From Sphingobacteriales bacterium (GTDB lineage: Bacteria; Bacteroidota; Bacteroidia; Chitinophagales; LD1): DNA of 64,000 nucleotides. Position 1 is the stretch's first letter, and each line of letters starts with the position of its first letter. The notes under the pieces are model-generated. The model had not been told where the DNA came from. It did no database searches and saw only the letters and a list, made by a program, of their open reading frames with translations. A program made the position numbers and the translations under genes. Of this stretch, positions 1 to 64,000 are shown piece after piece. The stretch spans positions 186,001 through 250,000 of the forward strand of contig JADFDM010000003.1 in assembly GCA_018262795.1 (NCBI GenBank), written 5' to 3'.

Positions 1-1648
1 TAAAAGTATTTTGAACTCCGGGATCGTGCCGCTTTTTGTAATCGTTTATGAATAAGGCGACCTTGTTATCTATTTCCTCATTGTTAAGCCTATTTTGTGG
101 GGGGAGGGAAGGCTGCCCGGGCATTTCTTCGATGTGTATAGTTTGAGTCGGGAAGGCAAACTGCACACCGAGGCTTTCGGCCAATCGAAGAGTTTCGAGA
201 ATGATTTCATGCCTTGCCTTTAACTCTTCGGACCAACTGGGTACCTCAAAGAAAATATAGAACAGAATATTTAGTGAAGCGGGACTCATTTCGTTCATGT
301 GGATCTCATAATAATCTTTACGGGTTTTGGGATGATTGGCTACAATTTGTCGCAATCCATCCACATACTTATCTATCAGATTAGGCGGAGTACTGTACGT
401 GAGGTTAATGACCGATTTATATCTTCTGTAAACTCGCAGACCGAAATTATCCACTGATGTATTGGTGATTTCGCCATTGGGAACTGAAACCAAAGAATTG
501 GCAAAAGTGCGGATGCGAGTAGAGCGAAAGCCCACTTCTTCTACCGTGCCATCCACCCCGTTGGCTTGAATCCAGTCGCCAATCTGAAACGGTTTGTCGA
601 GAAAAATCATGAGTGAACCGAAGAGGTTTTTGATAGTGTCTTGTGCGGCTAATGCTAAAGCCAAACCCCCAATAGAAAGCCCTGCTAATAGGGCGGTTAT
701 GTTTACATCAAATACGGTCAGGATGATGATGCCTCCACAGATAATTACGAAAACCTTTAAAACTTTGGATACCAGCGGAACTAATTGATCATCTAAAATT
801 GTTTCGGTGGCCTCTGCCTTTTTCCAAAGGTAAATGCTGATTAAATCTACTAAATGATAGGCGGCAAGGGTTCCGTAAATGGGGGTGAGAATGTTGAGGA
901 TAAGCACCAAATACTTTGCCGTGGTAATGGGCAGTTGAAGTACCGGAACTAAGAACTGTAACAACACGGTCAATATCATCAAGCTGGCGGGATGAGATGC
1001 CTTTTGGATAACTATTCGCTGTTGTTTAGGAATTTTTGGGCTTCGAATTAACTGTTTGATGATCAGCCCGATGAGAAAGCTCAAAAATTGATGAAAGACA
1101 ATGGTGATGAGCGAAATAAGGAGGATGCCGGAATATTGCCAAACGTATAGCCCTAAAAAATGCTTCTGCCCAAACTTGCCAAATAGGTTCACCAGAATGT
1201 CGCTGCCGAAAGGGTACACTTCTTTATGCAATTTCGGAATAGCCTCTAATGTTTTGCGGGAGTAGAGCCATTTCCCGTTAATGAGTTCTACATAAATTTC
1301 AGGGTATTTTTGGAAAAGTATGTAGCGGTGTTTCCCCGAAGTGGAATCTACATAGTTGGGATTTTGAGGTAGCGTGCTTATGTCCACATAAAGCCCTTTG
1401 CCATCTAAAACCTGTTTGAGTTCCACCGCCAAATCTTTCGCCTCTTTTGGATCGGCATTGAGTGCTTGGGCGGCCTTTGCCTCATTGTAGGTATCGGGTT
1501 GCAAATAATATAAGTGCGTGTAAATGGTGCTGAGAGGGGTTTTTAATCCGAACTTGATACTATCGGGCAATGCGGTTTGGGCAGTAGCAAAAGACCCTAT
1601 AAATTGAACTATACAAAACAAAAGCAAACCACGAATCACACTCCTCAT
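1..1648 (-). CDS. MscS-family mechanosensitive channel (3' end outside window)
   Basis: Reads from an ATG at 1646-1648 to the window edge, 549 codons without a stop. An N-terminal signal-like hydrophobic segment is followed by about 200 residues of extracytoplasmic sequence. Several membrane spans follow, and then the MscS core: the pore-lining helix rich in Gly/Ala (GLSIGGLALALAAQDTIKN, around residues 320-340) and the beta domain with PFQIGDWI. MscS channels release solutes from the cytoplasm under osmotic down-shock, but large ones with extra N-terminal domains are functionally diverse. The family is clear from the pore helix and beta domain; the physiological role is inference. The C-terminus is missing because the window starts inside the gene. 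Confidence 0.9.
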   Translation of the reverse strand, partial: MRSVIRGLLLFCIVQFIGSFATAQTALPDSIKFGLKTPLSTIYTHLYYLQPDTYNEAKAAQALNADPKEAKDLAVELKQVLDGKGLYVDISTLPQNPNYVDSTSGKHRYILFQKYPEIYVELINGKWLYSRKTLEAIPKLHKEVYPFGSDILVNLFGKFGQKHFLGLYVWQYSGILLISLITIVFHQFLSFLIGLIIKQLIRSPKIPKQQRIVIQKASHPASLMILTVLLQFLVPVLQLPITTAKYLVLILNILTPIYGTLAAYHLVDLISIYLWKKAEATETILDDQLVPLVSKVLKVFVIICGGIIILTVFDVNITALLAGLSIGGLALALAAQDTIKNLFGSLMIFLDKPFQIGDWIQANGVDGTVEEVGFRSTRIRTFANSLVSVPNGEITNTSVDNFGLRVYRRYKSVINLTYSTPPNLIDKYVDGLRQIVANHPKTRKDYYEIHMNEMSPASLNILFYIFFEVPSWSEELKARHEIILETLRLAESLGVQFAFPTQTIHIEEMPGQPSLPPQNRLNNEEIDNKVALFINDYKKRHDPGVQNTF

Positions 1649-2132
1649 CTTTTAAAATTTAGCCCTAAAGTTAGGGCTTTAGATTTTAAGCCTAAATGAG
1701 TATGCTTGATTGGGGCGGGAGCAAGTGCCCAGTGGTGCGCAGGCAGACAAAATAAGTAAAGACTCGAGCGAGACGCTCGCGCCAGTTTCCGAAAGAGTAT
1801 AGCGCCTCTGAAACAGGTTCGGGGTGACATTTGCAACCGGCTAAACCACCGCAGGTTTCTTTGTGCTGTTTATATTTATGAAAAGAAACCCTGCGGAGAA
1901 AGACAATCCTATTTGTGCAGGAGATGGCTTCGTGCCTTGCCATAATGTTCCTGTTGCCGCTGTCGGATGCTGCTCGGCAAACAACAAGAAAACTACGCTG
2001 TTCCTCTATTTCCTCAAATACTACTCTGCATTTGGGATTGAAAGCACTATACTTTTCATTTCTGCAACAATTAACTCCCATGAATTCTCTGGCTTCTCGT
2101 TTCATGCACCCTTCCTATCGCCTCCCGACTAA
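1649..2132. other. Gene-poor stretch with palindromic repeat remnants
   Basis: About 480 bases between the mscS start and the yicC promoter. The open frames here have no recognisable protein and read through inverted repeats, so I do not call genes. There is a hairpin just upstream of mscS (AGCCCTAA / TTAGGGCT around 1670-1688), a short palindrome CGAGCG-aga-CGCTCG at 1765-1779, and a longer imperfect palindrome listed separately. This is probably an accumulation of interspersed repeats typical of Bacteroidota intergenic DNA. Confidence 0.5.
1849..1896. repeat. Imperfect palindrome, 14-bp arms
   Basis: The left arm CCGCAGGTTTCTTT (1849-1862) pairs with AAAGAAACCCTGCGG at the right (ending 1896) with a single bulged base, around an 18-nt loop. 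It is not followed by a T-run, so a terminator is unlikely. It is more like an interspersed palindromic repeat or an RNA hairpin. Confidence 0.5.
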
Positions 2133-2163
2133 TTTGCTTGTTATTTCTTCTCTCTTAACTTCG
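2133..2163 (+). promoter_or_regulatory. Bacteroidota-type promoter for yicC
   Basis: TTTG at 2133-2136 and TAACTTCG at 2156-2163 are separated by 19 bases. This matches the Bacteroidota primary-sigma pattern TTTG-N19-TAnnTTTG with one substitution. The -7 box ends four bases before the ATG, so the transcript would be leaderless or nearly so. Confidence 0.55.
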
Positions 2164-2167
2164 CAAC

Positions 2168-3049
2168 ATGCTAAAATCAATGACAGGCTTTGGGAAAGCC
2201 AGCGGGCAGGTAGGCGACAAAACTGTGAATGTGGAGGTAAAGTCATTGAACAGCAATAAAGGGCTCGACCTAAGCGTAAAGATTCCCGGCAAGTACCGCA
2301 CGTTGGAGTATGACCTTCGCAATGTGGCTGCCTCCATTCTTCAGCGCGGTAAGGTAGATATCTACATCACCATGGAACACAACACGGCCTCCGGTGAAGT
2401 TTCACTGAATAGAGATTTGGTAATCTCCTACTTTAATGAGTTTAAATCCATTGCCGATGAATTAGGGGTTTCTTCTGAAAGTCTGCTTCCTACCATTCTT
2501 AAAATGCCGGATGTGATTGGAGAATCACATGAAGAACCGGGGGAAGAGGAAAAGAAGAAAATTCACGAAGTATTCGGAAAGGCCATTGCCGATCTCGATA
2601 CTTTTCGCAACAATGAAGGTGCTTCGCAGGATGAGGAGTTACGACTGCGGATAAAACTTATTGAAGAGAATGCCGAAAAATTGAAAGTAGAAGATGCGCA
2701 AAGAGTAGCCGACATCAGCGCCCGCTTGAAAAATAACCTCGAAACTTTTATCCCAAAAGATAAGATAGATTTAAACCGCTTTGAACAAGAGGTGATATAC
2801 TATCTCGAAAAGTTGGATGTAACAGAAGAGTTGACCCGCTTAAAATCGCATTGCGACTATTTTGAATCGGTGATGAGCGATGTAAAGGAAGAGTTAAAAG
2901 GTCGGAAACTCAATTTCATTTCACAAGAAATGGGGCGCGAAATAAATACTATTGGATCCAAAGCCAATAACGCTCCCATGCAGAAATTAGTGGTGAATAT
3001 GAAAGATGAGTTAGAGAAAATTAAAGAGCAAACGAATAACATACTATAA
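2168..3049 (+). CDS. YicC/YloC family endoribonuclease
   Basis: 293 residues, the usual length of the family. The N-terminus starts with the hallmark MLKSMTGFGKA, and the C-terminal third matches the DUF1732 domain (E-IDLNRFEQEV, SHCDYFE, EMGREINTIGSK). E. coli YicC and B. subtilis YloC are reported to have endoribonuclease activity; the substrate here is unknown. The ATG is fixed by the conserved N-terminus and by the promoter box four bases upstream. Only three bases separate the stop from gmk, so the two are co-transcribed, an association seen in many bacteria (yicC/yloC-gmk). Confidence 0.93.
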   Translation: MLKSMTGFGKASGQVGDKTVNVEVKSLNSNKGLDLSVKIPGKYRTLEYDLRNVAASILQRGKVDIYITMEHNTASGEVSLNRDLVISYFNEFKSIADELGVSSESLLPTILKMPDVIGESHEEPGEEEKKKIHEVFGKAIADLDTFRNNEGASQDEELRLRIKLIEENAEKLKVEDAQRVADISARLKNNLETFIPKDKIDLNRFEQEVIYYLEKLDVTEELTRLKSHCDYFESVMSDVKEELKGRKLNFISQEMGREINTIGSKANNAPMQKLVVNMKDELEKIKEQTNNIL

Positions 3050-3052
3050 ACT

Positions 3053-3670
3053 ATGGCAGTCATCAAAGTTACCCGTGTACTCATACCTCCCAGAAAACTA
3101 ATAGTAATTACTGCGCCCAGTGGAGCCGGCAAATCGTCTATTGTCAAAAAACTATTACAGCAGCAGCCGGAGTTATCTTTTTCGATTTCATGCACCACCC
3201 GGGAGAAAAGACCTGGAGAAACCGATGGCGTGCATTATTATTTTATGACGGTAGAGGAGTTTAAAAAGAAAATTGCCGCGAATGAATTTGCAGAATATGA
3301 AGAAGTGTATCCGAACAGATTTTACGGCACCTTGAGAAGCGAGATGGAGAGAGTATGGAGAGAGCGAAAAGTAGTGCTCTTTGATATTGATGTGAAGGGA
3401 GCCGTTAATCTGAAGAAAGAATTCGGAGAAGATTGTCTCACTATATTTATTTCCCCTCCTTCTAAAGAGTCATTAATTAATCGCTTGAAGAATCGGGGCA
3501 CAGAAGACACAAAAAGTCTGAAAGAAAGAATTAAGCGATCGGAGCAAGAGTTGGAGTTTGCCGATAAATTTGATAAAATAGTGTTGAATAAGGATTTCGA
3601 TACTGCCTATATGCGAGTGAAGAACCTTGTGATCTCTTATTTAAAACCTAAAACCGAACACATACTTTGA
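3053..3670 (+). CDS. gmk: Guanylate kinase
   Basis: 205 residues. The P-loop APSGAGKSS lies at residues 21-29 and is followed by the GMP-binding SCTTREKRPGE segment, the lid, and RGTE/R-rich region. The enzyme phosphorylates GMP to GDP with ATP in the cytoplasm. About 14 residues precede the usual start of the fold; there is no later ATG that would give a complete P-loop strand, so the first ATG is kept. Second gene of the yicC-gmk-apaG run, with one base between its stop and the apaG ATG. Confidence 0.96.
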   Translation: MAVIKVTRVLIPPRKLIVITAPSGAGKSSIVKKLLQQQPELSFSISCTTREKRPGETDGVHYYFMTVEEFKKKIAANEFAEYEEVYPNRFYGTLRSEMERVWRERKVVLFDIDVKGAVNLKKEFGEDCLTIFISPPSKESLINRLKNRGTEDTKSLKERIKRSEQELEFADKFDKIVLNKDFDTAYMRVKNLVISYLKPKTEHIL

Positions 3671-3671
3671 T

Positions 3672-4058
3672 ATGGAAACACTCACCACTCAAGGAGTTGA
3701 AGTAAATGTAGAAACCTTCTATCAGCCGGAGTATTCACATCCGCAGGGGCAGGAATTTGTATTTGCCTACCATATTGGTATCAACAACCGCAATTCTTTT
3801 ACGATTCAGTTGCTTCGCAGGAAATGGATTATTACAGATTCAGAAAGAGGGGTAAGAGTGGTGGAGGGTGAAGGGGTCGTTGGTCGGCAGCCGGTGTTAT
3901 ATGCCGGAGATACTTATCAATATGTATCGGGTTGCAATTTAGCTACCCCAATCGGCAAGATGGAAGGAGTTTATGTTTTCCAAAATAAAGCCACCATGAA
4001 AGAGTTTGAGGTCAAAGTGCCTGTGTTTAAAATGGAAGCACCTCAAATTCTGAATTAA
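3672..4058 (+). CDS. apaG: ApaG (DUF525) domain protein
   Basis: 128 residues forming a single ApaG beta-sandwich, with the family signatures W-I-ITD-----VVEGEGVVG-QP and Y-SGC-L-TP-G-M-G-Y. ApaG proteins were linked to Co2+/Mg2+ phenotypes, but their molecular role is unsettled. The gene starts one base after gmk, so it is translated from the same message. A spaced, unrelated secreted-protein gene follows 57 bases later with its own candidate -7 box (TATATTTA at 4085-4092). Confidence 0.93.
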   Translation: METLTTQGVEVNVETFYQPEYSHPQGQEFVFAYHIGINNRNSFTIQLLRRKWIITDSERGVRVVEGEGVVGRQPVLYAGDTYQYVSGCNLATPIGKMEGVYVFQNKATMKEFEVKVPVFKMEAPQILN

Positions 4059-4115
4059 TTTCTGGGTTGTTTCTCTAAAACTAATATATTTATAGCCTTA
4101 AAAAAAAGCAATAAC

Positions 4116-4499
4116 ATGAAAAAAGCAATTATCGCCTTCAGTATGGTTTTAATAACCACATTCAATTTTGCCCAAAATAATTCTGCCGGTGCAAGCCGTG
4201 AAAAGGCAACAAAAACAATAGAGCAGGATGCCAAAGAAAAAATTGCCGGCTTGACGGAGAAGTTAGACTTAAATACCGATCAACAAGCAAAAGCTTCCGC
4301 CATTGTGATGGATTTCCTGAACGAGAAAGCTGCGTTGACTTCTTTAAAAGCATCCAATCCCACAGATTATAAAACTAAAATTACTGAAGTAGGTAAAAAA
4401 TACGTTGAGAAAGTGAAAACAGTTCTCACAGTTGATCAACAGAAGAAACTTGATACTTTAATTGCTGAAAGACAAGCAAAAAAAGCAGCGAGAAACTAA
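4116..4499 (+). CDS. Small secreted protein, Spy/LTxxQ-like
   Basis: 127 residues with a cleavable signal peptide (MKKAIIAFSMVLITTFNFAQ) and a highly charged, helical mature part. LTEKLDLNTDQQAKASAI and TVLTVDQQKKLDTL resemble the paired LTxxQ segments of Spy/CpxP periplasmic proteins. Members of that fold act as chaperones or stress sensors in the periplasm; the function here is inference from pattern only. It stands alone and ends in a strong terminator. Confidence 0.75.
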   Translation: MKKAIIAFSMVLITTFNFAQNNSAGASREKATKTIEQDAKEKIAGLTEKLDLNTDQQAKASAIVMDFLNEKAALTSLKASNPTDYKTKITEVGKKYVEKVKTVLTVDQQKKLDTLIAERQAKKAARN

Positions 4500-4517
4500 T
4501 TCCTCTCACACCCTATT

Positions 4518-4547
4518 AAAAAAGCCGCTCTTTGAAGCGGCTTTTTT
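4518..4547. terminator. Bidirectional rho-independent terminator
   Basis: The 12-bp stem AAAAAAGCCGCT / AGCGGCTTTTTT with a 6-nt loop has a T-run on both strands. It sits between the convergent genes at 4116-4499 and 4546-4935, whose stop lies at the edge of the stem. Confidence 0.9.
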
Positions 4548-4935
4548 AGTTTAAGAGTTCTCGGTTTCGGTAGTAGGGCATAAACACAAAACTCATAGCA
4601 TTCTCCTCTGCTACAAATACGCACATATAATCATCGGGATTTTTATAGCTCTCTACAAAGTTCTTCACGTTGTCCTGTTTAACCACTCCGTGGTTTACAA
4701 AATCCTCCAGGTGAGAAGCATTGAGGTTCCAACTGATATCAAAGTCGGCTCGGTTTACAATTGGCAGCCCAATATCCAAATCCATCTCCCCTCGCATAGC
4801 CACGAAAATCGGATATTTAGAAACGCCACCCTTTATCATTCCTTTGGAGATTTGTTTGATGTAATCACGGCAAATCTCTAAATCGCTATGAAGAGAGTTA
4901 TATAGTTCTTCATCAAGAGTCATAAGCTCAAACAT
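4546..4935 (-). CDS. Hypothetical protein, 129 residues
   Basis: I do not recognise this family. It has no signal peptide or membrane span and is acidic, with a regular alpha/beta-like composition (MTLDEELYNSLHSDLEICRDYI at the start; FVFMPYYRNRE at the end). It has normal codon use, an ATG start and a terminator directly downstream, so it looks like a real cytosolic protein. It lies 43 bases downstream of rlmD on the same strand and could be its second cistron. Confidence 0.75.
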   Translation of the reverse strand: MFELMTLDEELYNSLHSDLEICRDYIKQISKGMIKGGVSKYPIFVAMRGEMDLDIGLPIVNRADFDISWNLNASHLEDFVNHGVVKQDNVKNFVESYKNPDDYMCVFVAEENAMSFVFMPYYRNRELLN

Positions 4936-4978
4936 CTAAAAAAATCGCGAAAAAAATAAATGAAAAATCCGGACTGCG

Positions 4979-6427
4979 TTATTCTTCCTTCTTCAGTTGT
5001 AATCTCACCACGTTTTCTATATGTGTAGTATGCGGAAACATGTCCACAGGCTGTATTCTCGTCACCGTATATTTTTCAGAGAGTAATTGAAGGTCTCGCG
5101 CCTGCGTAGCGGCATTGCAACTCACATAAACAATAGCCGGTGCTTCTAAAGCCAATAGCGTTTTCACCACATCTTCGTGCATTCCGGCACGCGGTGGGTC
5201 TGTAATAACCACATCGGGTTTACCGTGAGTGGCCATGAATTCATCCTTCAAAATCATTCGTACATCGCCTGCATAAAACTCACAGTTTTGCACTTTATTC
5301 AATAGTGCATTTTCTTTTGCATCAATAATAGCCTCTTCAATTTGTTCTATGCCCACTACTTTTTTGCACTTATCAGAAACATATAAGCCGATGCTGCCTA
5401 CACCGGTATAGAGGTCGTACACTACATCAGCTTCGCGCAGTTGCGCAAAATCTTTTACTATGTCGTATAATACTTTTGCCTGAAGGGAATTGGTCTGAAA
5501 AAAACTCTTAGGGCCTATTTTGAAAGAATAATCTCCCAGCATTTCAGTGATGTAGCTTTTCCCATAAAAAACGGATACCGGCAAATCATATATAGTGTCA
5601 TTCCTTTTGGGGTTAATGACATATTGAAGTGCGGTGATTTCGGGAAATTTTTCTTGCACAAAACCAAGAAGTTGAAAAATCTTTTCTTCCTTCTTTTCAT
5701 AAAAACTAATTAGCACCAATATTTCCCCGGTAGAGGTGATTCGGATAAGCAAATTCCTGAGAAGCCCCTTTTGATTTTTCAGATCAAAAAATGTATAGCC
5801 GTTTTCGAGTGCAAATTCTTTGATGGCAATGCGTATTTGATTGGAAGGGTCGGGTTGTAGAAAACAGTGATCCACATCTACTACTCCGCTAAAACTTCCC
5901 GGCACGTGAAAGCCTACCCCGTTTCGATGTTCAAAGGCAATACCCGCTTGCACTTCTTCATCAGTTATCCATTTGCGATCGGTAAAGGCAAACTCTAATT
6001 TATTGCGATAGTAATAGTCGTTCTCACACCCAATCACATCGGGTATAGAATCAAAATCTACTTTACCTATTTTCCGAAAAGCATCTTCTACAATCTGCTT
6101 CTTAAAACTTAATTGCTCTTCGTACTTCACCTGTTGCCATTTACAACCTCCACATACCATAAAGTGAGAACAACGAGGTTGAGTTCTTAAGAAAGAGGCA
6201 CTTTGAATCTTATCAATGCGGCCTTCGGAATAACTCTTCTTGCTTCGGTGAATAGATATATCAATTACATCGCCCGGAACAGCGAAGTCTGTAAATATCA
6301 CTTTACCATCTAATCTCGAAATGCCTCTTCCATCGCTTGAAACTGTCTCTACTTTTACTCCTTCAATAATTTTCTTTTCCTTTTTCAACGCTACCACTTT
6401 AGCGGTAAAAATAGTTTTATCTGCCAC
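4979..6427 (-). CDS. rlmD: 23S rRNA (uracil-5-)-methyltransferase, RlmD/RumA type
   Basis: 482 residues. An N-terminal TRAM domain (about 10-75) is followed by the [4Fe-4S] cysteines in RCSHFMVCGGCKW, with a later fourth Cys. The SAM-binding YDLYTGVGSIGLY, then DPPRAGMH and YVSCNAAT with the catalytic Cys, complete the RlmD/RlmCD signature. It methylates a 23S rRNA uridine at C5. The start codon is GTG (6425-6427); no in-frame ATG lies near it. Whether it modifies one or two uridines cannot be told from the sequence. Confidence 0.94.
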   Translation of the reverse strand: MADKTIFTAKVVALKKEKKIIEGVKVETVSSDGRGISRLDGKVIFTDFAVPGDVIDISIHRSKKSYSEGRIDKIQSASFLRTQPRCSHFMVCGGCKWQQVKYEEQLSFKKQIVEDAFRKIGKVDFDSIPDVIGCENDYYYRNKLEFAFTDRKWITDEEVQAGIAFEHRNGVGFHVPGSFSGVVDVDHCFLQPDPSNQIRIAIKEFALENGYTFFDLKNQKGLLRNLLIRITSTGEILVLISFYEKKEEKIFQLLGFVQEKFPEITALQYVINPKRNDTIYDLPVSVFYGKSYITEMLGDYSFKIGPKSFFQTNSLQAKVLYDIVKDFAQLREADVVYDLYTGVGSIGLYVSDKCKKVVGIEQIEEAIIDAKENALLNKVQNCEFYAGDVRMILKDEFMATHGKPDVVITDPPRAGMHEDVVKTLLALEAPAIVYVSCNAATQARDLQLLSEKYTVTRIQPVDMFPHTTHIENVVRLQLKKEE

Positions 6428-6506
6428 GAGATGGCACTTCCTATCAACGGCTGAGGAAGCAAGTTTCCCGCTATGGAAGCCGCTTTGATACGTGTTAAAA
6501 AAGTTT

Positions 6507-6542
6507 AACTTCGCTCCGCTTTAAAAAGCGGTTTCAATATTT
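6507..6542 (+). promoter_or_regulatory. Promoter region for the chaperone operon
   Basis: AATATTTG at 6535-6542 matches the -7 consensus TAnnTTTG at 7 of 8 positions and ends 28 bases before the ATG. Just upstream is a small hairpin (CCGCTTT-aaa-AAGCGG) that could be regulatory or a terminator remnant. A TTG within the box could be misread as a start codon; the ATG at 6571 is the better start. Confidence 0.45.
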
Positions 6543-6570
6543 GCAGCCTTTTAAAACCAAGTTGCTTACT

Positions 6571-8544
6571 ATGTACAAATACTTCAGTATCCTTTTGCTT
6601 GCAATAATTGCCTATCCGACATTAGCTCAAAATGCTTCGGATGACCGGGTGCTGTTTACAGCCGGAAACGACAAAGTAACTGTTGGAGAGTTTGAGTATG
6701 TATATAACAAGAACAACATCAACAATCAAGCTGATTACAGCAAAAAGAGCTTAGAGGATTACCTCACACTTTACGAGAACTTCCGCCTAAAGGTAAAGGA
6801 AGCAGAGGCGATGAAGTTAGATACCATCAGCAGTTTAAAAAATGAACTGGAAGGCTACCGCAAGCAGTTGGCAAAATCTTTTTTAACCGATAGAGAAATT
6901 TCAGATAAACTGATTGAGGAAGCCTACGAACGATCGAAGACAGAAATCAATGCAAGTCATATTCTCGTGCGTTGCGATGAGAATGCCAACCCTGCTGATA
7001 CGATGGCGGCTTTTAAAAAGATAATGGCCTTGCGCAAGCGAATTGAAAAAGGCGAAAGTTTTGACAAGGTTGCGAGAGAGAGTTCAGAAGATCCTTCGGC
7101 TAAAACCAATTCTGGAAATATTGGATGGTTCACAGTTTTCGGAACCATTTATCCATTTGAGAGTGCAGCGTATTCATTGAAGCCCGGAGAGTTGAGTATG
7201 CCGGTGCGCACCATCTTCGGATACCACTTGGTAAGAGTCAACGAAACCCGCCCCGCTCGCGGTCAAATTCATGTAGCGCACTTGCTAATTCGCTTTCCTG
7301 ATGGAGCTACTCCTGCTCAAAAGGATTCTGTAAAGAAAAGAGTGGATTCAGTATATGCGCTGATTACTTCAGGCAAAATAGATTTTAAAACGGCCGTAAA
7401 AGAGTTCTCGGATGATAAAGCCTCCAGGGTAAAAGATGGAGAGTTGCAATGGTTTGGTTCGGGAGCTCCCATTCGTATGGTTCCTGAATTTGAAGATGCC
7501 GCCTTCTCCCTCACAAAGCCCGGAGAAATGACCAAGCCGGTGATGACACAGTTTGGCTGGCACATTATCAAATTAATTGAGCGCAAAGGCATTCAACCAT
7601 TTACCGAAGAAAAAGCGGATCTGAAAAAGAGAGTTGAAAGAGATACGCGGTCACAGGTAGCCAAGAACAAATTGATTGATCGCATCAAGCGAGAAAATAA
7701 CTTTACCGAATTTCCTGGCATCCGGAGTGATTTTAATGTAAAGGTGGACTCTTCTATTTTTAGAGGAAACTGGAAGGCCGATAGTTCACTTCTAACAAAC
7801 AAAGTGCTGTTTACATTGGCCGGAAAAAATTATACACAGAGCGATTATGCCGCCTACATCGAGAAAAATTCGAAGCGCAGAAGTGACAAAGCCTTAGATG
7901 CGTTGCTGAACGAATACTACGATGAGTTTGTAAATGCGAGTTGCTTGGAATATGAGGAAAGCATGCTCGAAGTAAAAAAGCCGGAGTTCAAAAGTTTGAT
8001 GAAGGAATACCATGATGGCATCCTGCTTTTTGAATTGATGGATCGCATGGTGTGGACCAAAGCCGTAAAAGACACCTTGGGCTTGGAGGAATTCCGCAAA
8101 AAAAATGAGAATAAATACATGTGGGGCAATCGGGCGGATGTAGCCATTTTTAATTGCAACGACAGTAAAATTTGCGATGCCGCTCACAAACTGGCTGAAA
8201 AGAAAAAAGATGTGGAGACGATTAAAGATAAACTGAACAAGAACGAAAAAGAGGAACACGTTTCAACCATTGAAGGCAAGTACGAAAAGGGACAGTATGA
8301 TGTGGTAGATAAAGTGGATTGGAAAGCTGGAGTAAGCCCCGTAGAAAAGTTGAACGACAGCACTTACCGGTTTGTTTGGGTAAAACAGATTGTAGGGCCG
8401 GAACCTAAGAGTTTGAAAGAAGCCAAAGGATATATCGTTTCAGACTATCAGGAATATTTGGAAAAAACTTGGTTGGAACAACTGCGGAAAAAGTATCCAA
8501 TTAAAGTAAACGAAAGCGTATTTGAATCATTGATAAAAAAATAA
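6571..8544 (+). CDS. Periplasmic peptidyl-prolyl isomerase with two parvulin domains
   Basis: 657 residues from the ATG at 6571, which begins a clean signal peptide (MYKYFSILLLAIIAYPTLAQ). A SurA-like N-terminal helical region is followed by two PpiC/parvulin domains (about 125-230 and 235-345; ASHILVR and VAHLLIR starts, both ending FGYHLV / FGWHIIK). A long C-terminal helical chaperone region follows. It would fold outer-membrane proteins in the periplasm. First gene of an operon with two more proteins of this class. Confidence 0.9.
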   Translation: MYKYFSILLLAIIAYPTLAQNASDDRVLFTAGNDKVTVGEFEYVYNKNNINNQADYSKKSLEDYLTLYENFRLKVKEAEAMKLDTISSLKNELEGYRKQLAKSFLTDREISDKLIEEAYERSKTEINASHILVRCDENANPADTMAAFKKIMALRKRIEKGESFDKVARESSEDPSAKTNSGNIGWFTVFGTIYPFESAAYSLKPGELSMPVRTIFGYHLVRVNETRPARGQIHVAHLLIRFPDGATPAQKDSVKKRVDSVYALITSGKIDFKTAVKEFSDDKASRVKDGELQWFGSGAPIRMVPEFEDAAFSLTKPGEMTKPVMTQFGWHIIKLIERKGIQPFTEEKADLKKRVERDTRSQVAKNKLIDRIKRENNFTEFPGIRSDFNVKVDSSIFRGNWKADSSLLTNKVLFTLAGKNYTQSDYAAYIEKNSKRRSDKALDALLNEYYDEFVNASCLEYEESMLEVKKPEFKSLMKEYHDGILLFELMDRMVWTKAVKDTLGLEEFRKKNENKYMWGNRADVAIFNCNDSKICDAAHKLAEKKKDVETIKDKLNKNEKEEHVSTIEGKYEKGQYDVVDKVDWKAGVSPVEKLNDSTYRFVWVKQIVGPEPKSLKEAKGYIVSDYQEYLEKTWLEQLRKKYPIKVNESVFESLIKK

Positions 8545-8572
8545 ATACTGACAATTTATTTTCATGAGCGAA

Positions 8573-8600
8573 GTGCAATGTATATTGCACTTTCGTTTTT
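8573..8600 (+). terminator. Hairpin with T-rich tail between chaperone genes
   Basis: GTGCAAT-gtat-ATTGCAC (8573-8590) is a perfect 7-bp stem followed by TTTCGTTTTT. It is a weak or attenuating terminator. The hairpin overlaps an upstream in-frame ATG at 8578, which argues for the downstream ATG at 8608 as the true start of the next gene. Confidence 0.5.
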
Positions 8601-8607
8601 TAAACCC

Positions 8608-9477
8608 ATGACAAAAGCTCTTTCATATTCTCTTATCGCTGCCTTGGTCTTGTGCAGTTCGTGCAGTTATTTCAAAAAAGGTGGTAAGCCAAGCGGATCG
8701 GATGTAGTGGCTCGTGTAGGAAGTGAATACTTGTATGCTTCAGACCTCAAAAAACTTACGCGAGGACTGAACGGAGAAGACAGCACAGAAGTGCTGCGCA
8801 ATTATGCGAAGGACTGGGTGAAGAAAAAATTACTGTTGCAGAAAGCTTCTGAAAATATATCGGATGAAGATGTGGGCATTACTAAGAAAGTAGAGGACTA
8901 CCGCGAAACTCTTTTGCTCTACGAATATGAAAAGGAGTTGATTAATCAGAAGATGGATACCACCGTGGGGGAAACGGAAATGAACGAATGGTACGAAAAG
9001 GTAAAAGATGATTTTCCTTTGGAAGAAGAGGTGTACCGTATCAACTTTATTAAGGTTAAAAAAGACGCTCCCGATTTGGATCAGGCGCGCAAATGGATAC
9101 TCAAACCAAAGGATGAAGAGGATGCCAGAAAGTTAGAAGGCTATTGCAAAGAAATAGCCAGCAGCAGTTCTATTGGCGAGGGTATTTGGTACGAAAAGGA
9201 AAATGCCATTAAAAATTTCCCCGTGTCGGAAAGTGATATGAACTCCCTTACTGCTTCCAAAAAATATAAAGAGTTTAAGACCGATGAGGGCATTTGGTTT
9301 CTGCGAATAGTAGAGGTGGCTAAAAAAGGTACTCCCTCCCCAATAGATATGATTAGAGATAAGATTGTGAAAATAATTATGGAGAAGCGCAAGCTGCTGC
9401 TGCTAGAAAGAATCTACAATCGAATTTATGCCGATGGCAAAGCATCCAAAGCGTTTGATATTTACGTGAAGCCATGA
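8608..9477 (+). CDS. SurA-like chaperone lipoprotein without clear parvulin domain
   Basis: 289 residues from the ATG at 8608. The N-terminus is a lipoprotein-like signal (hydrophobic stretch ending LCSSC) and the body resembles the SurA N-terminal chaperone fold (VARVGSEYLYASDLKKL, then long helices). I see no full PpiC signature, unlike its two operon neighbours, so it may be a holdase only. An upstream ATG at 8578 lies inside a hairpin and is not favoured. Its TGA overlaps the next ATG (ATGA), showing translational coupling. Confidence 0.8.
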   Translation: MTKALSYSLIAALVLCSSCSYFKKGGKPSGSDVVARVGSEYLYASDLKKLTRGLNGEDSTEVLRNYAKDWVKKKLLLQKASENISDEDVGITKKVEDYRETLLLYEYEKELINQKMDTTVGETEMNEWYEKVKDDFPLEEEVYRINFIKVKKDAPDLDQARKWILKPKDEEDARKLEGYCKEIASSSSIGEGIWYEKENAIKNFPVSESDMNSLTASKKYKEFKTDEGIWFLRIVEVAKKGTPSPIDMIRDKIVKIIMEKRKLLLLERIYNRIYADGKASKAFDIYVKP

Positions 9478-10037
9478 AGCAAAGCCTTGCCGCCATTTTC
9501 TTATTCTCAACGTTTTTCTGTGTCGCTCAAACTGAAAAGGGAAAGTATGTGGTGGGCGGTGCTGCCGATATCAGTGTAATGAACCACTCCGGCATCACTA
9601 ATTTTAGTATGGACATCAGCCCCTCTTTTGGGATTTTTGTGGTCAATAATTTTACCGTAGGAGCGAGGTATTCTTTTGGAATACGCACTAACAAATCTTT
9701 CGATAAGAGTAAGGATGAGTATGTGACCACCACCACTTTCACTACCGCTATTGGGCCTAAACTGAGTTACTATATCGGCAAAAAACAGTTAAAAGGTTTG
9801 GTGAGTGCAAATGCCGGCTACACAGTTTATACTCAAATGCGCAAAGGCAATCTGGTGAACAAGAATGGATTTATGGCCGGAGGATTTTTAGGGATGGCCT
9901 ATTTCTTTAACCCGCATGTAGCCTTAGAAACCGGAGTATATACCAATGCTTCCGGTTACAAAGGAGACTTTCCTACTTTGCGAATCGGTTTTTCCGTTGG
10001 TTTTTCTGTATTGTTGGACAAGAAAAAGAAAGAGTAA
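9474..10037 (+). CDS. Outer-membrane beta-barrel protein
   Basis: 187 residues with a signal peptide (ending FFCVAQ). The mature part is strand-rich with alternating polar/aromatic residues and ends in a short strand followed by a lysine tail (LLDKKKKE). It looks like a small porin-like barrel of the OmpA-like/DUF3575 type; no ligand can be assigned. It overlaps the preceding chaperone gene by four bases and precedes a SurA homologue, so it may be a client or a co-regulated envelope protein. Confidence 0.8.
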   Translation: MKQSLAAIFLFSTFFCVAQTEKGKYVVGGAADISVMNHSGITNFSMDISPSFGIFVVNNFTVGARYSFGIRTNKSFDKSKDEYVTTTTFTTAIGPKLSYYIGKKQLKGLVSANAGYTVYTQMRKGNLVNKNGFMAGGFLGMAYFFNPHVALETGVYTNASGYKGDFPTLRIGFSVGFSVLLDKKKKE

Positions 10038-10063
10038 GCGTTTATTAGCGTCAATTTAGTGAA

Positions 10064-11431
10064 ATGAAGAAATTAGAAATAGTAGCCTTTGCCTTGTTCA
10101 CCTTGTGGTTTGCACCGGCTTTTTCGCAAAACACCGTCATAGACAAAGTGCTCGCAGTGGTAGGCGATAACGTGATTCTGCAATCAGATGTAGAAGGGCA
10201 GTATCAGCAAATGAAAACTCAGAGCCAGGGAGAAGAAGTGCCTCCCGAAACCCGCTGCCAAATTTTTGAAAGTTTGTTGTTAGATAAGCTGTTCCTTTCG
10301 CAGGCACAGTTGGATAGCGTGACTACTACTCCAGATGAAATTGATGCTGAGTTAGATCGCAGAATTAAGTATTTCATTTCAGTATTCGGCTCGCGCGAAA
10401 AGCTCGAAGATTACTACGGTAAATCAGTGATGGAACTGAAGGACGACTTTCGCGATGATATCGAAAAACAGCTAATCACCGATAAAATGAAAGGCAAGGT
10501 TTTCGCCAACCTGAAAGTATCACCCGCTGAGGTGGAGGCCTTCTTCAAAAAAATACCGCAAGACAGCATTCCATATTTTAACTCTGAACTGGAAACCGGA
10601 GAAATTGTAATGTTCCCGAAAGTGAGCGAAGCAGAAAAGCTAAGAGCACTAAATAAAATAAAAGACATCCGAAAAGAAATTATTCAAGGAGCCGACTTTT
10701 CTATTAAAGCCATACAGTATTCCGAAGACCCCGGCTCCTACCTCGATGGAGGAAGTTTGGGCACTATTGAACGAGGCGAGTTAGTGCCCGAGTTTGAGGC
10801 GGTGGCCTACAAACTGAAAGAAGGGGAACTGAGCGATGTAGTAGAAACTCCTTTTGGCTATCACTTAATTATAGTGGATGAAAAGCGAGGCGATAAACTC
10901 AAGGTGCGCCACATTCTGATAAAGCCTAAAATCACCTCAGCCGATTTAGCTCTGGTAAAAGCCCGTATGGATAGTATTGACCACGAGTTGAAGGTAGATT
11001 CGCTCAGTTGGCAGGATGCCGTAAAGCAATTTTCGGAAGATGAACAATCCAAAGCCATTGGCGGCTTGATGGTGAATCCAAAAACCGGAGATACTCACTT
11101 TGAGAAAGCCGACATTGACGGCACTCTTATTTTTACTTTAGACCGCATGAAGGTAGGCGACTACAGTGAGGTGTTGCCTTATGCGGCAGTAGGTCGTACC
11201 GGTGAAACTAACAACGGCTATCGTATTATTTGGCTGAAATCAGAAACCAAACCACACAAAGCCAGTTTGGAGGAAGACTATCCTAAAATACAAGCAGCCG
11301 CCAAAGCCGAAAAGCAGCAGAAGATATTAGACAACTGGTTGGCACTGCACCGCAGCAAAAACTATGTGCGTATTGATAGCTCCATGTTGGGTTGCAAAGG
11401 CATTGAGAAATGGACCGACAACAACAACTAA
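10064..11431 (+). CDS. surA: SurA-type periplasmic chaperone / peptidyl-prolyl isomerase
   Basis: 455 residues with a signal peptide (ending APAFSQ). The SurA N-domain (VIDKVLAVVGDNVILQSDVE at the start, ESLLLDKLFLSQAQLD) leads into two parvulin domains (about 170-275 and 280-390; the second begins VRHILIK) and a C-terminal helix. This is the classical SurA order. It chaperones outer-membrane proteins on the way to the BAM machinery. Last gene of the 6571-11431 operon and convergent with queA without an obvious terminator. Confidence 0.92.
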   Translation: MKKLEIVAFALFTLWFAPAFSQNTVIDKVLAVVGDNVILQSDVEGQYQQMKTQSQGEEVPPETRCQIFESLLLDKLFLSQAQLDSVTTTPDEIDAELDRRIKYFISVFGSREKLEDYYGKSVMELKDDFRDDIEKQLITDKMKGKVFANLKVSPAEVEAFFKKIPQDSIPYFNSELETGEIVMFPKVSEAEKLRALNKIKDIRKEIIQGADFSIKAIQYSEDPGSYLDGGSLGTIERGELVPEFEAVAYKLKEGELSDVVETPFGYHLIIVDEKRGDKLKVRHILIKPKITSADLALVKARMDSIDHELKVDSLSWQDAVKQFSEDEQSKAIGGLMVNPKTGDTHFEKADIDGTLIFTLDRMKVGDYSEVLPYAAVGRTGETNNGYRIIWLKSETKPHKASLEEDYPKIQAAAKAEKQQKILDNWLALHRSKNYVRIDSSMLGCKGIEKWTDNNN

Positions 11432-11530
11432 GAGAAGGGCAAAGATACTTCACACTTTACGCGCCTCCACTTTCTTCCGGTCTCGTTGCTTCTTTTCCCA
11501 ACACCACTACAAATTTTCTAACCACCCTTC

Positions 11531-12742
11531 TCATCTCTGCACAAATAGTAAACTCCCATCTCCATAGCTCAGAAAACGGAAGTTATGCGAGAGTGCATAA
11601 TCGTAAATTTTCTTCCAATCATTGCCAACTACTGCGGCAACTAATAATAGTAGAGTTGAATTTGGCTGATGGAAATTAGTGATTAAAGCCTGTACCACTT
11701 TGGGTTGATAAGGTGGGGCAATAATGATTTGTGTTTTACAAATAAGCCTTTCCAAATGTTGCTTCTTCATCCATTCAAGTAAGCTATTCAACGCATCATC
11801 GCAGGGGCTTAGTTCATAAGCCTCCCACTGTTTCACTTCCAACGCATCAAGCGATTTCGCTTCATTTGTATTTGCTTTCAACCCCATCCAGTACAAACTT
11901 TCTAAGGTGCGCATCGAGGTGGTTCCAACTGCTACAATTGGTTTGCCGGTCTTCTTTGCAGTTACAATTTTTTCTATAGTTTCCCTCTTCACCTCTATCA
12001 ACTCAGAGTGCATATCATGCCCATCCATCTTTTCAGATTTAACGGGCCTGAAAGTTCCGGCACCTACATGTAATGTCACCTCTTCGGTGGCTATATTTTT
12101 TGATCGAAGCGATTCGATAATACCTTCGGTAAAATGTAACCCGGCAGTGGGTGCAGCTACTGAACCTTCGTGTTTGGCGTACACCGTTTGATACCGAGTG
12201 GAATCCACTTCTTCAGAAGACCGGTGCAAATAAGGAGGAATCGGCATACTTCCCAGCTTGTCTAATACTTCGGCAAAAGTCAGATGTTCCGGTTGCCATT
12301 GAAATTCTACGGTGAATGAACCGGCATCTCTGTCCACCAATTCGGCTGTCAGCTTTAGAGCATCGGTCTTTTTCTGCAAAATTTTTTCCTTCCACTTACT
12401 CGCGCGACCTATCAAACATTTCCATCGGATGGCTTTCGTGCGACTCATCACACTTGCCATTTCTGAGTTTTCTTCACTTGGCTCTAAGCAAAAGATTTCA
12501 ATTTTAGCCCCCTGCGCATTTTCAAAAAGCAAGCGCGCATGTATCACTTTGGAATTATTAAAAATCAGTAGCGCATTTTCAGGTAATTGTGCGGCAAGAT
12601 GGCGATAACTGCTTTCGCTGATTTGCCCATTTCTGTAAACCAGTAGTTTGCTGCCATCTCGCTCCGGTAAAGGGTAACGAGCAATTTTTTCGTCCGGTAA
12701 GTGGTAGCTGTAATCGCTGATATGAATTTCGCGCGGGTGCAT
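11531..12742 (-). CDS. queA: S-adenosylmethionine:tRNA ribosyltransferase-isomerase
   Basis: 403 residues from the ATG at 12742; a TTG 18 bases upstream is less likely. Family signatures are DYSYHLPDEKIARYPLPERD near the N-terminus, the IFNNSKVIHARL segment, then AAPTAGLHFTEG and HVGAGTFRPV. QueA transfers and isomerises the ribosyl part of SAM onto 7-aminomethyl-7-deazaguanine in tRNA to give epoxyqueuosine. The chain is longer than the typical 340-350 residues, with extra sequence in the middle around residues 75-125 and near 290, as in other Bacteroidota members. Confidence 0.95.
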   Translation of the reverse strand: MHPREIHISDYSYHLPDEKIARYPLPERDGSKLLVYRNGQISESSYRHLAAQLPENALLIFNNSKVIHARLLFENAQGAKIEIFCLEPSEENSEMASVMSRTKAIRWKCLIGRASKWKEKILQKKTDALKLTAELVDRDAGSFTVEFQWQPEHLTFAEVLDKLGSMPIPPYLHRSSEEVDSTRYQTVYAKHEGSVAAPTAGLHFTEGIIESLRSKNIATEEVTLHVGAGTFRPVKSEKMDGHDMHSELIEVKRETIEKIVTAKKTGKPIVAVGTTSMRTLESLYWMGLKANTNEAKSLDALEVKQWEAYELSPCDDALNSLLEWMKKQHLERLICKTQIIIAPPYQPKVVQALITNFHQPNSTLLLLVAAVVGNDWKKIYDYALSHNFRFLSYGDGSLLFVQR

Positions 12743-12792
12743 AAGCACAAAGGAAACCAAGTTTTAAAATTGAAAAGTATTTTGTGCGTCTT

Positions 12793-13227
12793 ATGGCCAT
12801 GAAAAGTATTCACACTGAAATCATCATTCACACATCGGCCGAAAAGGTTTGGAACATTCTCACTGACTTTGAAAAATTTCCTGAATGGAATCCTTTCATT
12901 CTTTCATTAGAAGGGAAACCCAACGTAGGCGAACGACTGAAAGCAACTCTGAAAAATGGAAAGGGCACCTCTGTGTTTCTACCCAAAGTGCTGGTGGTAG
13001 ATCCGAACAAAACATTTGAGTGGTTGGGTAGCCTGCCGGTGCCGGGTTTGTTTAATGGTCAGCATCACTTTCGCATTGAATCCATTGGAGAAAATCAGGT
13101 GCGGTTTGTGCAGGGCGAGCAATTCAGCGGGCTGTTAGCCGGTATGCTGATGAAAATGATAGGAGAGGAAACCATTAAAGGTTTCGCTTCGATGAATCAA
13201 GCGCTGAAGGAAAGAGCGGAGAAATAA
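12793..13227 (+). CDS. SRPBCC (START-like) family protein
   Basis: 144 residues. The opening IHTSAEKVWNILTDFEKFPEWNPF and the long C-terminal helix are typical of the polyketide-cyclase/SRPBCC ligand-binding fold. The ligand is unknown. Starts are possible at 12793 or 12799 (a GTG at 12784 is also in frame); both ATG choices keep the domain. It is divergent from queA with only about 50 bases between, so the two promoters overlap. Confidence 0.85.
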   Translation: MAMKSIHTEIIIHTSAEKVWNILTDFEKFPEWNPFILSLEGKPNVGERLKATLKNGKGTSVFLPKVLVVDPNKTFEWLGSLPVPGLFNGQHHFRIESIGENQVRFVQGEQFSGLLAGMLMKMIGEETIKGFASMNQALKERAEK

Positions 13228-13319
13228 TTTTCGCAATTTTACGCACCAAACAAAGCGATATACGCGATTTTTTGGGTGTATTTGAAAGCAATTTCCCGCT
13301 TCCTAAGGGGGAGAGGGAG
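13228..13319. other. Gene-free stretch before a tandem array
   Basis: Between the SRPBCC gene and nrdJ (both pointing inward) lie 381 bases without a convincing gene. This first part holds nothing recognisable; the remainder holds the 21-bp array and the nrdJ terminator. An open frame at 13276-13491 exists but is explained by the 21-bp (7-codon) periodicity. Confidence 0.5.
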
Positions 13320-13424
13320 AGAATTCGGGAGTGATTGGAGAGTATTTGGAAGTCGTTCTATAGTATTCCCAAGTCACTCCAGAGTTATTCCAGAGCACTC
13401 TCGAATGGCTGTAGAGCGCTCGCG
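13320..13424. repeat. Five degenerate 21-bp tandem units
   Basis: Units begin at 13320, 13341, 13362, 13383 and 13404, each exactly 21 bases. All start AG or AA, carry ATTC or a near match at positions 4-7 in four of five, and have a second AG at about position 11-12. The half-period is therefore about 10.5 bases, one turn of DNA. Units differ from each other at many positions, so this is an old or selected array rather than a recent slippage product. Confidence 0.65.
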
Positions 13425-13544
13425 AATTGTCTATTTACGGTTAAATGATTCACAGGTGCTGCGGCCCATGTATTTCCTTTACTTCAAGTAGGCAAGTCAG
13501 AGGGTCTAAAAAAGTAAGCCAAAATTCTTGGGGCTTTGTAAAAT

Positions 13545-13576
13545 GCAAGAAGCGAACATTTCTGCTCGCTTCTTGC
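13545..13576 (-). terminator. Terminator hairpin after nrdJ
   Basis: GCAAGAAGCGA (13545-13555) and TCGCTTCTTGC (13566-13576) form a perfect 11-bp stem with a 10-nt loop, 33 bases past the nrdJ stop. On the minus strand it is followed by a modest T-rich stretch (ATTTTAC). Confidence 0.65.
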
Positions 13577-13608
13577 TGTATTGTAAATTTGGAAATTAAG
13601 ATGCAACA

Positions 13609-16600
13609 TTAGCTGCAACCCATGCTGTTGCCACAGTTGATGCACTTGTAACAAGTTCCGCTGCGGATAGTGATATTTCCACACACACTACATGGTGGGG
13701 CATCGCCCATCATATCACTGGCGGCTCTATTAAAGCCACCCATTGAAGTGCCGGAAAGTGTCATCTTTCCTTCTTTAATTCCTATTCCGTCCTTTTTAGG
13801 TGCTGGCTTTGGAGTCTGCATCATTTCCGGATGGTTGTTTGTTCTCTTCGTTTGCGGTTCATCTTCGCTACTATCATCCGCTAAATCTGAAGTTAAATCT
13901 TGCGTTGATTTCTCGCGCATAGTTAACTCTGAAGGGGTCACGTGCACTAAATCAGTTCTGTCGAGATATTCAAACGCCAACAAGCGGAAAATATAATCTA
14001 CTACCGAAGAAGCATTCTTGATGTTGGGGTGGTTTACCATGCCACTTGGTTCAAAACGGGTAAAGGTAAACTTGCTTACAAACTCCTCTAAAGGCACTCC
14101 ATACTGCAAACCAATAGAAACAGAGATAGCAAAGCAGTTCATCAGGGAGCGGAACGAAGCCCCTTCTTTGTGCATATCCACGAATATCTCCCCGAGCGTT
14201 CTATCATCATATTCACCGGTGCGCACAAACACGGTTTGTCCTCCTATTTTGGCTTTCTGCGTAAAGCCTCTCCGCTTAGCCGGTAATTTTTTGCGCTCCA
14301 CAATCTGTGAAAGTTCGCGCATAAAATTGGTATCAGTAGATTCCTGCATGAGCACACGAGCCGCTTCCAGTACTTGCTCCGGAGTCAGCTTGCTAAATAC
14401 ATCGCTTGGTTGTTGCTGCGTAGTGAGAGTTGCTTCTGCTTTAGGAGTTTCCTTCTCGGCATCTTTCTTGTTGGAAAGTGGTTGAGAGAGCTTGCATCCA
14501 TCCCGGTAAAGCGCATTGGCTTTCAATCCCAGATTCCAAGAAAGTGAGTAGCAGCTTTTAATATCATCTACCGTAGCTTCGTTGGGAAGGTTGATGGTTT
14601 TTGAAATAGCACCACTGATAAATGGTTGAACGGAAGCCATCATGCGGATATGCCCGTGAGGATGGATAAAACGCACCCCCTTCGTGCCGCAGGTATTGGC
14701 ACAATCAAATACGGGAAGGTGTTCGTCTTTCAAGTACGGAGCGCCTTCTACGGTCATGGTTCCGCACACAAATTCATTCGCAGCGTCTAACTCATCTTTG
14801 CTGAATCCGAGTTCGCGCAGCAGATTAAACTTAGGATTGTTGTATTGCTCCGGTTTAAATCCAAGGTGCTGCAAACACTCTTCGCCCAGCGACCAAACGT
14901 TGAACGCAAAGGTGATGTCAAAAGCAGCCGACAATTGCGCTTCTATCTTTTCGAGGTCTGCATTGGTAAAGCCCTTTGCGTGTAGCGTATCGCTATTTAC
15001 GTAAGGGCAGCCTTTCAGTGTGGCATTTCCTTTGGCATATCTCACTATGTTATTTATCTGCTCGGGGGTGTATCCCAGATTTTCGAGGGCCATAGGAACT
15101 GACTCATTCACTATTTTAAAATAGCCGCCACCTGAGAGTTTTTTAAACTTCACCAAAGCAAAATCCGGCTCTACTCCGGTGGTATCGCAATCCATCAGCA
15201 AACCAATAGTTCCGGTAGGGGCAATCACGGTAGCCTGTGCATTGCGGTAGCCATATTTTTCACCTAATTGCAAAGCCTCATCCCAAGCAGTGGTAGCCGC
15301 TTCTAACAGATAGCTTGAACAAAATTTCGGGTTAATTCCCACCGGCCTTACCTCTAATCCTTCGTAAGAATTAGCATCGGCATTATAAGCTGCTAAACGG
15401 TGGTTGCGCATTACGCGCAGCATGTGCTTTTTATTTCTTTCATAACCTGCAAAGGGGCCGAGCACCGATGCTATTTCAGCAGAGGTTTTGTAAGCTGTTC
15501 CCGTCATAATAGCAGTGATGGCTCCACCAATGGCGCGGGCTTTATCGCTGTCGTAAGGAATACCGCTGACCATGAGCACTGAGCCGAGGTTCGCATATCC
15601 TAACCCCAAGGTTCTGAATTCATAAGAAAGACGAGCCACATCTTCTGATGGGAATTGAGCCATGAGTACCGAAATCTCCAGCACCATCGTCCACAAGCGG
15701 CTCATGTGTTCAAAGCCTTTCACATCAAACTCCAGCGTTTTTTCATCGAAAAATTTACGCAGGTTGAAGGAGGCCAAGTTGCAAGCCGTGTTATCTAAAA
15801 ACATGTATTCGCTGCAAGGGTTTGAAGCGCGAATAGCTCCGTCTTCAGGGCAGGTATGCCATTCGTTAATGGTCGTGTCAAACTGCACACCAGGGTCGGC
15901 ACAACGCCAAGCGGCTAATGCAATTTTATCCCACATTTCACCGGAAGGAATAGACTTCATTACTCTCCGATCGGTTCTGGCTAACAGATTCCAGTTTTCC
16001 CCTTTTTCCAATGCGTGGAAGAAAGCGTTGGGAACCCGCACCGAGTTATTAGAATTTTGTCCGCTCACGGTTCTGTAAGCTTCTCCTTCGTAGTGAGAAT
16101 CGTAACCGGCAGCAATCAGTGCCGCTACCTTGTCCTCTTCCTTCATTTTCCATTCAATGAAATCTACTATTTCCGGATGGTCTAAATCCAAGCAAACCAT
16201 TTTAGCCGCCCGTCTGGTGGTGCCGCCTGATTTGATAGCTCCGGCAGCCGCATCGCCTATTTTCAGAAAACTCATCAACCCGGAGGAAGTACCTCCGCCC
16301 GAAAGAGTTTCTCCTTCTCCGCGAATGTTGCTGAAGTTGGTGCCTACCCCTGAGCCGTATTTAAAGATACGGGCCTCGCGGGTCCACAAATCCATAATTC
16401 CTCCGCCATTCACTAAGTCATCATTTACGGATAATATGAAGCAGGCATGTGGCTGTGGTCGTTCGTAAGCCGAAGTAGATTGTTCCAACTCACCCGTGTC
16501 GGGATTTACAAAGAAGTGACCTTGCGGTTTTCCTTTAATACCATAAGCGGTATATAAGCCGGTGTTGAACCATTGGGGCGAATTAGGTGCCGCCATTTGA

Positions 16601-16980
16601 TCGAGTAGTGAATACACTAACTCGTCATGAAAAATGTCTGCATCTTTAGCGGAAGCAAAGTACCCGTACTTGAATCCCCAACTTCTCCAGCAGTCAGCCA
16701 AGCGGTGAGTGACTTGCTTAATAGAATTTTCTCCTCCTAATGAACCATCGGGTTGAGGAACACCCGCCTTGCGGAAATACTTTTGCGCCAAAATATCGGT
16801 AGCCACCTGGCTCCAGCCTTTTGGTACTTCCACATTGTGCATTTCGAATACTGCATCGCCTGCGGGGTTGCGAATCACACTGGAACGCAGTTCGTATTCG
16901 AACAGGTCAAATGGTGATACACCTTGCTTGGTGTAGAGCCGAGTCACCTTTAGCCCTTTCTTCTCGTTCTTTCTTGCCAT
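13609..16980 (-). CDS. nrdJ: Cobalamin-dependent (class II) ribonucleoside-diphosphate reductase
   Basis: 1123 residues. Class II signatures are [35 protein letters not shown], and the [20 protein letters not shown] barrel segment. The protein ends in a cysteine-rich zinc-ribbon tail ([20 protein letters not shown]) with the terminal redox Cys. It makes deoxyribonucleotides independent of oxygen using adenosylcobalamin. The ATG at 16978-16980 matches the family N-terminus. No cobalamin riboswitch is evident in the roughly 300 bases upstream. Confidence 0.96.
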
Positions 16981-17275
16981 AATTTTATGTTTGTAGAGTT
17001 TTAAATCGCTTGTGAGGTTATGAACCGAAACTGTGAACGAATTTATTTTTAGCAGAAGGATTTTTGAAGCCCATTTATTAACACTAAATGTGCAAACGGA
17101 ATTGTATCTTTTTCAAACCCTTAGTAGGTGCGAATCTCTTGTGTGGAAAAAGTTTTTGCTGATTTTTATACCCTCAAAATTTGGTTTTATCGCAGCTAAA
17201 ACATGTCTGATTTTTTAGGCGCAGGTTATTTTCAATGAATGTAGGGTTATTTTTTGATTAAACTTTTAATGGTCA

Positions 17276-18016
17276 ATGATTTACGAAAAAATAGCAGAAA
17301 AATCGCAAGCAAAATTAGCCGTTTTGGTAGATCCGGATCGGCAATCCGGAGAAGAATTGCAGAAACTAATCGAACTATCCGAGAACTCAAAAATTGACTT
17401 TTTTTTTGTTGGCGGAAGTTTATTATTGGAAAACAGGTTTGAGAAAACTATCGAAACCATTAAAGCACATTCCTCCATTCCGGTGGTCATCTTTCCGGGC
17501 AATAGTTACCAGGTAAATGCCCGTGCCGATGCTATTCTTTTTTTGAGCCTCGTGAGCGGGCGCAATCCCGAATACCTCATCGGGCAACAGGTAGTGGCGG
17601 CTCCATTGGTTCGCCAAGCAGGGATCGAGGCAATACCAACGGCTTATCTATTAATAGACGGGGGGCAGATTTCTACCACTTCCTATATGACCCAAACAGT
17701 TCCTATTCCTAACGATAAGCCCGATATTGCTATAGCTACCGTGATGGCTGCTGAAATGTTGGGGATGAAAGCGGTGTATCTGGAAGCCGGGAGTGGCGCA
17801 AAAAATTGTGTGAGTGCAAGTTTAATTAAGGCCGTTCGCGAAAACACTTCACTGCCCCTCTTAGTAGGAGGAGGTATTCGTAGTGCGGCACAAGCGGAGG
17901 AAGTAGGCAAAGCGGGAGCCGATATAATAGTAGTAGGAAACATGCTTGAAAAAGAACCGGAGCTTTTAATGGAGATATCTTTGGCAGTACATGAGCCACA
18001 TAAAGTAAAAAGATGA
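17276..18016 (+). CDS. Geranylgeranyl/heptaprenylglyceryl phosphate synthase family protein
   Basis: 246 residues forming a TIM-barrel prenyltransferase. It has LAVLVDPDR, FVGGSLL, VVIFPGN, YLEAGSGAK and the phosphate-binding LLVGGGIRS near the C-terminus. The family joins a polyprenyl chain to glycerol-1-phosphate, the first ether-lipid step in Archaea; bacterial members exist in Bacteroidota and Bacillus. The chain length made here cannot be read off. The ATG at 17276 is the start and the TGA overlaps the rsgA ATG, so the two are translationally coupled. Confidence 0.92.
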   Translation: MIYEKIAEKSQAKLAVLVDPDRQSGEELQKLIELSENSKIDFFFVGGSLLLENRFEKTIETIKAHSSIPVVIFPGNSYQVNARADAILFLSLVSGRNPEYLIGQQVVAAPLVRQAGIEAIPTAYLLIDGGQISTTSYMTQTVPIPNDKPDIAIATVMAAEMLGMKAVYLEAGSGAKNCVSASLIKAVRENTSLPLLVGGGIRSAAQAEEVGKAGADIIVVGNMLEKEPELLMEISLAVHEPHKVKR

Positions 18017-18969
18017 AAGGCGTAGTAGTGAAGTCAACCGGCAGTTGGTACGATGTAAAGAGCGGGGCAGGCGATGTCATTAAGTGTCGCCTGAAAGGAA
18101 TTTTCCGTTTAGATGAAAGTAAAGAGAAGGACAGCAACCCGGTGGCCGTGGGCGATAAGGTGAGGTTAGAGAAAGGGGGCGCAGAGGATGCTTGGATGAT
18201 TGCAGAAATTGAAGAGCGCGAAAACTACATCGTGCGCTCTTCGCCAAAGCACAAAGGAGCGCGACAAATCATTGCTGCCAACCTCGATCAGGTATTGCTG
18301 ATAGCAACTATTGCCAATCCGCGCACTTCCACCGGGTTTATTGATCGCTTTCTGCTCACCTCCGAAGCCTATCATATTCCTACGGTGATTGTTTTTAATA
18401 AGCAGGATTTGTTAGATACCAAAGCGCGGATCAAGCAAGCGCATGTATCGAACCTTTATCGTAGCATTGGCTATCCCACTCTTTTTGTTTCAGCAGTGGC
18501 AGCGGCCGATTCAAAAGAAAATGATCATTTGTCGGAATTGAAAGAAATAATGAAACACAAAACTTCTCTTATTGCCGGCCATTCGGGAGTGGGGAAATCA
18601 ACATTAATGAATGCCGTTCAGCCGAACTTGAATCTTCGCACCGAAAATATTTCGAAAATAACAGGCAAGGGAATGCACACCACTACCTTTGCCGAAATGC
18701 ACCCGCTCGATTTTGGCGGCAGCGTGATTGATACCCCCGGCATCCGCGAATTCGGTATCAAGGATTTTAAGCCCGAAGAGATTTCGCATTATTATATAGA
18801 GATGCGCGAAGTGCTGCACCAATGTCGTTTTAATAACTGCCTGCACGAAAACGAGCCGGGCTGTGCTGTAAAGCAGGCTTACCTCACCGGAAAAATTTCG
18901 GAGGAGCGCTACACCAACTATCTAAACATTATGCTCGATTACAAAGCAAATTATAAGCACTGGGAGTAA
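18013..18969 (+). CDS. rsgA: Ribosome small-subunit-dependent GTPase A
   Basis: 318 residues. An OB fold (1-85) precedes a circularly permuted GTPase with NKQD (129-132) before the P-loop GHSGVGKST (189-197) and DTPG (240-243). A zinc site follows (Cys271, Cys276, His278, Cys284). RsgA acts late in 30S subunit maturation. It overlaps the upstream GGGP synthase by four bases (ATGA). Confidence 0.97.
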   Translation: MKGVVVKSTGSWYDVKSGAGDVIKCRLKGIFRLDESKEKDSNPVAVGDKVRLEKGGAEDAWMIAEIEERENYIVRSSPKHKGARQIIAANLDQVLLIATIANPRTSTGFIDRFLLTSEAYHIPTVIVFNKQDLLDTKARIKQAHVSNLYRSIGYPTLFVSAVAAADSKENDHLSELKEIMKHKTSLIAGHSGVGKSTLMNAVQPNLNLRTENISKITGKGMHTTTFAEMHPLDFGGSVIDTPGIREFGIKDFKPEEISHYYIEMREVLHQCRFNNCLHENEPGCAVKQAYLTGKISEERYTNYLNIMLDYKANYKHWE

Positions 18970-19049
18970 ACGAATGGCACACCAATGACAAGAATTAAAC
19001 AGGCGATCACCGATTTTTATCAGCAACAGCAGCAACACTCTATTGTATT

Positions 19050-19502
19050 ATGAGAGTAATCATCCAAAGAGTATCCGCTGCCTCCGTTACTATCGAAGGC
19101 AAGCTCAAATCCTCGATAGGTGCGGGCTTATTAATATTGGCCGGTTTTGAAGAGGCTGATACGGTGGAAGATTTGGAATGGACAGCCGCAAAGTTGGTGA
19201 ACCTGCGCATCTTCAACGATGCGCAAGACCTCATGAACCTTTCCATCAAGGAAGTGGAGGGCGACATTATCATTGTTTCTCAATTCACGCTACATGCCAA
19301 AACCAAAAAAGGAAATCGCCCTTCTTTTATACATGCCGCAAAACCCGATGTGGCTATTCCGCTTTATGAGCAGTTTGTGAAATTAGTAGCGCAAGCGCTC
19401 GGCAAGGCGGTGGGCACGGGTGAGTTTGGTGCCGATATGAAAGTAGCCTTAGTGAATAATGGCCCGGTAACTATTGCTATTGACTCGAAGAACCGCGAGT
19501 AG
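19050..19502 (+). CDS. dtd: D-aminoacyl-tRNA deacylase
   Basis: 150 residues, the normal length. The N-terminal MRVIIQRVSAASVTI, the SQFTLHAKTKKGNRPSF motif and the C-terminal NNGPVTIAID (the cross-subunit Gly-Pro motif) identify DTD. It removes D-amino acids, and glycine from tRNA-Ala, in trans. It lies 80 bases downstream of rsgA and is probably in the same transcript. Confidence 0.97.
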   Translation: MRVIIQRVSAASVTIEGKLKSSIGAGLLILAGFEEADTVEDLEWTAAKLVNLRIFNDAQDLMNLSIKEVEGDIIIVSQFTLHAKTKKGNRPSFIHAAKPDVAIPLYEQFVKLVAQALGKAVGTGEFGADMKVALVNNGPVTIAIDSKNRE

Positions 19503-19593
19503 AATTATCGTCCATATAGATAGATATTGGGCTTCTACCACTTCTTTCTTTTTAAATTTTAGTTTTGATAGAATGCCGTAGAATTTCCTTGCC

Positions 19594-20217
19594 ATGTATA
19601 TTCCACCTCACTTTAAGCAACACGACCTTCAGGCCGTTGAACAACTGATTCGCGAATTCAGTTTTGCCACCCTCATTTCTATCAAAGATCAGTTGCCCTG
19701 GGCTACGCATACTCCCTTAGAGTTAGTGTTGCGCGGAGAGGAATGGTATTTGCAAGGCCATATCGCGCGGGCTAATCCGCAGTGGAAAAATTTTGAAACA
19801 CAGCCCGATGTGCTGGCCATTTTCATGGGACCTCACAGCTATGTTTCTCCTTCGTGGTACCGGCAACCCAACGTACCCACCTGGAACTATATGGCCGTTC
19901 ATTTATATGGCAAGGTAAAGGTGATGGACGAAGCGGCCTCTGAGCAAATGCTTCGCCAATTAATGATGCGGTACGAACAGGCTCATGCTGAAAATCCGCA
20001 ACGCTTCGATGAAATACCTCCTAACATGCGAGCTATTGATTTGCGCGGGGTGATGGTGTTTGAAATAAAAGTGGAGCGGATAGAGGCCGCCTTTAAACTT
20101 TCACAAAACCGCGATGCCGAAAGCTATGCGAGCGTGATAGCTCATCTGAAAAAACTAAAAGCCTATGATGCAGAACGCATAGCGGAGGAGATGGAGAAAT
20201 CTCCTAAATCCATTTAA
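19594..20217 (+). CDS. PaiB-like FMN-binding protein
   Basis: 207 residues. The start MYIPPHFKQHD, the SYVSPSWY segment and PTWNYMAVH are typical of the PaiB/FMN-binding split-barrel family, named for a B. subtilis protein tied to protease and sporulation control. In other bacteria the role is unknown; a regulatory or flavin-dependent enzymatic role are both possible. It is followed after 33 bases by a MazG-like gene on the same strand. Confidence 0.9.
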   Translation: MYIPPHFKQHDLQAVEQLIREFSFATLISIKDQLPWATHTPLELVLRGEEWYLQGHIARANPQWKNFETQPDVLAIFMGPHSYVSPSWYRQPNVPTWNYMAVHLYGKVKVMDEAASEQMLRQLMMRYEQAHAENPQRFDEIPPNMRAIDLRGVMVFEIKVERIEAAFKLSQNRDAESYASVIAHLKKLKAYDAERIAEEMEKSPKSI

Positions 20218-20250
20218 CCGATTATTCATTAGCCAAATAACCCTCTATCC

Positions 20251-20586
20251 ATGACCATACAAGAAGCACAACAAACCATAGACCACTGGATTAAGACCAC
20301 AGGCGTTCGTTACTTTAATGAACTCACCAACTTGGCCATGCTCACCGAAGAGGTGGGCGAGGTAGCCCGCATTATTGCCCGCCAATACGGAGAGCAATCC
20401 TGTAAGGAAAGCGACCGGGGAAAAGAGTTGAGCGATGAATTGGCCGATGTGCTGTTCGTGCTTATCTGCCTGGCCAACCAAACCGGAGTGAACCTGACCG
20501 AAGCCTTGCAACAGAACTTAGACAAAAAGACAAAGCGCGATAGCGAAAGGCACCGAAACAATAGTAAGTTGGAGAAAGGAAAGTAG
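20251..20586 (+). CDS. MazG-like nucleotide pyrophosphohydrolase
   Basis: 111 residues, a single all-alpha MazG/RS21-like domain. The metal-binding EEVGEVA (EExxE type) and the later ELADVLFVLI (ExxD) are both present. It hydrolyses (non-canonical) NTPs to NMP and pyrophosphate. In the Bacteroidota this small form often sits near dtd. The C-terminus is a lysine-rich tail. Confidence 0.92.
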   Translation: MTIQEAQQTIDHWIKTTGVRYFNELTNLAMLTEEVGEVARIIARQYGEQSCKESDRGKELSDELADVLFVLICLANQTGVNLTEALQQNLDKKTKRDSERHRNNSKLEKGK

Positions 20587-20887
20587 CGCTTGAAATTTTC
20601 GATAAACTTCCATTGTTTATATCATGCCTGCACCTCCAGTAAACACAATACTTTTAGCAGGTACTTCCCTACCGGATAAGAAATCTGTCCAATCGTAAGT
20701 TTTGCAACAACCCATGGCGATTTTTATTTCGGCAACTGATATTCAACTTGCAACAGTTCTTTACCCCAACCGAGAAGCGAAGGAACTGAAACTAAGTATC
20801 GGCAACAACCGGGTCAATCCTTTTAGGGCGAATTGATTTCGCTACATCTTCTCTCGGCTTCAAAGCACTTCAAGCAAAGGGATTTTA
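20587..20887. other. Gene-free stretch upstream of lysS
   Basis: About 300 bases. The only open frame is a 40-codon ATG frame at 20714-20836 whose product I do not recognise; no promoter of good quality precedes it and I do not call it a gene. Confidence 0.4.
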
Positions 20888-20895
20888 TATTTTCG
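20888..20895 (+). promoter_or_regulatory. Candidate -7 box (TATTTTCG) for lysS
   Basis: TATTTTCG matches TAnnTTTG at 7 of 8 positions and lies 55 bases before the lysS ATG. The identical octamer occurs upstream of glyA (43371) and of the EGF-like lipoprotein gene (58572). Confidence 0.4.
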
Positions 20896-20950
20896 CTGCC
20901 TCTAAAATTCATTCGATACAACTTCCCTTAGGGCAGAATAAAACACGATC

Positions 20951-22480
20951 ATGAGCGAGCATTTAAGCGAACAGGAAATTATCAGACGCGACAAGTTGAA
21001 AGAATTTGAACGCTTGGGTATTGATCCCTATCCGGCAGATTTATTTGAAGTAAACTGTAACAGCCTGCAAATTTTAAACGAATACGATGATGAGCAGAAA
21101 AACCTCCAGGAAGTAAGCATAGCCGGGCGGCTGATGGCACTGCGCCTAATGGGCAAAGCTGCATTTGCCGGCTTAGAAGATCAACGAGGCCGGATTCAAC
21201 TTTACATTTCGCGAAACGATTTAGCGAAGGGGGAGGACTTTACCCTCTTCGATGAAGTGGTAAAAAAACTGGTGGACATCGGTGATTTTATAGGCGTAAA
21301 AGGCTATGTATTTAAAACCAAAACAGGTGAAACTACTATTCACGTCAAGGAATTTAAGTTTCTCGGAAAAGCGCTGAGACCCTTGCCGGTCGTAAAAGAA
21401 ACCAAAGATGAAGCAGGCAATGTAACCATTCACGATGCTTTTGTAGATCCCGAACTTCGGTACCGCCAGCGCTATGTGGATTTGGTAGTGAACACTGGCG
21501 TAAAGGAAACTTTCCTCAAGCGTACTAAAATGATTCAAACCATCCGCGATTATCTCAATGAACACGGAGGCATAGAAGTAGATACCCCGGTGTTGCAAAA
21601 CATTCCCGGTGGAGCAGCAGCCCGTCCGTTTATTACCCATCACAATGCTTTAGATGTGCCGTTTTATCTGCGCATTGCCAACGAACTTTACTTAAAACGG
21701 TTGATAGTAGGCGGCTTTGATTTTGTATATGAGTTCAGCCGCAACTTTCGCAACGAGGGAATGGACCGCACTCACAATCCCGAGTTTACCGTGCTGGAAT
21801 ACTACGTGGCCTACAAAGATTATTTCTGGATGATGGACTTTACTGAAAAGCTGTTTGAAAAAATTGCCTTAGCACTGCACGGAACCACCGAAATAAAAGT
21901 GGGCGAACAAACCATCAGCTTTAAAGCACCTTTTAAACGCATTGGAATTCTCGAAGCTATTCAAGAAAAAACCGGTACAAATGTGAGCGAAATGAAGGAG
22001 GACGATCTTCGCGAACTTTGCAAAAAATATCACTTAGACGTGAATAACACAATGGGCAAAGGCAAGTTGATTGATGAACTGTTCAGCGAACTTTGTGAGG
22101 GGACTTTTGTGCAGCCCACTTTCATTATGGACTATCCGGTCGAGATGAGCCCACTCACCAAAAAGCATCGCAGCAAAGCCGGACTGGTAGAGCGGTTTGA
22201 GTTGATGATAAACGGCAAAGAAATAGCGAATGCCTACAGTGAATTGAACGACCCTATTGATCAGCGCGCCCGCTTTGAAGAGCAAGTAAAACTGATGGAG
22301 CGAGGCGATGACGAAGCCATGTTTATTGACCACGATTTTCTTCGTGCCTTAGAATACGGGATGCCGCCCACATCGGGCATTGGCATTGGCATTGATCGTT
22401 TAGCTATGCTCATGACCAATCAACCCAGCATTCAGGAAGTTTTATTTTTCCCTCAAATGAGACCTGAAAAATCGGAATAA
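20951..22480 (+). CDS. lysS: Lysyl-tRNA synthetase, class II
   Basis: 509 residues, close to the usual 500. An OB-fold anticodon-binding domain (about 55-160) is followed by the class II core: motif 2 with FRNEGMDRTHNPEFT and motif 3 with GIGIGIDRL near the C-terminus. It charges tRNA-Lys in the cytoplasm. There is a short dyad GAAAAATC/GATTTTTC spanning the stop codon (22467-22489) but no T-run, so I do not call it a terminator. Confidence 0.97.
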   Translation: MSEHLSEQEIIRRDKLKEFERLGIDPYPADLFEVNCNSLQILNEYDDEQKNLQEVSIAGRLMALRLMGKAAFAGLEDQRGRIQLYISRNDLAKGEDFTLFDEVVKKLVDIGDFIGVKGYVFKTKTGETTIHVKEFKFLGKALRPLPVVKETKDEAGNVTIHDAFVDPELRYRQRYVDLVVNTGVKETFLKRTKMIQTIRDYLNEHGGIEVDTPVLQNIPGGAAARPFITHHNALDVPFYLRIANELYLKRLIVGGFDFVYEFSRNFRNEGMDRTHNPEFTVLEYYVAYKDYFWMMDFTEKLFEKIALALHGTTEIKVGEQTISFKAPFKRIGILEAIQEKTGTNVSEMKEDDLRELCKKYHLDVNNTMGKGKLIDELFSELCEGTFVQPTFIMDYPVEMSPLTKKHRSKAGLVERFELMINGKEIANAYSELNDPIDQRARFEEQVKLMERGDDEAMFIDHDFLRALEYGMPPTSGIGIGIDRLAMLMTNQPSIQEVLFFPQMRPEKSE

Positions 22481-22592
22481 GATTTTTCGGGGCGAATTCA
22501 TGAGTTCTTTAATTTGCCGAAGAATTTACGAATACTTGAAACCCAAAAAATCTGAATAACCTTAACCGGAAAAGCCAACCATACAATTAGCA

Positions 22593-22622
22593 TTTGTGCC
22601 TCCCGTTTAAAACAGAATTTTG
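22593..22622 (+). promoter_or_regulatory. Candidate promoter for the LRR protein gene
   Basis: TTTG at 22593-22596 and GAATTTTG at 22615-22622 are spaced by 18 bases, fitting TTTG-N18-20-TAnnTTTG at all but one position, 23 bases before the ATG. Confidence 0.45.
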
Positions 22623-22645
22623 CAATTTGCCCAAAAGTTCAACAG

Positions 22646-24379
22646 ATGAAACAACTTCTTTCGCTATCTCTCCTTCTTACGTTTTTTACCACAACCTTTG
22701 CACAGCAGCCCTCCGATGATAAAAAGTTTACCAAGCAAGATTGGGACAAACTTTCGCCACAGCAGAAGGATTCTATCACTAAAGATATTTTTGAAAAATT
22801 TCAAGCCGCAAAAAAAGTAACTGCCAATACAGACGAGGCAAACGCCAACCAAATAATTGATGAGGCCCTCCACAACATCAGCGGCACCACCTCGCTCTCC
22901 TTCAAGTCATACCCCCAAGCACATTTTCGGGGCGACATCACCCAATTCAAAAACCTCGAATCCTTCACCTGTAACCGCTGCCGCCTGCTCGATCTCGCAG
23001 CACTTATGAAACAGTTAGCACAGTTGCCCAAGCTCAAATACCTCGAACTCTCCGATGCCGAATACACCGCCCTGCCCGATAATATTGAACACCTCACCGC
23101 CCTCGAAACGCTCAACCTAAAAAACAACAACTTCGCATCCCTGCCCGATTCCTTTGTCAATCTCACACACCTTCGAGTCCTCAACTTAGAGCACAACGCC
23201 TACCTTTATGACGATAGCGTATTCACCCGCATTCAAAACCTCCCGGTACAAGAAATCAACTTCAGCAACAGCGGCCTCTTTGAAATCAGCAATAAAATAG
23301 GCGGCATCAAAACCCTGCAGTCATTAGATTATTCCGGCAACGACATCAAAACCCTGCCCTCCTCCTTTGCCCAACTCACCGGCTTGCAACAACTCAACTT
23401 TAGCCGCAATCTTCATATAGATATGGCCGCTTTTGTCGCCTCCATCTCCTCCCTGCCCGCTCTCACTCATCTGCAACTCAGCGAATGCAACATCACCGCC
23501 CTGCCACTCGATATCGGCAAAATCATTTCCCTCCAATACCTCGACCTCAAAGGCAATCGCCTCACTGCCCTGCCACTCACCTTCGGCAGCTTGGCCCACC
23601 TCCAATACCTCGACCTCGGCTACTTTGAAATGGGTTCCCGCATGAACAAAATTACCGACCTCGGCCCTCTTTTCGGCAACCTCACCCAACTCCACACCCT
23701 CAATCTGGCCGGCAACCAACTCACCACACTTCCTGCCAACTTCAGCGCCCTCACCCAACTTACCGATCTCAACCTCAGTCTCAACAAACTATCCGCCTTC
23801 CCCCTTCCCATCACCGCGCTTACCAATCTTCGCAACCTCCAACTCGGCCTCAACGATATCGCCATCCTGCCCGATGCCATCGGCAACCTTCTCCTGCTCG
23901 ATAGCCTCAACCTGGACGGTAACTTCTTCAACCAACCCGATAAAAAAATCAAAATCCTCCCCCAAACCATCTGCCAACTCAAAAACCTAAAACTCCTCTC
24001 CCTCAAAGACAACGTCATCGAGCAACTTCCCGCCTGCATCAGCCTACTTACCCAACTCCAATCCCTCAACCTACGCGATAACCTCATCGCCACACTTCCT
24101 CCCACCTTCCCACAACTCAAAAACCTGCAATCCCTCGACCTCAAAGCCAACGACCTCACCGCCCTCCCCGATAACTTTACACAACTCACCGCCCTCACCG
24201 ATCTGAACCTCAGCATGAACCTCAAACTCAGCTACCCCACTGCAAAAAGCAAACTTGAGCACATGACACAACTCCGCTTCCTCGACCTCAGCTACAACAA
24301 CATCACTAAACAGCAAATCGAACCCCTTCGCATCGCCCTTCCTAATTGCAGTGTCATTAATTGGGACTATAAAAAATAA
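22646..24379 (+). CDS. Secreted leucine-rich repeat protein
   Basis: 577 residues. A signal peptide (ending TTTFAQ) and a short charged linker precede about 20 leucine-rich repeats of about 23 residues from roughly residue 95 to the end. The consensus is L--L--L-L--N-L--LP, with a capping-like cysteine pair (FTCNRCRLLDL) at the first repeat. Repeats of this type form a solenoid for protein binding; the partner is unknown. No T9SS sorting module is present. Codon use is unlike its neighbours: the coding strand is very rich in C (CTC Leu, ATC Ile, ACC Thr) and poor in G. Confidence 0.88.
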   Translation: MKQLLSLSLLLTFFTTTFAQQPSDDKKFTKQDWDKLSPQQKDSITKDIFEKFQAAKKVTANTDEANANQIIDEALHNISGTTSLSFKSYPQAHFRGDITQFKNLESFTCNRCRLLDLAALMKQLAQLPKLKYLELSDAEYTALPDNIEHLTALETLNLKNNNFASLPDSFVNLTHLRVLNLEHNAYLYDDSVFTRIQNLPVQEINFSNSGLFEISNKIGGIKTLQSLDYSGNDIKTLPSSFAQLTGLQQLNFSRNLHIDMAAFVASISSLPALTHLQLSECNITALPLDIGKIISLQYLDLKGNRLTALPLTFGSLAHLQYLDLGYFEMGSRMNKITDLGPLFGNLTQLHTLNLAGNQLTTLPANFSALTQLTDLNLSLNKLSAFPLPITALTNLRNLQLGLNDIAILPDAIGNLLLLDSLNLDGNFFNQPDKKIKILPQTICQLKNLKLLSLKDNVIEQLPACISLLTQLQSLNLRDNLIATLPPTFPQLKNLQSLDLKANDLTALPDNFTQLTALTDLNLSMNLKLSYPTAKSKLEHMTQLRFLDLSYNNITKQQIEPLRIALPNCSVINWDYKK

Positions 24380-24380
24380 A

Positions 24381-26501
24381 CTATAGCGAAGCGATAAAGG
24401 CTCCCTCCGCATTCACATCCCGGCACGGAATGTTCAGTTGAGCACAATCCTTCCTCCAGTATTCTGTGCGCCAGTTTTTATTGCTCGAATCAAAAATTAC
24501 AGAATCAAAATCAACCAACTTCGCAAGATCAGTTAAATACACTTTTGGGTTATGCGACAGCAGCACATAATCCACTTTCAATCGTTTCACCACCGCTCGC
24601 CTCACTTTCTTCACCTCCTTATCTACCACCAAAATTTTTTTGTTTTGAAAGCAGATAATCCTGCCAAAAGGTAATTCAGCACTTAAAGAAGTGGCTTGCG
24701 TTTCAGTTCTTACTCCGCAACTCCACCAATGATGTTTAACGTGAAAAAGCATAGCACTTTTGTTATCGTAAAGCTTTTGATCAAAGTCGTACCACACTTT
24801 CCCGCTATGAATAAAGGCCAATGCACAGCTTCCCTTTACTTGGTAAACCGCCATCTCGTTGCGCGCATGGTTCCTCACCCTATCAGTCGCAAAAAAACCG
24901 GCAATAACGAGGAGCATACTAAGCGTGGCTATCATAAGTTTAGGCCGCTTAAATTCTATAAAGCAGCAGAGCAACACAATAAATAAATACACTAAAATCA
25001 TTTCTACCATGCTAATAGTGATGCCCTCCATCAAAGCATGTGGTATAGTAGTGATAAAAAAGATAAAGTGATTGAGCAGCCAAATCACTTTTGCTAAGGC
25101 CAGTCCCGTGAGGGCACTTACATACGGAATCCAGCTTACAACAAATAAGCCCACCCCCAAAAACAAAATAATGTTACTGGCAGGTATCACTACTAAATTG
25201 GAGATTAAAAACAAATTCGGAAACTGATGGAAATAATACAATCCTATGGGGAAAGTGGCCACCTGCGCGGCTATAGAAACAGAAGTGATTATCCAGGCTT
25301 TATCTAACAGCCAATTTTTTACTGTCAGCAAAGAATAAATTTTGGGTTGTAGATAAATAATTCCAATCACTGCCAAATAGCTTAACCGGAAACCAATTTC
25401 TGTAATGATAAAGGGGTTGAAAAATAGCAACACTAATATGCTACCGGCAATCACATTGTAAATATTTACATGGCGATAAAGCACTTTTCCTGCCTGAATC
25501 ATCGTGAACATGGTTGCCGCCCTCATCACCGATGGGCTTAGCCCGGTAAGGCAAGCGTAAAACCAGATGAACAACATGATAAACCCCGCTTTCCCAATTC
25601 TCCAATTAGAACCCTTCTTATCCATCCAGCCCATCAACAAATTCAAAATAACGAATACCACCCCTACATGAAGTCCGCTCACACAAAGCACGTGCAAAGC
25701 TCCGGTTCCCGAATAGGCCTGCACAATTTCAGCATCCATAAAATCGCGATAGCCCAACAACATAGCACTGGCTACGGCAAAATCATCAGGGTCTTGAATG
25801 TGCTCTTGTAAGATGTGCAGAAATTTTTGTCTTACAGCATACACTTGTGCCAATAGCGGGTTGCCCTTGTTCCGCGCAATTAATTTCCAATCCTTTTCTT
25901 GCAGAAAAGCTCTGTGGTAGATATGATGAAAACTCTGATACAGTTTAAAATCGAACTCTCCGGGATTCTGTGGTGCATCAAAAAGTTTAATCGCGCTGTG
26001 ACCCACCAAGCGATCACCATATTTTAAGTTTTCACTTCTGCTGGTACGCAACAAGTTCAACAATATTCGCCCTTCAACTTTTTTGATTATTTTCTCTGTA
26101 TCAGCTATCTCATGTACCACTGCCACCACAGTCACTATTTTTTCCTTCAATACAGGCGGCTGGGCAATGGTGGCAACGAAGTAGTTTCCCCGACCTAAAA
26201 ATTTTCCAAAATGATTTGGGTAATTAATTTCAGCGTGTAGCCAAGTGAGCAGGTAACCCAGAGAAACGAATAGAAGCAGGAGCAATCCTCCCATCCATTT
26301 CCGCCACCGATATTGATTCGTCACACTAAAACTCCGGTAAGTAAACTCTCCTACCAATGCCAAAAATAAAAGTCCGATACATACATACAGCAAACTTTTG
26401 CTGCACTGCCAAACCTCAGCAGCAGCAATTTCAATCCCTATGCCCACCACCATCGGTAGCGCAATCTTTACAATAGGTATTTGGTTCCAAAGACTTTTCA
26501 T
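24381..26501 (-). CDS. comEC: ComEC/Rec2 family competence protein
   Basis: 706 residues. An N-terminal membrane/DUF4131 part is followed by the multi-span competence domain with the signature SGTGALHVLCVSGLHVGV (about 265-282). A C-terminal soluble part follows. That tail looks like a remnant of the metallo-beta-lactamase-like domain (VDYVLLSHNP, FDSVIFDSSN) but lacks the HxHxDH metal motif. ComEC is the inner-membrane channel for incoming transforming DNA. Its stop is one base from the stop of the convergent LRR gene. Confidence 0.92.
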   Translation of the reverse strand: MKSLWNQIPIVKIALPMVVGIGIEIAAAEVWQCSKSLLYVCIGLLFLALVGEFTYRSFSVTNQYRWRKWMGGLLLLLFVSLGYLLTWLHAEINYPNHFGKFLGRGNYFVATIAQPPVLKEKIVTVVAVVHEIADTEKIIKKVEGRILLNLLRTSRSENLKYGDRLVGHSAIKLFDAPQNPGEFDFKLYQSFHHIYHRAFLQEKDWKLIARNKGNPLLAQVYAVRQKFLHILQEHIQDPDDFAVASAMLLGYRDFMDAEIVQAYSGTGALHVLCVSGLHVGVVFVILNLLMGWMDKKGSNWRIGKAGFIMLFIWFYACLTGLSPSVMRAATMFTMIQAGKVLYRHVNIYNVIAGSILVLLFFNPFIITEIGFRLSYLAVIGIIYLQPKIYSLLTVKNWLLDKAWIITSVSIAAQVATFPIGLYYFHQFPNLFLISNLVVIPASNIILFLGVGLFVVSWIPYVSALTGLALAKVIWLLNHFIFFITTIPHALMEGITISMVEMILVYLFIVLLCCFIEFKRPKLMIATLSMLLVIAGFFATDRVRNHARNEMAVYQVKGSCALAFIHSGKVWYDFDQKLYDNKSAMLFHVKHHWWSCGVRTETQATSLSAELPFGRIICFQNKKILVVDKEVKKVRRAVVKRLKVDYVLLSHNPKVYLTDLAKLVDFDSVIFDSSNKNWRTEYWRKDCAQLNIPCRDVNAEGAFIASL

Positions 26502-26663
26502 GGCAGAAAAATCAATTCAGCTACTAAATTTAGCTTTTTATACTAATTCTCCTCAATTTGTAATAATGCTTTTTCCAAAAAGTTCTACGTGTTTGGATCC
26601 GAAGACTCGCTGCTTTCCCTGCACCTGCCGCTGCAGTATCCATAAATTTCTTTCCTTTAAATC

Positions 26664-27980
26664 ATGCGGCTCAATTTATTCTGGCAATACTCCTTTTATA
26701 TTACTGGTGCAGAAGCCTTGATCTTGCTATCCCTTTTCCTGTGGTGGCGCCTGAAAGGAGGAAATCCTTTGCACCTGTTTGGAGGCGCGGTACTTGGTTT
26801 TTTTGCCGTCATAGTAGGCGTTTTTGCGCTCAACGTTCCCATCACAGATGATAATTATGCCCTTCTCTGGTGGGCAGTTAACCATGTTCCTTCACATGAT
26901 TTTTCGGTCATAGCAAAAGGAGTGTTCGAGCCTTACAACGAGTGCCGTATTGTATTTGCCCGTCTCATTGCCTGTCTCGATTTATACATCACCGGGAGCC
27001 TTCATTTTAATCATCTGATGTATGTCGCCTCGATAGGACTTTTGATAATCGTTGGTTTATTTTTAAAGCAAACCAAAGGAAATTACCGCTTGAGCTTGGC
27101 TATTCTCTTTTTACTCTTTCAATTTCAGTATTATGACTCTATCTTTTGGGCCAACTCGGCCTTACAAAATATTTGGTCGGTAGCATTTGGGATGCTTTCC
27201 CTTCACTGGCTGGTTAAAGATGATCTCCGTCATTTCATTTTCGCCTTGATAGCCGCCTTGGCGGCCTCCTTTACTTATGGTAACGGTCTTTTTATTTGGC
27301 CGATTATTTTGGTGTATTATCTTTTCAAAAAGAACTACAAGTTTCTGGCAATTTCTCTGGTAATGTGCGTAGGAACAGTTGCCGGTTATTTCTACCACTT
27401 CACACCAATAATATCCGATGTGTCCATCTGGAAACGCCTGTGGTTAGCAATTCCATTTAGCTTGATTTTGTTGGGAGGATCCTTCCAGTTTTTATATCAA
27501 ATTTATCTTCCACTCTTAGTGGGTATCTTCATACTACTTAGTTTTTTTTGGATGATCCGAGTCGGCTATTACATTCGCCATCCTTTTGTTTTTGGGGTTT
27601 TAGCGTACCTGCTTTTATGTGCGTTTACCGCTGGGATATTTCGTGGAGGTCGTGGCGTTGCAGAAGGTTTATCTATTCGATATGGCATTTATGCCATCGC
27701 GGCTTTTATTTGTTGTGCTATTTTCTGGGGAAAAGAGTATTCAGCGAAAAGAAAAAACTGGCATTCGGCAATACTCTTATTTGCTATCTGCTATCATTTT
27801 GCAGCTAACTTTTTCTTTTTCCCCGAAGTGGTGCTGCGGAATGAAAAGTTGAAACGATATGTAAACAGTTTGCCCGATAAGAGTGCTGATTGGTACGTTT
27901 CGCCTGTGATTCCTTTTGAATCAAGAACAATTGTAAAAGAAGCTATCAGGGAAGGTTTGTACCGTCCTTCAGAATTTTGA
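26664..27980 (+). CDS. Multi-span membrane protein, GT-C glycosyltransferase-like
   Basis: 438 residues with about ten predicted membrane spans and acidic residues in the first periplasmic loop (PITDDNY), then a loop with FWANSALQNIW. This topology resembles GT-C lipid-linked sugar transferases and related uncharacterised Bacteroidota proteins. I cannot assign a substrate. It is divergent from comEC. Its 3' end overlaps by about 12 bases a minus-strand gene remnant. Confidence 0.75.
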   Translation: MRLNLFWQYSFYITGAEALILLSLFLWWRLKGGNPLHLFGGAVLGFFAVIVGVFALNVPITDDNYALLWWAVNHVPSHDFSVIAKGVFEPYNECRIVFARLIACLDLYITGSLHFNHLMYVASIGLLIIVGLFLKQTKGNYRLSLAILFLLFQFQYYDSIFWANSALQNIWSVAFGMLSLHWLVKDDLRHFIFALIAALAASFTYGNGLFIWPIILVYYLFKKNYKFLAISLVMCVGTVAGYFYHFTPIISDVSIWKRLWLAIPFSLILLGGSFQFLYQIYLPLLVGIFILLSFFWMIRVGYYIRHPFVFGVLAYLLLCAFTAGIFRGGRGVAEGLSIRYGIYAIAAFICCAIFWGKEYSAKRKNWHSAILLFAICYHFAANFFFFPEVVLRNEKLKRYVNSLPDKSADWYVSPVIPFESRTIVKEAIREGLYRPSEF

Positions 27981-28181
27981 AAACCTCTCTAAGGCAAATT
28001 CCCCTTCTTCTACTTTTAGTCGGGTCTGAGGATCCCCTGAAAACTCAATGCTGTTTACCCATCCACTCCAACGCAATTTATTCTCTCGCTCTAAATTGTC
28101 GAGATTGATTCCGCTGGATATTCTTAGCCTTTGGTACAAAAAGAGAACATCGGGACTAAAGTTGCGGCTACTCTGATCGCT
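27969..28181 (-). pseudogene. 3' fragment of an unidentified gene
   Basis: A minus-strand frame of 70 codons runs from a TGA at 28182-28184 to a TGA at 27969-27971. It has protein-like composition (PDVLFLYQRLRISSG, RWSGWVNSIEFSGDPQT, ending EFALERFSKF) but no usable start codon near its beginning. It reads like the C-terminus of a once longer protein. I do not recognise the family. The sequence upstream is repetitive. It could instead be a chance frame. Confidence 0.4.
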
Positions 28182-28345
28182 TCACGGCTTACGCGCCTTA
28201 TTTTTTGAAAGGTTCGCTTTAATGTTTGGTTGTCATCATCGCCCCTAAAGACGAAAAAAGTAAATGACGGAGTAAACGAGAAAATGTTTGTAGAAATATG
28301 GTTTTAAAAAAGAGGCTATCTTTCCCTCTAACCACTCGCCATCAC
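28182..28345. other. Gene-free stretch upstream of the peroxiredoxin
   Basis: No gene, RNA or strong repeat is visible. The bases around 28150-28200 (GC-rich, reading through several frames as Arg/Ala-rich peptide) look like an interspersed intergenic repeat. Confidence 0.35.
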
Positions 28346-28386
28346 CGAGTTTTAGGAGAGAAACTCGCATTTAGCAGCTATATTTG
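28346..28386 (+). promoter_or_regulatory. Promoter and upstream dyad for the peroxiredoxin
   Basis: TATATTTG at 28379-28386 is an exact TAnnTTTG -7 box, 40 bases before the ATG. A dyad CGAGTTT-N8-AAACTCG (28346-28367) lies where the -33 element would be and could be an operator for a redox or stress regulator; that reading is inference. Confidence 0.5.
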
Positions 28387-28426
28387 CGGTTCGGAAAAAT
28401 TTTCTAATCATAAAATCAATAATCAA

Positions 28427-29059
28427 ATGGCAGTTTTAGTAGGAAAAAAAGCCCCCTCGTTTAAGGCGCAGGCGGTAATTAATGGAGAAGAAATTGTAGA
28501 AGACTTCTCCTTAGACCAATTTATTGGGAAGAAATATGTGATCTTCTTTTTTTACCCGAAGGATTTCACTTTTGTATGCCCTACAGAGTTACACGCATTC
28601 CAAGAAAAGTTGGCGGAGTTTGAAAGTCGTGGATGCGCAATTGTAGCTTGCTCTACCGATACCGAACAAAGCCACTGGGGCTGGTTGCAACTCGACAAAA
28701 AGCAAGGTGGCATAAAGGGAATCACTTACCCGATTGTAGCCGACACCAGCAAAACCATTTCAGCCAACTATGATGTGCTTAATGGAGAATATTTTTTTGA
28801 TGACAACAATCAAATGCAAGCCACAGCGGAATTGATTGCTTACCGCGGTCTATTCCTTATTGACAAGCAAGGAGTTGTTCAACATCAGTTAGTCAACAAT
28901 CTGCCACTCGGAAGAAATGTAGAGGAAGCATTGCGCATCTTGGATGCAGTCATTTTTACGGAAGAGAAAGGCGAAGTTTGTCCGGCAAATTGGAGTGCCG
29001 GAAAGGACGGTATGAAAGCCGATCATAAAGGGGTTGCCAGTTATCTTGGAAATCATTAG
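28427..29059 (+). CDS. Typical 2-Cys peroxiredoxin (AhpC/Prx1 type)
   Basis: 210 residues from the ATG at 28427, which begins the conserved MAVLVGKKAPSF. An in-frame start farther upstream would add about 40 residues of non-conserved sequence across the promoter. The peroxidatic Cys51 is in FTFVCPTELHAF and the resolving Cys185 in GEVCPANW. The enzyme reduces peroxides using an electron donor such as thioredoxin. Monocistronic, with an exact -7 box upstream and a terminator downstream. Confidence 0.95.
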   Translation: MAVLVGKKAPSFKAQAVINGEEIVEDFSLDQFIGKKYVIFFFYPKDFTFVCPTELHAFQEKLAEFESRGCAIVACSTDTEQSHWGWLQLDKKQGGIKGITYPIVADTSKTISANYDVLNGEYFFDDNNQMQATAELIAYRGLFLIDKQGVVQHQLVNNLPLGRNVEEALRILDAVIFTEEKGEVCPANWSAGKDGMKADHKGVASYLGNH

Positions 29060-29078
29060 TCTGTCAATTGTATTATTT

Positions 29079-29109
29079 AAGAGCTACCCTTCTGGGTGGC
29101 TCTTTTTGT
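29079..29109 (+). terminator. Rho-independent terminator after the peroxiredoxin
   Basis: An 11-bp stem AAGAGCTACCC / GGGTGGCTCTT (one T-G wobble) with a 4-nt loop is followed by TTTGTTTT. It also ends almost at the priA stop and could act on both strands. Confidence 0.85.
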
Positions 29110-29110
29110 T

Positions 29111-31561
29111 TTAGGGATCTACATTCACACTCACACTTACTGATTTCAGCTCCGGCAGACTTTTCATTTTGTCAAGAACTTGCTGTAGCCCCTGTTTCAT
29201 TGCGCTGAGATCCTTACTTTGCTTACTGCTTTTTATCAGTATTTCGCGGAGGTATTGGTTATTTATTTTCGACACAAATGGAATAGCGGGACCCAATACC
29301 AAGCCTTTGTTGAGTTTGCGTGTTTCATTGACCAAGTAAAGTGCCGCTTGCTCCACTGTTTGTATTTTTTTGTGTTGCAATTTTATTTCCATCATTCGTG
29401 AAAAAGGGGGATAGTGAAACTGCCTGCGTTGAATCAGCTCCCGCTCGTACATGGCTTTGTAATCGTAGTGCAAGGCATTTTGAATAATAGGATGAAGTGG
29501 ATCAGAGGTCTGGATAATTACCGTTCCTTTTTTATTTTTTCTTCCCGCCCGCCCGGCCACCTGCATAATCAATTGAAAAGCCCTTTCGTGTGAACGATAG
29601 CCCGGATGGTGAATCAATTGATCGGCATTGATAATGCCTACAAGGCTCACATGATCAAAGTCTAAGCCCTTAGTAACCATCTGCGTGCCTACCAAAATAT
29701 CTGTCTCTCGATTTTCAAATTTTGCAATCACCTCTGTGTGGCCGTGTTTAGTTTTGACGGCATCATAGTCCAAACGACTCACTCTTGCTGCAGGAAAAAA
29801 TTCGGCCATCTCATCTTCAATTTTCTCCGTTCCCATACCCACAATATCTAAATCAATAGCGCCACAACTCTTGCATTTGGTGGTTACCTTTTCATAATAT
29901 CCGCAGTAGTGGCACACCAATTCGTGCCTAAATTTGTGGAAGGTGAGGCTGACATCACAGTTTTTGCATTTGTACACATAACCACAAGTTTTACATACCT
30001 GATAATTGGCAAATCCCCTGCGATTTAAGAATAGAATTACTTGTTCTTTATTCTTTAGGGCGGTACCTATTTCTTCCGTGAGCAGTGGAGTAAAACTACC
30101 GCGCATTCGTTTCCATTTGGTTTCCTCCTTAATATTAGCCACCTCTAATTCGGGCATTTCTATGTTGCCGTACCGCTTCTCTAAACGCACCAAACCGAAT
30201 TTTCCGTGGTCGCAATTGTAGAGCGTTTCTACCGCTGGTGTGGCGGTGCCGAGAATCACTTTTGCGCTAAATATATGTGCCAACATGATGCCCGCATCGC
30301 GTGCCTGATAACGAGGAGCGGGGCTTATCTGTTTTAGGGAAGTATCATGCTCTTCATCCACTATCACTAAACCCAAATCGGCAAAAGGAAGAAAGAGTGC
30401 CGAGCGAGCACCGATCACAATTTTGTATTCGTGACGCAGCACCTTGTTCCATATTTCTACTCGTTCGTTGTGGTTGAATTTAGAATGATAAATCCCTACT
30501 TCTTTGCCAAACACTTTTCTAACACGATTGATGATTTGTGCAGTGAGAGCGATTTCAGGCAGCAGGTACAACACTTGTTTCTCTTCAGCTATTACCTGTT
30601 TTATCTTTTCTATATACACGTTGGTTTTACCGCTGCCGGTCACTCCGTATAATAAAACTGTATGGTGTGTTTCAAATTGAGTGTTGAGGGAGTGCAGCGC
30701 CTCCTTTTGTTCTGCACTTAAAGCAGTATCGGCTATTTCTTGTGTTTGCAAATTGCCAAGACGTGACACTTCCATTTTAAACTCGTGAAATACTCCGCGC
30801 TTTACCAAAGCTGAAAGTACAGCTGCTGAACTTTTTGAGCGTTGCAACAACTCCTTCTTTCGAATAAATTTTGTTTGATGATGCAGTTGTGTAAAGGCTA
30901 ACAGTAGCTCTACTTGTTTAGGTGCGCGGCTTAGTTCATCATACAACTTTTCTAATTCATCTTCCCCTGAATATTTCTCATTTAGTTTGATGTACGATTC
31001 GGTGCGCGGCTTATAGCGCTCTACCAGTTCCTCTGATGAAATGGCAATGCCGAGATTGAAAAGTGTTTTCAGCACCGGATACACATTCCGCTTTTTGAGC
31101 AAGTCCTGCACCTGCGGCACTTTCAGTTCTGTTTGCGCGCGCAGTGCTTGCACTACGGCAAACTCTTCCTCCGTCAAAGAATCATATTCGCCCTCGTAGC
31201 TCTCGTTAAAGCGGATTTTTGTTTCGCTTGAAATCTTTAGCCCGGCCGGCAAGGCAGCATTCATCACTTCTCCTTCGGTGCACATATAATACTCACTCAC
31301 CCATTGCCAAAACCGTAATTGCGTTTCGGTCACAATAGCATCCTCCTCTGCCAACCCTTCTATTCCTTTAGCATCCACCGGAGGTTGTTGATGGTGTACT
31401 CTTTTGATAATGGCGCTGTAGTAGCGGTTCTTACCAAACTGCACAATAGTGCGCTGTCCGATTTTTATAAAAGGGACCAGCTCCACCGGCACCGCATAAG
31501 TATATGCTTGCGGCAGTGCCAGCGGCAATATCACATCCACGTATGTTACTTGCGAACTCAC
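29111..31561 (-). CDS. priA: Primosomal replication protein N' (PriA helicase)
   Basis: 816 residues. The N-terminal DNA-binding domain (YVDVILPLALPQAYTY) is followed by a helicase core with GVTGSGKTNVY (Walker A) and DEEH. A zinc-binding cysteine array follows (CKTCGYVYKCKNC---CHYCGYYE--KCKSCG), then motif VI with QVAGRAGR. It reloads the replisome at stalled forks. The start is GTG (31559-31561); no in-frame ATG sits near it. Confidence 0.96.
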   Translation of the reverse strand: MSSQVTYVDVILPLALPQAYTYAVPVELVPFIKIGQRTIVQFGKNRYYSAIIKRVHHQQPPVDAKGIEGLAEEDAIVTETQLRFWQWVSEYYMCTEGEVMNAALPAGLKISSETKIRFNESYEGEYDSLTEEEFAVVQALRAQTELKVPQVQDLLKKRNVYPVLKTLFNLGIAISSEELVERYKPRTESYIKLNEKYSGEDELEKLYDELSRAPKQVELLLAFTQLHHQTKFIRKKELLQRSKSSAAVLSALVKRGVFHEFKMEVSRLGNLQTQEIADTALSAEQKEALHSLNTQFETHHTVLLYGVTGSGKTNVYIEKIKQVIAEEKQVLYLLPEIALTAQIINRVRKVFGKEVGIYHSKFNHNERVEIWNKVLRHEYKIVIGARSALFLPFADLGLVIVDEEHDTSLKQISPAPRYQARDAGIMLAHIFSAKVILGTATPAVETLYNCDHGKFGLVRLEKRYGNIEMPELEVANIKEETKWKRMRGSFTPLLTEEIGTALKNKEQVILFLNRRGFANYQVCKTCGYVYKCKNCDVSLTFHKFRHELVCHYCGYYEKVTTKCKSCGAIDLDIVGMGTEKIEDEMAEFFPAARVSRLDYDAVKTKHGHTEVIAKFENRETDILVGTQMVTKGLDFDHVSLVGIINADQLIHHPGYRSHERAFQLIMQVAGRAGRKNKKGTVIIQTSDPLHPIIQNALHYDYKAMYERELIQRRQFHYPPFSRMMEIKLQHKKIQTVEQAALYLVNETRKLNKGLVLGPAIPFVSKINNQYLREILIKSSKQSKDLSAMKQGLQQVLDKMKSLPELKSVSVSVNVDP

Positions 31562-31784
31562 GTGGTGAAAATAGGAAAGGAGGAAAGAAGTTCCATGTTT
31601 TAAAACAGAGCGACAAAGGGAGAAAAAAGCCGCAACAGAATTGTTGAAGCGCTTTAATAAGGCGGAGGAAATTCTGTTAAAACCTGTGAGAGAATAGTAG
31701 TATAGAGAGGGGTTTTTACAGCTTAGCCGTAACTTGTGATCGCAAAAAGTGCATTTATTCCTTCACCTATAAAATCTATACATT

Positions 31785-32273
31785 ATGAAATCAGTTGTTG
31801 GTGTTTACGAATCACACGAAAAGGCTGTGCAGGCAATTAAAGCTTTGAAAGAGGCGGGCTTTCCCACCAAAAAAATATCGCTGCTCAGCAAGGCAGATAT
31901 AATCAATAACCACATTCGGGTAAAAGCAGATCACAAAGCTGAAAAAGCGGAAGTCAGTCTCGGTTTGGCGGGAGGTATCACTATTGGAATTTTGACCGGT
32001 ATTGGCGTGTTTGCTATTCCCGGGTTGGGGTTTCTGTTTGGTGCGGGTGCTATAGTGGGTGCTTTTGCCGGTTTCGATATGGGGATTATAGGGGGTGGCA
32101 TTGTAGCCATTCTTACCGGAATTGGTATTAGTGAAACTATCGCTAAGAAATACGAGAAGCACTTAAACGAAGGCAAGTTTTTAGTGTTTGCACAGGGAGG
32201 CGAGCAGGAGGTAGAGAAGGCCCAGCAAGTATTGCACACAAACGGGATGCACATGGAGCTTGATTTTAATTAA
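31785..32273 (+). CDS. General-stress-like protein with glycine-rich hydrophobic core
   Basis: 162 residues. An N-terminal domain (KSVVGVYESHEKAVQAIKALKEAGF, a ferredoxin-like fold also seen in YflT/general stress protein 17M) is followed by a glycine-zipper-like membrane segment (GLAGGITIGILTGIGVF, then IIGGGIVAILTGIGIS). A return to the first fold (KFLVFAQGGEQEVEKAQQVL) closes the chain. Function unknown; a stress or membrane-associated role is inferred. Divergent from priA. Confidence 0.8.
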   Translation: MKSVVGVYESHEKAVQAIKALKEAGFPTKKISLLSKADIINNHIRVKADHKAEKAEVSLGLAGGITIGILTGIGVFAIPGLGFLFGAGAIVGAFAGFDMGIIGGGIVAILTGIGISETIAKKYEKHLNEGKFLVFAQGGEQEVEKAQQVLHTNGMHMELDFN

Positions 32274-32369
32274 GCACTCTGTTGGCGAGCTTTTATCTAC
32301 TCGTCTTGTTTATTCCGGTTTTCAATAGCAGAAAATTTATTTTCGGACTTTGCTATTTCATTTATCGCT

Positions 32370-33080
32370 ATGCCGAAAATCCAGCTAGACATAATTTTTG
32401 AAGACAACCATCTTCTTGTAGTTAATAAACAAGCGGGGGTTTTGGTGCAGCCTGATAAAAGCGGGGATACTGCTTTGGAGGAGATAATGAAAGAATACCT
32501 CAAAGAAAAATTTCATAAACCGGGCGAAGTGTATTTGGGAGTGTGCCACCGCATTGACCGGCCCGTGAGCGGTATCGTAGTAATGACTCGCACTTCAAAA
32601 GCACTGGCTCGTATGAATGAGTTGTTTAAATCTCGGGAGGTTAAAAAAACTTATTGGGCAGTAGTACAAAACGAGCCACCGGCTAAAGAAGGTCACTTGG
32701 TTCAATGGCTGAAGAAAGATGAGAAGCGGAATATTTCGCGACTATGGGATAAGGAAGTGCCGGGAAGCCAGCGCTGTGAGCTTACTTATAAATGGATCAA
32801 CAGCAGTGAGCGCTATCATTTGCTGGAAGTAAATCCCTTAACCGGCCGTCACCACCAGATACGAGTTCAACTTTCAAAAATGGGTTGCCCTATCAAAGGC
32901 GATGTGAAATATGGTGCTAAACGAACCAACCCCGATGGTAGTATTCACCTGCATGCACGACAAATTGAGTTTATCCATCCCGTAAAAAAAGATCTATTAG
33001 TCTTGACGGCTCCCGTGCCTAATGAGGTGGTGTGGAAGGCGATATCAGCTACGGCAGAGAACGACAAAAGCAATAGTTGA
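32370..33080 (+). CDS. RluA-family pseudouridine synthase
   Basis: 236 residues. The fold starts IIFEDNHLLVVNKQAGVLVQPD and the catalytic Asp is in CHRIDRPVSGIVV (HRxDxxxSG). TGRHHQIRVQLS marks the second conserved motif. There is no N-terminal S4 domain, so it is of the short RluA/TruC-like type. It isomerises uridines in rRNA or tRNA; the exact site cannot be inferred. Confidence 0.93.
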   Translation: MPKIQLDIIFEDNHLLVVNKQAGVLVQPDKSGDTALEEIMKEYLKEKFHKPGEVYLGVCHRIDRPVSGIVVMTRTSKALARMNELFKSREVKKTYWAVVQNEPPAKEGHLVQWLKKDEKRNISRLWDKEVPGSQRCELTYKWINSSERYHLLEVNPLTGRHHQIRVQLSKMGCPIKGDVKYGAKRTNPDGSIHLHARQIEFIHPVKKDLLVLTAPVPNEVVWKAISATAENDKSNS

Positions 33081-33185
33081 TGAATATTCTCTTTAGCAAA
33101 AAGAGAAGTGTTTTAAGAGGCTGAATCAGAGAGGAAATATAAAATGAACCTACATTTTTTACCTTAGTGATTCACTGGAACACAA

Positions 33186-34724
33186 ATGCTGGTAAAAACT
33201 TTTGGAAGTGCGGTTTATGGAGTAGATGCGGCTACTATTACGGTAGAGGTGAGTGTAATGAGCGGCCAGCATTACTTTATGGTGGGCTTGCCCGATAATG
33301 CCGTAAAAGAATCGTGGCACCGAATAGAAACAGCTCTTCGCCACAACGGTTTTGAATGGCCCCGCCAAAAAATCGTTATCAATCTTTCGCCTGCCGACAT
33401 TCGCAAAGAGGGAACCGCTTATGATTTAACCATGGCAGTGGGGGTGCTCACCGCATCGCAACAATTAGAAACGGAGTTACTCGATCAGTATATTATCATG
33501 GGTGAACTTTCTTTAGATGGCACTATTCTTCCTATCAGAGGGGCTTTGCCTATTGCCATACAGGCGCGAAAGGAAAAGTTTAAAGGCATCATTCTTCCAA
33601 AGCAGAATGCTCGCGAAGCGGCTATTGTGAATCAGTTAGAAGTGATAGGGGTAGAAAACTTAGTTGAGTTAGTAGAGTTTTTGGAAGGGAGGAAGAAAAT
33701 TGAACCGACAGTGATAGATACTCGTGCTGAGTTTTCTGAAAATTTTTTGAGAGGAGAATATGATTTCTCAGATGTAAAGGGACAGGAGAATATTAAGCGC
33801 GCCTTGGAAATTGCAGCAGCGGGAGGGCATAATGTGATTTTGATTGGTCCACCGGGAGCCGGAAAAACCATGTTGGCGAAAAGAATGCCCAACATACTGC
33901 CGCCACTTACTTTACAGGAAGCCTTAGAGACCACCAAAATTCATTCCGTGGCCGGAAAGTTGGGGAAGAACTCTTCTTTAATTTATCAACGGCCTTTTCG
34001 TTCGCCTCACCACACCATCAGCGATGTGGCATTGGTAGGCGGTGGAAGCAATCCGCAGCCGGGAGAAATTTCATTAGCCCATAACGGAGTATTGTTTCTG
34101 GATGAATTGCCCGAGTTCAAGCGAACCGTGTTGGAAGTCATGCGCCAGCCGATGGAAGAGCGAAGGGTAACTATCTCTCGCTCTAAACTTTCGGTGACTT
34201 ACCCTGCCTCGTTTATGTTGGTAGCCAGCATGAATCCCTGTCCTTGTGGTTATTTTAATCATCCTACCAAGGAGTGTGTATGCGCTCCGGGTGTAGTGCA
34301 GAAGTACCTCAATAAAGTTTCGGGCCCTTTGATGGATCGCATTGACTTGCACGTAGAGGTGACTCCGGTTTCGTTTAATGAATTGTCGGGCGAAAGAAGA
34401 ACCGATAACAGCGAAGTGATCAGAGAAAGAGTACTGAAGGCACGTGAGATTCAGGCTGCTCGCTTTGAGGGCAAGTCCAACTTATATTGCAATGCCCAAA
34501 TGGAAGCGCCCATGGTGCAGGAAATTTGCCGGATAAATGATGCCGGAAAAACTCTGCTGAGTCGCGCCATGCAAAAACTAAATCTTTCTGCCAGAGCTTA
34601 CGACCGCATTATCAAAGTAGCCCGCACCATAGCCGACCTTGCCGGTACGGAAGAAATTAAAACGGAGCACTTAGCGGAAGCTATTCAGTTTAGAAGTTTG
34701 GATAGGGAAGATTGGGGAGCGTGA
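33186..34724 (+). CDS. YifB/ComM family Mg-chelatase-like AAA+ ATPase
   Basis: 512 residues. A Lon-protease-like N-domain (1-165) is followed by AAA+ with GPPGAGKTMLAKRMPNILPPL and a C-terminal Mg_chelatase_C domain (RAYDRIIKVARTIADL). A cysteine cluster (NPCPCGY--H----CVCAPG) sits between. In naturally competent bacteria the homologue ComM promotes branch migration during DNA integration, so it may act with ComEC encoded 7 kb away; that link is inference. Confidence 0.95.
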   Translation: MLVKTFGSAVYGVDAATITVEVSVMSGQHYFMVGLPDNAVKESWHRIETALRHNGFEWPRQKIVINLSPADIRKEGTAYDLTMAVGVLTASQQLETELLDQYIIMGELSLDGTILPIRGALPIAIQARKEKFKGIILPKQNAREAAIVNQLEVIGVENLVELVEFLEGRKKIEPTVIDTRAEFSENFLRGEYDFSDVKGQENIKRALEIAAAGGHNVILIGPPGAGKTMLAKRMPNILPPLTLQEALETTKIHSVAGKLGKNSSLIYQRPFRSPHHTISDVALVGGGSNPQPGEISLAHNGVLFLDELPEFKRTVLEVMRQPMEERRVTISRSKLSVTYPASFMLVASMNPCPCGYFNHPTKECVCAPGVVQKYLNKVSGPLMDRIDLHVEVTPVSFNELSGERRTDNSEVIRERVLKAREIQAARFEGKSNLYCNAQMEAPMVQEICRINDAGKTLLSRAMQKLNLSARAYDRIIKVARTIADLAGTEEIKTEHLAEAIQFRSLDREDWGA

Positions 34725-34859
34725 TGTAACCCCTATCTAAGCCGTTCGCTTGTGGGCGACCAATTTTAATTTAATTAGTGCGCCCCCTCCCACTAACTCT
34801 TCTTCCCAATTAAACTTTTAACAAGTGCCTTTGTCTATTTTTACAACAACCACTTCCCT

Positions 34860-35420
34860 ATGACTGACAGTGAGCTATTGGACATGTTCCACTCCGGCTC
34901 TCGCGAGAGAGCCTTTACCCTGCTGGTGCAGAAATACCAGGAACGGGTCTATTACCACATCCGCAGAATGGTGAAAGACCATGACGATACGGATGATGTG
35001 ATGCAAAACACTTTTATGAAAGTATGGCGCGGGCTTGAAAACTTCAGAGCCGATGCGCAGTTGTTTACATGGATGTATCGCATAGCTACCAACGAAACGC
35101 TCACCTTTTTAAACCAGAGGAACAGAAAGGCTACCGTTGCTTTTGAGAATAATGATGCCGAGGATGAAGAGGGCTACGCCCCGGCCAATTACATAAAAGG
35201 CGACAGCCATCAGGTAGATGCGGAGGATATTCAAGCGCGATTGCAAAGAGCCATTGAATCGCTGCCCGAAAAACAGAAAATCGTTTTTAACCTGCGCTAT
35301 TACGATGAGATGCCTTACGAGCAAATGAGCGAAGTGCTCGACACCAGCGTGGGCGCGCTCAAAGCCAGTTATCATCACGCGGCACGAAAGGTTGAAAGTT
35401 TTTTATTGGGGGAGCATTAA
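34860..35420 (+). CDS. ECF-type RNA polymerase sigma factor
   Basis: 186 residues. Region 2 is at about 15-75 (LVQKYQERVYYHIRRMVKDHDDTDDVMQNTF) and region 4 at about 133-180 (LPEKQKIVFNLRYYDEMPYEQMSEVL, with the helix-turn-helix VGALKASYHHA). Such sigma factors redirect RNA polymerase in response to envelope signals. The next gene, 34 bases downstream, encodes a membrane protein likely to be its anti-sigma factor. Confidence 0.93.
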   Translation: MTDSELLDMFHSGSRERAFTLLVQKYQERVYYHIRRMVKDHDDTDDVMQNTFMKVWRGLENFRADAQLFTWMYRIATNETLTFLNQRNRKATVAFENNDAEDEEGYAPANYIKGDSHQVDAEDIQARLQRAIESLPEKQKIVFNLRYYDEMPYEQMSEVLDTSVGALKASYHHAARKVESFLLGEH

Positions 35421-35454
35421 ACCTGCCCGAAAACGAAAAGTCATAAAACGCGAA

Positions 35455-36249
35455 ATGAAAACCAGTGATGACATATTGAAAGAGTTGAAGGAGATAGCTC
35501 CGGAGTTGGCAAAGTTGCACAAAGTGAATCCTTATAAGCTGCCCGAAAACTATTTTCTGAATTTCAGCCATCATCTCTTGCAAAAAGTGAAATTGGCTGA
35601 AGAGCAGGAAGAATTGAAAGCAGTAGCACCCGCATTATCCAAATTAAAAAAACAAACAGAGGCCGCTCTTCCGGCAGGATATTTCAGCCACTTCTCCTCA
35701 CGAATTTTAGCGCAAATACAACAGCACGAATCTGCAGCCGAATTAAAGGAAATAGCACCTGTGCTCAGCAGTTTGCAAAAGGTAAATGCCTACCATGCCC
35801 CCGATGGCTATTTCAACACCTTCTCCTCCCAACTATTAAAACAAACGCTGGCGCAGAACACGGCTTCTAAAAGTGCTTTCCCCGCTTGGTTCGAAAGCAT
35901 AAACGCGAAGTTGGACCAAGTGATAGATGCCATTTTTAAACCGCGCTATACTTTTGCCTTTGCCGGAAGCGCAGCGGCCATGATCATGATGTGGATCTTA
36001 TTTATTCAGGTAGAGCCGGTGGCTCAGTGCCCCAAAGACGACCTGCTGTGCCAGTTAGACAAAGTGAGCGATGCCGACTTGGATGCCTACTTTAATTCTC
36101 ACCCCGATGAGTTTAATAAAAGTGTGTTGGATGTATCTACCGACAATAGCAAACTGAAAAGCAGAAACAGCAGTGGCGATTTGAGTTTAGATCAATATCT
36201 GCGCAACAATATTTCTGATGAAGAATTGAACAATGCCCTCTACAACTAA
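35455..36249 (+). CDS. Membrane protein with three cytoplasmic repeats, probable anti-sigma factor
   Basis: 264 residues from the ATG at 35455; an upstream TTG overlaps the sigma gene and is less likely. Residues 1-140 hold three copies of a segment of roughly 45-50 residues with the pattern LK-[IV]AP-L--L-K, then P-[NG]YF--F---[LI]L. One membrane span (about residues 162-182) follows, then an acidic, Asp/Ser-rich outer part. The order cytosol-membrane-periplasm and the position after an ECF sigma gene suggest an anti-sigma factor, although I see no classic zinc anti-sigma motif. Confidence 0.75.
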   Translation: MKTSDDILKELKEIAPELAKLHKVNPYKLPENYFLNFSHHLLQKVKLAEEQEELKAVAPALSKLKKQTEAALPAGYFSHFSSRILAQIQQHESAAELKEIAPVLSSLQKVNAYHAPDGYFNTFSSQLLKQTLAQNTASKSAFPAWFESINAKLDQVIDAIFKPRYTFAFAGSAAAMIMMWILFIQVEPVAQCPKDDLLCQLDKVSDADLDAYFNSHPDEFNKSVLDVSTDNSKLKSRNSSGDLSLDQYLRNNISDEELNNALYN

Positions 36250-36286
36250 AGAGTAAATAATTTTTTCAACACAAAATAGAATCAAA

Positions 36287-36760
36287 ATGAAAAGCGGAAT
36301 GATGAAAACGGTGCGTTATGCACTACTGCTGGCTGTTTGTTTAACTACTGCAACAAGTTTTGCGCAAGGCTCCCCTCAGCCGAAAGAGGGCGACAAGGGA
36401 AGTAAGATTGAGGCGCTGCGCATTGCCTTTATTTCTCAGCGATTGAACCTGACCCCTGACGAAGCGGAAAAGTTTTGGCCCGTGTTTAATGCTTACCGAG
36501 ATGAGTTGGGTCAACTGCGCAAGAATTTTAAAGTGGGGCAAGGCAACCCTCCACTTACGGCCGATCAGCAATTAGATTTTGAGCAGAAGAAGTTAGACCT
36601 GAAAAAGAAATTCAAAAGTCGTTTCGATGCCGTGCTGGGACCCGATAAGGTGAATATTCTTTACAACATTGAAGATGAGTTTCGGCAGAAACTAAAAGAG
36701 CTGCACGATCAAAGAGAACACAACAGAGGTCAAAATCCCCCTCCGGGCAGAAAGCCATAA
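36287..36760 (+). CDS. Secreted Spy/CpxP-like protein
   Basis: 157 residues with a signal peptide (ending TSFAQ). The mature part is helical: IAFISQRLNLTPDEAEKFWPVFNAY then LTADQQLDFEQKKLDLKKKF, which recalls the LTxxQ repeats of periplasmic Spy. The tail is proline-rich. Third gene of the sigma/anti-sigma unit, 37 bases downstream; it could be the sensor or the main output of the system. That role is inference. Confidence 0.8.
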   Translation: MKSGMMKTVRYALLLAVCLTTATSFAQGSPQPKEGDKGSKIEALRIAFISQRLNLTPDEAEKFWPVFNAYRDELGQLRKNFKVGQGNPPLTADQQLDFEQKKLDLKKKFKSRFDAVLGPDKVNILYNIEDEFRQKLKELHDQREHNRGQNPPPGRKP

Positions 36761-36807
36761 CCGAGAAAAATAGGTTGCTGATAAGTTGACCCTGTCGAAG
36801 AAAAAAT

Positions 36808-36847
36808 AAGAGGCTGTTTCAAAATTTGAAACAGCCTCTTTGCTTTT
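36808..36847. terminator. Strong bidirectional terminator
   Basis: AAGAGGCTGTTTCAAA (36808-36823) and TTTGAAACAGCCTCTT (36825-36840) form a perfect 16-bp stem with effectively no extra loop beyond the AT-rich centre, followed by a T-rich stretch. It separates the sigma operon from the convergent T9SS cargo gene. Confidence 0.88.
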
Positions 36848-36865
36848 GATGGAGTGAAAATGAAT

Positions 36866-39349
36866 TTATTGCTTCATAAAGAAATGTGAAGCTTGATTAG
36901 CGAGCGTAATGAAATATGCTCCATCTTTTAATTCACTGACGTTTACAGCGGGATTACTTTGTTGAATCACCCCGCGATCCATCAATCTTCCGGTTACATC
37001 AAAGATGCGATACTCTGTGCCGGCATATTTTTCAGACGAACTGATATATAGATACTCTGAAGTTGGATTAGGATACAATTTTAAAGTCGCATCGCTTACT
37101 TCAGCAATACCGGTGGAAGTGTTATTGTCAAACACTGCAAATGGGCTAAAGGAAGTGACTCCGCTGCGCTTTGCTGAAAACGTTCCCCCTCCGTGGGCAG
37201 TAGCCTGTGCCGAAGCCGTAGCATCCCAAGCCCCTGAAGTGTAGTGAGAAATATAAGCGTGCATATTGTCAAACGCATTCACTTCCATGCTGCTGTTCCA
37301 ATAAAATTCCAAATCGGCATTTACATTGGAGCTAATGTCTGTTTCTACATTCCAACTGGTGTTTACTGCACTTTGCGTAGCAGAGATAAGCGCACCGGTG
37401 GTGCCATTGGCATGTACGCCTGCCATCACATTTGCCATAAAGCTGCCGGATACGGTAGAGTTATTGGTCACTACTACCGGAGCATAATTAGCAGAGGTAC
37501 CCACTGCAAAGTTAGCGGTAGCACCATTGCCGGCCATTTGAATCACAAGGGATCCACTGCCCTGCGCTACTACATAGCTTGTTGAAGAGCCTCCTGATAT
37601 ATTGCCACTACTGGTAATAGTAAGGGATTGATTGCCCAGCACCACGTTGCCCGAAGTGAGTGCAAGAGTTCCGCCCACATTCACATCAGAGGCTAAGGAT
37701 ACAGAGCCGCCACTGGCGATATTGATCGTTAAATCACCAATGGTATTTGCGGAGGCAGAAAGTTCGAGATTCCCTACGTTTCCTGTACCGCCAATGGTAA
37801 TGTTAGAAGTAGCGCTACCGCCAATAGAGCCGCTACCGCTGGCATCAATGGTTCCGTTGAGAGCAAGATTGTTACCATTGAGCATTAGAGAACCATCTTG
37901 CAAGTTGAGCATTCCTGATATCGTAAGGTCAGAACCTGCTGTTACTGTGCCACTGCTACCAATATTGATCGTGAGGTCGTGTATCGTTTGTGCTCCGGCC
38001 GAAAGTACAATAATGCCGATGCTGCCCGATCCATTGACGGTAATATCAGAACTAACATCTCCACTAATTGAACCACTGCCGCTAATAGCCACCGTACCAT
38101 TGAGGGTCAAGTTGTTGCCGCTGAGTGCCAGCGTTCCGTTATTGATCGTGAGGGTGCCATTCACCGTTAGTTCTGAACCGAGCGACACAGAACCGCCCGA
38201 AGAAATATTAATGGTTAAGTTCCCAACATTGCCGCTACCGCTCAACACTAAACCTCCTAAATTTCCTGAACCTGAAATAGAAATATTAGAGGTGGTACTG
38301 GTGCTCAACATACCGCTGCCGCTAAAACTCAAAGTGCCATTTGTTGAAAGAAGCTGACTTCCCACATTCACGCTGCCGTTTGCAACAGCTAAGTTGCCGG
38401 CAATATCTAAGTCAGAACTTAAATCAACCGATCCGCTACCACTAATATTAACTGACAGATTGCCAATAGTTGCAGAGCCGGTGGCGAAACTGAGGTTGCC
38501 TACGTATCCGCTTCCGTTGACGGTAAGGTTGCTCGAAGCATTGCCGCTGATGTTGGCATTGGCAGCCGTACTTACAGAGCCATTAATGGTTAGGGTGTGA
38601 CCGTTCAGCGCTAAAGTTCCTTGCAGTAATTGCAAAGTACCCGATACTGTCAAATCTCCCATGAGGCTGATTTGCGCAGAGCTGTTACTGAGGTTTACTG
38701 TCACATTATTCAGCCCGGTAAGGCTGGCTTCTAAACCAATAGTGGAGGCCGTGCCGGAATACGCGAGGTTGTATGTCCCCACTATGTTTACACTACCGCC
38801 ATTGAGCAACAGGCTGCCACCATCTATATTTATAGTAACATTATTTGCTAAGTTGATAAGTGCCCCTGAATTTAGTTGTATGACTCCAGTGTTCAGTGTA
38901 ACCGAGTTATTCACGGTAACATTGGAAGCTAATGCCAGAAGTATTTGATTGTTTACGAAACTATTTACTGTAATAGAACCCGAAGAGGTGAGTTGTCCGG
39001 TGGCTCCTACCGTCAAGGTATCTACTGAAATAGAGCCGGTTTGAGAAACATTTCCATTCGTAATGGTCAAGTTAGAACTACCGCTTAAACCCCCTGTAAC
39101 AGTGAGTGTGGCGAGTGAGTTATTCACCGTAACATTACTATTCATATTCACCGTGATGCCGAGTGGAATCACAATATTATCGGCAGCGGTAATATCCACT
39201 GCCGGTGCCGTTCCGCCCCAAGTGGCCGAGCTGGTCCAATCACCATTTGCTACTGCGGTAAAAGTAGCTGCTGTGGCTGTTTGTCCTGATACGGCTATAA
39301 AAAGAACTGTGAGTAATACCGCTTTCGTTAAAGTGTTAATCGTTTTCAT
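36866..39349 (-). CDS. Large repetitive T9SS cargo protein
   Basis: 827 residues from the ATG at 39349; a GTG 45 bases upstream would precede the signal peptide and is not favoured. After the signal peptide (ending TATA), the typical NGDWTSSATWGG opening leads into about 550 residues of Gly/Ser/Asn/Thr-rich repeats. The period is about 80 residues, with short motifs such as L-INNGTLALSGNNLTLNG and SSDITVNGSGS-G, as in beta-helical adhesins. The last about 75 residues are a type A sorting domain (LKLYPNPTSEYLYI, ending in a short Lys-Gln tail). It would be displayed on or released from the cell surface. Confidence 0.9.
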   Translation of the reverse strand: MKTINTLTKAVLLTVLFIAVSGQTATAATFTAVANGDWTSSATWGGTAPAVDITAADNIVIPLGITVNMNSNVTVNNSLATLTVTGGLSGSSNLTITNGNVSQTGSISVDTLTVGATGQLTSSGSITVNSFVNNQILLALASNVTVNNSVTLNTGVIQLNSGALINLANNVTINIDGGSLLLNGGSVNIVGTYNLAYSGTASTIGLEASLTGLNNVTVNLSNSSAQISLMGDLTVSGTLQLLQGTLALNGHTLTINGSVSTAANANISGNASSNLTVNGSGYVGNLSFATGSATIGNLSVNISGSGSVDLSSDLDIAGNLAVANGSVNVGSQLLSTNGTLSFSGSGMLSTSTTSNISISGSGNLGGLVLSGSGNVGNLTINISSGGSVSLGSELTVNGTLTINNGTLALSGNNLTLNGTVAISGSGSISGDVSSDITVNGSGSIGIIVLSAGAQTIHDLTINIGSSGTVTAGSDLTISGMLNLQDGSLMLNGNNLALNGTIDASGSGSIGGSATSNITIGGTGNVGNLELSASANTIGDLTINIASGGSVSLASDVNVGGTLALTSGNVVLGNQSLTITSSGNISGGSSTSYVVAQGSGSLVIQMAGNGATANFAVGTSANYAPVVVTNNSTVSGSFMANVMAGVHANGTTGALISATQSAVNTSWNVETDISSNVNADLEFYWNSSMEVNAFDNMHAYISHYTSGAWDATASAQATAHGGGTFSAKRSGVTSFSPFAVFDNNTSTGIAEVSDATLKLYPNPTSEYLYISSSEKYAGTEYRIFDVTGRLMDRGVIQQSNPAVNVSELKDGAYFITLANQASHFFMKQ

Positions 39350-40054
39350 ACTGCTTGTTTTTAGTGTTAATAATGATTTAGGGTCAGTGTACACCGAGCG
39401 CGTATGTCTGCTAACAATTTGTAAGACGCTAAGGGGGATGAAGAGGATATTCGTTCATCATACGATTGATTTAAGTTAAACCATGTCTGCCAAGTCTGTT
39501 TTTGAACTTCTAACCGCTGAGTCACGAAGTTTTTTTCTTAGCTGGCAATGAACCAATTGGTTGCTTTTGCTTCGGCTAATTTAGTAAATAACTTTCAAAA
39601 AGCGCAATAGGTTTTAGCATTATATCTTTTTAAGAAAACAGTGATTTGTGTTTTTTATCGGAGGAAGGGGAAGCTCCCTATACACTCATTTCGACAAAAA
39701 CTCTCCTTTCTTCTAACACCCGCAACGCGAGTTCGCGGGAAGACACCAGAATTAAAACTTGCGGTACTTTATTGTAGGAGAGTTTTCATTGACGAAGGCA
39801 GGGAATCAAATGCTTTATCAGTTTCCGTTTGCGCGATGCTCCCTATATCACGTCCCGACCTGATAACAAGGAACGCTCTTTTCTGAATGATGGTTGCCTC
39901 GATATCACCTAAATCGTTGCGAGCATTTCGGAGGAGGGGGGAAGAAAGTTCAGATTCAATTCGGCCATCCATCTTCAATCGAATATTTTATCCATTCAAC
40001 TTGCATTCTCCTACAGGCGTGTTATATTTTCAAATTGCGGAGAGCAGTTAAATT
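39350..40054. other. Gene-poor stretch with interspersed repeats
   Basis: About 700 bases upstream of the T9SS gene without a convincing gene. The open frames here (for example the minus frame around 39769-39978) are peptide-like readings of repeat DNA. A 33-bp element at 39674-39706 recurs at 43278-43310, and a dyad pairs AAAACTCTCC (39697) with GGAGAGTTTT (39777). Confidence 0.5.
39674..39706. repeat. 33-bp interspersed repeat, copy 1
   Basis: Matches 43278-43310 at 31 of 33 positions (shared core TACACTCATTTCGA). Its right end AAAACTCTCC is complementary to GGAGAGTTTT at 39777-39786, so it could be one arm of an about 110-bp palindromic element. Confidence 0.6.
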
Positions 40055-40081
40055 CACTTTTGCAAAATTTCAAATCGCATA

Positions 40082-40231
40082 ATGAATCTAGATAAGTTTG
40101 ATAACAATTCTTATAAACGATTTTGTTCTCCTGCTCAAATTGAAAAAGCAGTAAATCTGAGAAAAGAAGGAATCCCACTTCAAATAATACAAGAGTCTGA
40201 CCTTTATGATGCCATCGAGGAATTAAAATAA
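40082..40231 (+). CDS. Small protein of 49 residues, unknown function
   Basis: ATG at 40082 and TAA at 40229-40231. The product is polar and probably helical: FCSPAQIEKAVNLRKEGIP then ESDLYDAIEELK at the C-terminus, with no signal peptide. CACTTTTG at 40055-40062 is a candidate -7 box 19 bases upstream. The 3' two thirds are present again at 40450-40544 as a fragment without its own start. I do not recognise the family; helix-rich C-terminal sequence and an acidic end could suit a small regulator or antitoxin, but that is a guess. Confidence 0.5.
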   Translation: MNLDKFDNNSYKRFCSPAQIEKAVNLRKEGIPLQIIQESDLYDAIEELK

Positions 40232-40386
40232 TTTTGCCTCGGAACGCGAACAACTAACAGCCGATTCCATCCTTACGGGACTGGACACTATTTTTATTTT
40301 TTACTTACCCATATTCAACCCCTACAGGGTTGCCTGTTTATAGAATAGCGCATTGCTATAAACATTCGACTCCATCGGAGTCGCAC
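40137..40386. repeat. 250-bp direct repeat, copy 1
   Basis: Covers the last 32 codons of the small gene and a downstream compound palindrome. It is identical to 40450-40699 apart from two substitutions that I can see (C/T at 40287 and at 40364), at a constant offset of 313 bases. Confidence 0.85.
40316..40383. repeat. Compound palindrome (three stacked hairpins)
   Basis: In order: CAACCC-ctaca-GGGTTG (40316-40332), GTTTATAG with CTATAAAC around a 12-nt loop (40336-40363), and CGACTCC-atc-GGAGTCG (40367-40383). The same three-part design recurs at 40629-40696 and, inverted and diverged, at 62416-62482. It is a typical intergenic palindromic element with no coding capacity. Confidence 0.75.
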
Positions 40387-40449
40387 TTAATTATTTGGTT
40401 GTGTGTGATGAAAAGAATAGCTGTTGGGCTTTTAGCTGCTATGGCAGAA

Positions 40450-40544
40450 AAATTGAAAAAGCAGTAAATCTGAGAAAAGAAGGAATCCCACTTCAAATAA
40501 TACAAGAGTCTGACCTTTATGATGCCATCGAGGAATTAAAATAA
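40450..40544 (+). pseudogene. Truncated copy of the 49-residue gene
   Basis: Contains the last 31-32 codons of the gene at 40082 in the same frame (stop at 40542-40544), but the 5' part is replaced by unrelated sequence. The nearby ATG at 40441 is in another frame and ends after eight codons. Confidence 0.7.
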
Positions 40545-40628
40545 TTTTGCCTCGGAACGCGAACAACTAACAGCCGATTCCATCCTTACGGGACTGGATA
40601 CTATTTTTATTTTTTACTTACCCATATT

Positions 40629-40696
40629 CAACCCCTACAGGGTTGCCTGTTTATAGAATAGCGCATTGCTATAAATATTCGACTCCATCGGAGTCG
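40629..40696. repeat. Compound palindrome, second copy
   Basis: Same three hairpins as at 40316-40383, carried by the direct duplication, with one change in the right arm of the central stem (CTATAAAT). Confidence 0.75.
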
Positions 40697-40779
40697 CACA
40701 CTTGGGTCTTTCGCCTCTGGTGGGCGGGTCTTGTTTGATTCTCCTTTTCATAGAATTAGTTTGGTTTAGAAGTAAAACG

Positions 40780-40968
40780 GCTCACTTATTTACTGAACCG
40801 ATTCAGTTTAAAGGTGAACTCACTAAGTTTTTAGCTTACCGGACTAAGTAATTTACTTATGTTGGTAAGTAAATAGCTTAGATAACTCAGTAACTTACTG
40901 AGCGTAGTAAGTGAATTGCTTATACATGTAAGTCTTTTACTTAGGTAATTCAGCTAAAAGCTTAGTTA
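40780..40968. repeat. Nine 21-bp units, each a near-palindrome
   Basis: Units start at 40780, 40801, 40822, 40843, 40864, 40885, 40906, 40927 and 40948, with no gaps. Each has the form NNTAAGT-N5-ACTTA-N4 or a variant. In several the two half-sites change together: unit 40885 reads TCAGT-aactt-ACTGA. Half-sites therefore repeat every 10.5 bases on average, one helical turn. Both strands have stops in all frames, so it is not coding. A tenth, degraded unit may follow to about 40989. Confidence 0.8.
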
Positions 40969-40989
40969 TTTTACTTAAAAGGTGAATTT

Positions 40990-41175
40990 TTTTAAAGCCC
41001 AACTGCTTTCAAAGCCCTCTCAAAGGAGCTACCTTGCAACTCAGCTTCATTGGTAAAGGGCTTGCCGGCACACAATAAGCGGGGCTGTAAATCTGAAATA
41101 ACAAACACTTTTACGCAGCCAAACTCCCGCTCTACTTTTCTGATTTTTTCTCCCGCTCTCTCTTATTTTCACTCT
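40990..41175. other. Leader of the oxidoreductase gene
   Basis: The rest of the gap up to the oxidoreductase ATG. An in-frame ATG at 41050 would add 42 non-conserved residues and is not used. No good promoter box was found. Confidence 0.4.
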
Positions 41176-42345
41176 ATGCTTTTCACCCCCATAAAAATAG
41201 GTCCGGTTCAGTTGCGCAACCGATCCATTCGCGCGGCTGCTTTTGAGGGCATGAGTGCGAATCACAACGTTTCGCAAAGTTTGATTGACTATCATCAATC
41301 GGTGGCAAAAGGAGGAATAGGTATGACTACCGTGGCCTATGCTTCTGTTTTAAAAAGCGGTCTTTCTTTTCCTCATCAGCTTTGGCTTCGCGAAGAGATA
41401 ATTCCACCACTGAAAAAGCTAACTGATGCGGTTCATCGGGAGAATGCCGCAGCAAGTATTCAAATAGGGCATTGCGGAAATATGGCTAAGCATGAAGTGA
41501 TAGGTGGAAGACCGATTGCTGCTACCACGCATTTCAATTTTTATGCGCCTTCGTTTCCGCGCAAAATGAACAAGAAGGATATAGCAAATACCGCAAAAGC
41601 ATTTGGCAAAGCAGTAGTGCTTGCCCGCGAAAGCGGTTTCGATGCGGTGGAAGTTCACGCGGGCCATGGTTATCTTATCAGTCAGTTTCTTTCGCCATCT
41701 ACCAATCATCGCAGCGATGAGTTTGGCGGCTCGCTTCAAAACCGGATGCGGTTTATGCAACTGGTGCTGAACGAAGTAATGAAAGCGGCAGCCGATAAAA
41801 CAGCGGTGCTGGTAAAAATGAATATGCGCGATGGATTTAAAGGAGGTATGGAAATGGACGAGTCGCTGGAGGTGGCAAAAGAGCTGGAAAAAATTGGCGC
41901 ACATGCGCTGGTTTTAAGCGGTGGTTTTGTGAGCCGTGCACCCATGTATGTGATGCGTGGCTCCATGCCCATTCATACGCTGGCAGCGCACATGGATAAG
42001 AAGCTAATGAGCGTGTTCGTAAATCTTTTCGGCAAGTGGTTGGTGCCCAACGTTCCATTTACCGAGAATTATTTTCTGAACGATGCAAAAGTTTTTAGAC
42101 AAGAATTAAAAATGCCTTTAGTTTATGTAGGTGGGATTCTTTCAAAAGAAAATATAGATGAAGTGTTGAACGAAGGGTTCGATGCCGTAGCCATTGCGCG
42201 GGCTTTAATTCGCAATCCCGATTTTATGCAGCAGCTACTTGAAGAAAAGCTAAAACATTCCGCCTGCGATACCTGCAACCATTGTATTGCAGTGATGTAT
42301 AACGGACCTTTTAAGTGCATTCAAACAGAAAATGCCATTCAATGA
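41176..42345 (+). CDS. Old Yellow Enzyme-type NADH:flavin oxidoreductase
   Basis: 389 residues from the ATG at 41176 (MLFTPIKIGPVQLRNR, the conserved family start). The FMN TIM-barrel has VEVHAGHGYLISQFLSP and NHRSDEFGGSLQNRMRF. A C-terminal CDTCNHC plus a later Cys (PFKC) matches the [4Fe-4S] ligands of the dienoyl-CoA-reductase branch. The FAD/NAD domain of that branch is absent, so electrons must come from elsewhere. The substrate is unknown. Its TGA overlaps the ATG of the SDR gene. Confidence 0.9.
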   Translation: MLFTPIKIGPVQLRNRSIRAAAFEGMSANHNVSQSLIDYHQSVAKGGIGMTTVAYASVLKSGLSFPHQLWLREEIIPPLKKLTDAVHRENAAASIQIGHCGNMAKHEVIGGRPIAATTHFNFYAPSFPRKMNKKDIANTAKAFGKAVVLARESGFDAVEVHAGHGYLISQFLSPSTNHRSDEFGGSLQNRMRFMQLVLNEVMKAAADKTAVLVKMNMRDGFKGGMEMDESLEVAKELEKIGAHALVLSGGFVSRAPMYVMRGSMPIHTLAAHMDKKLMSVFVNLFGKWLVPNVPFTENYFLNDAKVFRQELKMPLVYVGGILSKENIDEVLNEGFDAVAIARALIRNPDFMQQLLEEKLKHSACDTCNHCIAVMYNGPFKCIQTENAIQ

Positions 42346-43160
42346 CGCTGGGTGTAGAGAAAACAAAAATTGCTTTAGTCACCGGTGGTTCCTCCGGCAT
42401 TGGCTTTGCTATTGCCTGCGAATTAGCTGCCCAAAAGAATTCAATTCTGCTCGTTAGCAATCAAGCCGCGCAATTGCAACAATGCAAAACAGAAATTGAA
42501 AACCGATATGCTGTTCAATGCTTCATTCTAAATATTGACCTCACGCTTTCTTCTTCCGCGCAGCAAATTTTCGATTACTGTACAGCCAATAATCTTGAAA
42601 CAGAAATTTTGGTGAACAATGCAGGCATGTTAGTTTTTTCAGAAACGGCTGCTGCCGCTATCGAAAAAGTAAATGCCATTCTTCAACTGCATATTTATAC
42701 GCCCACCATGTTGTGTTGTTTGTTTGGTGCCGAAATGAAAAGTAAAAAGCGCGGTCATATTTTAAACGTGTCGTCCATTTCATCGGTAATGCCTTATCCG
42801 GGTATTTCACTTTATGGTCCTACAAAAACGTATCTGCGTTATTTCACCCGCGCACTCCGAAGCGAAATGAAAGAGTACCAAGTGAACGTTACCTGCTTGC
42901 TTCCCGGAGCCACCGCCACCGCGCTTTACGACCCTAAGCGGATAAATATTTCACTCGCCAAAAAACTGGGTGTTATGCACCCTTCCGAGTTTGTAGCCTC
43001 CAAAGCGGTGAAGGCATTGCACCATCGGAAAGCAGAATGTATTCCGGGGTTGGCAAATAAAATTACCATGTGGTTAATGCCACTCCTTCCATCCTTTATT
43101 ATTGAATTGATTAACCGCAAAACCAATTTGCTCGATAAGGGGAATCAATCGCTGGCTTAA
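42342..43160 (+). CDS. Short-chain dehydrogenase/reductase
   Basis: 272 residues from the ATG at 42342, which overlaps the previous stop (ATGA). The Rossmann motif TGGSSGIGFAIA, the NNAG at about residue 88-91, and the catalytic Ser and YxxxK (SLYGPTKTY) are intact. The C-terminus has a hydrophobic stretch (MWLMPLLPSFIIELI) that may associate with membrane. NAD(P)-dependent; the substrate is probably related to that of the coupled oxidoreductase, but neither is known. Confidence 0.9.
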   Translation: MTLGVEKTKIALVTGGSSGIGFAIACELAAQKNSILLVSNQAAQLQQCKTEIENRYAVQCFILNIDLTLSSSAQQIFDYCTANNLETEILVNNAGMLVFSETAAAAIEKVNAILQLHIYTPTMLCCLFGAEMKSKKRGHILNVSSISSVMPYPGISLYGPTKTYLRYFTRALRSEMKEYQVNVTCLLPGATATALYDPKRINISLAKKLGVMHPSEFVASKAVKALHHRKAECIPGLANKITMWLMPLLPSFIIELINRKTNLLDKGNQSLA

Positions 43161-43277
43161 GCAGGAACATTTATGTACCTCATTTTTATTTAGTGGGTAA
43201 TAAATAGAACTTCCGGTTGATGGTGGAGGCCCCTAAGAATATAGAATCGGAACCACAAATAACCCCCCTTAGAAAAA

Positions 43278-43310
43278 CTCCTTATACACTCATTTCGATA
43301 AAAACTCTCC
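43278..43310. repeat. 33-bp interspersed repeat, copy 2
   Basis: Second copy of the element at 39674-39706 (31 of 33 identical), here followed by a small hairpin TTCAA-ctctcta-TTGAA at 43313-43329. Confidence 0.6.
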
Positions 43311-43370
43311 CCTTCAACTCTCTATTGAAGCGAATCTGCTTTTCGGCTCACGCGACAACTTGGGAAAAAC

Positions 43371-43378
43371 TATTTTCG
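43371..43378 (+). promoter_or_regulatory. Candidate -7 box (TATTTTCG) for glyA
   Basis: TATTTTCG, 7 of 8 to TAnnTTTG, ends 18 bases before the glyA ATG. No convincing TTTG is placed 19 bases upstream. Confidence 0.4.
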
Positions 43379-43396
43379 CCATAAAAAATAACGAAC

Positions 43397-44662
43397 ATGA
43401 ACGATTCTTTGGTCTTTGATTTAATTGATAAAGAACTTCACCGCCAGCGGGAAGGGATAGAACTGATTGCCTCCGAAAATTTTACTTCAAAGGAAGTGAT
43501 GCAGGCGATGGGTAGTTGCCTTACGAATAAATATGCCGAAGGCTTACCGGGCAAAAGATATTATGGCGGCTGCCAATTTGTGGATGAAATAGAAACGCTG
43601 GCCATTGAACGACTCAAGAAATTATTCGGTGCGGTTTGGGCGAATGTGCAGCCCCATTCAGGAGCGCAGGCAAATGCAGCAGTGATGTTGGCTTGCGTAA
43701 AACCGGGTGACAAAATTTTGGGCTTTAATCTTTCGCATGGCGGCCACCTCACTCACGGTTCTCCGGTAAACTTTTCCGGTAAATTATATGTGCCTTCCTT
43801 TTATGGAGTAGAAAAAGAAACAGGCACCATTGACATGAACAAAGTGCGCGAAATGGCCCTGAAAGAAAAACCAAAACTGATTATCTGTGGGGCTTCTGCT
43901 TATTCGCGCGATTGGGATTACAAAACTTTCCGCGCCATTGCTGATGAGGTGGGCGCAGTATTGATGGCCGACATTGCACATCCCGCAGGATTGATCGCCA
44001 CCGGTTTGCTCAACAATCCACTCCCACACTGCCATGTAGTGACTTCCACCACACACAAAACGCTTCGAGGGCCTCGCGGAGGTATCATTATGATAGGGCA
44101 AGATTTTGAAAATCCATTTGGCGATACCACACTAAAAGGAGAACTGAAGTCAATGAGTGCTGTGTTAGATGGAGCTGTTTTTCCCGGAACACAAGGCGGC
44201 CCCTTAGAGCATGTGATTGCTGCCAAGGCGGTGGCGTTTGCTGAAGCGCTGAGCGATAATTTTAAGGACTATCAGCAGCAGGTAAAGAAAAATGCAGATG
44301 CCTTAGCCTTAGCCATGGTGAACAATGGCTACAAAATTATTTCGGGCGGCACTGACAATCATTTAATGCTGATTGACCTCCGCAGCAAAAATGTGAGCGG
44401 CAAACAGGCCGAAAACGCATTGGTAAAAGCAGACATTACTTGCAATAAAAACATGGTTCCCTTTGATGACAAGTCTCCATTTGTAACTTCGGGTATTCGC
44501 TTGGGAACTCCCGCAGTAACCACGCGCGGCATGAAAGAAAAAGACATGGCTCAAATTGCTACTTGGATCGAAAAGATTATCACCGCAGTAGAAAACGAAT
44601 CGGTGATTCATCAGGTGAAGCAAGAAGTAAATGAATACATGAAACAGTTTCCGCTGTATTAG
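43397..44662 (+). CDS. glyA: Serine hydroxymethyltransferase
   Basis: 421 residues, the usual bacterial length. It has [22 protein letters not shown] and the PLP-lysine motif [12 protein letters not shown]. It converts serine and tetrahydrofolate to glycine and methylene-tetrahydrofolate, the main one-carbon source. A TPR protein gene follows on the same strand. Confidence 0.98.
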
Positions 44663-44699
44663 TGCAGAGGAATACCCAAACCATTTACCCCGTTCCGCT

Positions 44700-45203
44700 A
44701 TGAGGCACTTTCTTTTCATAGTTCTATTACTTACTTCTATGTTGGGGAGTGCGCAGAGTAATGGAACGGTGACTGAAGCCGAAAAATTTTATGCCCACCA
44801 GCAATACGATTCTGCCCTTGAGCGATACAATTTATTATTGGAAGAATTTCCCGACACCACTTTGTTGTATTACAACCGCGGCCTTTGTTACTATTCGCTC
44901 CGGCAGTACGAAAAAGCGATAAAAGATTTCGATCAGTCGCTCCTCAGCGATTCTCTTTTCAAAGATGCGTGGTATGCAAAAGCATTGGCGTTAGAGAAAA
45001 AAGGAGATAAATCTGCTTCGCGTCAAGTGTTCAACAAGCTCTACGCCATAGACAAAAACTACGATGAAGTGGCGAAACGTATCAAAACTGACCGGGTTGC
45101 CGTATACCTGAGTAGAAATTGGTACTATATGATCGCCATGGCAGTATTATTTATCATCTTTCTGGCAACGGTTATTACGGTTAAAACCTCAAAAAGGATT
45201 TAA
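44700..45203 (+). CDS. TPR protein with C-terminal membrane anchor
   Basis: 167 residues. A signal peptide (ending MLGSAQ) is followed by about 2-3 tetratricopeptide repeats (AEKFYAHQQYDSALERYNLLL, LLYYNRGLCYYSLRQYEKAIKDF, AWYAKALALEKKGDKSA). One membrane span near the C-terminus (YMIAMAVLFIIFLATVITV) closes it. A protein-binding scaffold held in the periplasm; the partner is unknown. Confidence 0.85.
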   Translation: MRHFLFIVLLLTSMLGSAQSNGTVTEAEKFYAHQQYDSALERYNLLLEEFPDTTLLYYNRGLCYYSLRQYEKAIKDFDQSLLSDSLFKDAWYAKALALEKKGDKSASRQVFNKLYAIDKNYDEVAKRIKTDRVAVYLSRNWYYMIAMAVLFIIFLATVITVKTSKRI

Positions 45204-45207
45204 TCAC

Positions 45208-45534
45208 TTACACCGCAAAACTTTCTCCGCAAGCGCAGGTGCGCGATGCGTTGGGATTCTTAAATTCAAATCCCTTCCCGTTCAACCCATCAGAATATTC
45301 GAGTGTCGTATTGCACACGTATAGGAACGAGCGCAAATCAGTAACTAATTTCACCCCCTTGTCCTCAAACTCTTGATCCTCCGGCTTTAATTCTTTATCA
45401 AAATCCATTTTGTACGAAAGCCCGGAACAGCCACCACCCAGCACACTGATTCTTACAAAGGTTTCATCTCCTAAGTTTTGTTCCGCTTTAATCTGATCAA
45501 TTTTCTTTTTAGCGCTTTCTGATACAAACAACAT
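45208..45534 (-). CDS. A-type iron-sulfur carrier (ErpA/IscA/SufA family)
   Basis: 108 residues from the ATG at 45534 (an upstream start would add 32 unrelated residues). The three Fe-S cysteines are in GGGCSGLSY and the C-terminal TCACGESF. The carrier passes Fe-S clusters to target enzymes. Which of IscA, SufA or ErpA it replaces cannot be told. Its stop lies 4 bases from the stop of the convergent TPR gene. Confidence 0.93.
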   Translation of the reverse strand: MLFVSESAKKKIDQIKAEQNLGDETFVRISVLGGGCSGLSYKMDFDKELKPEDQEFEDKGVKLVTDLRSFLYVCNTTLEYSDGLNGKGFEFKNPNASRTCACGESFAV

Positions 45535-45604
45535 AATTCTGAATTTAGTGAACCAATTTACACCAATAATCATTCCTTTGCACACTATAAGCCAATTTGA
45601 CAAA

Positions 45605-46006
45605 ATGCTGAAAATAGAACACATAGGCATAGCAGTAAGGAACCTTGAAAACTCTAATCAGTTGTTTGAAAAACTGATAGGCAAGCCGGCTTATAAAACA
45701 GAATCTGTAATTTCTGAGAACGTAAATACCTCCTTCTTTGAAATAGGAGAATCGAAAATAGAATTGCTACACGCCACCTCTCCGGAGAGCGCTATTGCAA
45801 AGTTTATAGAAAAAAAAGGAGAGGGAATTCATCATATCGCTTTTGCCGTAGAGGATATTGAACAAGAAGTGAAGCGATTGAAAGCGGAAGGATTTCAAGC
45901 TATATCGGATAAACCAAAACCGGGAGCCGATAATAAGTTAGTTTTCTTCTTTCATCCGAAATCAACGAATGGCGTTTTGATAGAGTTGTGTCAAGAAATT
46001 AAATAG
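45605..46006 (+). CDS. mce: Methylmalonyl-CoA epimerase
   Basis: 133 residues from the ATG at 45605 (a GTG 57 bases upstream would overlap the opposite promoter). Two VOC half-folds: IEHIGIAVRNLENS and IHHIAFAVEDIEQEV; metal ligands are expected from His, Gln/His and Glu (VLIELCQ). It interconverts methylmalonyl-CoA epimers in the propionate/B12 pathway, in keeping with a B12-using organism (see nrdJ). Confidence 0.92.
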   Translation: MLKIEHIGIAVRNLENSNQLFEKLIGKPAYKTESVISENVNTSFFEIGESKIELLHATSPESAIAKFIEKKGEGIHHIAFAVEDIEQEVKRLKAEGFQAISDKPKPGADNKLVFFFHPKSTNGVLIELCQEIK

Positions 46007-46043
46007 ATTAAACCCACAAAGGCATCCAGTTTTTCTGTGCGCA

Positions 46044-46760
46044 ATGCCTAACACTTTCGAAACTTTGAAAACATACAAGCATATCTTTTTCGATCTCGAT
46101 CACACTATTTGGGATTTTGAGTCGAATTCGCAGCGGGCATTACAACAAATCTTTGAAGAGGAGAAATTGGGCGAACAAGGAGTGCCGGCTTTCGAGGAAT
46201 TTCACGACACTTATAAACCCATCAACAACAAATTTTGGGCAAAATATCATAACGGTTATGCCTCAAAAGAGGAAGTGAGGCTAAAACGGTTTTCCGATAC
46301 TCTCTTAACTTTTGGTATTCAGGACAGTGCTTTGGCGGAACGCATGGCGGAGAGTTACGTCACCCTTAGCCCAAAAATGACTACCCTTTTCCCCGATGCG
46401 CTGGAAGTGCTAAAATATTTGCAGCATAAATACGGTCTTCATCTGATCACCAATGGATTTGCCGAAGCGCAAAGAGTAAAGATTGAAAACTGTGGACTGA
46501 AATCATTTTTTGAACACATCATTATTTCAGAAGAAGTAGGTACTCAAAAACCCGATAAGCAGATTTTTGAAATAGCCATGCACCGCGCCTCTACTGCACC
46601 CGATGAATGTATCATGATTGGCGACAATATGAACACCGACATCCGCGGAGCCAAAAATGCGGGAATGGATCAGGTTTATTTTAACCCCAAGAAACAACGA
46701 GTGCTGGAGTCGGTCACCTATCACATCGCCTCATGGCTTCAAATGAAGGACTTCCTTTAA
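46044..46760 (+). CDS. YjjG-type HAD pyrimidine nucleotidase
   Basis: 238 residues. HAD motif I FFDLDHTIWDFE, motif II LITNGF, motif III Lys in TQKPD, and motif IV GDNMNTDIRGAKNAG are all present. E. coli YjjG removes phosphate from (d)UMP, dTMP and mutagenic analogues. A terminator follows and rpoD is convergent. Confidence 0.93.
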   Translation: MPNTFETLKTYKHIFFDLDHTIWDFESNSQRALQQIFEEEKLGEQGVPAFEEFHDTYKPINNKFWAKYHNGYASKEEVRLKRFSDTLLTFGIQDSALAERMAESYVTLSPKMTTLFPDALEVLKYLQHKYGLHLITNGFAEAQRVKIENCGLKSFFEHIIISEEVGTQKPDKQIFEIAMHRASTAPDECIMIGDNMNTDIRGAKNAGMDQVYFNPKKQRVLESVTYHIASWLQMKDFL

Positions 46761-46774
46761 TTTCTGAAAAACAA

Positions 46775-46802
46775 AAACGCCTCGGCTGTAGCCAAGGCGT
46801 TT
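46775..46802. terminator. Terminator between yjjG-type gene and rpoD
   Basis: A 13-bp stem (AAACGCCTCGGCT / AGCCAAGGCGTTT) with one C-A mismatch and a 2-nt spacer; with the loop closing on GT it is a tight hairpin. It is flanked by A-rich and T-rich sequence, so it may serve both convergent genes. Confidence 0.75.
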
Positions 46803-46826
46803 CAATTAGGTAAACTATCCGATAAA

Positions 46827-47696
46827 TTATTGACCTAAGTAAGCTTTCAGCGCTTTGCTGCGCGACTGAGAGCGAAGTTTGGTAATCGCTTTATCTTTTA
46901 TTTGGCGAATACGTTCACGGGTAATTCCGAGTTGGTCGCCTATATCTTCTAACGTCATGGGGTGTTCTACCCCGATACCGAAGAATAGTTTAATCACTTC
47001 TTTCTCTCTATCCGTTAATGAAGCTAAAGTGCGTTCAGTTTCTATTCGGAGGGAATCTTTATAGTCTAAGTGCTTATCGGTAACTTCTGCATTGGCGTTT
47101 TCCAAAACATCAATCAGTGCATTCGATTCCCCATCGGTAAAAGGAGCATCCATAGATACGTGACGGGCTGAAATTCCTAAGGTAGCCTCCACTTCCTCTA
47201 CCGTAATTCCCATGACTACCGCTACCTCTTCAGGGGTCGGTTCGCGTTGATATTTTTGCTCCAGTTCGCTGAATATCTTATTGATTTTAGTGAGTGAGCC
47301 TACCTTGTTCAACGGAAGTCGAACCATACGGCTATGCTCAGCCAAAGCTTGAATAATGCTCTGACGAATCCACCACACCGCATAAGAGATGAATTTAAAT
47401 CCGCGAGTTTCGTCAAACTTTTGAGCCGCTTTCACTAATCCGAGATTCCCCTCATTGATAAGGTCGTTTAGGGAAAGCGAATTGTTTTGATATTGTTTGG
47501 CCACCGAAACCACGAAACGAAGGTTAGCACGGGTCAACTTCTCCAGCGCTGTTTGATCCCCCTGACGAATTCTGCGCGCCAACTCTACCTCTTCTTCAGG
47601 GGTCAATAGATCTTCTTTACCTATTTCCTGAAGGTATTTCTCAATAGATTGGCTCTCGCGGTTAGTAATTGATTTTGAAATCTTTAGTTGTCTCAT
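46827..47696 (-). CDS. rpoD: Primary RNA polymerase sigma factor (SigA/RpoD)
   Basis: 289 residues, the short form typical of Bacteroidota. It starts at region 1.2 ([27 protein letters not shown]) and lacks region 1.1. Region 2 ([20 protein letters not shown] and [15 protein letters not shown]), region 3 and region 4.2 ([22 protein letters not shown]) are intact. It directs housekeeping transcription. Unusually for this window it has a strong Shine-Dalgarno. Confidence 0.97.
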
Positions 47697-47701
47697 TAAA
47701 A

Positions 47702-47707
47702 CCTCCT
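47702..47707 (-). promoter_or_regulatory. Perfect Shine-Dalgarno (AGGAGG) before rpoD
   Basis: On the minus strand AGGAGG is followed by five bases and the ATG. No other gene in the window shows such a site, and ribosomes of this phylum mostly ignore them. Confidence 0.85.
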
Positions 47708-48120
47708 GTTAATTATTTTTTCATAGAAGAAAGTGACCGTAGCAAAATGGGCACGCGAAGATAGAATTTATTCTGAAAATGACGATTTCTTATATAGAGT
47801 GTTCGATTTTTACCGATTTTACTCTCATTTTACATTTTCAAACACTGGCTTCGGGCTTCATGTTTAACGTTATACATTCAATGTAATATCATAAACGCTT
47901 TAAGGCAAGGGTTGTTTGCACTTTTTTTAAAAAATAATTGTTCTTGACATTTCCATCGTTTGTTGCCACTAACCTTTGACGAACCAATGCGTCAAATATT
48001 GTGCCTCTTAATTTCCGGAAACGCAAACCACCTAAAGTGGTCAAAACAACTGAAGAGTTAGAGTGGCTAAGCTATTCATCTCCTTTTGTTAAAAGGGAGA
48101 AGTGTCTTGTATAAATTTTT
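47708..48120. other. Long upstream region of rpoD
   Basis: About 410 bases without a gene. On the minus strand AATATTTG (complement of 47993-48000) and TTTG (complement of 48023-48026) are 22 bases apart and could be a promoter giving an approximately 290-nt leader. No riboswitch or small RNA was recognised. Confidence 0.4.
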
Positions 48121-50187
48121 TTAGAAATTGAGCAACTCTTCCATGGCACGGCTCACTTTCTCTGTGTTTGGCAGCATGGCTTTCTCCAAATTTTCGTTGA
48201 GAGGGATTGCAGGGGTATCCACAGCGCCCATAATTTTTATAGGGGCATCTAAATTCGCAAAACAGTTGGCCGATATTCTTCCGGCCAAAGCTTCGGCAAA
48301 AGAATGCGTGATAGTTTCTTCAGTGAGCATCAGTACCTTCGAATGTTTTTTCACGGAAGCGTAAATCGCCTCTTCATCTAAAGGGTGAAGGGTGCGCAAA
48401 TCCACTATTTCTATTTGTCCTTCAAAATTTTTAGCGGCATTGAGTGCCCAATGCACCCCCATGCCATAAGTGATCACCGTGATAGTTTCTCCATTCTCGA
48501 CCCTTTCCTCTTCTGGTTCTAAAGCGATGCGTGCTTTGCCCAGAGGAATCATGTAGTTTTCATCCGGTTCAATAGTTTTAGCCGTTTCGGTGCCTTTTAC
48601 CTTGCTCCAGTAAAGTCCTTTGTGTTCAAATAGTACCACCGGATTGGGATCGTAAAAAGCAGCCTTCAGCAGTCCTTTCATATCGGCAGCATTGCTTGGA
48701 TAAACCACCTTCACTCCCTTTATCTGCAATACAAAACTCTCTACACTGGAAGAGTGGTAAGGGCCGCCACTGCCATAAGCTCCGATAGGAATTCGCATCA
48801 GAGCCTGTACAGGATATTTGCCATTGCTTAAATAACAAGAGCGTGAAACTTCGGTAAACAACTGATTGACTCCCGGAAAAATATAATCAGCAAATTGTAC
48901 TTCTACTATCGGCTTACAACCCACAGCACTCATGCCTGCTGTGGAGCCAACGATGTAGGCTTCCATAATAGGCGTATTGAACACGCGCTTATCGCCATAC
49001 TTTTTTGCCAGCAATGCCGCTTCGCGGAATACTCCTCCTAACTCACCTCCCACATCCTGTCCATATAAAAGAGCTTCCGGATTTTTCTTCAGTATTTCAT
49101 CTACTGCATGTAATGCCGCATCTACCATCACTACAGTTTGCCCATTTTGAGGAGAGCGATTACCGTGTTCTTCTGTAATGGGAGTGGGGGCAAAAATATG
49201 AGTAGTCAAGTCTTCATCAGTCGGGTTGGGTTCTAAGAGCGCTCGTTCAAAATCGGCCGCTACTAATTGGCGAGTTTCCTCTTCTATTCTATTGAGCGCT
49301 TCCTCCGATGCCAGCTTATCGTACAATATGTTTTTTCTGAGGGGATAAAAGGGATCGCGCATAGCATCCTGCGCCAAATTATCTTTTGGTCGGTACCATT
49401 CTTTGCGCACTCCGGAGGTGTGATGATTCAGCAAAGGCACCTTCGCATGCACTAAGTAGGGGCCGCGATTCAAGCGCACATAACTGACTACTCTGCTCAA
49501 GGCATCGTAACATTCATTAAAATCAGTGCCGTTGATACTCTCCACTTTCAAACCTTTAAAACCCCGCGCATAATAGGGGGCATCCTGAGCGCGAATTTCA
49601 GAGGAATGAGCGGAAATATCCCATTCATTATCCTGCACCAAATAGATGATAGGGTATTGATGCAGTACTGCCATCTGTAGTGCTTCACTCACTTCCCCTT
49701 CAGTGACGGAACCATCGCCCAAAGAGCAGATTACAATCGGCTCTTCTCCCCGCTTGTAAGCTGCTAAGGCCTGTTGTTCTTTATACTGAATTCCCTGAGC
49801 TGCACCGGTGGCTGGTATGGCCTGCATACCTGTGGCTGAACTCTGGTGTGGAATTTTGGGAAGGTCAGCGCGATTGGAGGAGGGGTGGCAGTAATAGGTT
49901 CTTCCACCCGAAAAATAGTCGGTCTTTTTTGCGAGTAACTGCAACATTAAATCGAATGGAGTAAATCCCATTCCAAGCATCATAGCGTCATCGCGATAAT
50001 AAGGGAATACAAAGTCTTGAGGTTTTAGCTGAAAGGCAGTCGCTAACTGTATGGCTTCGTGACCACGCGAAGTAGCGTGCACATATTTTGAACAGATATC
50101 TTTCCGTTCCTCATATAGTTCGGTCATGGCTTTGGCGGTACACATGAGCCGATACGCCTGCAGAAAGATTTCTTTAGATGTTTTCAT
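48121..50187 (-). CDS. Fused alpha/beta E1 component of a 2-oxoacid dehydrogenase
   Basis: 688 residues. The alpha-like half (1 to about 330) carries the thiamine diphosphate motif GDGSVTEGEV...QDNEW; the beta-like half (about 345-688) carries GQDVGGELGGVF, VEVQFADYIFPGV and a transketolase C-domain. In most bacteria these are separate chains. It decarboxylates branched-chain 2-oxoacids or pyruvate and passes the acyl group to an E2. The E2 and E3 genes are not adjacent. Confidence 0.92.
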   Translation of the reverse strand: MKTSKEIFLQAYRLMCTAKAMTELYEERKDICSKYVHATSRGHEAIQLATAFQLKPQDFVFPYYRDDAMMLGMGFTPFDLMLQLLAKKTDYFSGGRTYYCHPSSNRADLPKIPHQSSATGMQAIPATGAAQGIQYKEQQALAAYKRGEEPIVICSLGDGSVTEGEVSEALQMAVLHQYPIIYLVQDNEWDISAHSSEIRAQDAPYYARGFKGLKVESINGTDFNECYDALSRVVSYVRLNRGPYLVHAKVPLLNHHTSGVRKEWYRPKDNLAQDAMRDPFYPLRKNILYDKLASEEALNRIEEETRQLVAADFERALLEPNPTDEDLTTHIFAPTPITEEHGNRSPQNGQTVVMVDAALHAVDEILKKNPEALLYGQDVGGELGGVFREAALLAKKYGDKRVFNTPIMEAYIVGSTAGMSAVGCKPIVEVQFADYIFPGVNQLFTEVSRSCYLSNGKYPVQALMRIPIGAYGSGGPYHSSSVESFVLQIKGVKVVYPSNAADMKGLLKAAFYDPNPVVLFEHKGLYWSKVKGTETAKTIEPDENYMIPLGKARIALEPEEERVENGETITVITYGMGVHWALNAAKNFEGQIEIVDLRTLHPLDEEAIYASVKKHSKVLMLTEETITHSFAEALAGRISANCFANLDAPIKIMGAVDTPAIPLNENLEKAMLPNTEKVSRAMEELLNF

Positions 50188-50202
50188 CTGCCCACAAAGA
50201 AA

Positions 50203-50814
50203 TCATTTCACCTCGAAATCGAAAACCTTTTCTCCTTCGAGAAAGCCTTCCAACCGGTCACCGATTTTCACGGGGCCCACTCCTGCGGGAGTTCCGGTGT
50301 AAATTAAATCGCCCGTTTGCAATGTAAAAAACTGCGAAGCGTAAGCAATAATTTTTTCAAAATTGAAAAGCGTGTTATCGGTGTTCCCTTTTTGAACTTC
50401 GATGCCGTTCAGTTGTAAGGAAAAATGGATACCTGTCTTTTTCCCGAGGTTGGCAAGTTGGTGGAACGAGCCGATAACAGCCGAGCCGTCAAAACCTTTG
50501 GCAATCTCCCAGGGCAGTCCTTTAGCTTTTTGTTGACTTTGCAAATCGCGCGCTGTGAAATCAATGCCTACAGTTACTTCTTCAAAATATTTGTGGGCAA
50601 ATTTCTCTTCAATATACTTTCCCTGTTTGCAAATTTTAAGTACCAGCTCGGTTTCGTAATGCAAATCGCTGGTCCATTCCGGGTAGTAGAAAGGTTTGTT
50701 GTCCTTTAGCAATGCGGTCTGTGGTTTCAGAAAAATGACCGGCTTATCGGGAATTTCGTTTTTCAGTTCTTTGGCGTGTTCACTATAGTTGCGGCCAATA
50801 CAGATAATTTTCAT
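50203..50814 (-). CDS. Fumarylacetoacetate hydrolase family protein
   Basis: 203 residues. The N-terminal ICIGRNYSEHAKEL, VGIDFTARDLQ and GDLIYTGTPAGVGPV motifs with acidic metal ligands place it in the FAH superfamily, in the short single-domain class. Members include acylpyruvases and oxaloacetate tautomerases; the substrate here is not determined. Confidence 0.92.
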   Translation of the reverse strand: MKIICIGRNYSEHAKELKNEIPDKPVIFLKPQTALLKDNKPFYYPEWTSDLHYETELVLKICKQGKYIEEKFAHKYFEEVTVGIDFTARDLQSQQKAKGLPWEIAKGFDGSAVIGSFHQLANLGKKTGIHFSLQLNGIEVQKGNTDNTLFNFEKIIAYASQFFTLQTGDLIYTGTPAGVGPVKIGDRLEGFLEGEKVFDFEVK

Positions 50815-50823
50815 TTGGATTAT

Positions 50824-51225
50824 TTAAAGTTTAGCACCGGCAAATTCCTGTCTAAAATATCCTCCACTGCCTCCGTTGTTATAGAAAAAATAAAAGCTGT
50901 CACCATTAGTAAAGGTGAATGTCATCCCTGAATACATCTGCCCCTGCGAAAATATCCCGGTGTCAGAAAATAAAAAGTACCATTCGTAATTGTCATAGCT
51001 GCGTATGATGAGAATGCTATCTGAATGAATTGTATCTACCGTAAAGCCGCCTAAATACGTAGTGTCCTGATACGGAATGCAACTATAGCAGCCCGCCACA
51101 TCGTGAAATTGACCGGTATAATTCCCAATGAGCGCGCAAGCATTGCAGGAGGTGTTGTTCCCGCTATCTTTCTTGCAGGCTGCAAAAAGAAGAAGAAGCG
51201 CCAAAATTACTGAGGTACTCTTCAT
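50824..51225 (-). CDS. Hypothetical lipoprotein
   Basis: 133 residues. The lipobox is LFAAC with Cys17 as the acylated residue. The mature part starts with a lysine/serine-rich linker and has a CNAC and CYSC cysteine pairs, then strand-like sequence rich in Tyr, Phe and Asp. Function unknown; outer-membrane anchored. Nine bases upstream of the FAH gene on the same strand. Confidence 0.8.
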   Translation of the reverse strand: MKSTSVILALLLLFAACKKDSGNNTSCNACALIGNYTGQFHDVAGCYSCIPYQDTTYLGGFTVDTIHSDSILIIRSYDNYEWYFLFSDTGIFSQGQMYSGMTFTFTNGDSFYFFYNNGGSGGYFRQEFAGAKL

Positions 51226-51226
51226 C

Positions 51227-51790
51227 TTAACTTTTATTGAATTTTGTCATTGCCCGCTCAACCCCTTCAAACATAAAACTTTGGATCGCCTCGCAGGCTA
51301 ATTCTATTCTTTCGTTCAGTGTTCTAATTTCATCAGGAGTCCAATTGCCCAGCACGTAATTAATCTGCTTCCCTTTTGAAAATTCATTACCAATACCAAA
51401 GCGGAGACGTGGATAATTTCCATTGCCCAGAGTGGCATCAATATCCTTTAACCCGTTATGCCCGCCATCACTTCCTTTTAGGCGGATGCGAATTGTGCCA
51501 AAGGGAAGAGCCAAATCATCCAACACAATCAGCATATTTTGTGGCTGTATTTTCAACTCCGTCATCCAATAGCGAACCGCTTTACCGCTTAGGTTCATAT
51601 AAGTGGTCGGTTTTATCAGGGTGATTTTCTTCCCCTTACTTTTGTATTCAGTATGGAAAGCATGGCGCTCCAAATGAAAAGAAGCACCAACTTTATTTGC
51701 CAAACTGTCTAAAATTTTAAAGCCAATATTGTGACGGGTGTTTTCGTATTCGCTGCCGATATTGCCAAGCCCAACTATCAGGAAATTCAT
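51227..51790 (-). CDS. pth: Peptidyl-tRNA hydrolase
   Basis: 187 residues. The N-terminal FLIVGLGNIGSEYENTRHNIGF carries the active-site His20 with Asn10, and GSDGGHNGLKDI and RLRFGIG follow. It recycles peptidyl-tRNA released during translation. One base separates it from the downstream lipoprotein gene; the terminator upstream isolates it from rplY. Confidence 0.96.
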   Translation of the reverse strand: MNFLIVGLGNIGSEYENTRHNIGFKILDSLANKVGASFHLERHAFHTEYKSKGKKITLIKPTTYMNLSGKAVRYWMTELKIQPQNMLIVLDDLALPFGTIRIRLKGSDGGHNGLKDIDATLGNGNYPRLRFGIGNEFSKGKQINYVLGNWTPDEIRTLNERIELACEAIQSFMFEGVERAMTKFNKS

Positions 51791-51831
51791 GGCGGAAAGT
51801 TAAAAGATAATGCGAAGTAAAAAGCGTACAT

Positions 51832-51862
51832 AAAAAAACAGCGTGCCATAGACACGCTGTTT
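51832..51862 (-). terminator. Terminator after rplY
   Basis: AAACAGCGTG (51836-51845) and CACGCTGTTT (51853-51862) form a 10-bp stem with a 7-nt loop. On the minus strand the stem is followed by a run of seven T's. Confidence 0.88.
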
Positions 51863-51900
51863 GCGAATAATGATTTACGGTTAATATTAACCGGTAGAAA

Positions 51901-52527
51901 TTACTTTTTCTTTTCCTCTGCTTTTGGTGCAGCAGCCGGTGTTGCAGTAGCAGCAGCAGGGGTAGCCACCACTTCTTCTTTCACAGCGCGTGGTATAATT
52001 ACGCGAGCAATAGGATTGGAGGCCGATAAGAGAATGCTTACTCCCGGCAAATCAATGTCGCGAATACGCTTAATGTCACCCAAGCCCAAATCAGTTACAT
52101 CTACTTCAATAGAGTGTGGTAAATCTTTAGGCAATGCCAAAATGGTGAGCTTTTTAATGACCTGCTCTAACTTACCCCCGGTGGCTACTCCTTTAGGAGT
52201 GCCGTTTAGTCTTAAAGGCACAGACACTTTTAACTTTACATCGTCCACCAATTCTTGAAAGTCAAGGTGCAGTAAGTTTTCTGAAATAGAATCGAACTGC
52301 GATTCCTTTACGATGGCTTTAAAACTTTTGCCGTCCACCTCAATCTGAGCAAATCGAAACTCAGGGGTGTAAATCAATTTGCGGAAAGCACCTACGGGAG
52401 CGTAGAAGTTTAATGATTCTTTGCCTCCGTAAAGATTACAGGGAATGTTTCCTGCCCTGCGCAGTGCACGCGTAGCCTTCTTACCTAAATCGGTTCTTGG
52501 CGTGCCGTTGATTACTACTGTTTGCAT
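51901..52527 (-). CDS. rplY: 50S ribosomal protein L25 (CTC/TL5 form)
   Basis: 208 residues. An L25 domain binding 5S rRNA (1 to about 90) is followed by the TL5/CTC beta-domain (about 95-180). A low-complexity Ala/Pro/Lys tail ends the chain. It lies just downstream of prs on the same strand and shares its operon. Confidence 0.95.
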   Translation of the reverse strand: MQTVVINGTPRTDLGKKATRALRRAGNIPCNLYGGKESLNFYAPVGAFRKLIYTPEFRFAQIEVDGKSFKAIVKESQFDSISENLLHLDFQELVDDVKLKVSVPLRLNGTPKGVATGGKLEQVIKKLTILALPKDLPHSIEVDVTDLGLGDIKRIRDIDLPGVSILLSASNPIARVIIPRAVKEEVVATPAAATATPAAAPKAEEKKK

Positions 52528-52557
52528 TGTTTATTTGAATTTAATTAGTGACTAAAA

Positions 52558-53505
52558 TTAGATAGATTGGGTCAAGAATAAAGAGTTGATGCTTTTATGT
52601 TCGTGCGTATTTCTGATAGCCTGTGCAAAGAGTTTGCCTACGCTTAGCACCTTAATCTTTTTAGACTCCTGCTTCAATGGAATCGTGTTCGTGACAATTA
52701 ATTCACTCAGGGCGCTTTTCTCAATATTCTCGTAAGCTTTACCGGAAAGTACCGCATGAGTGCACAATGCTCGTACGCTTTTAGCACCTTTCTCCATCAA
52801 CAAATTTGAGGCATTGCACAGCGTACCACCGGTATCAATCATATCATCTACCAACACCACATCTTTCCCCTCTACACCGCCAATCAGTATCATTTCAGCA
52901 ATCTCATTCGCCTTTTTGCGGTATTTGTCACAAATCACCATATCGGCATTGAAATATTGGGCATAAATGCGCGCTCTTTTCACAGAGCCTACATCGGGAG
53001 AAGCAAAGCACAAATTTTTCCAGTTTTGCTTTTTTACATACGGCAGAAAAATAGCGGAACCATTCAAGTGATCTAATGGAATATCGAAGAATCCTTGAAT
53101 TTGTCCGGCATGAAGGTCCATTGTCATGACCCGATCGGCCCCGGCAGCGGTGAGCAGGTTGGCTACTAACTTAGCAGCAATGCCTACGCGAGGGCGGTCT
53201 TTGCGATCTTGACGGGCATATCCGAAATAAGGAATCACCGCAACAATGTAATCTGCCGAAGCGCGCTTTACCGCATCAATCATCATCAGCAGCTCCATTA
53301 AGTTATCGGCCGGTGGGGCGGTGCTCTGAATAATAAATACAAATGATCCGCGAACAGACTCTTTTATCTCGGGCTGAAACTCGCCATCGCTAAAGCGCAG
53401 CACTTCCATTTTGCCTAAGTGCTGACCGTAATGGTCGGCAATATCTTCGGCCAGATATTGTGTGGCACAACCTGTAAAAAGTTTTACATCTGTAGGCAGC
53501 AGCAT
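52558..53505 (-). CDS. prs: Ribose-phosphate pyrophosphokinase
   Basis: 315 residues. RFSDGEFQPEIKESVRGSFVFI, DRKDRPRVGIAAKLVANLL and the PRPP loop VVLVDDMIDTGGTL are conserved. It makes PRPP from ribose-5-phosphate and ATP for nucleotide, His and Trp synthesis. prs-rplY (then pth) is a common order in bacteria. Confidence 0.96.
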   Translation of the reverse strand: MLLPTDVKLFTGCATQYLAEDIADHYGQHLGKMEVLRFSDGEFQPEIKESVRGSFVFIIQSTAPPADNLMELLMMIDAVKRASADYIVAVIPYFGYARQDRKDRPRVGIAAKLVANLLTAAGADRVMTMDLHAGQIQGFFDIPLDHLNGSAIFLPYVKKQNWKNLCFASPDVGSVKRARIYAQYFNADMVICDKYRKKANEIAEMILIGGVEGKDVVLVDDMIDTGGTLCNASNLLMEKGAKSVRALCTHAVLSGKAYENIEKSALSELIVTNTIPLKQESKKIKVLSVGKLFAQAIRNTHEHKSINSLFLTQSI

Positions 53506-53569
53506 AGTGAATTCCTTTTTAAAAAGGTCTGCAAAGATATACGAATCACCCTAATTACAAAGTGGCCTT

Positions 53570-54070
53570 TTATCTCCGATTTCTTCGGATATACAGGTCA
53601 ATGGAATATTCTTTGGCGGCCACCTCCACCATCGCTAAAGTGAGGGTAAGTTCTTTGCTGATGGCCAGCAGTTCTTTGGTTTCGTGAAAGAACACGGTGG
53701 TAGAGTCTTCTCCATCAAAAGCCAACCAAGTCCATTGTGTAGTATCTAAACAAACCTCTACATATTCCTTTAACTCCTCTAATTTTTTCAAGGCAGAAAG
53801 AGTGTCAAAATTGAGATTGCTTTTTCCTACAAAGCGGCTGTCTTTATCCACGTAATAAATAGGGAACTTTTCCAAATGCAAGCTCTGCCCGGGCATCTTT
53901 AAAAAAGGGCTAACGTGATCGCTGCTGGCAGTGACCGATTCGAAGTTATCCTTTATACCACTGTCTAAAATCTTGTGTAAGTGATGGCAAAACTCCGGCA
54001 CTTCTTTGGTAGCGCTCTGCGAAAAAACCATTTGCAGAGAAAGGAAACAAAAAACTACGGTTAATCGCAT
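53570..54070 (-). CDS. Hypothetical secreted protein
   Basis: 166 residues with a signal peptide (ending QMVFSQS). The rest is helical and hydrophobic-poor, ending in Arg-Asn-Arg-Arg; no domain recognised. Located 64 bases upstream of prs; a run of nine G's lies 78 bases before its start. Confidence 0.7.
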   Translation of the reverse strand: MRLTVVFCFLSLQMVFSQSATKEVPEFCHHLHKILDSGIKDNFESVTASSDHVSPFLKMPGQSLHLEKFPIYYVDKDSRFVGKSNLNFDTLSALKKLEELKEYVEVCLDTTQWTWLAFDGEDSTTVFFHETKELLAISKELTLTLAMVEVAAKEYSIDLYIRRNRR

Positions 54071-54147
54071 TAGAAGAAAAATGTTTCGGCAGCGATGTTA
54101 GTTAATCCAATGCAACGAAAATCTGTTTGCGTATTAATTTTTGCTAA

Positions 54148-54156
54148 GGGGGGGGG
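54148..54156. repeat. Run of nine G residues
   Basis: A G9 homopolymer in a 203-base gap between two minus-strand genes, 78 bases upstream of the ATG at 54070. Runs of this length can vary by slippage. Confidence 0.7.
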
Positions 54157-54273
54157 AAGGAAATTAAGGAAGAGTGGCCGCATTCCTTCAAATAATTGAA
54201 ACTGATTCTTAGGGTATCTTACGGCTCCATCTCTTCTTCCAAAATTGCAGCCGCTTCCGATGAGATTACTCAG

Positions 54274-54906
54274 TTATAGATTTTCAAATTGGTACACCGG
54301 GTCTATCGCGGAGCCGGGAGGCATTTCGAGGATGGATTTGAGGATGCCGTTGCCCAGTGAATAAACCCAACCGTGCAAGAAAGGGCGCTGCTCTTCTTTC
54401 CAGCATTTTTGTATCAAGGAGGTTTTGGCTAAGTTGATCACTTGCTCGCGCACGTTCAGTTCCACCATGCGGTCGTACCGCTCTTGTTCAGTTCCAAGCG
54501 TGTCCACCTCTGTTTTGTGCAAGCGGTAAATGTCTTTGATGTTGAGCAACCATTTATTGATGATGCCATAATCGTTATTGGTCATAGCGGCTTTCACGCC
54601 ACCGCAACCGTAGTGACCGCAGATAATGATGTGCTTTACCTTCAGAATTTCTACGGAATAGTGCAGCACGGTGAGCAGGTTTAGGTCGGTATTTACCACT
54701 AAGTTGGCCACATTGCGGTGTACGAAAATCTCCCCCGGCCGGGTATTGGTTATTTCATTGGCGGGCACGCGGCTATCACTACAACCTATCCACAGAAAGT
54801 TGGGTTGCTGAAGAGCTTCGAGGCGCTTAAAAAATTCGGGGTCTAATTGAGTGATCTCCTCCGCCCAAAGTTTGTTTCCTTCTAAAAGTTTTTCATAAGA
54901 CTTCAT
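54274..54906 (-). CDS. Beta-class carbonic anhydrase
   Basis: 210 residues. Zinc ligands Cys42 (CSDSR, with the Asp44-Arg46 dyad), His98 and Cys101 (HYGCGG) are in place. It hydrates CO2 to bicarbonate, used in carboxylation and pH control. No terminator is visible downstream. Confidence 0.95.
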   Translation of the reverse strand: MKSYEKLLEGNKLWAEEITQLDPEFFKRLEALQQPNFLWIGCSDSRVPANEITNTRPGEIFVHRNVANLVVNTDLNLLTVLHYSVEILKVKHIIICGHYGCGGVKAAMTNNDYGIINKWLLNIKDIYRLHKTEVDTLGTEQERYDRMVELNVREQVINLAKTSLIQKCWKEEQRPFLHGWVYSLGNGILKSILEMPPGSAIDPVYQFENL

Positions 54907-55359
54907 AGCTGATAAGTTATTTTATGAAATTTTGTCGCTGCAATAGACAAGCCGACTTGTCGCTGATTTAAAAGCCGGTTATTGTAAGTCAAAGAAAATG
55001 AATTTTTCTTATGGCCGAGAAGGTAATTCGCTAACTTTTTTTGTCGTTTGCCTTTAGGGGCCTTTGTTCAATTTTAATGATATTTCATTTAATAAGTATA
55101 GCATTTGCCTTGGAACAGTCTCAATAGCCAGATATTTATTGCCTGCGGCTGGCGGGCAAAGAAAATACGCTAATGAGTGGATGTGCTGATAGGCTATTGG
55201 GAAAATTTGAGAATGAAGAAACCAGAAAAATCGGAGGAACCTATATGCCGAAAGTGCCCCGAACTTCTTCTCTAAAAATTATGTTTACTGAAAAGTGGTT
55301 GGTGCCGGTGTTTTTGTCTTCCTGCTACAGTATCAGTAAAAAGCAAAGCCGGATTTTTT
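54907..55359. other. Gene-free stretch between carbonic anhydrase and kbl
   Basis: About 450 bases. An open frame at 55173-55361 has no recognisable protein character. AT-rich sequence near 54907-55080 will hold the carbonic anhydrase promoter, but I could not place it with confidence. Confidence 0.4.
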
Positions 55360-55367
55360 GATATTTG
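55360..55367 (+). promoter_or_regulatory. Candidate -7 box for kbl
   Basis: GATATTTG, 7 of 8 to TAnnTTTG, 57 bases before the kbl ATG. Confidence 0.35.
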
Positions 55368-55424
55368 CCACGATAAGTGCCTCCCCACTGAACTCAAAAA
55401 GCTAACAACAATAAACCCACAAAC

Positions 55425-56654
55425 ATGTATTCTATACAACAACGACTACAACAAGAAATTGAAGCCATTAAAAACTCGGGGCTTTATAAACGCGAGCGAA
55501 TTATTACGACCCCGCAAGGCGCTGAGATAAAAACGGTACATGAAAATTTGCATAGCGGTTCTCCCATCGGAGGGCAGGGGGGCGGTGTGGTTCTAAATTT
55601 TTGCGCCAATAATTATCTCGGTCTTTCCTCATCCCCTCAGGTGATCGAAGCGGCTAAGCGAGCTATTGATACTCATGGTTACGGCATGAGCAGCGTGCGC
55701 TTTATCTGCGGCACGCAAGATATTCATAAGGAATTGGAACGGAAGATTTCAGCGTTTTTGGGAACAGAAGACACAATCCTATACGCAGCCGCCTTTGATG
55801 CCAATGGCGGAGTGTTTGAACCTTTGTTTGGCGAAGAAGATGCCATCATCAGCGATGAACTGAATCACGCCTCAATTATTGACGGAGTGCGCTTGTGCAA
55901 GGCCGAGCGCTTTCGCTACAAGAACAATGACATGGCCGATCTGGAGCAACAACTGATTGCCACTCAGAAAAATCGCTCGCGCATTATTGTCACCGATGGC
56001 GCTTTTAGTATGGATGGCACTTTGGCGCAATTAGATAAGATAGTGGCACTGGCCGATAAATACGGAGCCATGATTATGGTAGATGAATGCCATGCCACCG
56101 GCTTTATCGGGAAAACAGGGCGGGGCACTCCCGAGTACTGCGGGGTACACGGAAAGATTGACATTATCACCGGCACTTTGGGCAAAGCATTGGGCGGAGC
56201 CAGCGGTGGCTTTACCTCCGGCAAAAAGGAAGTGATTGAACTGCTGCGCCAGCGTTCGCGTCCTTATCTGTTCAGCAACACCTTAATGCCTGCCATTGTA
56301 GGTGCCAGCATTGCCGTGTTCGATATGCTGAGCGAAACCACTGCGCTGCGCGATAAGCTCGAAAGCAATACCAAATATTTCAGGGAGAAGATGACGGCAG
56401 CGGGCTTTGACATTAAGCCGGGAGTGCACCCCATTGTTCCGGTGATGCTATACGATGCAGTGCTGGCACAAAATTTTGCCGCCAAGCTGTTACACGAAGG
56501 TATCTATGTGATTGGGTTCTTTTATCCCGTGGTAGCCAAAGGTTTGGCGCGCATCCGCGTGCAGGTAAGTGCTGCCCATGAAGTGCCTCATTTAGATAAA
56601 GCCATTGCTGCCTTTACTAAGGTGGGGAAAGAGTTGGGGGTATTGACTCCTTAA
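55425..56654 (+). CDS. kbl: Glycine C-acetyltransferase (2-amino-3-ketobutyrate CoA ligase)
   Basis: 409 residues, a PLP alpha-oxoamine synthase. [41 protein letters not shown] and the Schiff-base lysine in [14 protein letters not shown] are all present. It splits 2-amino-3-oxobutyrate to glycine and acetyl-CoA, the second step of threonine breakdown. The partner threonine dehydrogenase is not in the window. Confidence 0.95.
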
Positions 56655-56927
56655 GTTGCTTTTCTAATACCTATAAAGTTGGAGAAGAGATAAATAGCGC
56701 AGTGATTAGTCTTTCACACCACGTATGAGCCAGCCCGGCACTTCGGAGGAATGTTCTATATAAGACACTCGGATCGCTCACCTTCACACCAAAATTCTCA
56801 GCCCCAAGAGTATCGTTCACCGTTTCAGGATCAGCGATTCAATACTTCGCACCGCACAAACACACGTGGTGCAAAGGTTTGGGAGCAAGGCGCAAAAGTA
56901 AGGTGCCTACTATTAAATATGTATGCT
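56655..56927. other. Short gap with repeat-like sequence
   Basis: About 270 bases with an open minus-strand frame of protein-like but start-less sequence around 56700-56820 that reads like an interspersed intergenic repeat. No gene called. Confidence 0.4.
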
Positions 56928-57473
56928 TTACTTCTCTCCTCCGGTTCCTTTGAACTGTTCATCGGTTTCTTTAAAGAGCAGGTTGAAGGTGGTGAGTGAA
57001 CCGTAGATGCGAGTGATGTATTGCTGTAACTCTACCTTATCCTCATCGGTGAATTTAGGATGGGCATTTATTTTTTGCTCCATCACCCGCAGACGGTCGC
57101 GCAGCATTACAATTTTATGAAAGAAGGTTTCTACGGGGATTTCTTTGGATTGTAAGGAGGGGTCGTAAGGTTTCAGTATCAAGGTACCGTTGTTCCACTT
57201 GGCGGCTAAGGCGGGCACGATGCCTTGCCAGTCGCTGCGCTCATCTATCAACTCGGTGATTGCTTGCTTTATATCATGGAGCGTGATGGGCGCGGCATCG
57301 CTGTGGGTTTTGGCCAGCACTTCCATGCCTTCAAAGCTGCGGGCAATGCTGCGGGCGGCATCTTCATCTTTAAACCAGATGTTGTAAAATTCAGGCTCTA
57401 CATCTACCACCACTCCACGGCCGTATTTGGGATGTTGAATGCGCGAACCGATTCCGAGATTATTGTCTGCCAT
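56928..57473 (-). CDS. UvrD-tail-like (tudor-fold) hypothetical protein
   Basis: 181 residues. The N-terminal IGSRIQHPKYGRGVVVDVEPEFYNI resembles the small beta-barrel at the C-terminus of UvrD/PcrA helicases (which binds RNA polymerase). A helical domain of about 110 residues follows. A standalone version suggests a role in coupling to transcription or nucleic acid, but this is inference. Confidence 0.75.
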   Translation of the reverse strand: MADNNLGIGSRIQHPKYGRGVVVDVEPEFYNIWFKDEDAARSIARSFEGMEVLAKTHSDAAPITLHDIKQAITELIDERSDWQGIVPALAAKWNNGTLILKPYDPSLQSKEIPVETFFHKIVMLRDRLRVMEQKINAHPKFTDEDKVELQQYITRIYGSLTTFNLLFKETDEQFKGTGGEK

Positions 57474-57570
57474 ACTTTTTTATTTAGGAACGAATTTATA
57501 AAACCATGAAAGGGAAAATAGAGGAGGTACTCACAAATTTGTTTCAAGGAGAAGAAAATGAAAAGCGCAT

Positions 57571-58560
57571 TTATTGTTTCAGATACTCCTTTACGCGCAG
57601 CGCTACATTGTCGCGAATGTCGAACCAGAACAGGTTGTAATCGGCAATATGCAGCACATCCATTTTGCCTACAATGGGCAGGTGATTGTCCACCCACAAA
57701 ATGTTGTTGTGTATTTGTGTGCGGCAGGCGTGGTCGTATTTTTTTCTGAAACTCAAGAGCAAAGTGCCTTTGCTTTTGATGGCTCCCACCACCGCAGTAT
57801 CGCGGCTCCAAGTAACGGGGTTGATGCACACATTGCCTGCCAGCAAAAGCCGCCCTTTGGGAATGTATTGATCTCTAAACGAAGCCCAAGTAATGTAACA
57901 GCCGGTTTGCGAAGCGTGGTCGCAGGGTTTGAGGTATTGGAACATGGTATCGGTGAGGGCATAACCGATGGCATAAGCCGCCACTATGCGCTGCCGCAAT
58001 TCGGGGTTGGGGTCAATAACTTCTTGCAATAATCTTCGGGAGTGGTAAGTGCCCTGACTGTGAGAGGCAATAATAAAGGGGCGACCTTTGCTGTAATGCT
58101 CAAGAAAATATTCGAACGCGCGTTTCACATCATCGTAGGCAAAAGCTAATGCCTTGGTGCCGTTTCCGGTAGTGTCGTAAAAGGCGTTGATGATTGATTG
58201 GCGATAGCGCGGAGCATATACCCGGCAACTGGCGTTGAACACGCTCGCCTGATAGCGCACGGGCTTGGTATCAATCCGTTTGTTCAACTTTTTATCGCTC
58301 AAGTCTTCGTTCCATGTTTTGCCTTTCATGTAAATAGTGGGATAGATGTAGAACACATCTACCGGTTTCAGCGAATCGTTCACCCAGGTTTCCCAAGCGG
58401 GAATTTTATCGGCTTCGTCTTTGTGAAAAGGCAGGGCACTCCAGTTTTTCTCTAAGGAATAATCGGGAGCAGCGGGCTGCACCGAGGGGTCAAAATCAGG
58501 CAACTGCGCCTGCGCGAAGAATGGAAACAAGAACAGAAAGGTTAAACCGGAGAATCTCAT
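57571..58560 (-). CDS. DUF3089 alpha/beta-hydrolase-like protein
   Basis: 329 residues from the ATG at 58560 (a TTG upstream is less likely). A signal peptide (ending FFAQAQ) is followed by the DUF3089 domain: VDVFYIYPTIY, CRVYAPRYRQ and the nucleophile elbow ASHSQGT. A secreted serine hydrolase of unknown substrate. Divergent from the EGF-like lipoprotein gene. Confidence 0.9.
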   Translation of the reverse strand: MRFSGLTFLFLFPFFAQAQLPDFDPSVQPAAPDYSLEKNWSALPFHKDEADKIPAWETWVNDSLKPVDVFYIYPTIYMKGKTWNEDLSDKKLNKRIDTKPVRYQASVFNASCRVYAPRYRQSIINAFYDTTGNGTKALAFAYDDVKRAFEYFLEHYSKGRPFIIASHSQGTYHSRRLLQEVIDPNPELRQRIVAAYAIGYALTDTMFQYLKPCDHASQTGCYITWASFRDQYIPKGRLLLAGNVCINPVTWSRDTAVVGAIKSKGTLLLSFRKKYDHACRTQIHNNILWVDNHLPIVGKMDVLHIADYNLFWFDIRDNVALRVKEYLKQ

Positions 58561-58571
58561 AGGTGATTTTT

Positions 58572-58579
58572 TATTTTCG
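58572..58579 (+). promoter_or_regulatory. Candidate -7 box (TATTTTCG) for the EGF-like lipoprotein gene
   Basis: TATTTTCG ends four bases before the ATG at 58584. Either the message is leaderless or translation begins at the next ATG (58602). Confidence 0.4.
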
Positions 58580-58583
58580 TAGC

Positions 58584-59111
58584 ATGAAATCAAACAAAGG
58601 AATGATTATTAGAGCCGCAAAAGTATTTTTTGTGATGGCAATTATCACCACCATCGGTTCGTGTGAGAATAAAAGTTGCAACGATGTGACCTGCCCTTAT
58701 GGCCAAAACTGCTTTCAAGGGCAATGCTATTGCCCCGATGGATACGAAGGCACAGATTGCAGTGTGTACAGCTATCAGAAATTTTTGGGCAGTTACAATG
58801 TGTATGAAAGTTGCCAAAACTCTTCTAATAATTTTTTCAATTACACCTGTTATGTGACGCAGGGCAATTACGTGAATCAAATTTATTTTAACGGCCTGTT
58901 CAATATGGGCGTGCAAGCGGGCGCTTATATCTACAACACGAACGGAAGCGGTCAGGGCAATTATATCGAATTCCCCACTCAAAGCCAGGGAGCCTTTACC
59001 TTTTCGGGCACCGGCAATTTTGATAACTTAAACCATCGCATTACCGTCAACTTTAACTATACTTATAATGGTGGAAGTTACCAATGCACACATACTTTTT
59101 ACAAGCAATAA
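58584..59111 (+). CDS. Lipoprotein with an EGF-like module
   Basis: 175 residues from the ATG at 58584. A lipobox (TIGSC) places the acylated Cys near residue 27; if ATG 58602 is used instead it is near residue 21. An EGF-like module with six cysteines (C-DVTC-YGQNCFQGQCYCPDGYEGTDC) follows immediately. The remaining about 115 residues are Tyr/Asn/Phe-rich and strand-like. A surface lipoprotein; function unknown. Confidence 0.82.
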   Translation: MKSNKGMIIRAAKVFFVMAIITTIGSCENKSCNDVTCPYGQNCFQGQCYCPDGYEGTDCSVYSYQKFLGSYNVYESCQNSSNNFFNYTCYVTQGNYVNQIYFNGLFNMGVQAGAYIYNTNGSGQGNYIEFPTQSQGAFTFSGTGNFDNLNHRITVNFNYTYNGGSYQCTHTFYKQ

Positions 59112-59155
59112 GCGATTTGCCTTTGCTGTAAAAGGCAGAAGCTGAACGGTCTTCA

Positions 59156-59163
59156 TATCTTTG
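59156..59163 (+). promoter_or_regulatory. Exact -7 box (TATCTTTG) for ACMSD-kynU
   Basis: TATCTTTG is a perfect TAnnTTTG and ends seven bases before the TTG start codon, so the leader is very short or absent. Confidence 0.55.
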
Positions 59164-59170
59164 ACTTCTC

Positions 59171-60178
59171 TTGAAAATAGATATACATACGCACATTATT
59201 CCCGAACACTTGCCGCGATGGAGCGAGAAATTCGGCTATGGCGGTTTTATTCACTTAGAGCATCACAAGCCCTGCTGCGCCCGCATGATGAAGGACGATC
59301 AGTTCTTTCGCGAAATACAAGATAACTGCTGGGATGCCGAAGTGCGCATGAACGATTGCAACCATACGCACGTAGATGTGCAAGTATTATCCACCATTCC
59401 CGTGATGTTCAATTACTGGGCAAAACCAAAGGATGGTTTGGACATTTCAAAATTCTTGAACGACCATATTGCCGAGGTGGTAGAGCGATATCCGAAAAGG
59501 TTTGTGGGCCTCGGAACACTTCCCTTGCAGTCGGTGGACTTAGCCGTGACGGAGATGATGCGCTGCAAGAAGTTAGGACTTGCGGGCATTGAAATAGGCT
59601 CGAATGTGAACGACATTAACTTGAACGAGCCACAGTTTTTCCCCATTTATCAAGCGGCACAGGAATTAGATATGGCGGTGTTTGTGCACCCCTGGAACAT
59701 GATGGGCACCAAAAACATGAGCAAGTATTGGCTGCCCTGGTTAGTGGGAATGCCGGCTGAAACTAACCGCGCTATTTGCTCTTTGCTGTTTGGCGGAGTG
59801 TTTGAAAAATTTCCGAAGGTGCGCTTTGCCTTTGCGCATGGAGGCGGGTCTTTCCCGGCTAACATTGGACGAATTGAGCAAGGCTTTCGAGTGCGTCCCG
59901 ACTTAACGGCTATTGATAATGAAGTAAACCCACGCGATTACCTCGGTCATTTTTATGTGGACTCGCTGATACACGACCCTAAGTTTTTGCAATACGTGAT
60001 TGATTTGGTGGGAGAGGATAAGGTGTGTGTGGGCAGCGATTACCCCTTCCCGCTTGGAGAAGAGTATCCGGGGAAAGAGGTAGAGGAATTGGACTTGCCA
60101 AAAAAGTCGAAGGATAAAATTCTATACCGCAATGCCCTGAACTGGTTAAATCTGGACAAGAAAATATTTGCAAAATGA
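59171..60178 (+). CDS. 2-amino-3-carboxymuconate-6-semialdehyde decarboxylase (amidohydrolase)
   Basis: 335 residues starting at TTG: an in-frame TGA lies three codons upstream and no ATG occurs until far inside the fold, while the metal ligands His-x-His (DIHTHI) are at residues 6-8. Other ligands are in VHPWNM and FAHGGG, with the catalytic Asp in GSDYPFP. ACMSD removes CO2 from the 3-hydroxyanthranilate cleavage product, steering tryptophan carbon away from NAD. The TGA overlaps the kynU ATG. Confidence 0.92.
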   Translation: MKIDIHTHIIPEHLPRWSEKFGYGGFIHLEHHKPCCARMMKDDQFFREIQDNCWDAEVRMNDCNHTHVDVQVLSTIPVMFNYWAKPKDGLDISKFLNDHIAEVVERYPKRFVGLGTLPLQSVDLAVTEMMRCKKLGLAGIEIGSNVNDINLNEPQFFPIYQAAQELDMAVFVHPWNMMGTKNMSKYWLPWLVGMPAETNRAICSLLFGGVFEKFPKVRFAFAHGGGSFPANIGRIEQGFRVRPDLTAIDNEVNPRDYLGHFYVDSLIHDPKFLQYVIDLVGEDKVCVGSDYPFPLGEEYPGKEVEELDLPKKSKDKILYRNALNWLNLDKKIFAK

Positions 60179-61425
60179 AATTTGAAAATTCATTGGCCTT
60201 CGCCCGGAAACTCGATAAAGAGGATGCCCTAAAGGAATATCGGAAACTGTTTTTCATTCCTAAGGTGAATGGCAAACCGGCTATTTATCTCTGCGGCAAT
60301 TCCTTAGGCTTGCAACCGAAAGCGGTCGAAAAGGAATTGAAGTTGGAGTTGAAAGATTGGAAGAATCTCGGAGTGGAAGGTCATGTGTATGCCAAGCGCC
60401 CGTGGTTATATTATCATCATCTTTTTTCAAAACCCATGGCAAACATTGTGGGAGCCAAAGCGGATGAAGTGGTGGTGATGAATCAACTCACCGTGAATCT
60501 GAATTTGTTGCTCATTTCCTTCTATCAACCCAGAGGGAAGCGAACTAAAATTTTGATACAGGCCAATGAATTTCCCAGCGATTACTACGCGATGGAGCAA
60601 CAGATAAAACTTCACGGTTTAAAACCCAAAGATTGCCTGCTTGAAGTAACTCCGCGCAAAGGCGAAGCAACGCTGCGCACCGAAGATATTCTGCAAACCA
60701 TAGAGAAGTATAAAAATGAATTGGCATTAGTGATGTTTAGCGGGGTCAATTATTACACGGGGCAGTTTTTTGACCTCCAAAAAATAGCTGCGGCTGCTCA
60801 AAAGCACCACATCACAGTTGGTCTCGATTTGGCACATGCCATTGGCAACGTGCCCCTGAAACTGCACGATTGGGGAGTAGATTTTGCGACTTGGTGCTCT
60901 TACAAATATTTGAACAGCGGCCCCGGTGGGGTGAGTGGAATTTACGTTCACCGCAAGCACGGGCGCAACCCCCAACTTCCCCGATTAGCGGGATGGTGGG
61001 GAATTGAAGAGCAAACTCGTTTTGAAATGCCTAAGAATTTTGTTCCGCAATCGGGGGCAGCCGGCTGGCAACTATCTAACGCGCCTATCCTCTCTATGGC
61101 GGCTCATAAGGCTTCGCTCGATATTTTTGATAAAGTGGGAATGAAAGCGCTGCGGAAAAAATCGGAGCATCTGACGGCCTATCTGGAGTTTCTGCTAAAG
61201 CAACATCCACAAAAAGATTTCAGAATCATTACGCCTGCACGGAAAGAAGAGAGAGGCTGCCAGCTTTCTATTCAAACACTTCGCAATGGGCGTTCCCTAT
61301 TTGATAGACTGACCAAAGCCGGAGTGATTGCCGACTGGCGCAAACCCGATGTAATAAGAGTGGCTCCGGTTCCGCTTTACAATACTTTTGAAGAGGTATT
61401 TCGCTTTGCTGAACTACTGCGATAA
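60175..61425 (+). CDS. kynU: Kynureninase
   Basis: 416 residues, PLP-dependent. CGNSLGLQP, FPSDYYA, DLAHAIGN and the PLP lysine in WCSYKYLNSGPGG are conserved. It cleaves kynurenine or 3-hydroxykynurenine to (3-hydroxy)anthranilate and alanine. Overlaps ACMSD by four bases. The pair covers two steps of the kynurenine route; the dioxygenase and hydroxylase are not in this window. Confidence 0.96.
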   Translation: MKFENSLAFARKLDKEDALKEYRKLFFIPKVNGKPAIYLCGNSLGLQPKAVEKELKLELKDWKNLGVEGHVYAKRPWLYYHHLFSKPMANIVGAKADEVVVMNQLTVNLNLLLISFYQPRGKRTKILIQANEFPSDYYAMEQQIKLHGLKPKDCLLEVTPRKGEATLRTEDILQTIEKYKNELALVMFSGVNYYTGQFFDLQKIAAAAQKHHITVGLDLAHAIGNVPLKLHDWGVDFATWCSYKYLNSGPGGVSGIYVHRKHGRNPQLPRLAGWWGIEEQTRFEMPKNFVPQSGAAGWQLSNAPILSMAAHKASLDIFDKVGMKALRKKSEHLTAYLEFLLKQHPQKDFRIITPARKEERGCQLSIQTLRNGRSLFDRLTKAGVIADWRKPDVIRVAPVPLYNTFEEVFRFAELLR

Positions 61426-61635
61426 TGAAGGTTTAACACTTTTTCAATCCACAGACCCAAAGCCATCTTTGTGGACACTATTCTGGTTTTCGCTATTTAC
61501 GGCTTAGTTTTCAAGCATTTATATCCATAAAATTGGCTTTGGAAGGCGCTCACAAAGCCGTTTACATAACTATACAGACAAATAAGTACAGACACATTGT
61601 CACGGGCTTTATGCCGATACAAAAACGAGCAATAG

Positions 61636-61643
61636 TATTTTTG
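61636..61643 (+). promoter_or_regulatory. Exact -7 box (TATTTTTG) for the RlpA-like gene
   Basis: TATTTTTG is a perfect TAnnTTTG, 20 bases before the TTG start. Confidence 0.5.
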
Positions 61644-61663
61644 CAGTAACCAAACTTTAGGTT

Positions 61664-62353
61664 TTGAAGATATTCAAACAGTCGGCTTTTCTTCTATTCG
61701 CTATGTGGGCATTCAGCGCCTCGGCACAAACAGAAGATTTTTTAGAGTCAGGGGTTGCTTCCTTTTATCACGATAAGTTTATAGGTAGAAAAACAGCGAA
61801 TGGCGAACGATTTAGCCAGAAGCAATATACCTGCGCACACAAGAATCTACCCTTCGGCACCCGTCTCAGAGTTACCAATATTAAAAATGGCAAAAGCGTA
61901 ATAGTAACGGTGAACGACCGCGGCCCTTTTACCAAAGGTCGCGTGATTGATTTAAGCAAACGAGCCGCCACCGAACTGGATTTTGTGCGCGAAGGTTTAG
62001 CGAAGGTGGCCATAGCCCTTGAGTCTAATGAAGAAGATACGCTACAGGACCTGCCTTATTTGGTACTCAATGATTCTATTCGCAATCTTTATTGTATTGA
62101 CCCCAAGGGCTCCTTCTCTATCAAGATGGGGGACTTAAATTCTGAACGCCAACTGAAAGAGATGGCCGAGCAGATAAACCATGAGTTAGACCGCGAGGTG
62201 ATGGTGCAGATGATTAGCGATGCCAAAGATACCAGCTACTTGGTTTTTGTAGGAATTTTTTACAAGGAAGACGAGGCCAAAGATTTTCTGGAATCTATTG
62301 AGAACTACTACCCCAAAGCAGAAGTCACTGAGTTGACCACTGCCTCGCTTTAG
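61664..62353 (+). CDS. RlpA-like double-psi beta-barrel protein with SPOR-like tail
   Basis: 229 residues, start TTG at 61664: an in-frame TAG lies two codons upstream and only this start yields a full signal peptide (ending FSASAQ). The RlpA domain (residues 30-120) has GVASFYHDKFIGRKTANGERF, NLPFGTRLRVTN and VNDRGPFTKGRVIDLS. RlpA is a septal lytic transglycosylase in Pseudomonas. The C-terminal about 70 residues (VQMISDAKDTSYLVFVGIFY) look like a SPOR domain. Confidence 0.9.
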   Translation: MKIFKQSAFLLFAMWAFSASAQTEDFLESGVASFYHDKFIGRKTANGERFSQKQYTCAHKNLPFGTRLRVTNIKNGKSVIVTVNDRGPFTKGRVIDLSKRAATELDFVREGLAKVAIALESNEEDTLQDLPYLVLNDSIRNLYCIDPKGSFSIKMGDLNSERQLKEMAEQINHELDREVMVQMISDAKDTSYLVFVGIFYKEDEAKDFLESIENYYPKAEVTELTTASL

Positions 62354-62383
62354 CTAATTTTTATTTCTTCTCCGCTCGCGTCC

Positions 62384-62505
62384 AATGTCATTAAGTTAAG
62401 TGTAGTTTTTGTGTTCGACTCCGAAGGAGTCGGATGTTTATAGCACGCAATGCCCTATAAACATCCGACCGCATCGCGGTCGCACTTCCTTAACTTAATG
62501 ACATT
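62384..62505. repeat. Nested palindromic element with 17-bp terminal inverted repeats
   Basis: AATGTCATTAAGTTAAG (62384-62400) is perfectly repeated in inverse orientation at 62489-62505. Inside lie CGACTCC-gaa-GGAGTCG (62416-62432), GGATGTTTATAG with CTATAAACATCC (62432-62466) and CGACCGC-atc-GCGGTCG (62466-62482). The whole 122-bp unit can fold into a cruciform. It is non-coding. Confidence 0.8.
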
Positions 62506-62595
62506 GCGCCCGCATCAGCGCCCCACAGCCGCGCCTCATACTGAAAAATGTCTGTGAAGGCACAGACATTGGTATTAGACACAGTCATTGGCGTT
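62506..62595. repeat. Palindromic repeat family B, copy 1 (diverged)
   Basis: Arms around CTGTGAAGGCACAGAC with a CCGCGCCTCATACTGAAAAA-type loop, plus a doubled 19-bp tail (CACAGACATTGG... then CACAGTCATTGGCGTT). Related to 63324-63396 and 63481-63574. Confidence 0.7.
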
Positions 62596-62716
62596 AAAAA
62601 GAGATTCGGAGAGTTTTTACTTATTTCACCACTAGTTCAAGAATGCAGCCCGGCAATAGAGCGGAGGGTTCTTGGACCTAAAAAGCTCTGTAAGAAAAGA
62701 AAGTAATAGCGATGGA

Positions 62717-63313
62717 ATGAAACTAAAACTGACAACATACATTTTAGCGACCTTGTTTTTACTGACCGCAAAGTTTGGACAAGCTCAAGTGACGGTTGAC
62801 ACCATGACCGTTTATCCCAATCCGTTTAGCTCGGTAGCGACAATTCATTTCGATATAGTGAACAACGACTCCGTAACGTTGACGGTTTTAAATATGACCG
62901 GGCAGACAATACAGATATATTTCGCCAATACACTTTTGCCTTCTGGTTCTTACAACATAATCTTGCAGGGAGACACATTGCTTAACGGAATGTATTTTGT
63001 TCGTTTGCAACTTGGGGCAAACCGCATAATCACCATCAGGGCACTAAAATTGGGTTCAGTAACATCAATACAAAACGTTCCGCCTGCTGGCAACATTATT
63101 TTATTCCCCAATCCGGCAACCGAGCTTTTAAATATTCCAATTGACGGACAGAAAAATATTGTAATAGTCAACTACAACGGAGAAATTTGTAAGTCAGTAA
63201 AGACTTCCATGCAAACAATTTCGCTTGCGGACTTGCGGGCAGGTTTTTATTTGGTTAGTGTTTTCGATTCAGAAAACAAACTATTGACGACAACGAAACT
63301 TATAAAAGAATAG
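62717..63313 (+). CDS. Small secreted protein made of two T9SS-type sorting modules
   Basis: 198 residues from the ATG at 62717 (an upstream TTG at 62672 would precede the signal peptide). After the signal peptide (ending GQAQ) there is a first module, VDTMTVYPNPFSSVATIHFDI ... GMYFVRLQLG, and then a second, GNIILFPNPATELLNI ... GFYLVSVFDSENKL, ending TTKLIKE. Each resembles the type A C-terminal sorting domain; there is no other cargo domain. The gene is flanked by palindromic repeats on both sides. Confidence 0.78.
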   Translation: MKLKLTTYILATLFLLTAKFGQAQVTVDTMTVYPNPFSSVATIHFDIVNNDSVTLTVLNMTGQTIQIYFANTLLPSGSYNIILQGDTLLNGMYFVRLQLGANRIITIRALKLGSVTSIQNVPPAGNIILFPNPATELLNIPIDGQKNIVIVNYNGEICKSVKTSMQTISLADLRAGFYLVSVFDSENKLLTTTKLIKE

Positions 63314-63323
63314 TGAAAATTCA

Positions 63324-63396
63324 CCGCCCGCGTCTGCGTCCTCACAGCCGCGCCTCATAACTGAAAAATATCTGTGAGGACACAGACATTGGCGTT
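63324..63396. repeat. Palindromic repeat family B, copy 2
   Basis: Left arm CCGCCCGCGTCTGCGTCCTC, loop with CTGAAAAATAT, right arm CTGTGAGGACACAGAC and ATTGGCGTT. Begins 11 bases after the stop of the two-module protein. Confidence 0.75.
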
Positions 63397-63422
63397 GGAA
63401 TGGCGCGATTGTTCAGAGGTTC

Positions 63423-63455
63423 AGACCTTATAGGTTTTCAAAACCTATAAGGTCT
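63423..63455. repeat. Perfect 33-bp palindrome
   Basis: AGACCTTATAGGTTTT, a central C, then its exact complement AAAACCTATAAGGTCT. No T-run follows. Palindromes of this sequence type are common between genes in this phylum (from memory, not checked). Confidence 0.8.
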
Positions 63456-63480
63456 TCGTTCAATAAAATAGAACTACCCC

Positions 63481-63574
63481 TTCCGCCCGCGTCTGTGCCC
63501 TCACAGCCGCTCCTCATACTGAAAAATGTCTGTGAGGACACAGACATTGGCGTTGGACACAGACATTGGCGGAA
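63481..63574. repeat. Palindromic repeat family B, copy 3 (with outer arms)
   Basis: Outer arms TTCCGCC and GGCGGAA, inner stem GTCTGTG-c-CCTCACAG with CTGTGAGG-a-CACAGAC, 23-nt loop, and a doubled 19-bp tail unit ACACAGACATTGGCGTTGG. The cleanest copy of the family. Confidence 0.78.
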
Positions 63575-63661
63575 AAGTTCGAGAAGCGCTATGAAACAGT
63601 TTTAGTAACAATCAGTCAGGATGCTAAGCGAGAGAAAGTAAACCCCAACAATTAACCGAAC

Positions 63662-64000
63662 ATGCGATCCAAGATAATTTACACCTTATTTATCGTCCTA
63701 TTTACATTGGTCAGTTTTGAAATTATCCTCAGGTTATTCAAAACTAACATTACCTGGTCTGAAAAAACCGGTCATGGATACGAGAGCTATTACAACAAAA
63801 CAACGAAAAGTTGGTTCCACACTTGGGAGCCCAACTCCGAATTTGACTTAGACAATGGCGATTTTATCTGCCATTATAAAACCAACAGCTTAGGGTTAAG
63901 AGAAAAGGAAGTAGTGTTTCAAGATTCACTTTTGCACCGTATAATTTGTATTGGCGATTCATACACCGAAGGCGTTGGCGCTCCTTATGATAGCAGCTAC
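63662..64000 (+). CDS. SGNH/GDSL hydrolase-like protein (3' end outside window)
   Basis: 113 codons up to the window edge, open throughout. A short N-terminal membrane anchor (IIYTLFIVLFTLVSFEIILRL) is followed by a region with NSLGLREKE and the catalytic block I IICIGDSYTEGVGAP. The nucleophile is the Ser in GDSY. Such anchored SGNH proteins often modify surface polysaccharides (for example as O-acetylesterases or acyltransferase partners). The rest is missing. Confidence 0.85.
   Translation, partial: MRSKIIYTLFIVLFTLVSFEIILRLFKTNITWSEKTGHGYESYYNKTTKSWFHTWEPNSEFDLDNGDFICHYKTNSLGLREKEVVFQDSLLHRIICIGDSYTEGVGAPYDSSY

Follow-up and report, generated by a model that had tools for sequence, protein, structure and literature searches.

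Plasmid partition sites and iterons are short sites, repeated in tandem, to which a dimeric protein binds, and wrapping regulators of the Lrp/AsnC family act on phased operator arrays in which 15-bp imperfect palindromes with an A/T-rich centre place several sites on one face of the helix. The nearest described kind that we found to the repeats reported here is the BrickBuilt minisatellite/MITE of Porphyromonas gingivalis, made of intergenic, gapless 23-nt units of one sequence, with a leader, a tail and terminal inverted repeats (PMC4596501). In addition, direct repeats of the heptamer TAACTGA have been described in intergenic DNA of Beggiatoaceae, Cyanobacteria and Bacteroidetes (PMC4679880).

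The window analysed here, a stretch of 64,000 nucleotides from a Sphingobacteriales bacterium, contains an array that recalls each of these systems. As in BrickBuilt, we are dealing with gapless tandem units in the Bacteroidota, always intergenic and found at several loci per genome, with a leader-like flank (here 70 bp, on the left) and a unit number that varies between copies (here 10 and 8). However, BrickBuilt repeats one sequence in units of 23 nt, whereas the units here measure exactly 21 or 42 bp with an unrelated motif in each array, and the terminal inverted repeats carried by the BrickBuilt leader and tail were not seen by inspection at the ends of our copies. The TAACTGA repeats are likewise intergenic, tandem, lineage-patchy and often upstream of genes, and 21 is a multiple of 7. 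Those repeats use one fixed heptamer, whereas self-match at lags 7 and 14 is at background in nearly all of our arrays, which disfavours an origin from heptamer repeats, and non-coding arrays of period 28 or 35 are absent.

The likeness to Lrp/AsnC arrays lies in the 15-bp imperfect palindromes, the A/T-rich centre and the one-face sites; the motif differs, motifs vary here from array to array, and no such regulator is tied to the arrays. Partition sites and iterons share the tandem arrangement of short sites and the dimeric protein (putative in our case), but here there are many arrays per chromosome, with differing motifs, and no partition or replication genes lie beside the two copies by sequence reading. 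No phage or plasmid relationship of the arrays was found. Among open-licence papers we found no description of arrays locked to a 21/42-bp period, and a search there on Lrp-type phased sites also gave nothing.

The window array and its second copy

The window array and its surroundings comprise the following features.

40710..40779, plus strand: left flank ('leader'-like) common to the window array and its copy on contig C19, containing an in-register 21-bp dyad at 40738-40758 (from the copy comparison).
40780..40989, no strand assigned: ten 21-bp units in tandem; columns 3-17 of each unit form a 15-bp dyad core, NNTMASTNNNNWRSTKANNNN, and the other 6 bp are a low-information linker (from period, dyad and copy comparison).
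40970..40986, minus strand: terminal-unit core TTCACCTTTTAAGTAAA (from an exact-copy search of 61 genomes).
41176..42345, plus strand: gene for an NADH:flavin oxidoreductase (old-yellow-enzyme type, named from sequence), its ATG 186 bp downstream of the array end.
42315..43160, plus strand: gene for an SDR-type dehydrogenase, overlapping the end of the oxidoreductase gene (from ORF reading).

The ten units lie head to tail without gaps. An earlier, sequence-only reading had recognised the gapless period of 21 but counted nine units; the tenth, TTTTACTTAAAAGGTGAATTT (40969-40989), is in register with the other nine, and a further, weaker in-register dyad unit, ATTCTCCTTTTCATAGAATTA (40738-40758), lies inside the conserved left flank. 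Self-match of the array at lags 21, 42, 63, 84 and 105 was 0.561, 0.554, 0.544, 0.540 and 0.524, compared with a chance level of 0.291 (sd 0.035, maximum 0.42) in Markov-shuffled sequence. Autocorrelation peaks had been expected at both 10.5 and 21; the latter was found, and a direct peak at lag 10-11 is absent because the half-sites are inverted. Each unit carries a left arm TMAST (columns 3-7) and a right arm RSTKA (columns 13-17) around column 10, and the half-site centres are alternately 10 and 11 bp apart, that is one helical turn, which places all half-sites of the array on a single helix face, as had been proposed from the letters. In support of the near-palindrome, also part of that proposal, the dyad score was 0.542 compared to 0.412 in column-permuted units, and 0/300 permutations were as good.

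As previously stated, the array is not coding, with stops in all six frames and no open frame across it, and it has no CRISPR-type spacers, since the units are contiguous and 56% self-similar. There is no 7-bp sub-period (self-match 0.24 at lag 7 and 0.23 at lag 14) and no three-base pattern among the conserved columns. No Bacteroidota-type promoter consensus turned up close to the array, and an Rfam search of it returned only sub-threshold microRNA chance matches, none above the gathering score. By sequence reading its neighbours are a T9SS-type adhesin gene and the oxidoreductase and SDR genes, which start the reported 0.2 kb downstream. The recently duplicated segment reported beside it is 250 bp long and 99.2% identical (40137-40386 and 40450-40699). 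This segment ends in a short dispersed repeat, and a further 81% match lies at 62413-62463.

A search for the 21-bp profile elsewhere, which the sequence-only reading had proposed, revealed one more copy in the same genome (3.48 Mb in 19 contigs); by blastn against 100 relatives, phages and plasmids the window array had no match beyond its own genome. The second copy, of eight units, sits on contig C19, where it is flanked by a tamB-like gene and a gene for a TonB receptor (gene names from sequence reading), and its orientation relative to the downstream gene is opposite to that of the window array. Both copies have the left flank of about 70 bp in common and a joint end at the terminal unit TTTTACTTAAAAGGTGAA; homology between them stops at the array on the right and at about 40710 on the left. 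An array downstream of tamB was absent in the other 29 loci scanned.

Comparison of the seven homologous unit pairs revealed changes at 13/105 core positions and 22/42 linker positions (Fisher p 9.6e-7; the division into core and linker was set on the very sequences that were then tested, and multiplying by 21 for the choice of register brings p near 2e-5). Columns 5, 6, 11, 12, 14, 15 and 17 did not change at all between the copies, and columns 5, 15 and 17 are invariant over the 18 units; the linker columns hold 0.05-0.52 bits. Note that column heterogeneity within single arrays may partly come from shared ancestry of the units. Each core therefore looks constrained, as had been suggested for the dyad of each unit, and a constrained 15-bp dyad core with a free 6-bp linker appears to be the best reading of the divergence in this one pair of arrays. 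A conserved dyad core in each unit with free linkers is a mark of operator arrays for dimeric regulators. A second mark, the same motif at other promoters, was not seen: isolated copies of TMAST-N5-ASTKA outside the two arrays were not enriched in 864 kb, which makes an ordinary regulon operator unlikely for the window motif.

The arms had also been said to change together. Covariation between them gave p 0.0096 in the window array (driven by the column pair 4-16), 0.56 in the C19 copy and 0.03 in the pooled units, and between the copies arm pairing was lost as often as it was retained, with one clean double change (TCAGT/ACTGA to TAAGT/ACTTA). With covariation this weak, the claim that the arms clearly change together is not upheld.

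A class of 21- and 42-bp intergenic arrays

The genus contains many intergenic arrays with units of 21 or 42 bp, of which the window array is only one, a fact that the first reading had missed; what it observed stands with the corrections given above, while its interpretation is partly supported. A degenerate three-unit pattern search showed that congeners carry 21-bp arrays whose arms are quite different (matches of this pattern in viral contigs look like coding coiled-coil repeats or chance, and were not retained as further arrays). We then scanned for periodic self-match at all lags from 6 to 130 in two samples, one of about 2.85 Mb (own genome, congeners, and loci of Bacteroidota retrieved through the neighbouring gene glyA) and one of 0.8 Mb in stretches that were for the most part the starts of contigs in congeners and outgroups, together with short loci around two other genes. 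Genomes were sampled as stretches and gene calls are crude ORF calls. As a control, planted arrays of period 15-56 were recovered equally well by the detector.

The period was exactly 21 (16 arrays) or 42 (11 arrays) in 27/28 non-coding arrays of period 10-60 from the own genome, G009, G016, G017 and the near-relative MAG L071, the exception being 14; this tally, made partly by hand, leaves out arrays that guided the sampling, likely coding arrays and double counts. None of the 28 had a period of 20, 22, 41 or 43. Coding arrays from the same scan had periods of 9, 15, 18, 51, 69, 75, 81 and others, almost never 21 or 42, with one or two coding 42-period arrays (L262, and L060:7565, judged coding). 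Besides the window array and the C19 copy, at least nine arrays have stops in all six frames, and a few have an open frame. Collagen-like coding repeats of period 9/18 also occur near glyA in near relatives (L073, L079, L080, L081 and L074).

Array density per 100 kb was roughly 1 in the own genome, 3 in G017 and 4 in unselected G009 contigs. Non-coding 21/42 arrays were absent from congeners G005, G008, G012 and G013 (480 kb together) and from the family- and order-level relatives G018, G023, G025, G031 and G074 (500 kb together), and about 1 Mb of wider Bacteroidota yielded one 42-period array (L114) and one 21-period array (L127). In another family, about two dozen near-exact TTTAAGCTAACAGGTTAATTG units lie around positions 1421-1958 of L011 (G040:C13); unlike the arrays of the genus, they show a period-7 sub-structure. 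Two contig ends of the own genome, L160:1-251 and L157:1-297, carry the same nearly exact 42-bp array as reverse complements, which suggests that a long array broke the assembly.

The array sequences are mostly unrelated, each with short conserved blocks of its own. In several arrays (L031, L058) the 42-bp unit consists of two related 21-bp monomers, and in L057 and others the two halves of the 42-bp unit are inverted copies. Exact copies of TTCACCTTTTAAGTAAA among 61 genomes were confined to both own-genome arrays and one array of G009, another species, where the sequence is in register at a non-orthologous locus. Moreover, that G009 array and the own-genome L032 array have a 34-bp stretch in common (91%; L060:16270-16303 and L032:8039-8072), at the array edges and at non-orthologous loci. 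Two dispersed repeats were also observed: palindromic TGTTGTTGGTGATAACACACAACAACGGC (L036:11785-11815, L071:4455-4485, L159:1926-1954), present in more than one species and beside two 42-bp arrays, and hairpin-like CTTAGTCTGAAGCCAAGCC..GAGCCGAGGGACTAAGG in the own genome (L031:7176-7221, L047:1520-1563 and 2430-2469, L032:8581-8626), with one occurrence at the end of a 42-bp array.

Against a column-permuted null that preserves period and divergence, the dyad score had a mean z of +1.72 over 34 arrays. About a third of the arrays have an excess of dyads (10/34 at p<=0.01), and about two thirds have no significant dyad. Convergent gaps hold 1/20 arrays, compared with 30/133 long gaps that are convergent, a modest signal.

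Origin of the period and function of the arrays

The 21/42 rule fits the B-DNA helix: with 10.5 bp per turn, no integral unit length below 63 other than 21 and 42 leaves all units facing the same way. Taken with the dyad cores and the free linkers, the rule suggests that dimers are bound next to each other on a single face and polymerise or wrap. Our preferred reading, which we advance tentatively, is that the window array belongs to a lineage-restricted intergenic class with a unit length locked to two (21 bp) or four (42 bp) B-DNA turns and motifs that differ by array, and that its members are candidate landing platforms, helically phased on one face, for dimeric DNA-binding proteins that oligomerise. 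A protein dimer would bind the dyad of about 15 bp in each unit, the 21-bp spacing would put every dimer on the same helix face with adjacent dimers in contact, and the protein could then polymerise along, or wrap, the array DNA over 8-20 units. Lying in gaps upstream of genes, such a platform would be multivalent and would probably set local transcription or nucleoid structure. Unit number would drift via slippage or unequal exchange, leading to higher-order 42-bp repeats, and the motifs may be bound either by a different paralogous protein each or by one low-specificity protein for all. Besides the core-versus-linker contrast and the excess of dyads, this reading draws on the near-equal folding excess of the two strands, the exact in-register recurrence of TTCACCTTTTAAGTAAA at a non-orthologous locus of G009 and the rarity of arrays in convergent gaps; against it stand the two thirds of arrays that have no significant dyad, the lack of enrichment of isolated window motifs, and the 29 other tamB loci that lack an array.

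The main rival, which we regard as rather unlikely, is that the arrays are minisatellites without sequence-specific function, generated by a duplication mechanism in 21-bp steps (one example would be slippage or exchange while a protein with a two-turn footprint holds the DNA), and that they drift and spread like BrickBuilt; we know of no duplication mechanism with a 21-bp step. Unrelated motifs at one fixed period, patchy presence among congeners, the related monomers within the 42-bp repeats of L031 and L058, the different unit numbers of the two copies (10 vs 8) and the many arrays without dyads all fit such an origin, whereas the core-versus-linker divergence, the excess of dyads and the rarity in convergent gaps are unexpected for neutral repeats. 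This origin accounts better than platforms for motif diversity and patchiness, and worse for core constraint and dyad excess.

It is improbable that the units are hairpins, with stems of 5 bp, loops of 5 nt and linkers of 6 nt, which would form in RNA or in extruded DNA and serve as an RNA leader or as a cruciform. The folded strand of the window array is predicted to be far more stable than shuffles (z -7.1), some arrays fold better than period-preserving nulls, and the clean double change between the copies agrees with paired arms. However, pairing was broken between the copies as often as it was kept, the C19 copy has no covariation, only 3/28 arrays have within-unit covariation at p<0.05, and the Rfam search gave no match above threshold. 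Moreover, the folding excess is near-equal on both strands of the arrays (mean z -1.65 and -1.80), and this symmetry favours a DNA-level property over RNA.

Slightly less probable again is that the DNA is intrinsically curved, or carries a signal for HU-type wrapping, with a period set by the helix; the sequence-only reading had listed a phased curvature element among its possibilities. The predicted bend of the window array is indeed 184 degrees vs 61 for shuffles (p 0.003, wedge model), but any 21-bp tandem repeat bends coherently, and relative to column-permuted, period-preserving arrays the class is not more strongly curved (mean z 0.28 over 28 arrays, 3/28 at p<0.05), which disfavours selection for curvature across it. 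In addition, array-rich and array-poor congeners have about the same number of HU/IHF genes (1-3).

A tandem operator specific to the oxidoreductase-SDR operon, a link suggested at first by the nearness of the first gene (186 bp downstream), is very unlikely: the second copy lies beside unrelated genes in the other orientation, a close oxidoreductase orthologue occurs in only one of the 17 congeners searched (G008, 59%), and arrays of the same period adjoin many unrelated genes. That the arrays are what is left of genes encoding heptad (7-residue) repeat proteins, for which the length of 21 bp, equal to seven codons, and the open frame of a few arrays would speak, is scarcely credible given the six-frame stops in the window array, the C19 copy and at least nine others, and the conserved window columns without a three-base pattern.

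The arrays suggest an undescribed system of face-aligned, putative protein-binding platforms. More tentatively still, some chromosomes of the genus may bear tens to perhaps more than 100 intergenic arrays with no common sequence and one exact geometry of two or four turns per unit, acting as distributed platforms for one-face protein polymerisation, an element defined by geometry and not by sequence. Something must lie behind a strict 21/42-bp rule over unrelated non-coding sequences, be it a protein able to read helical phase or duplication machinery that moves in two-turn steps. Each of these causes would be new, and the arrays are direct baits for finding it. They also provide a natural test bed for helical phasing in the chromosome organisation of a little-studied bacterial group.
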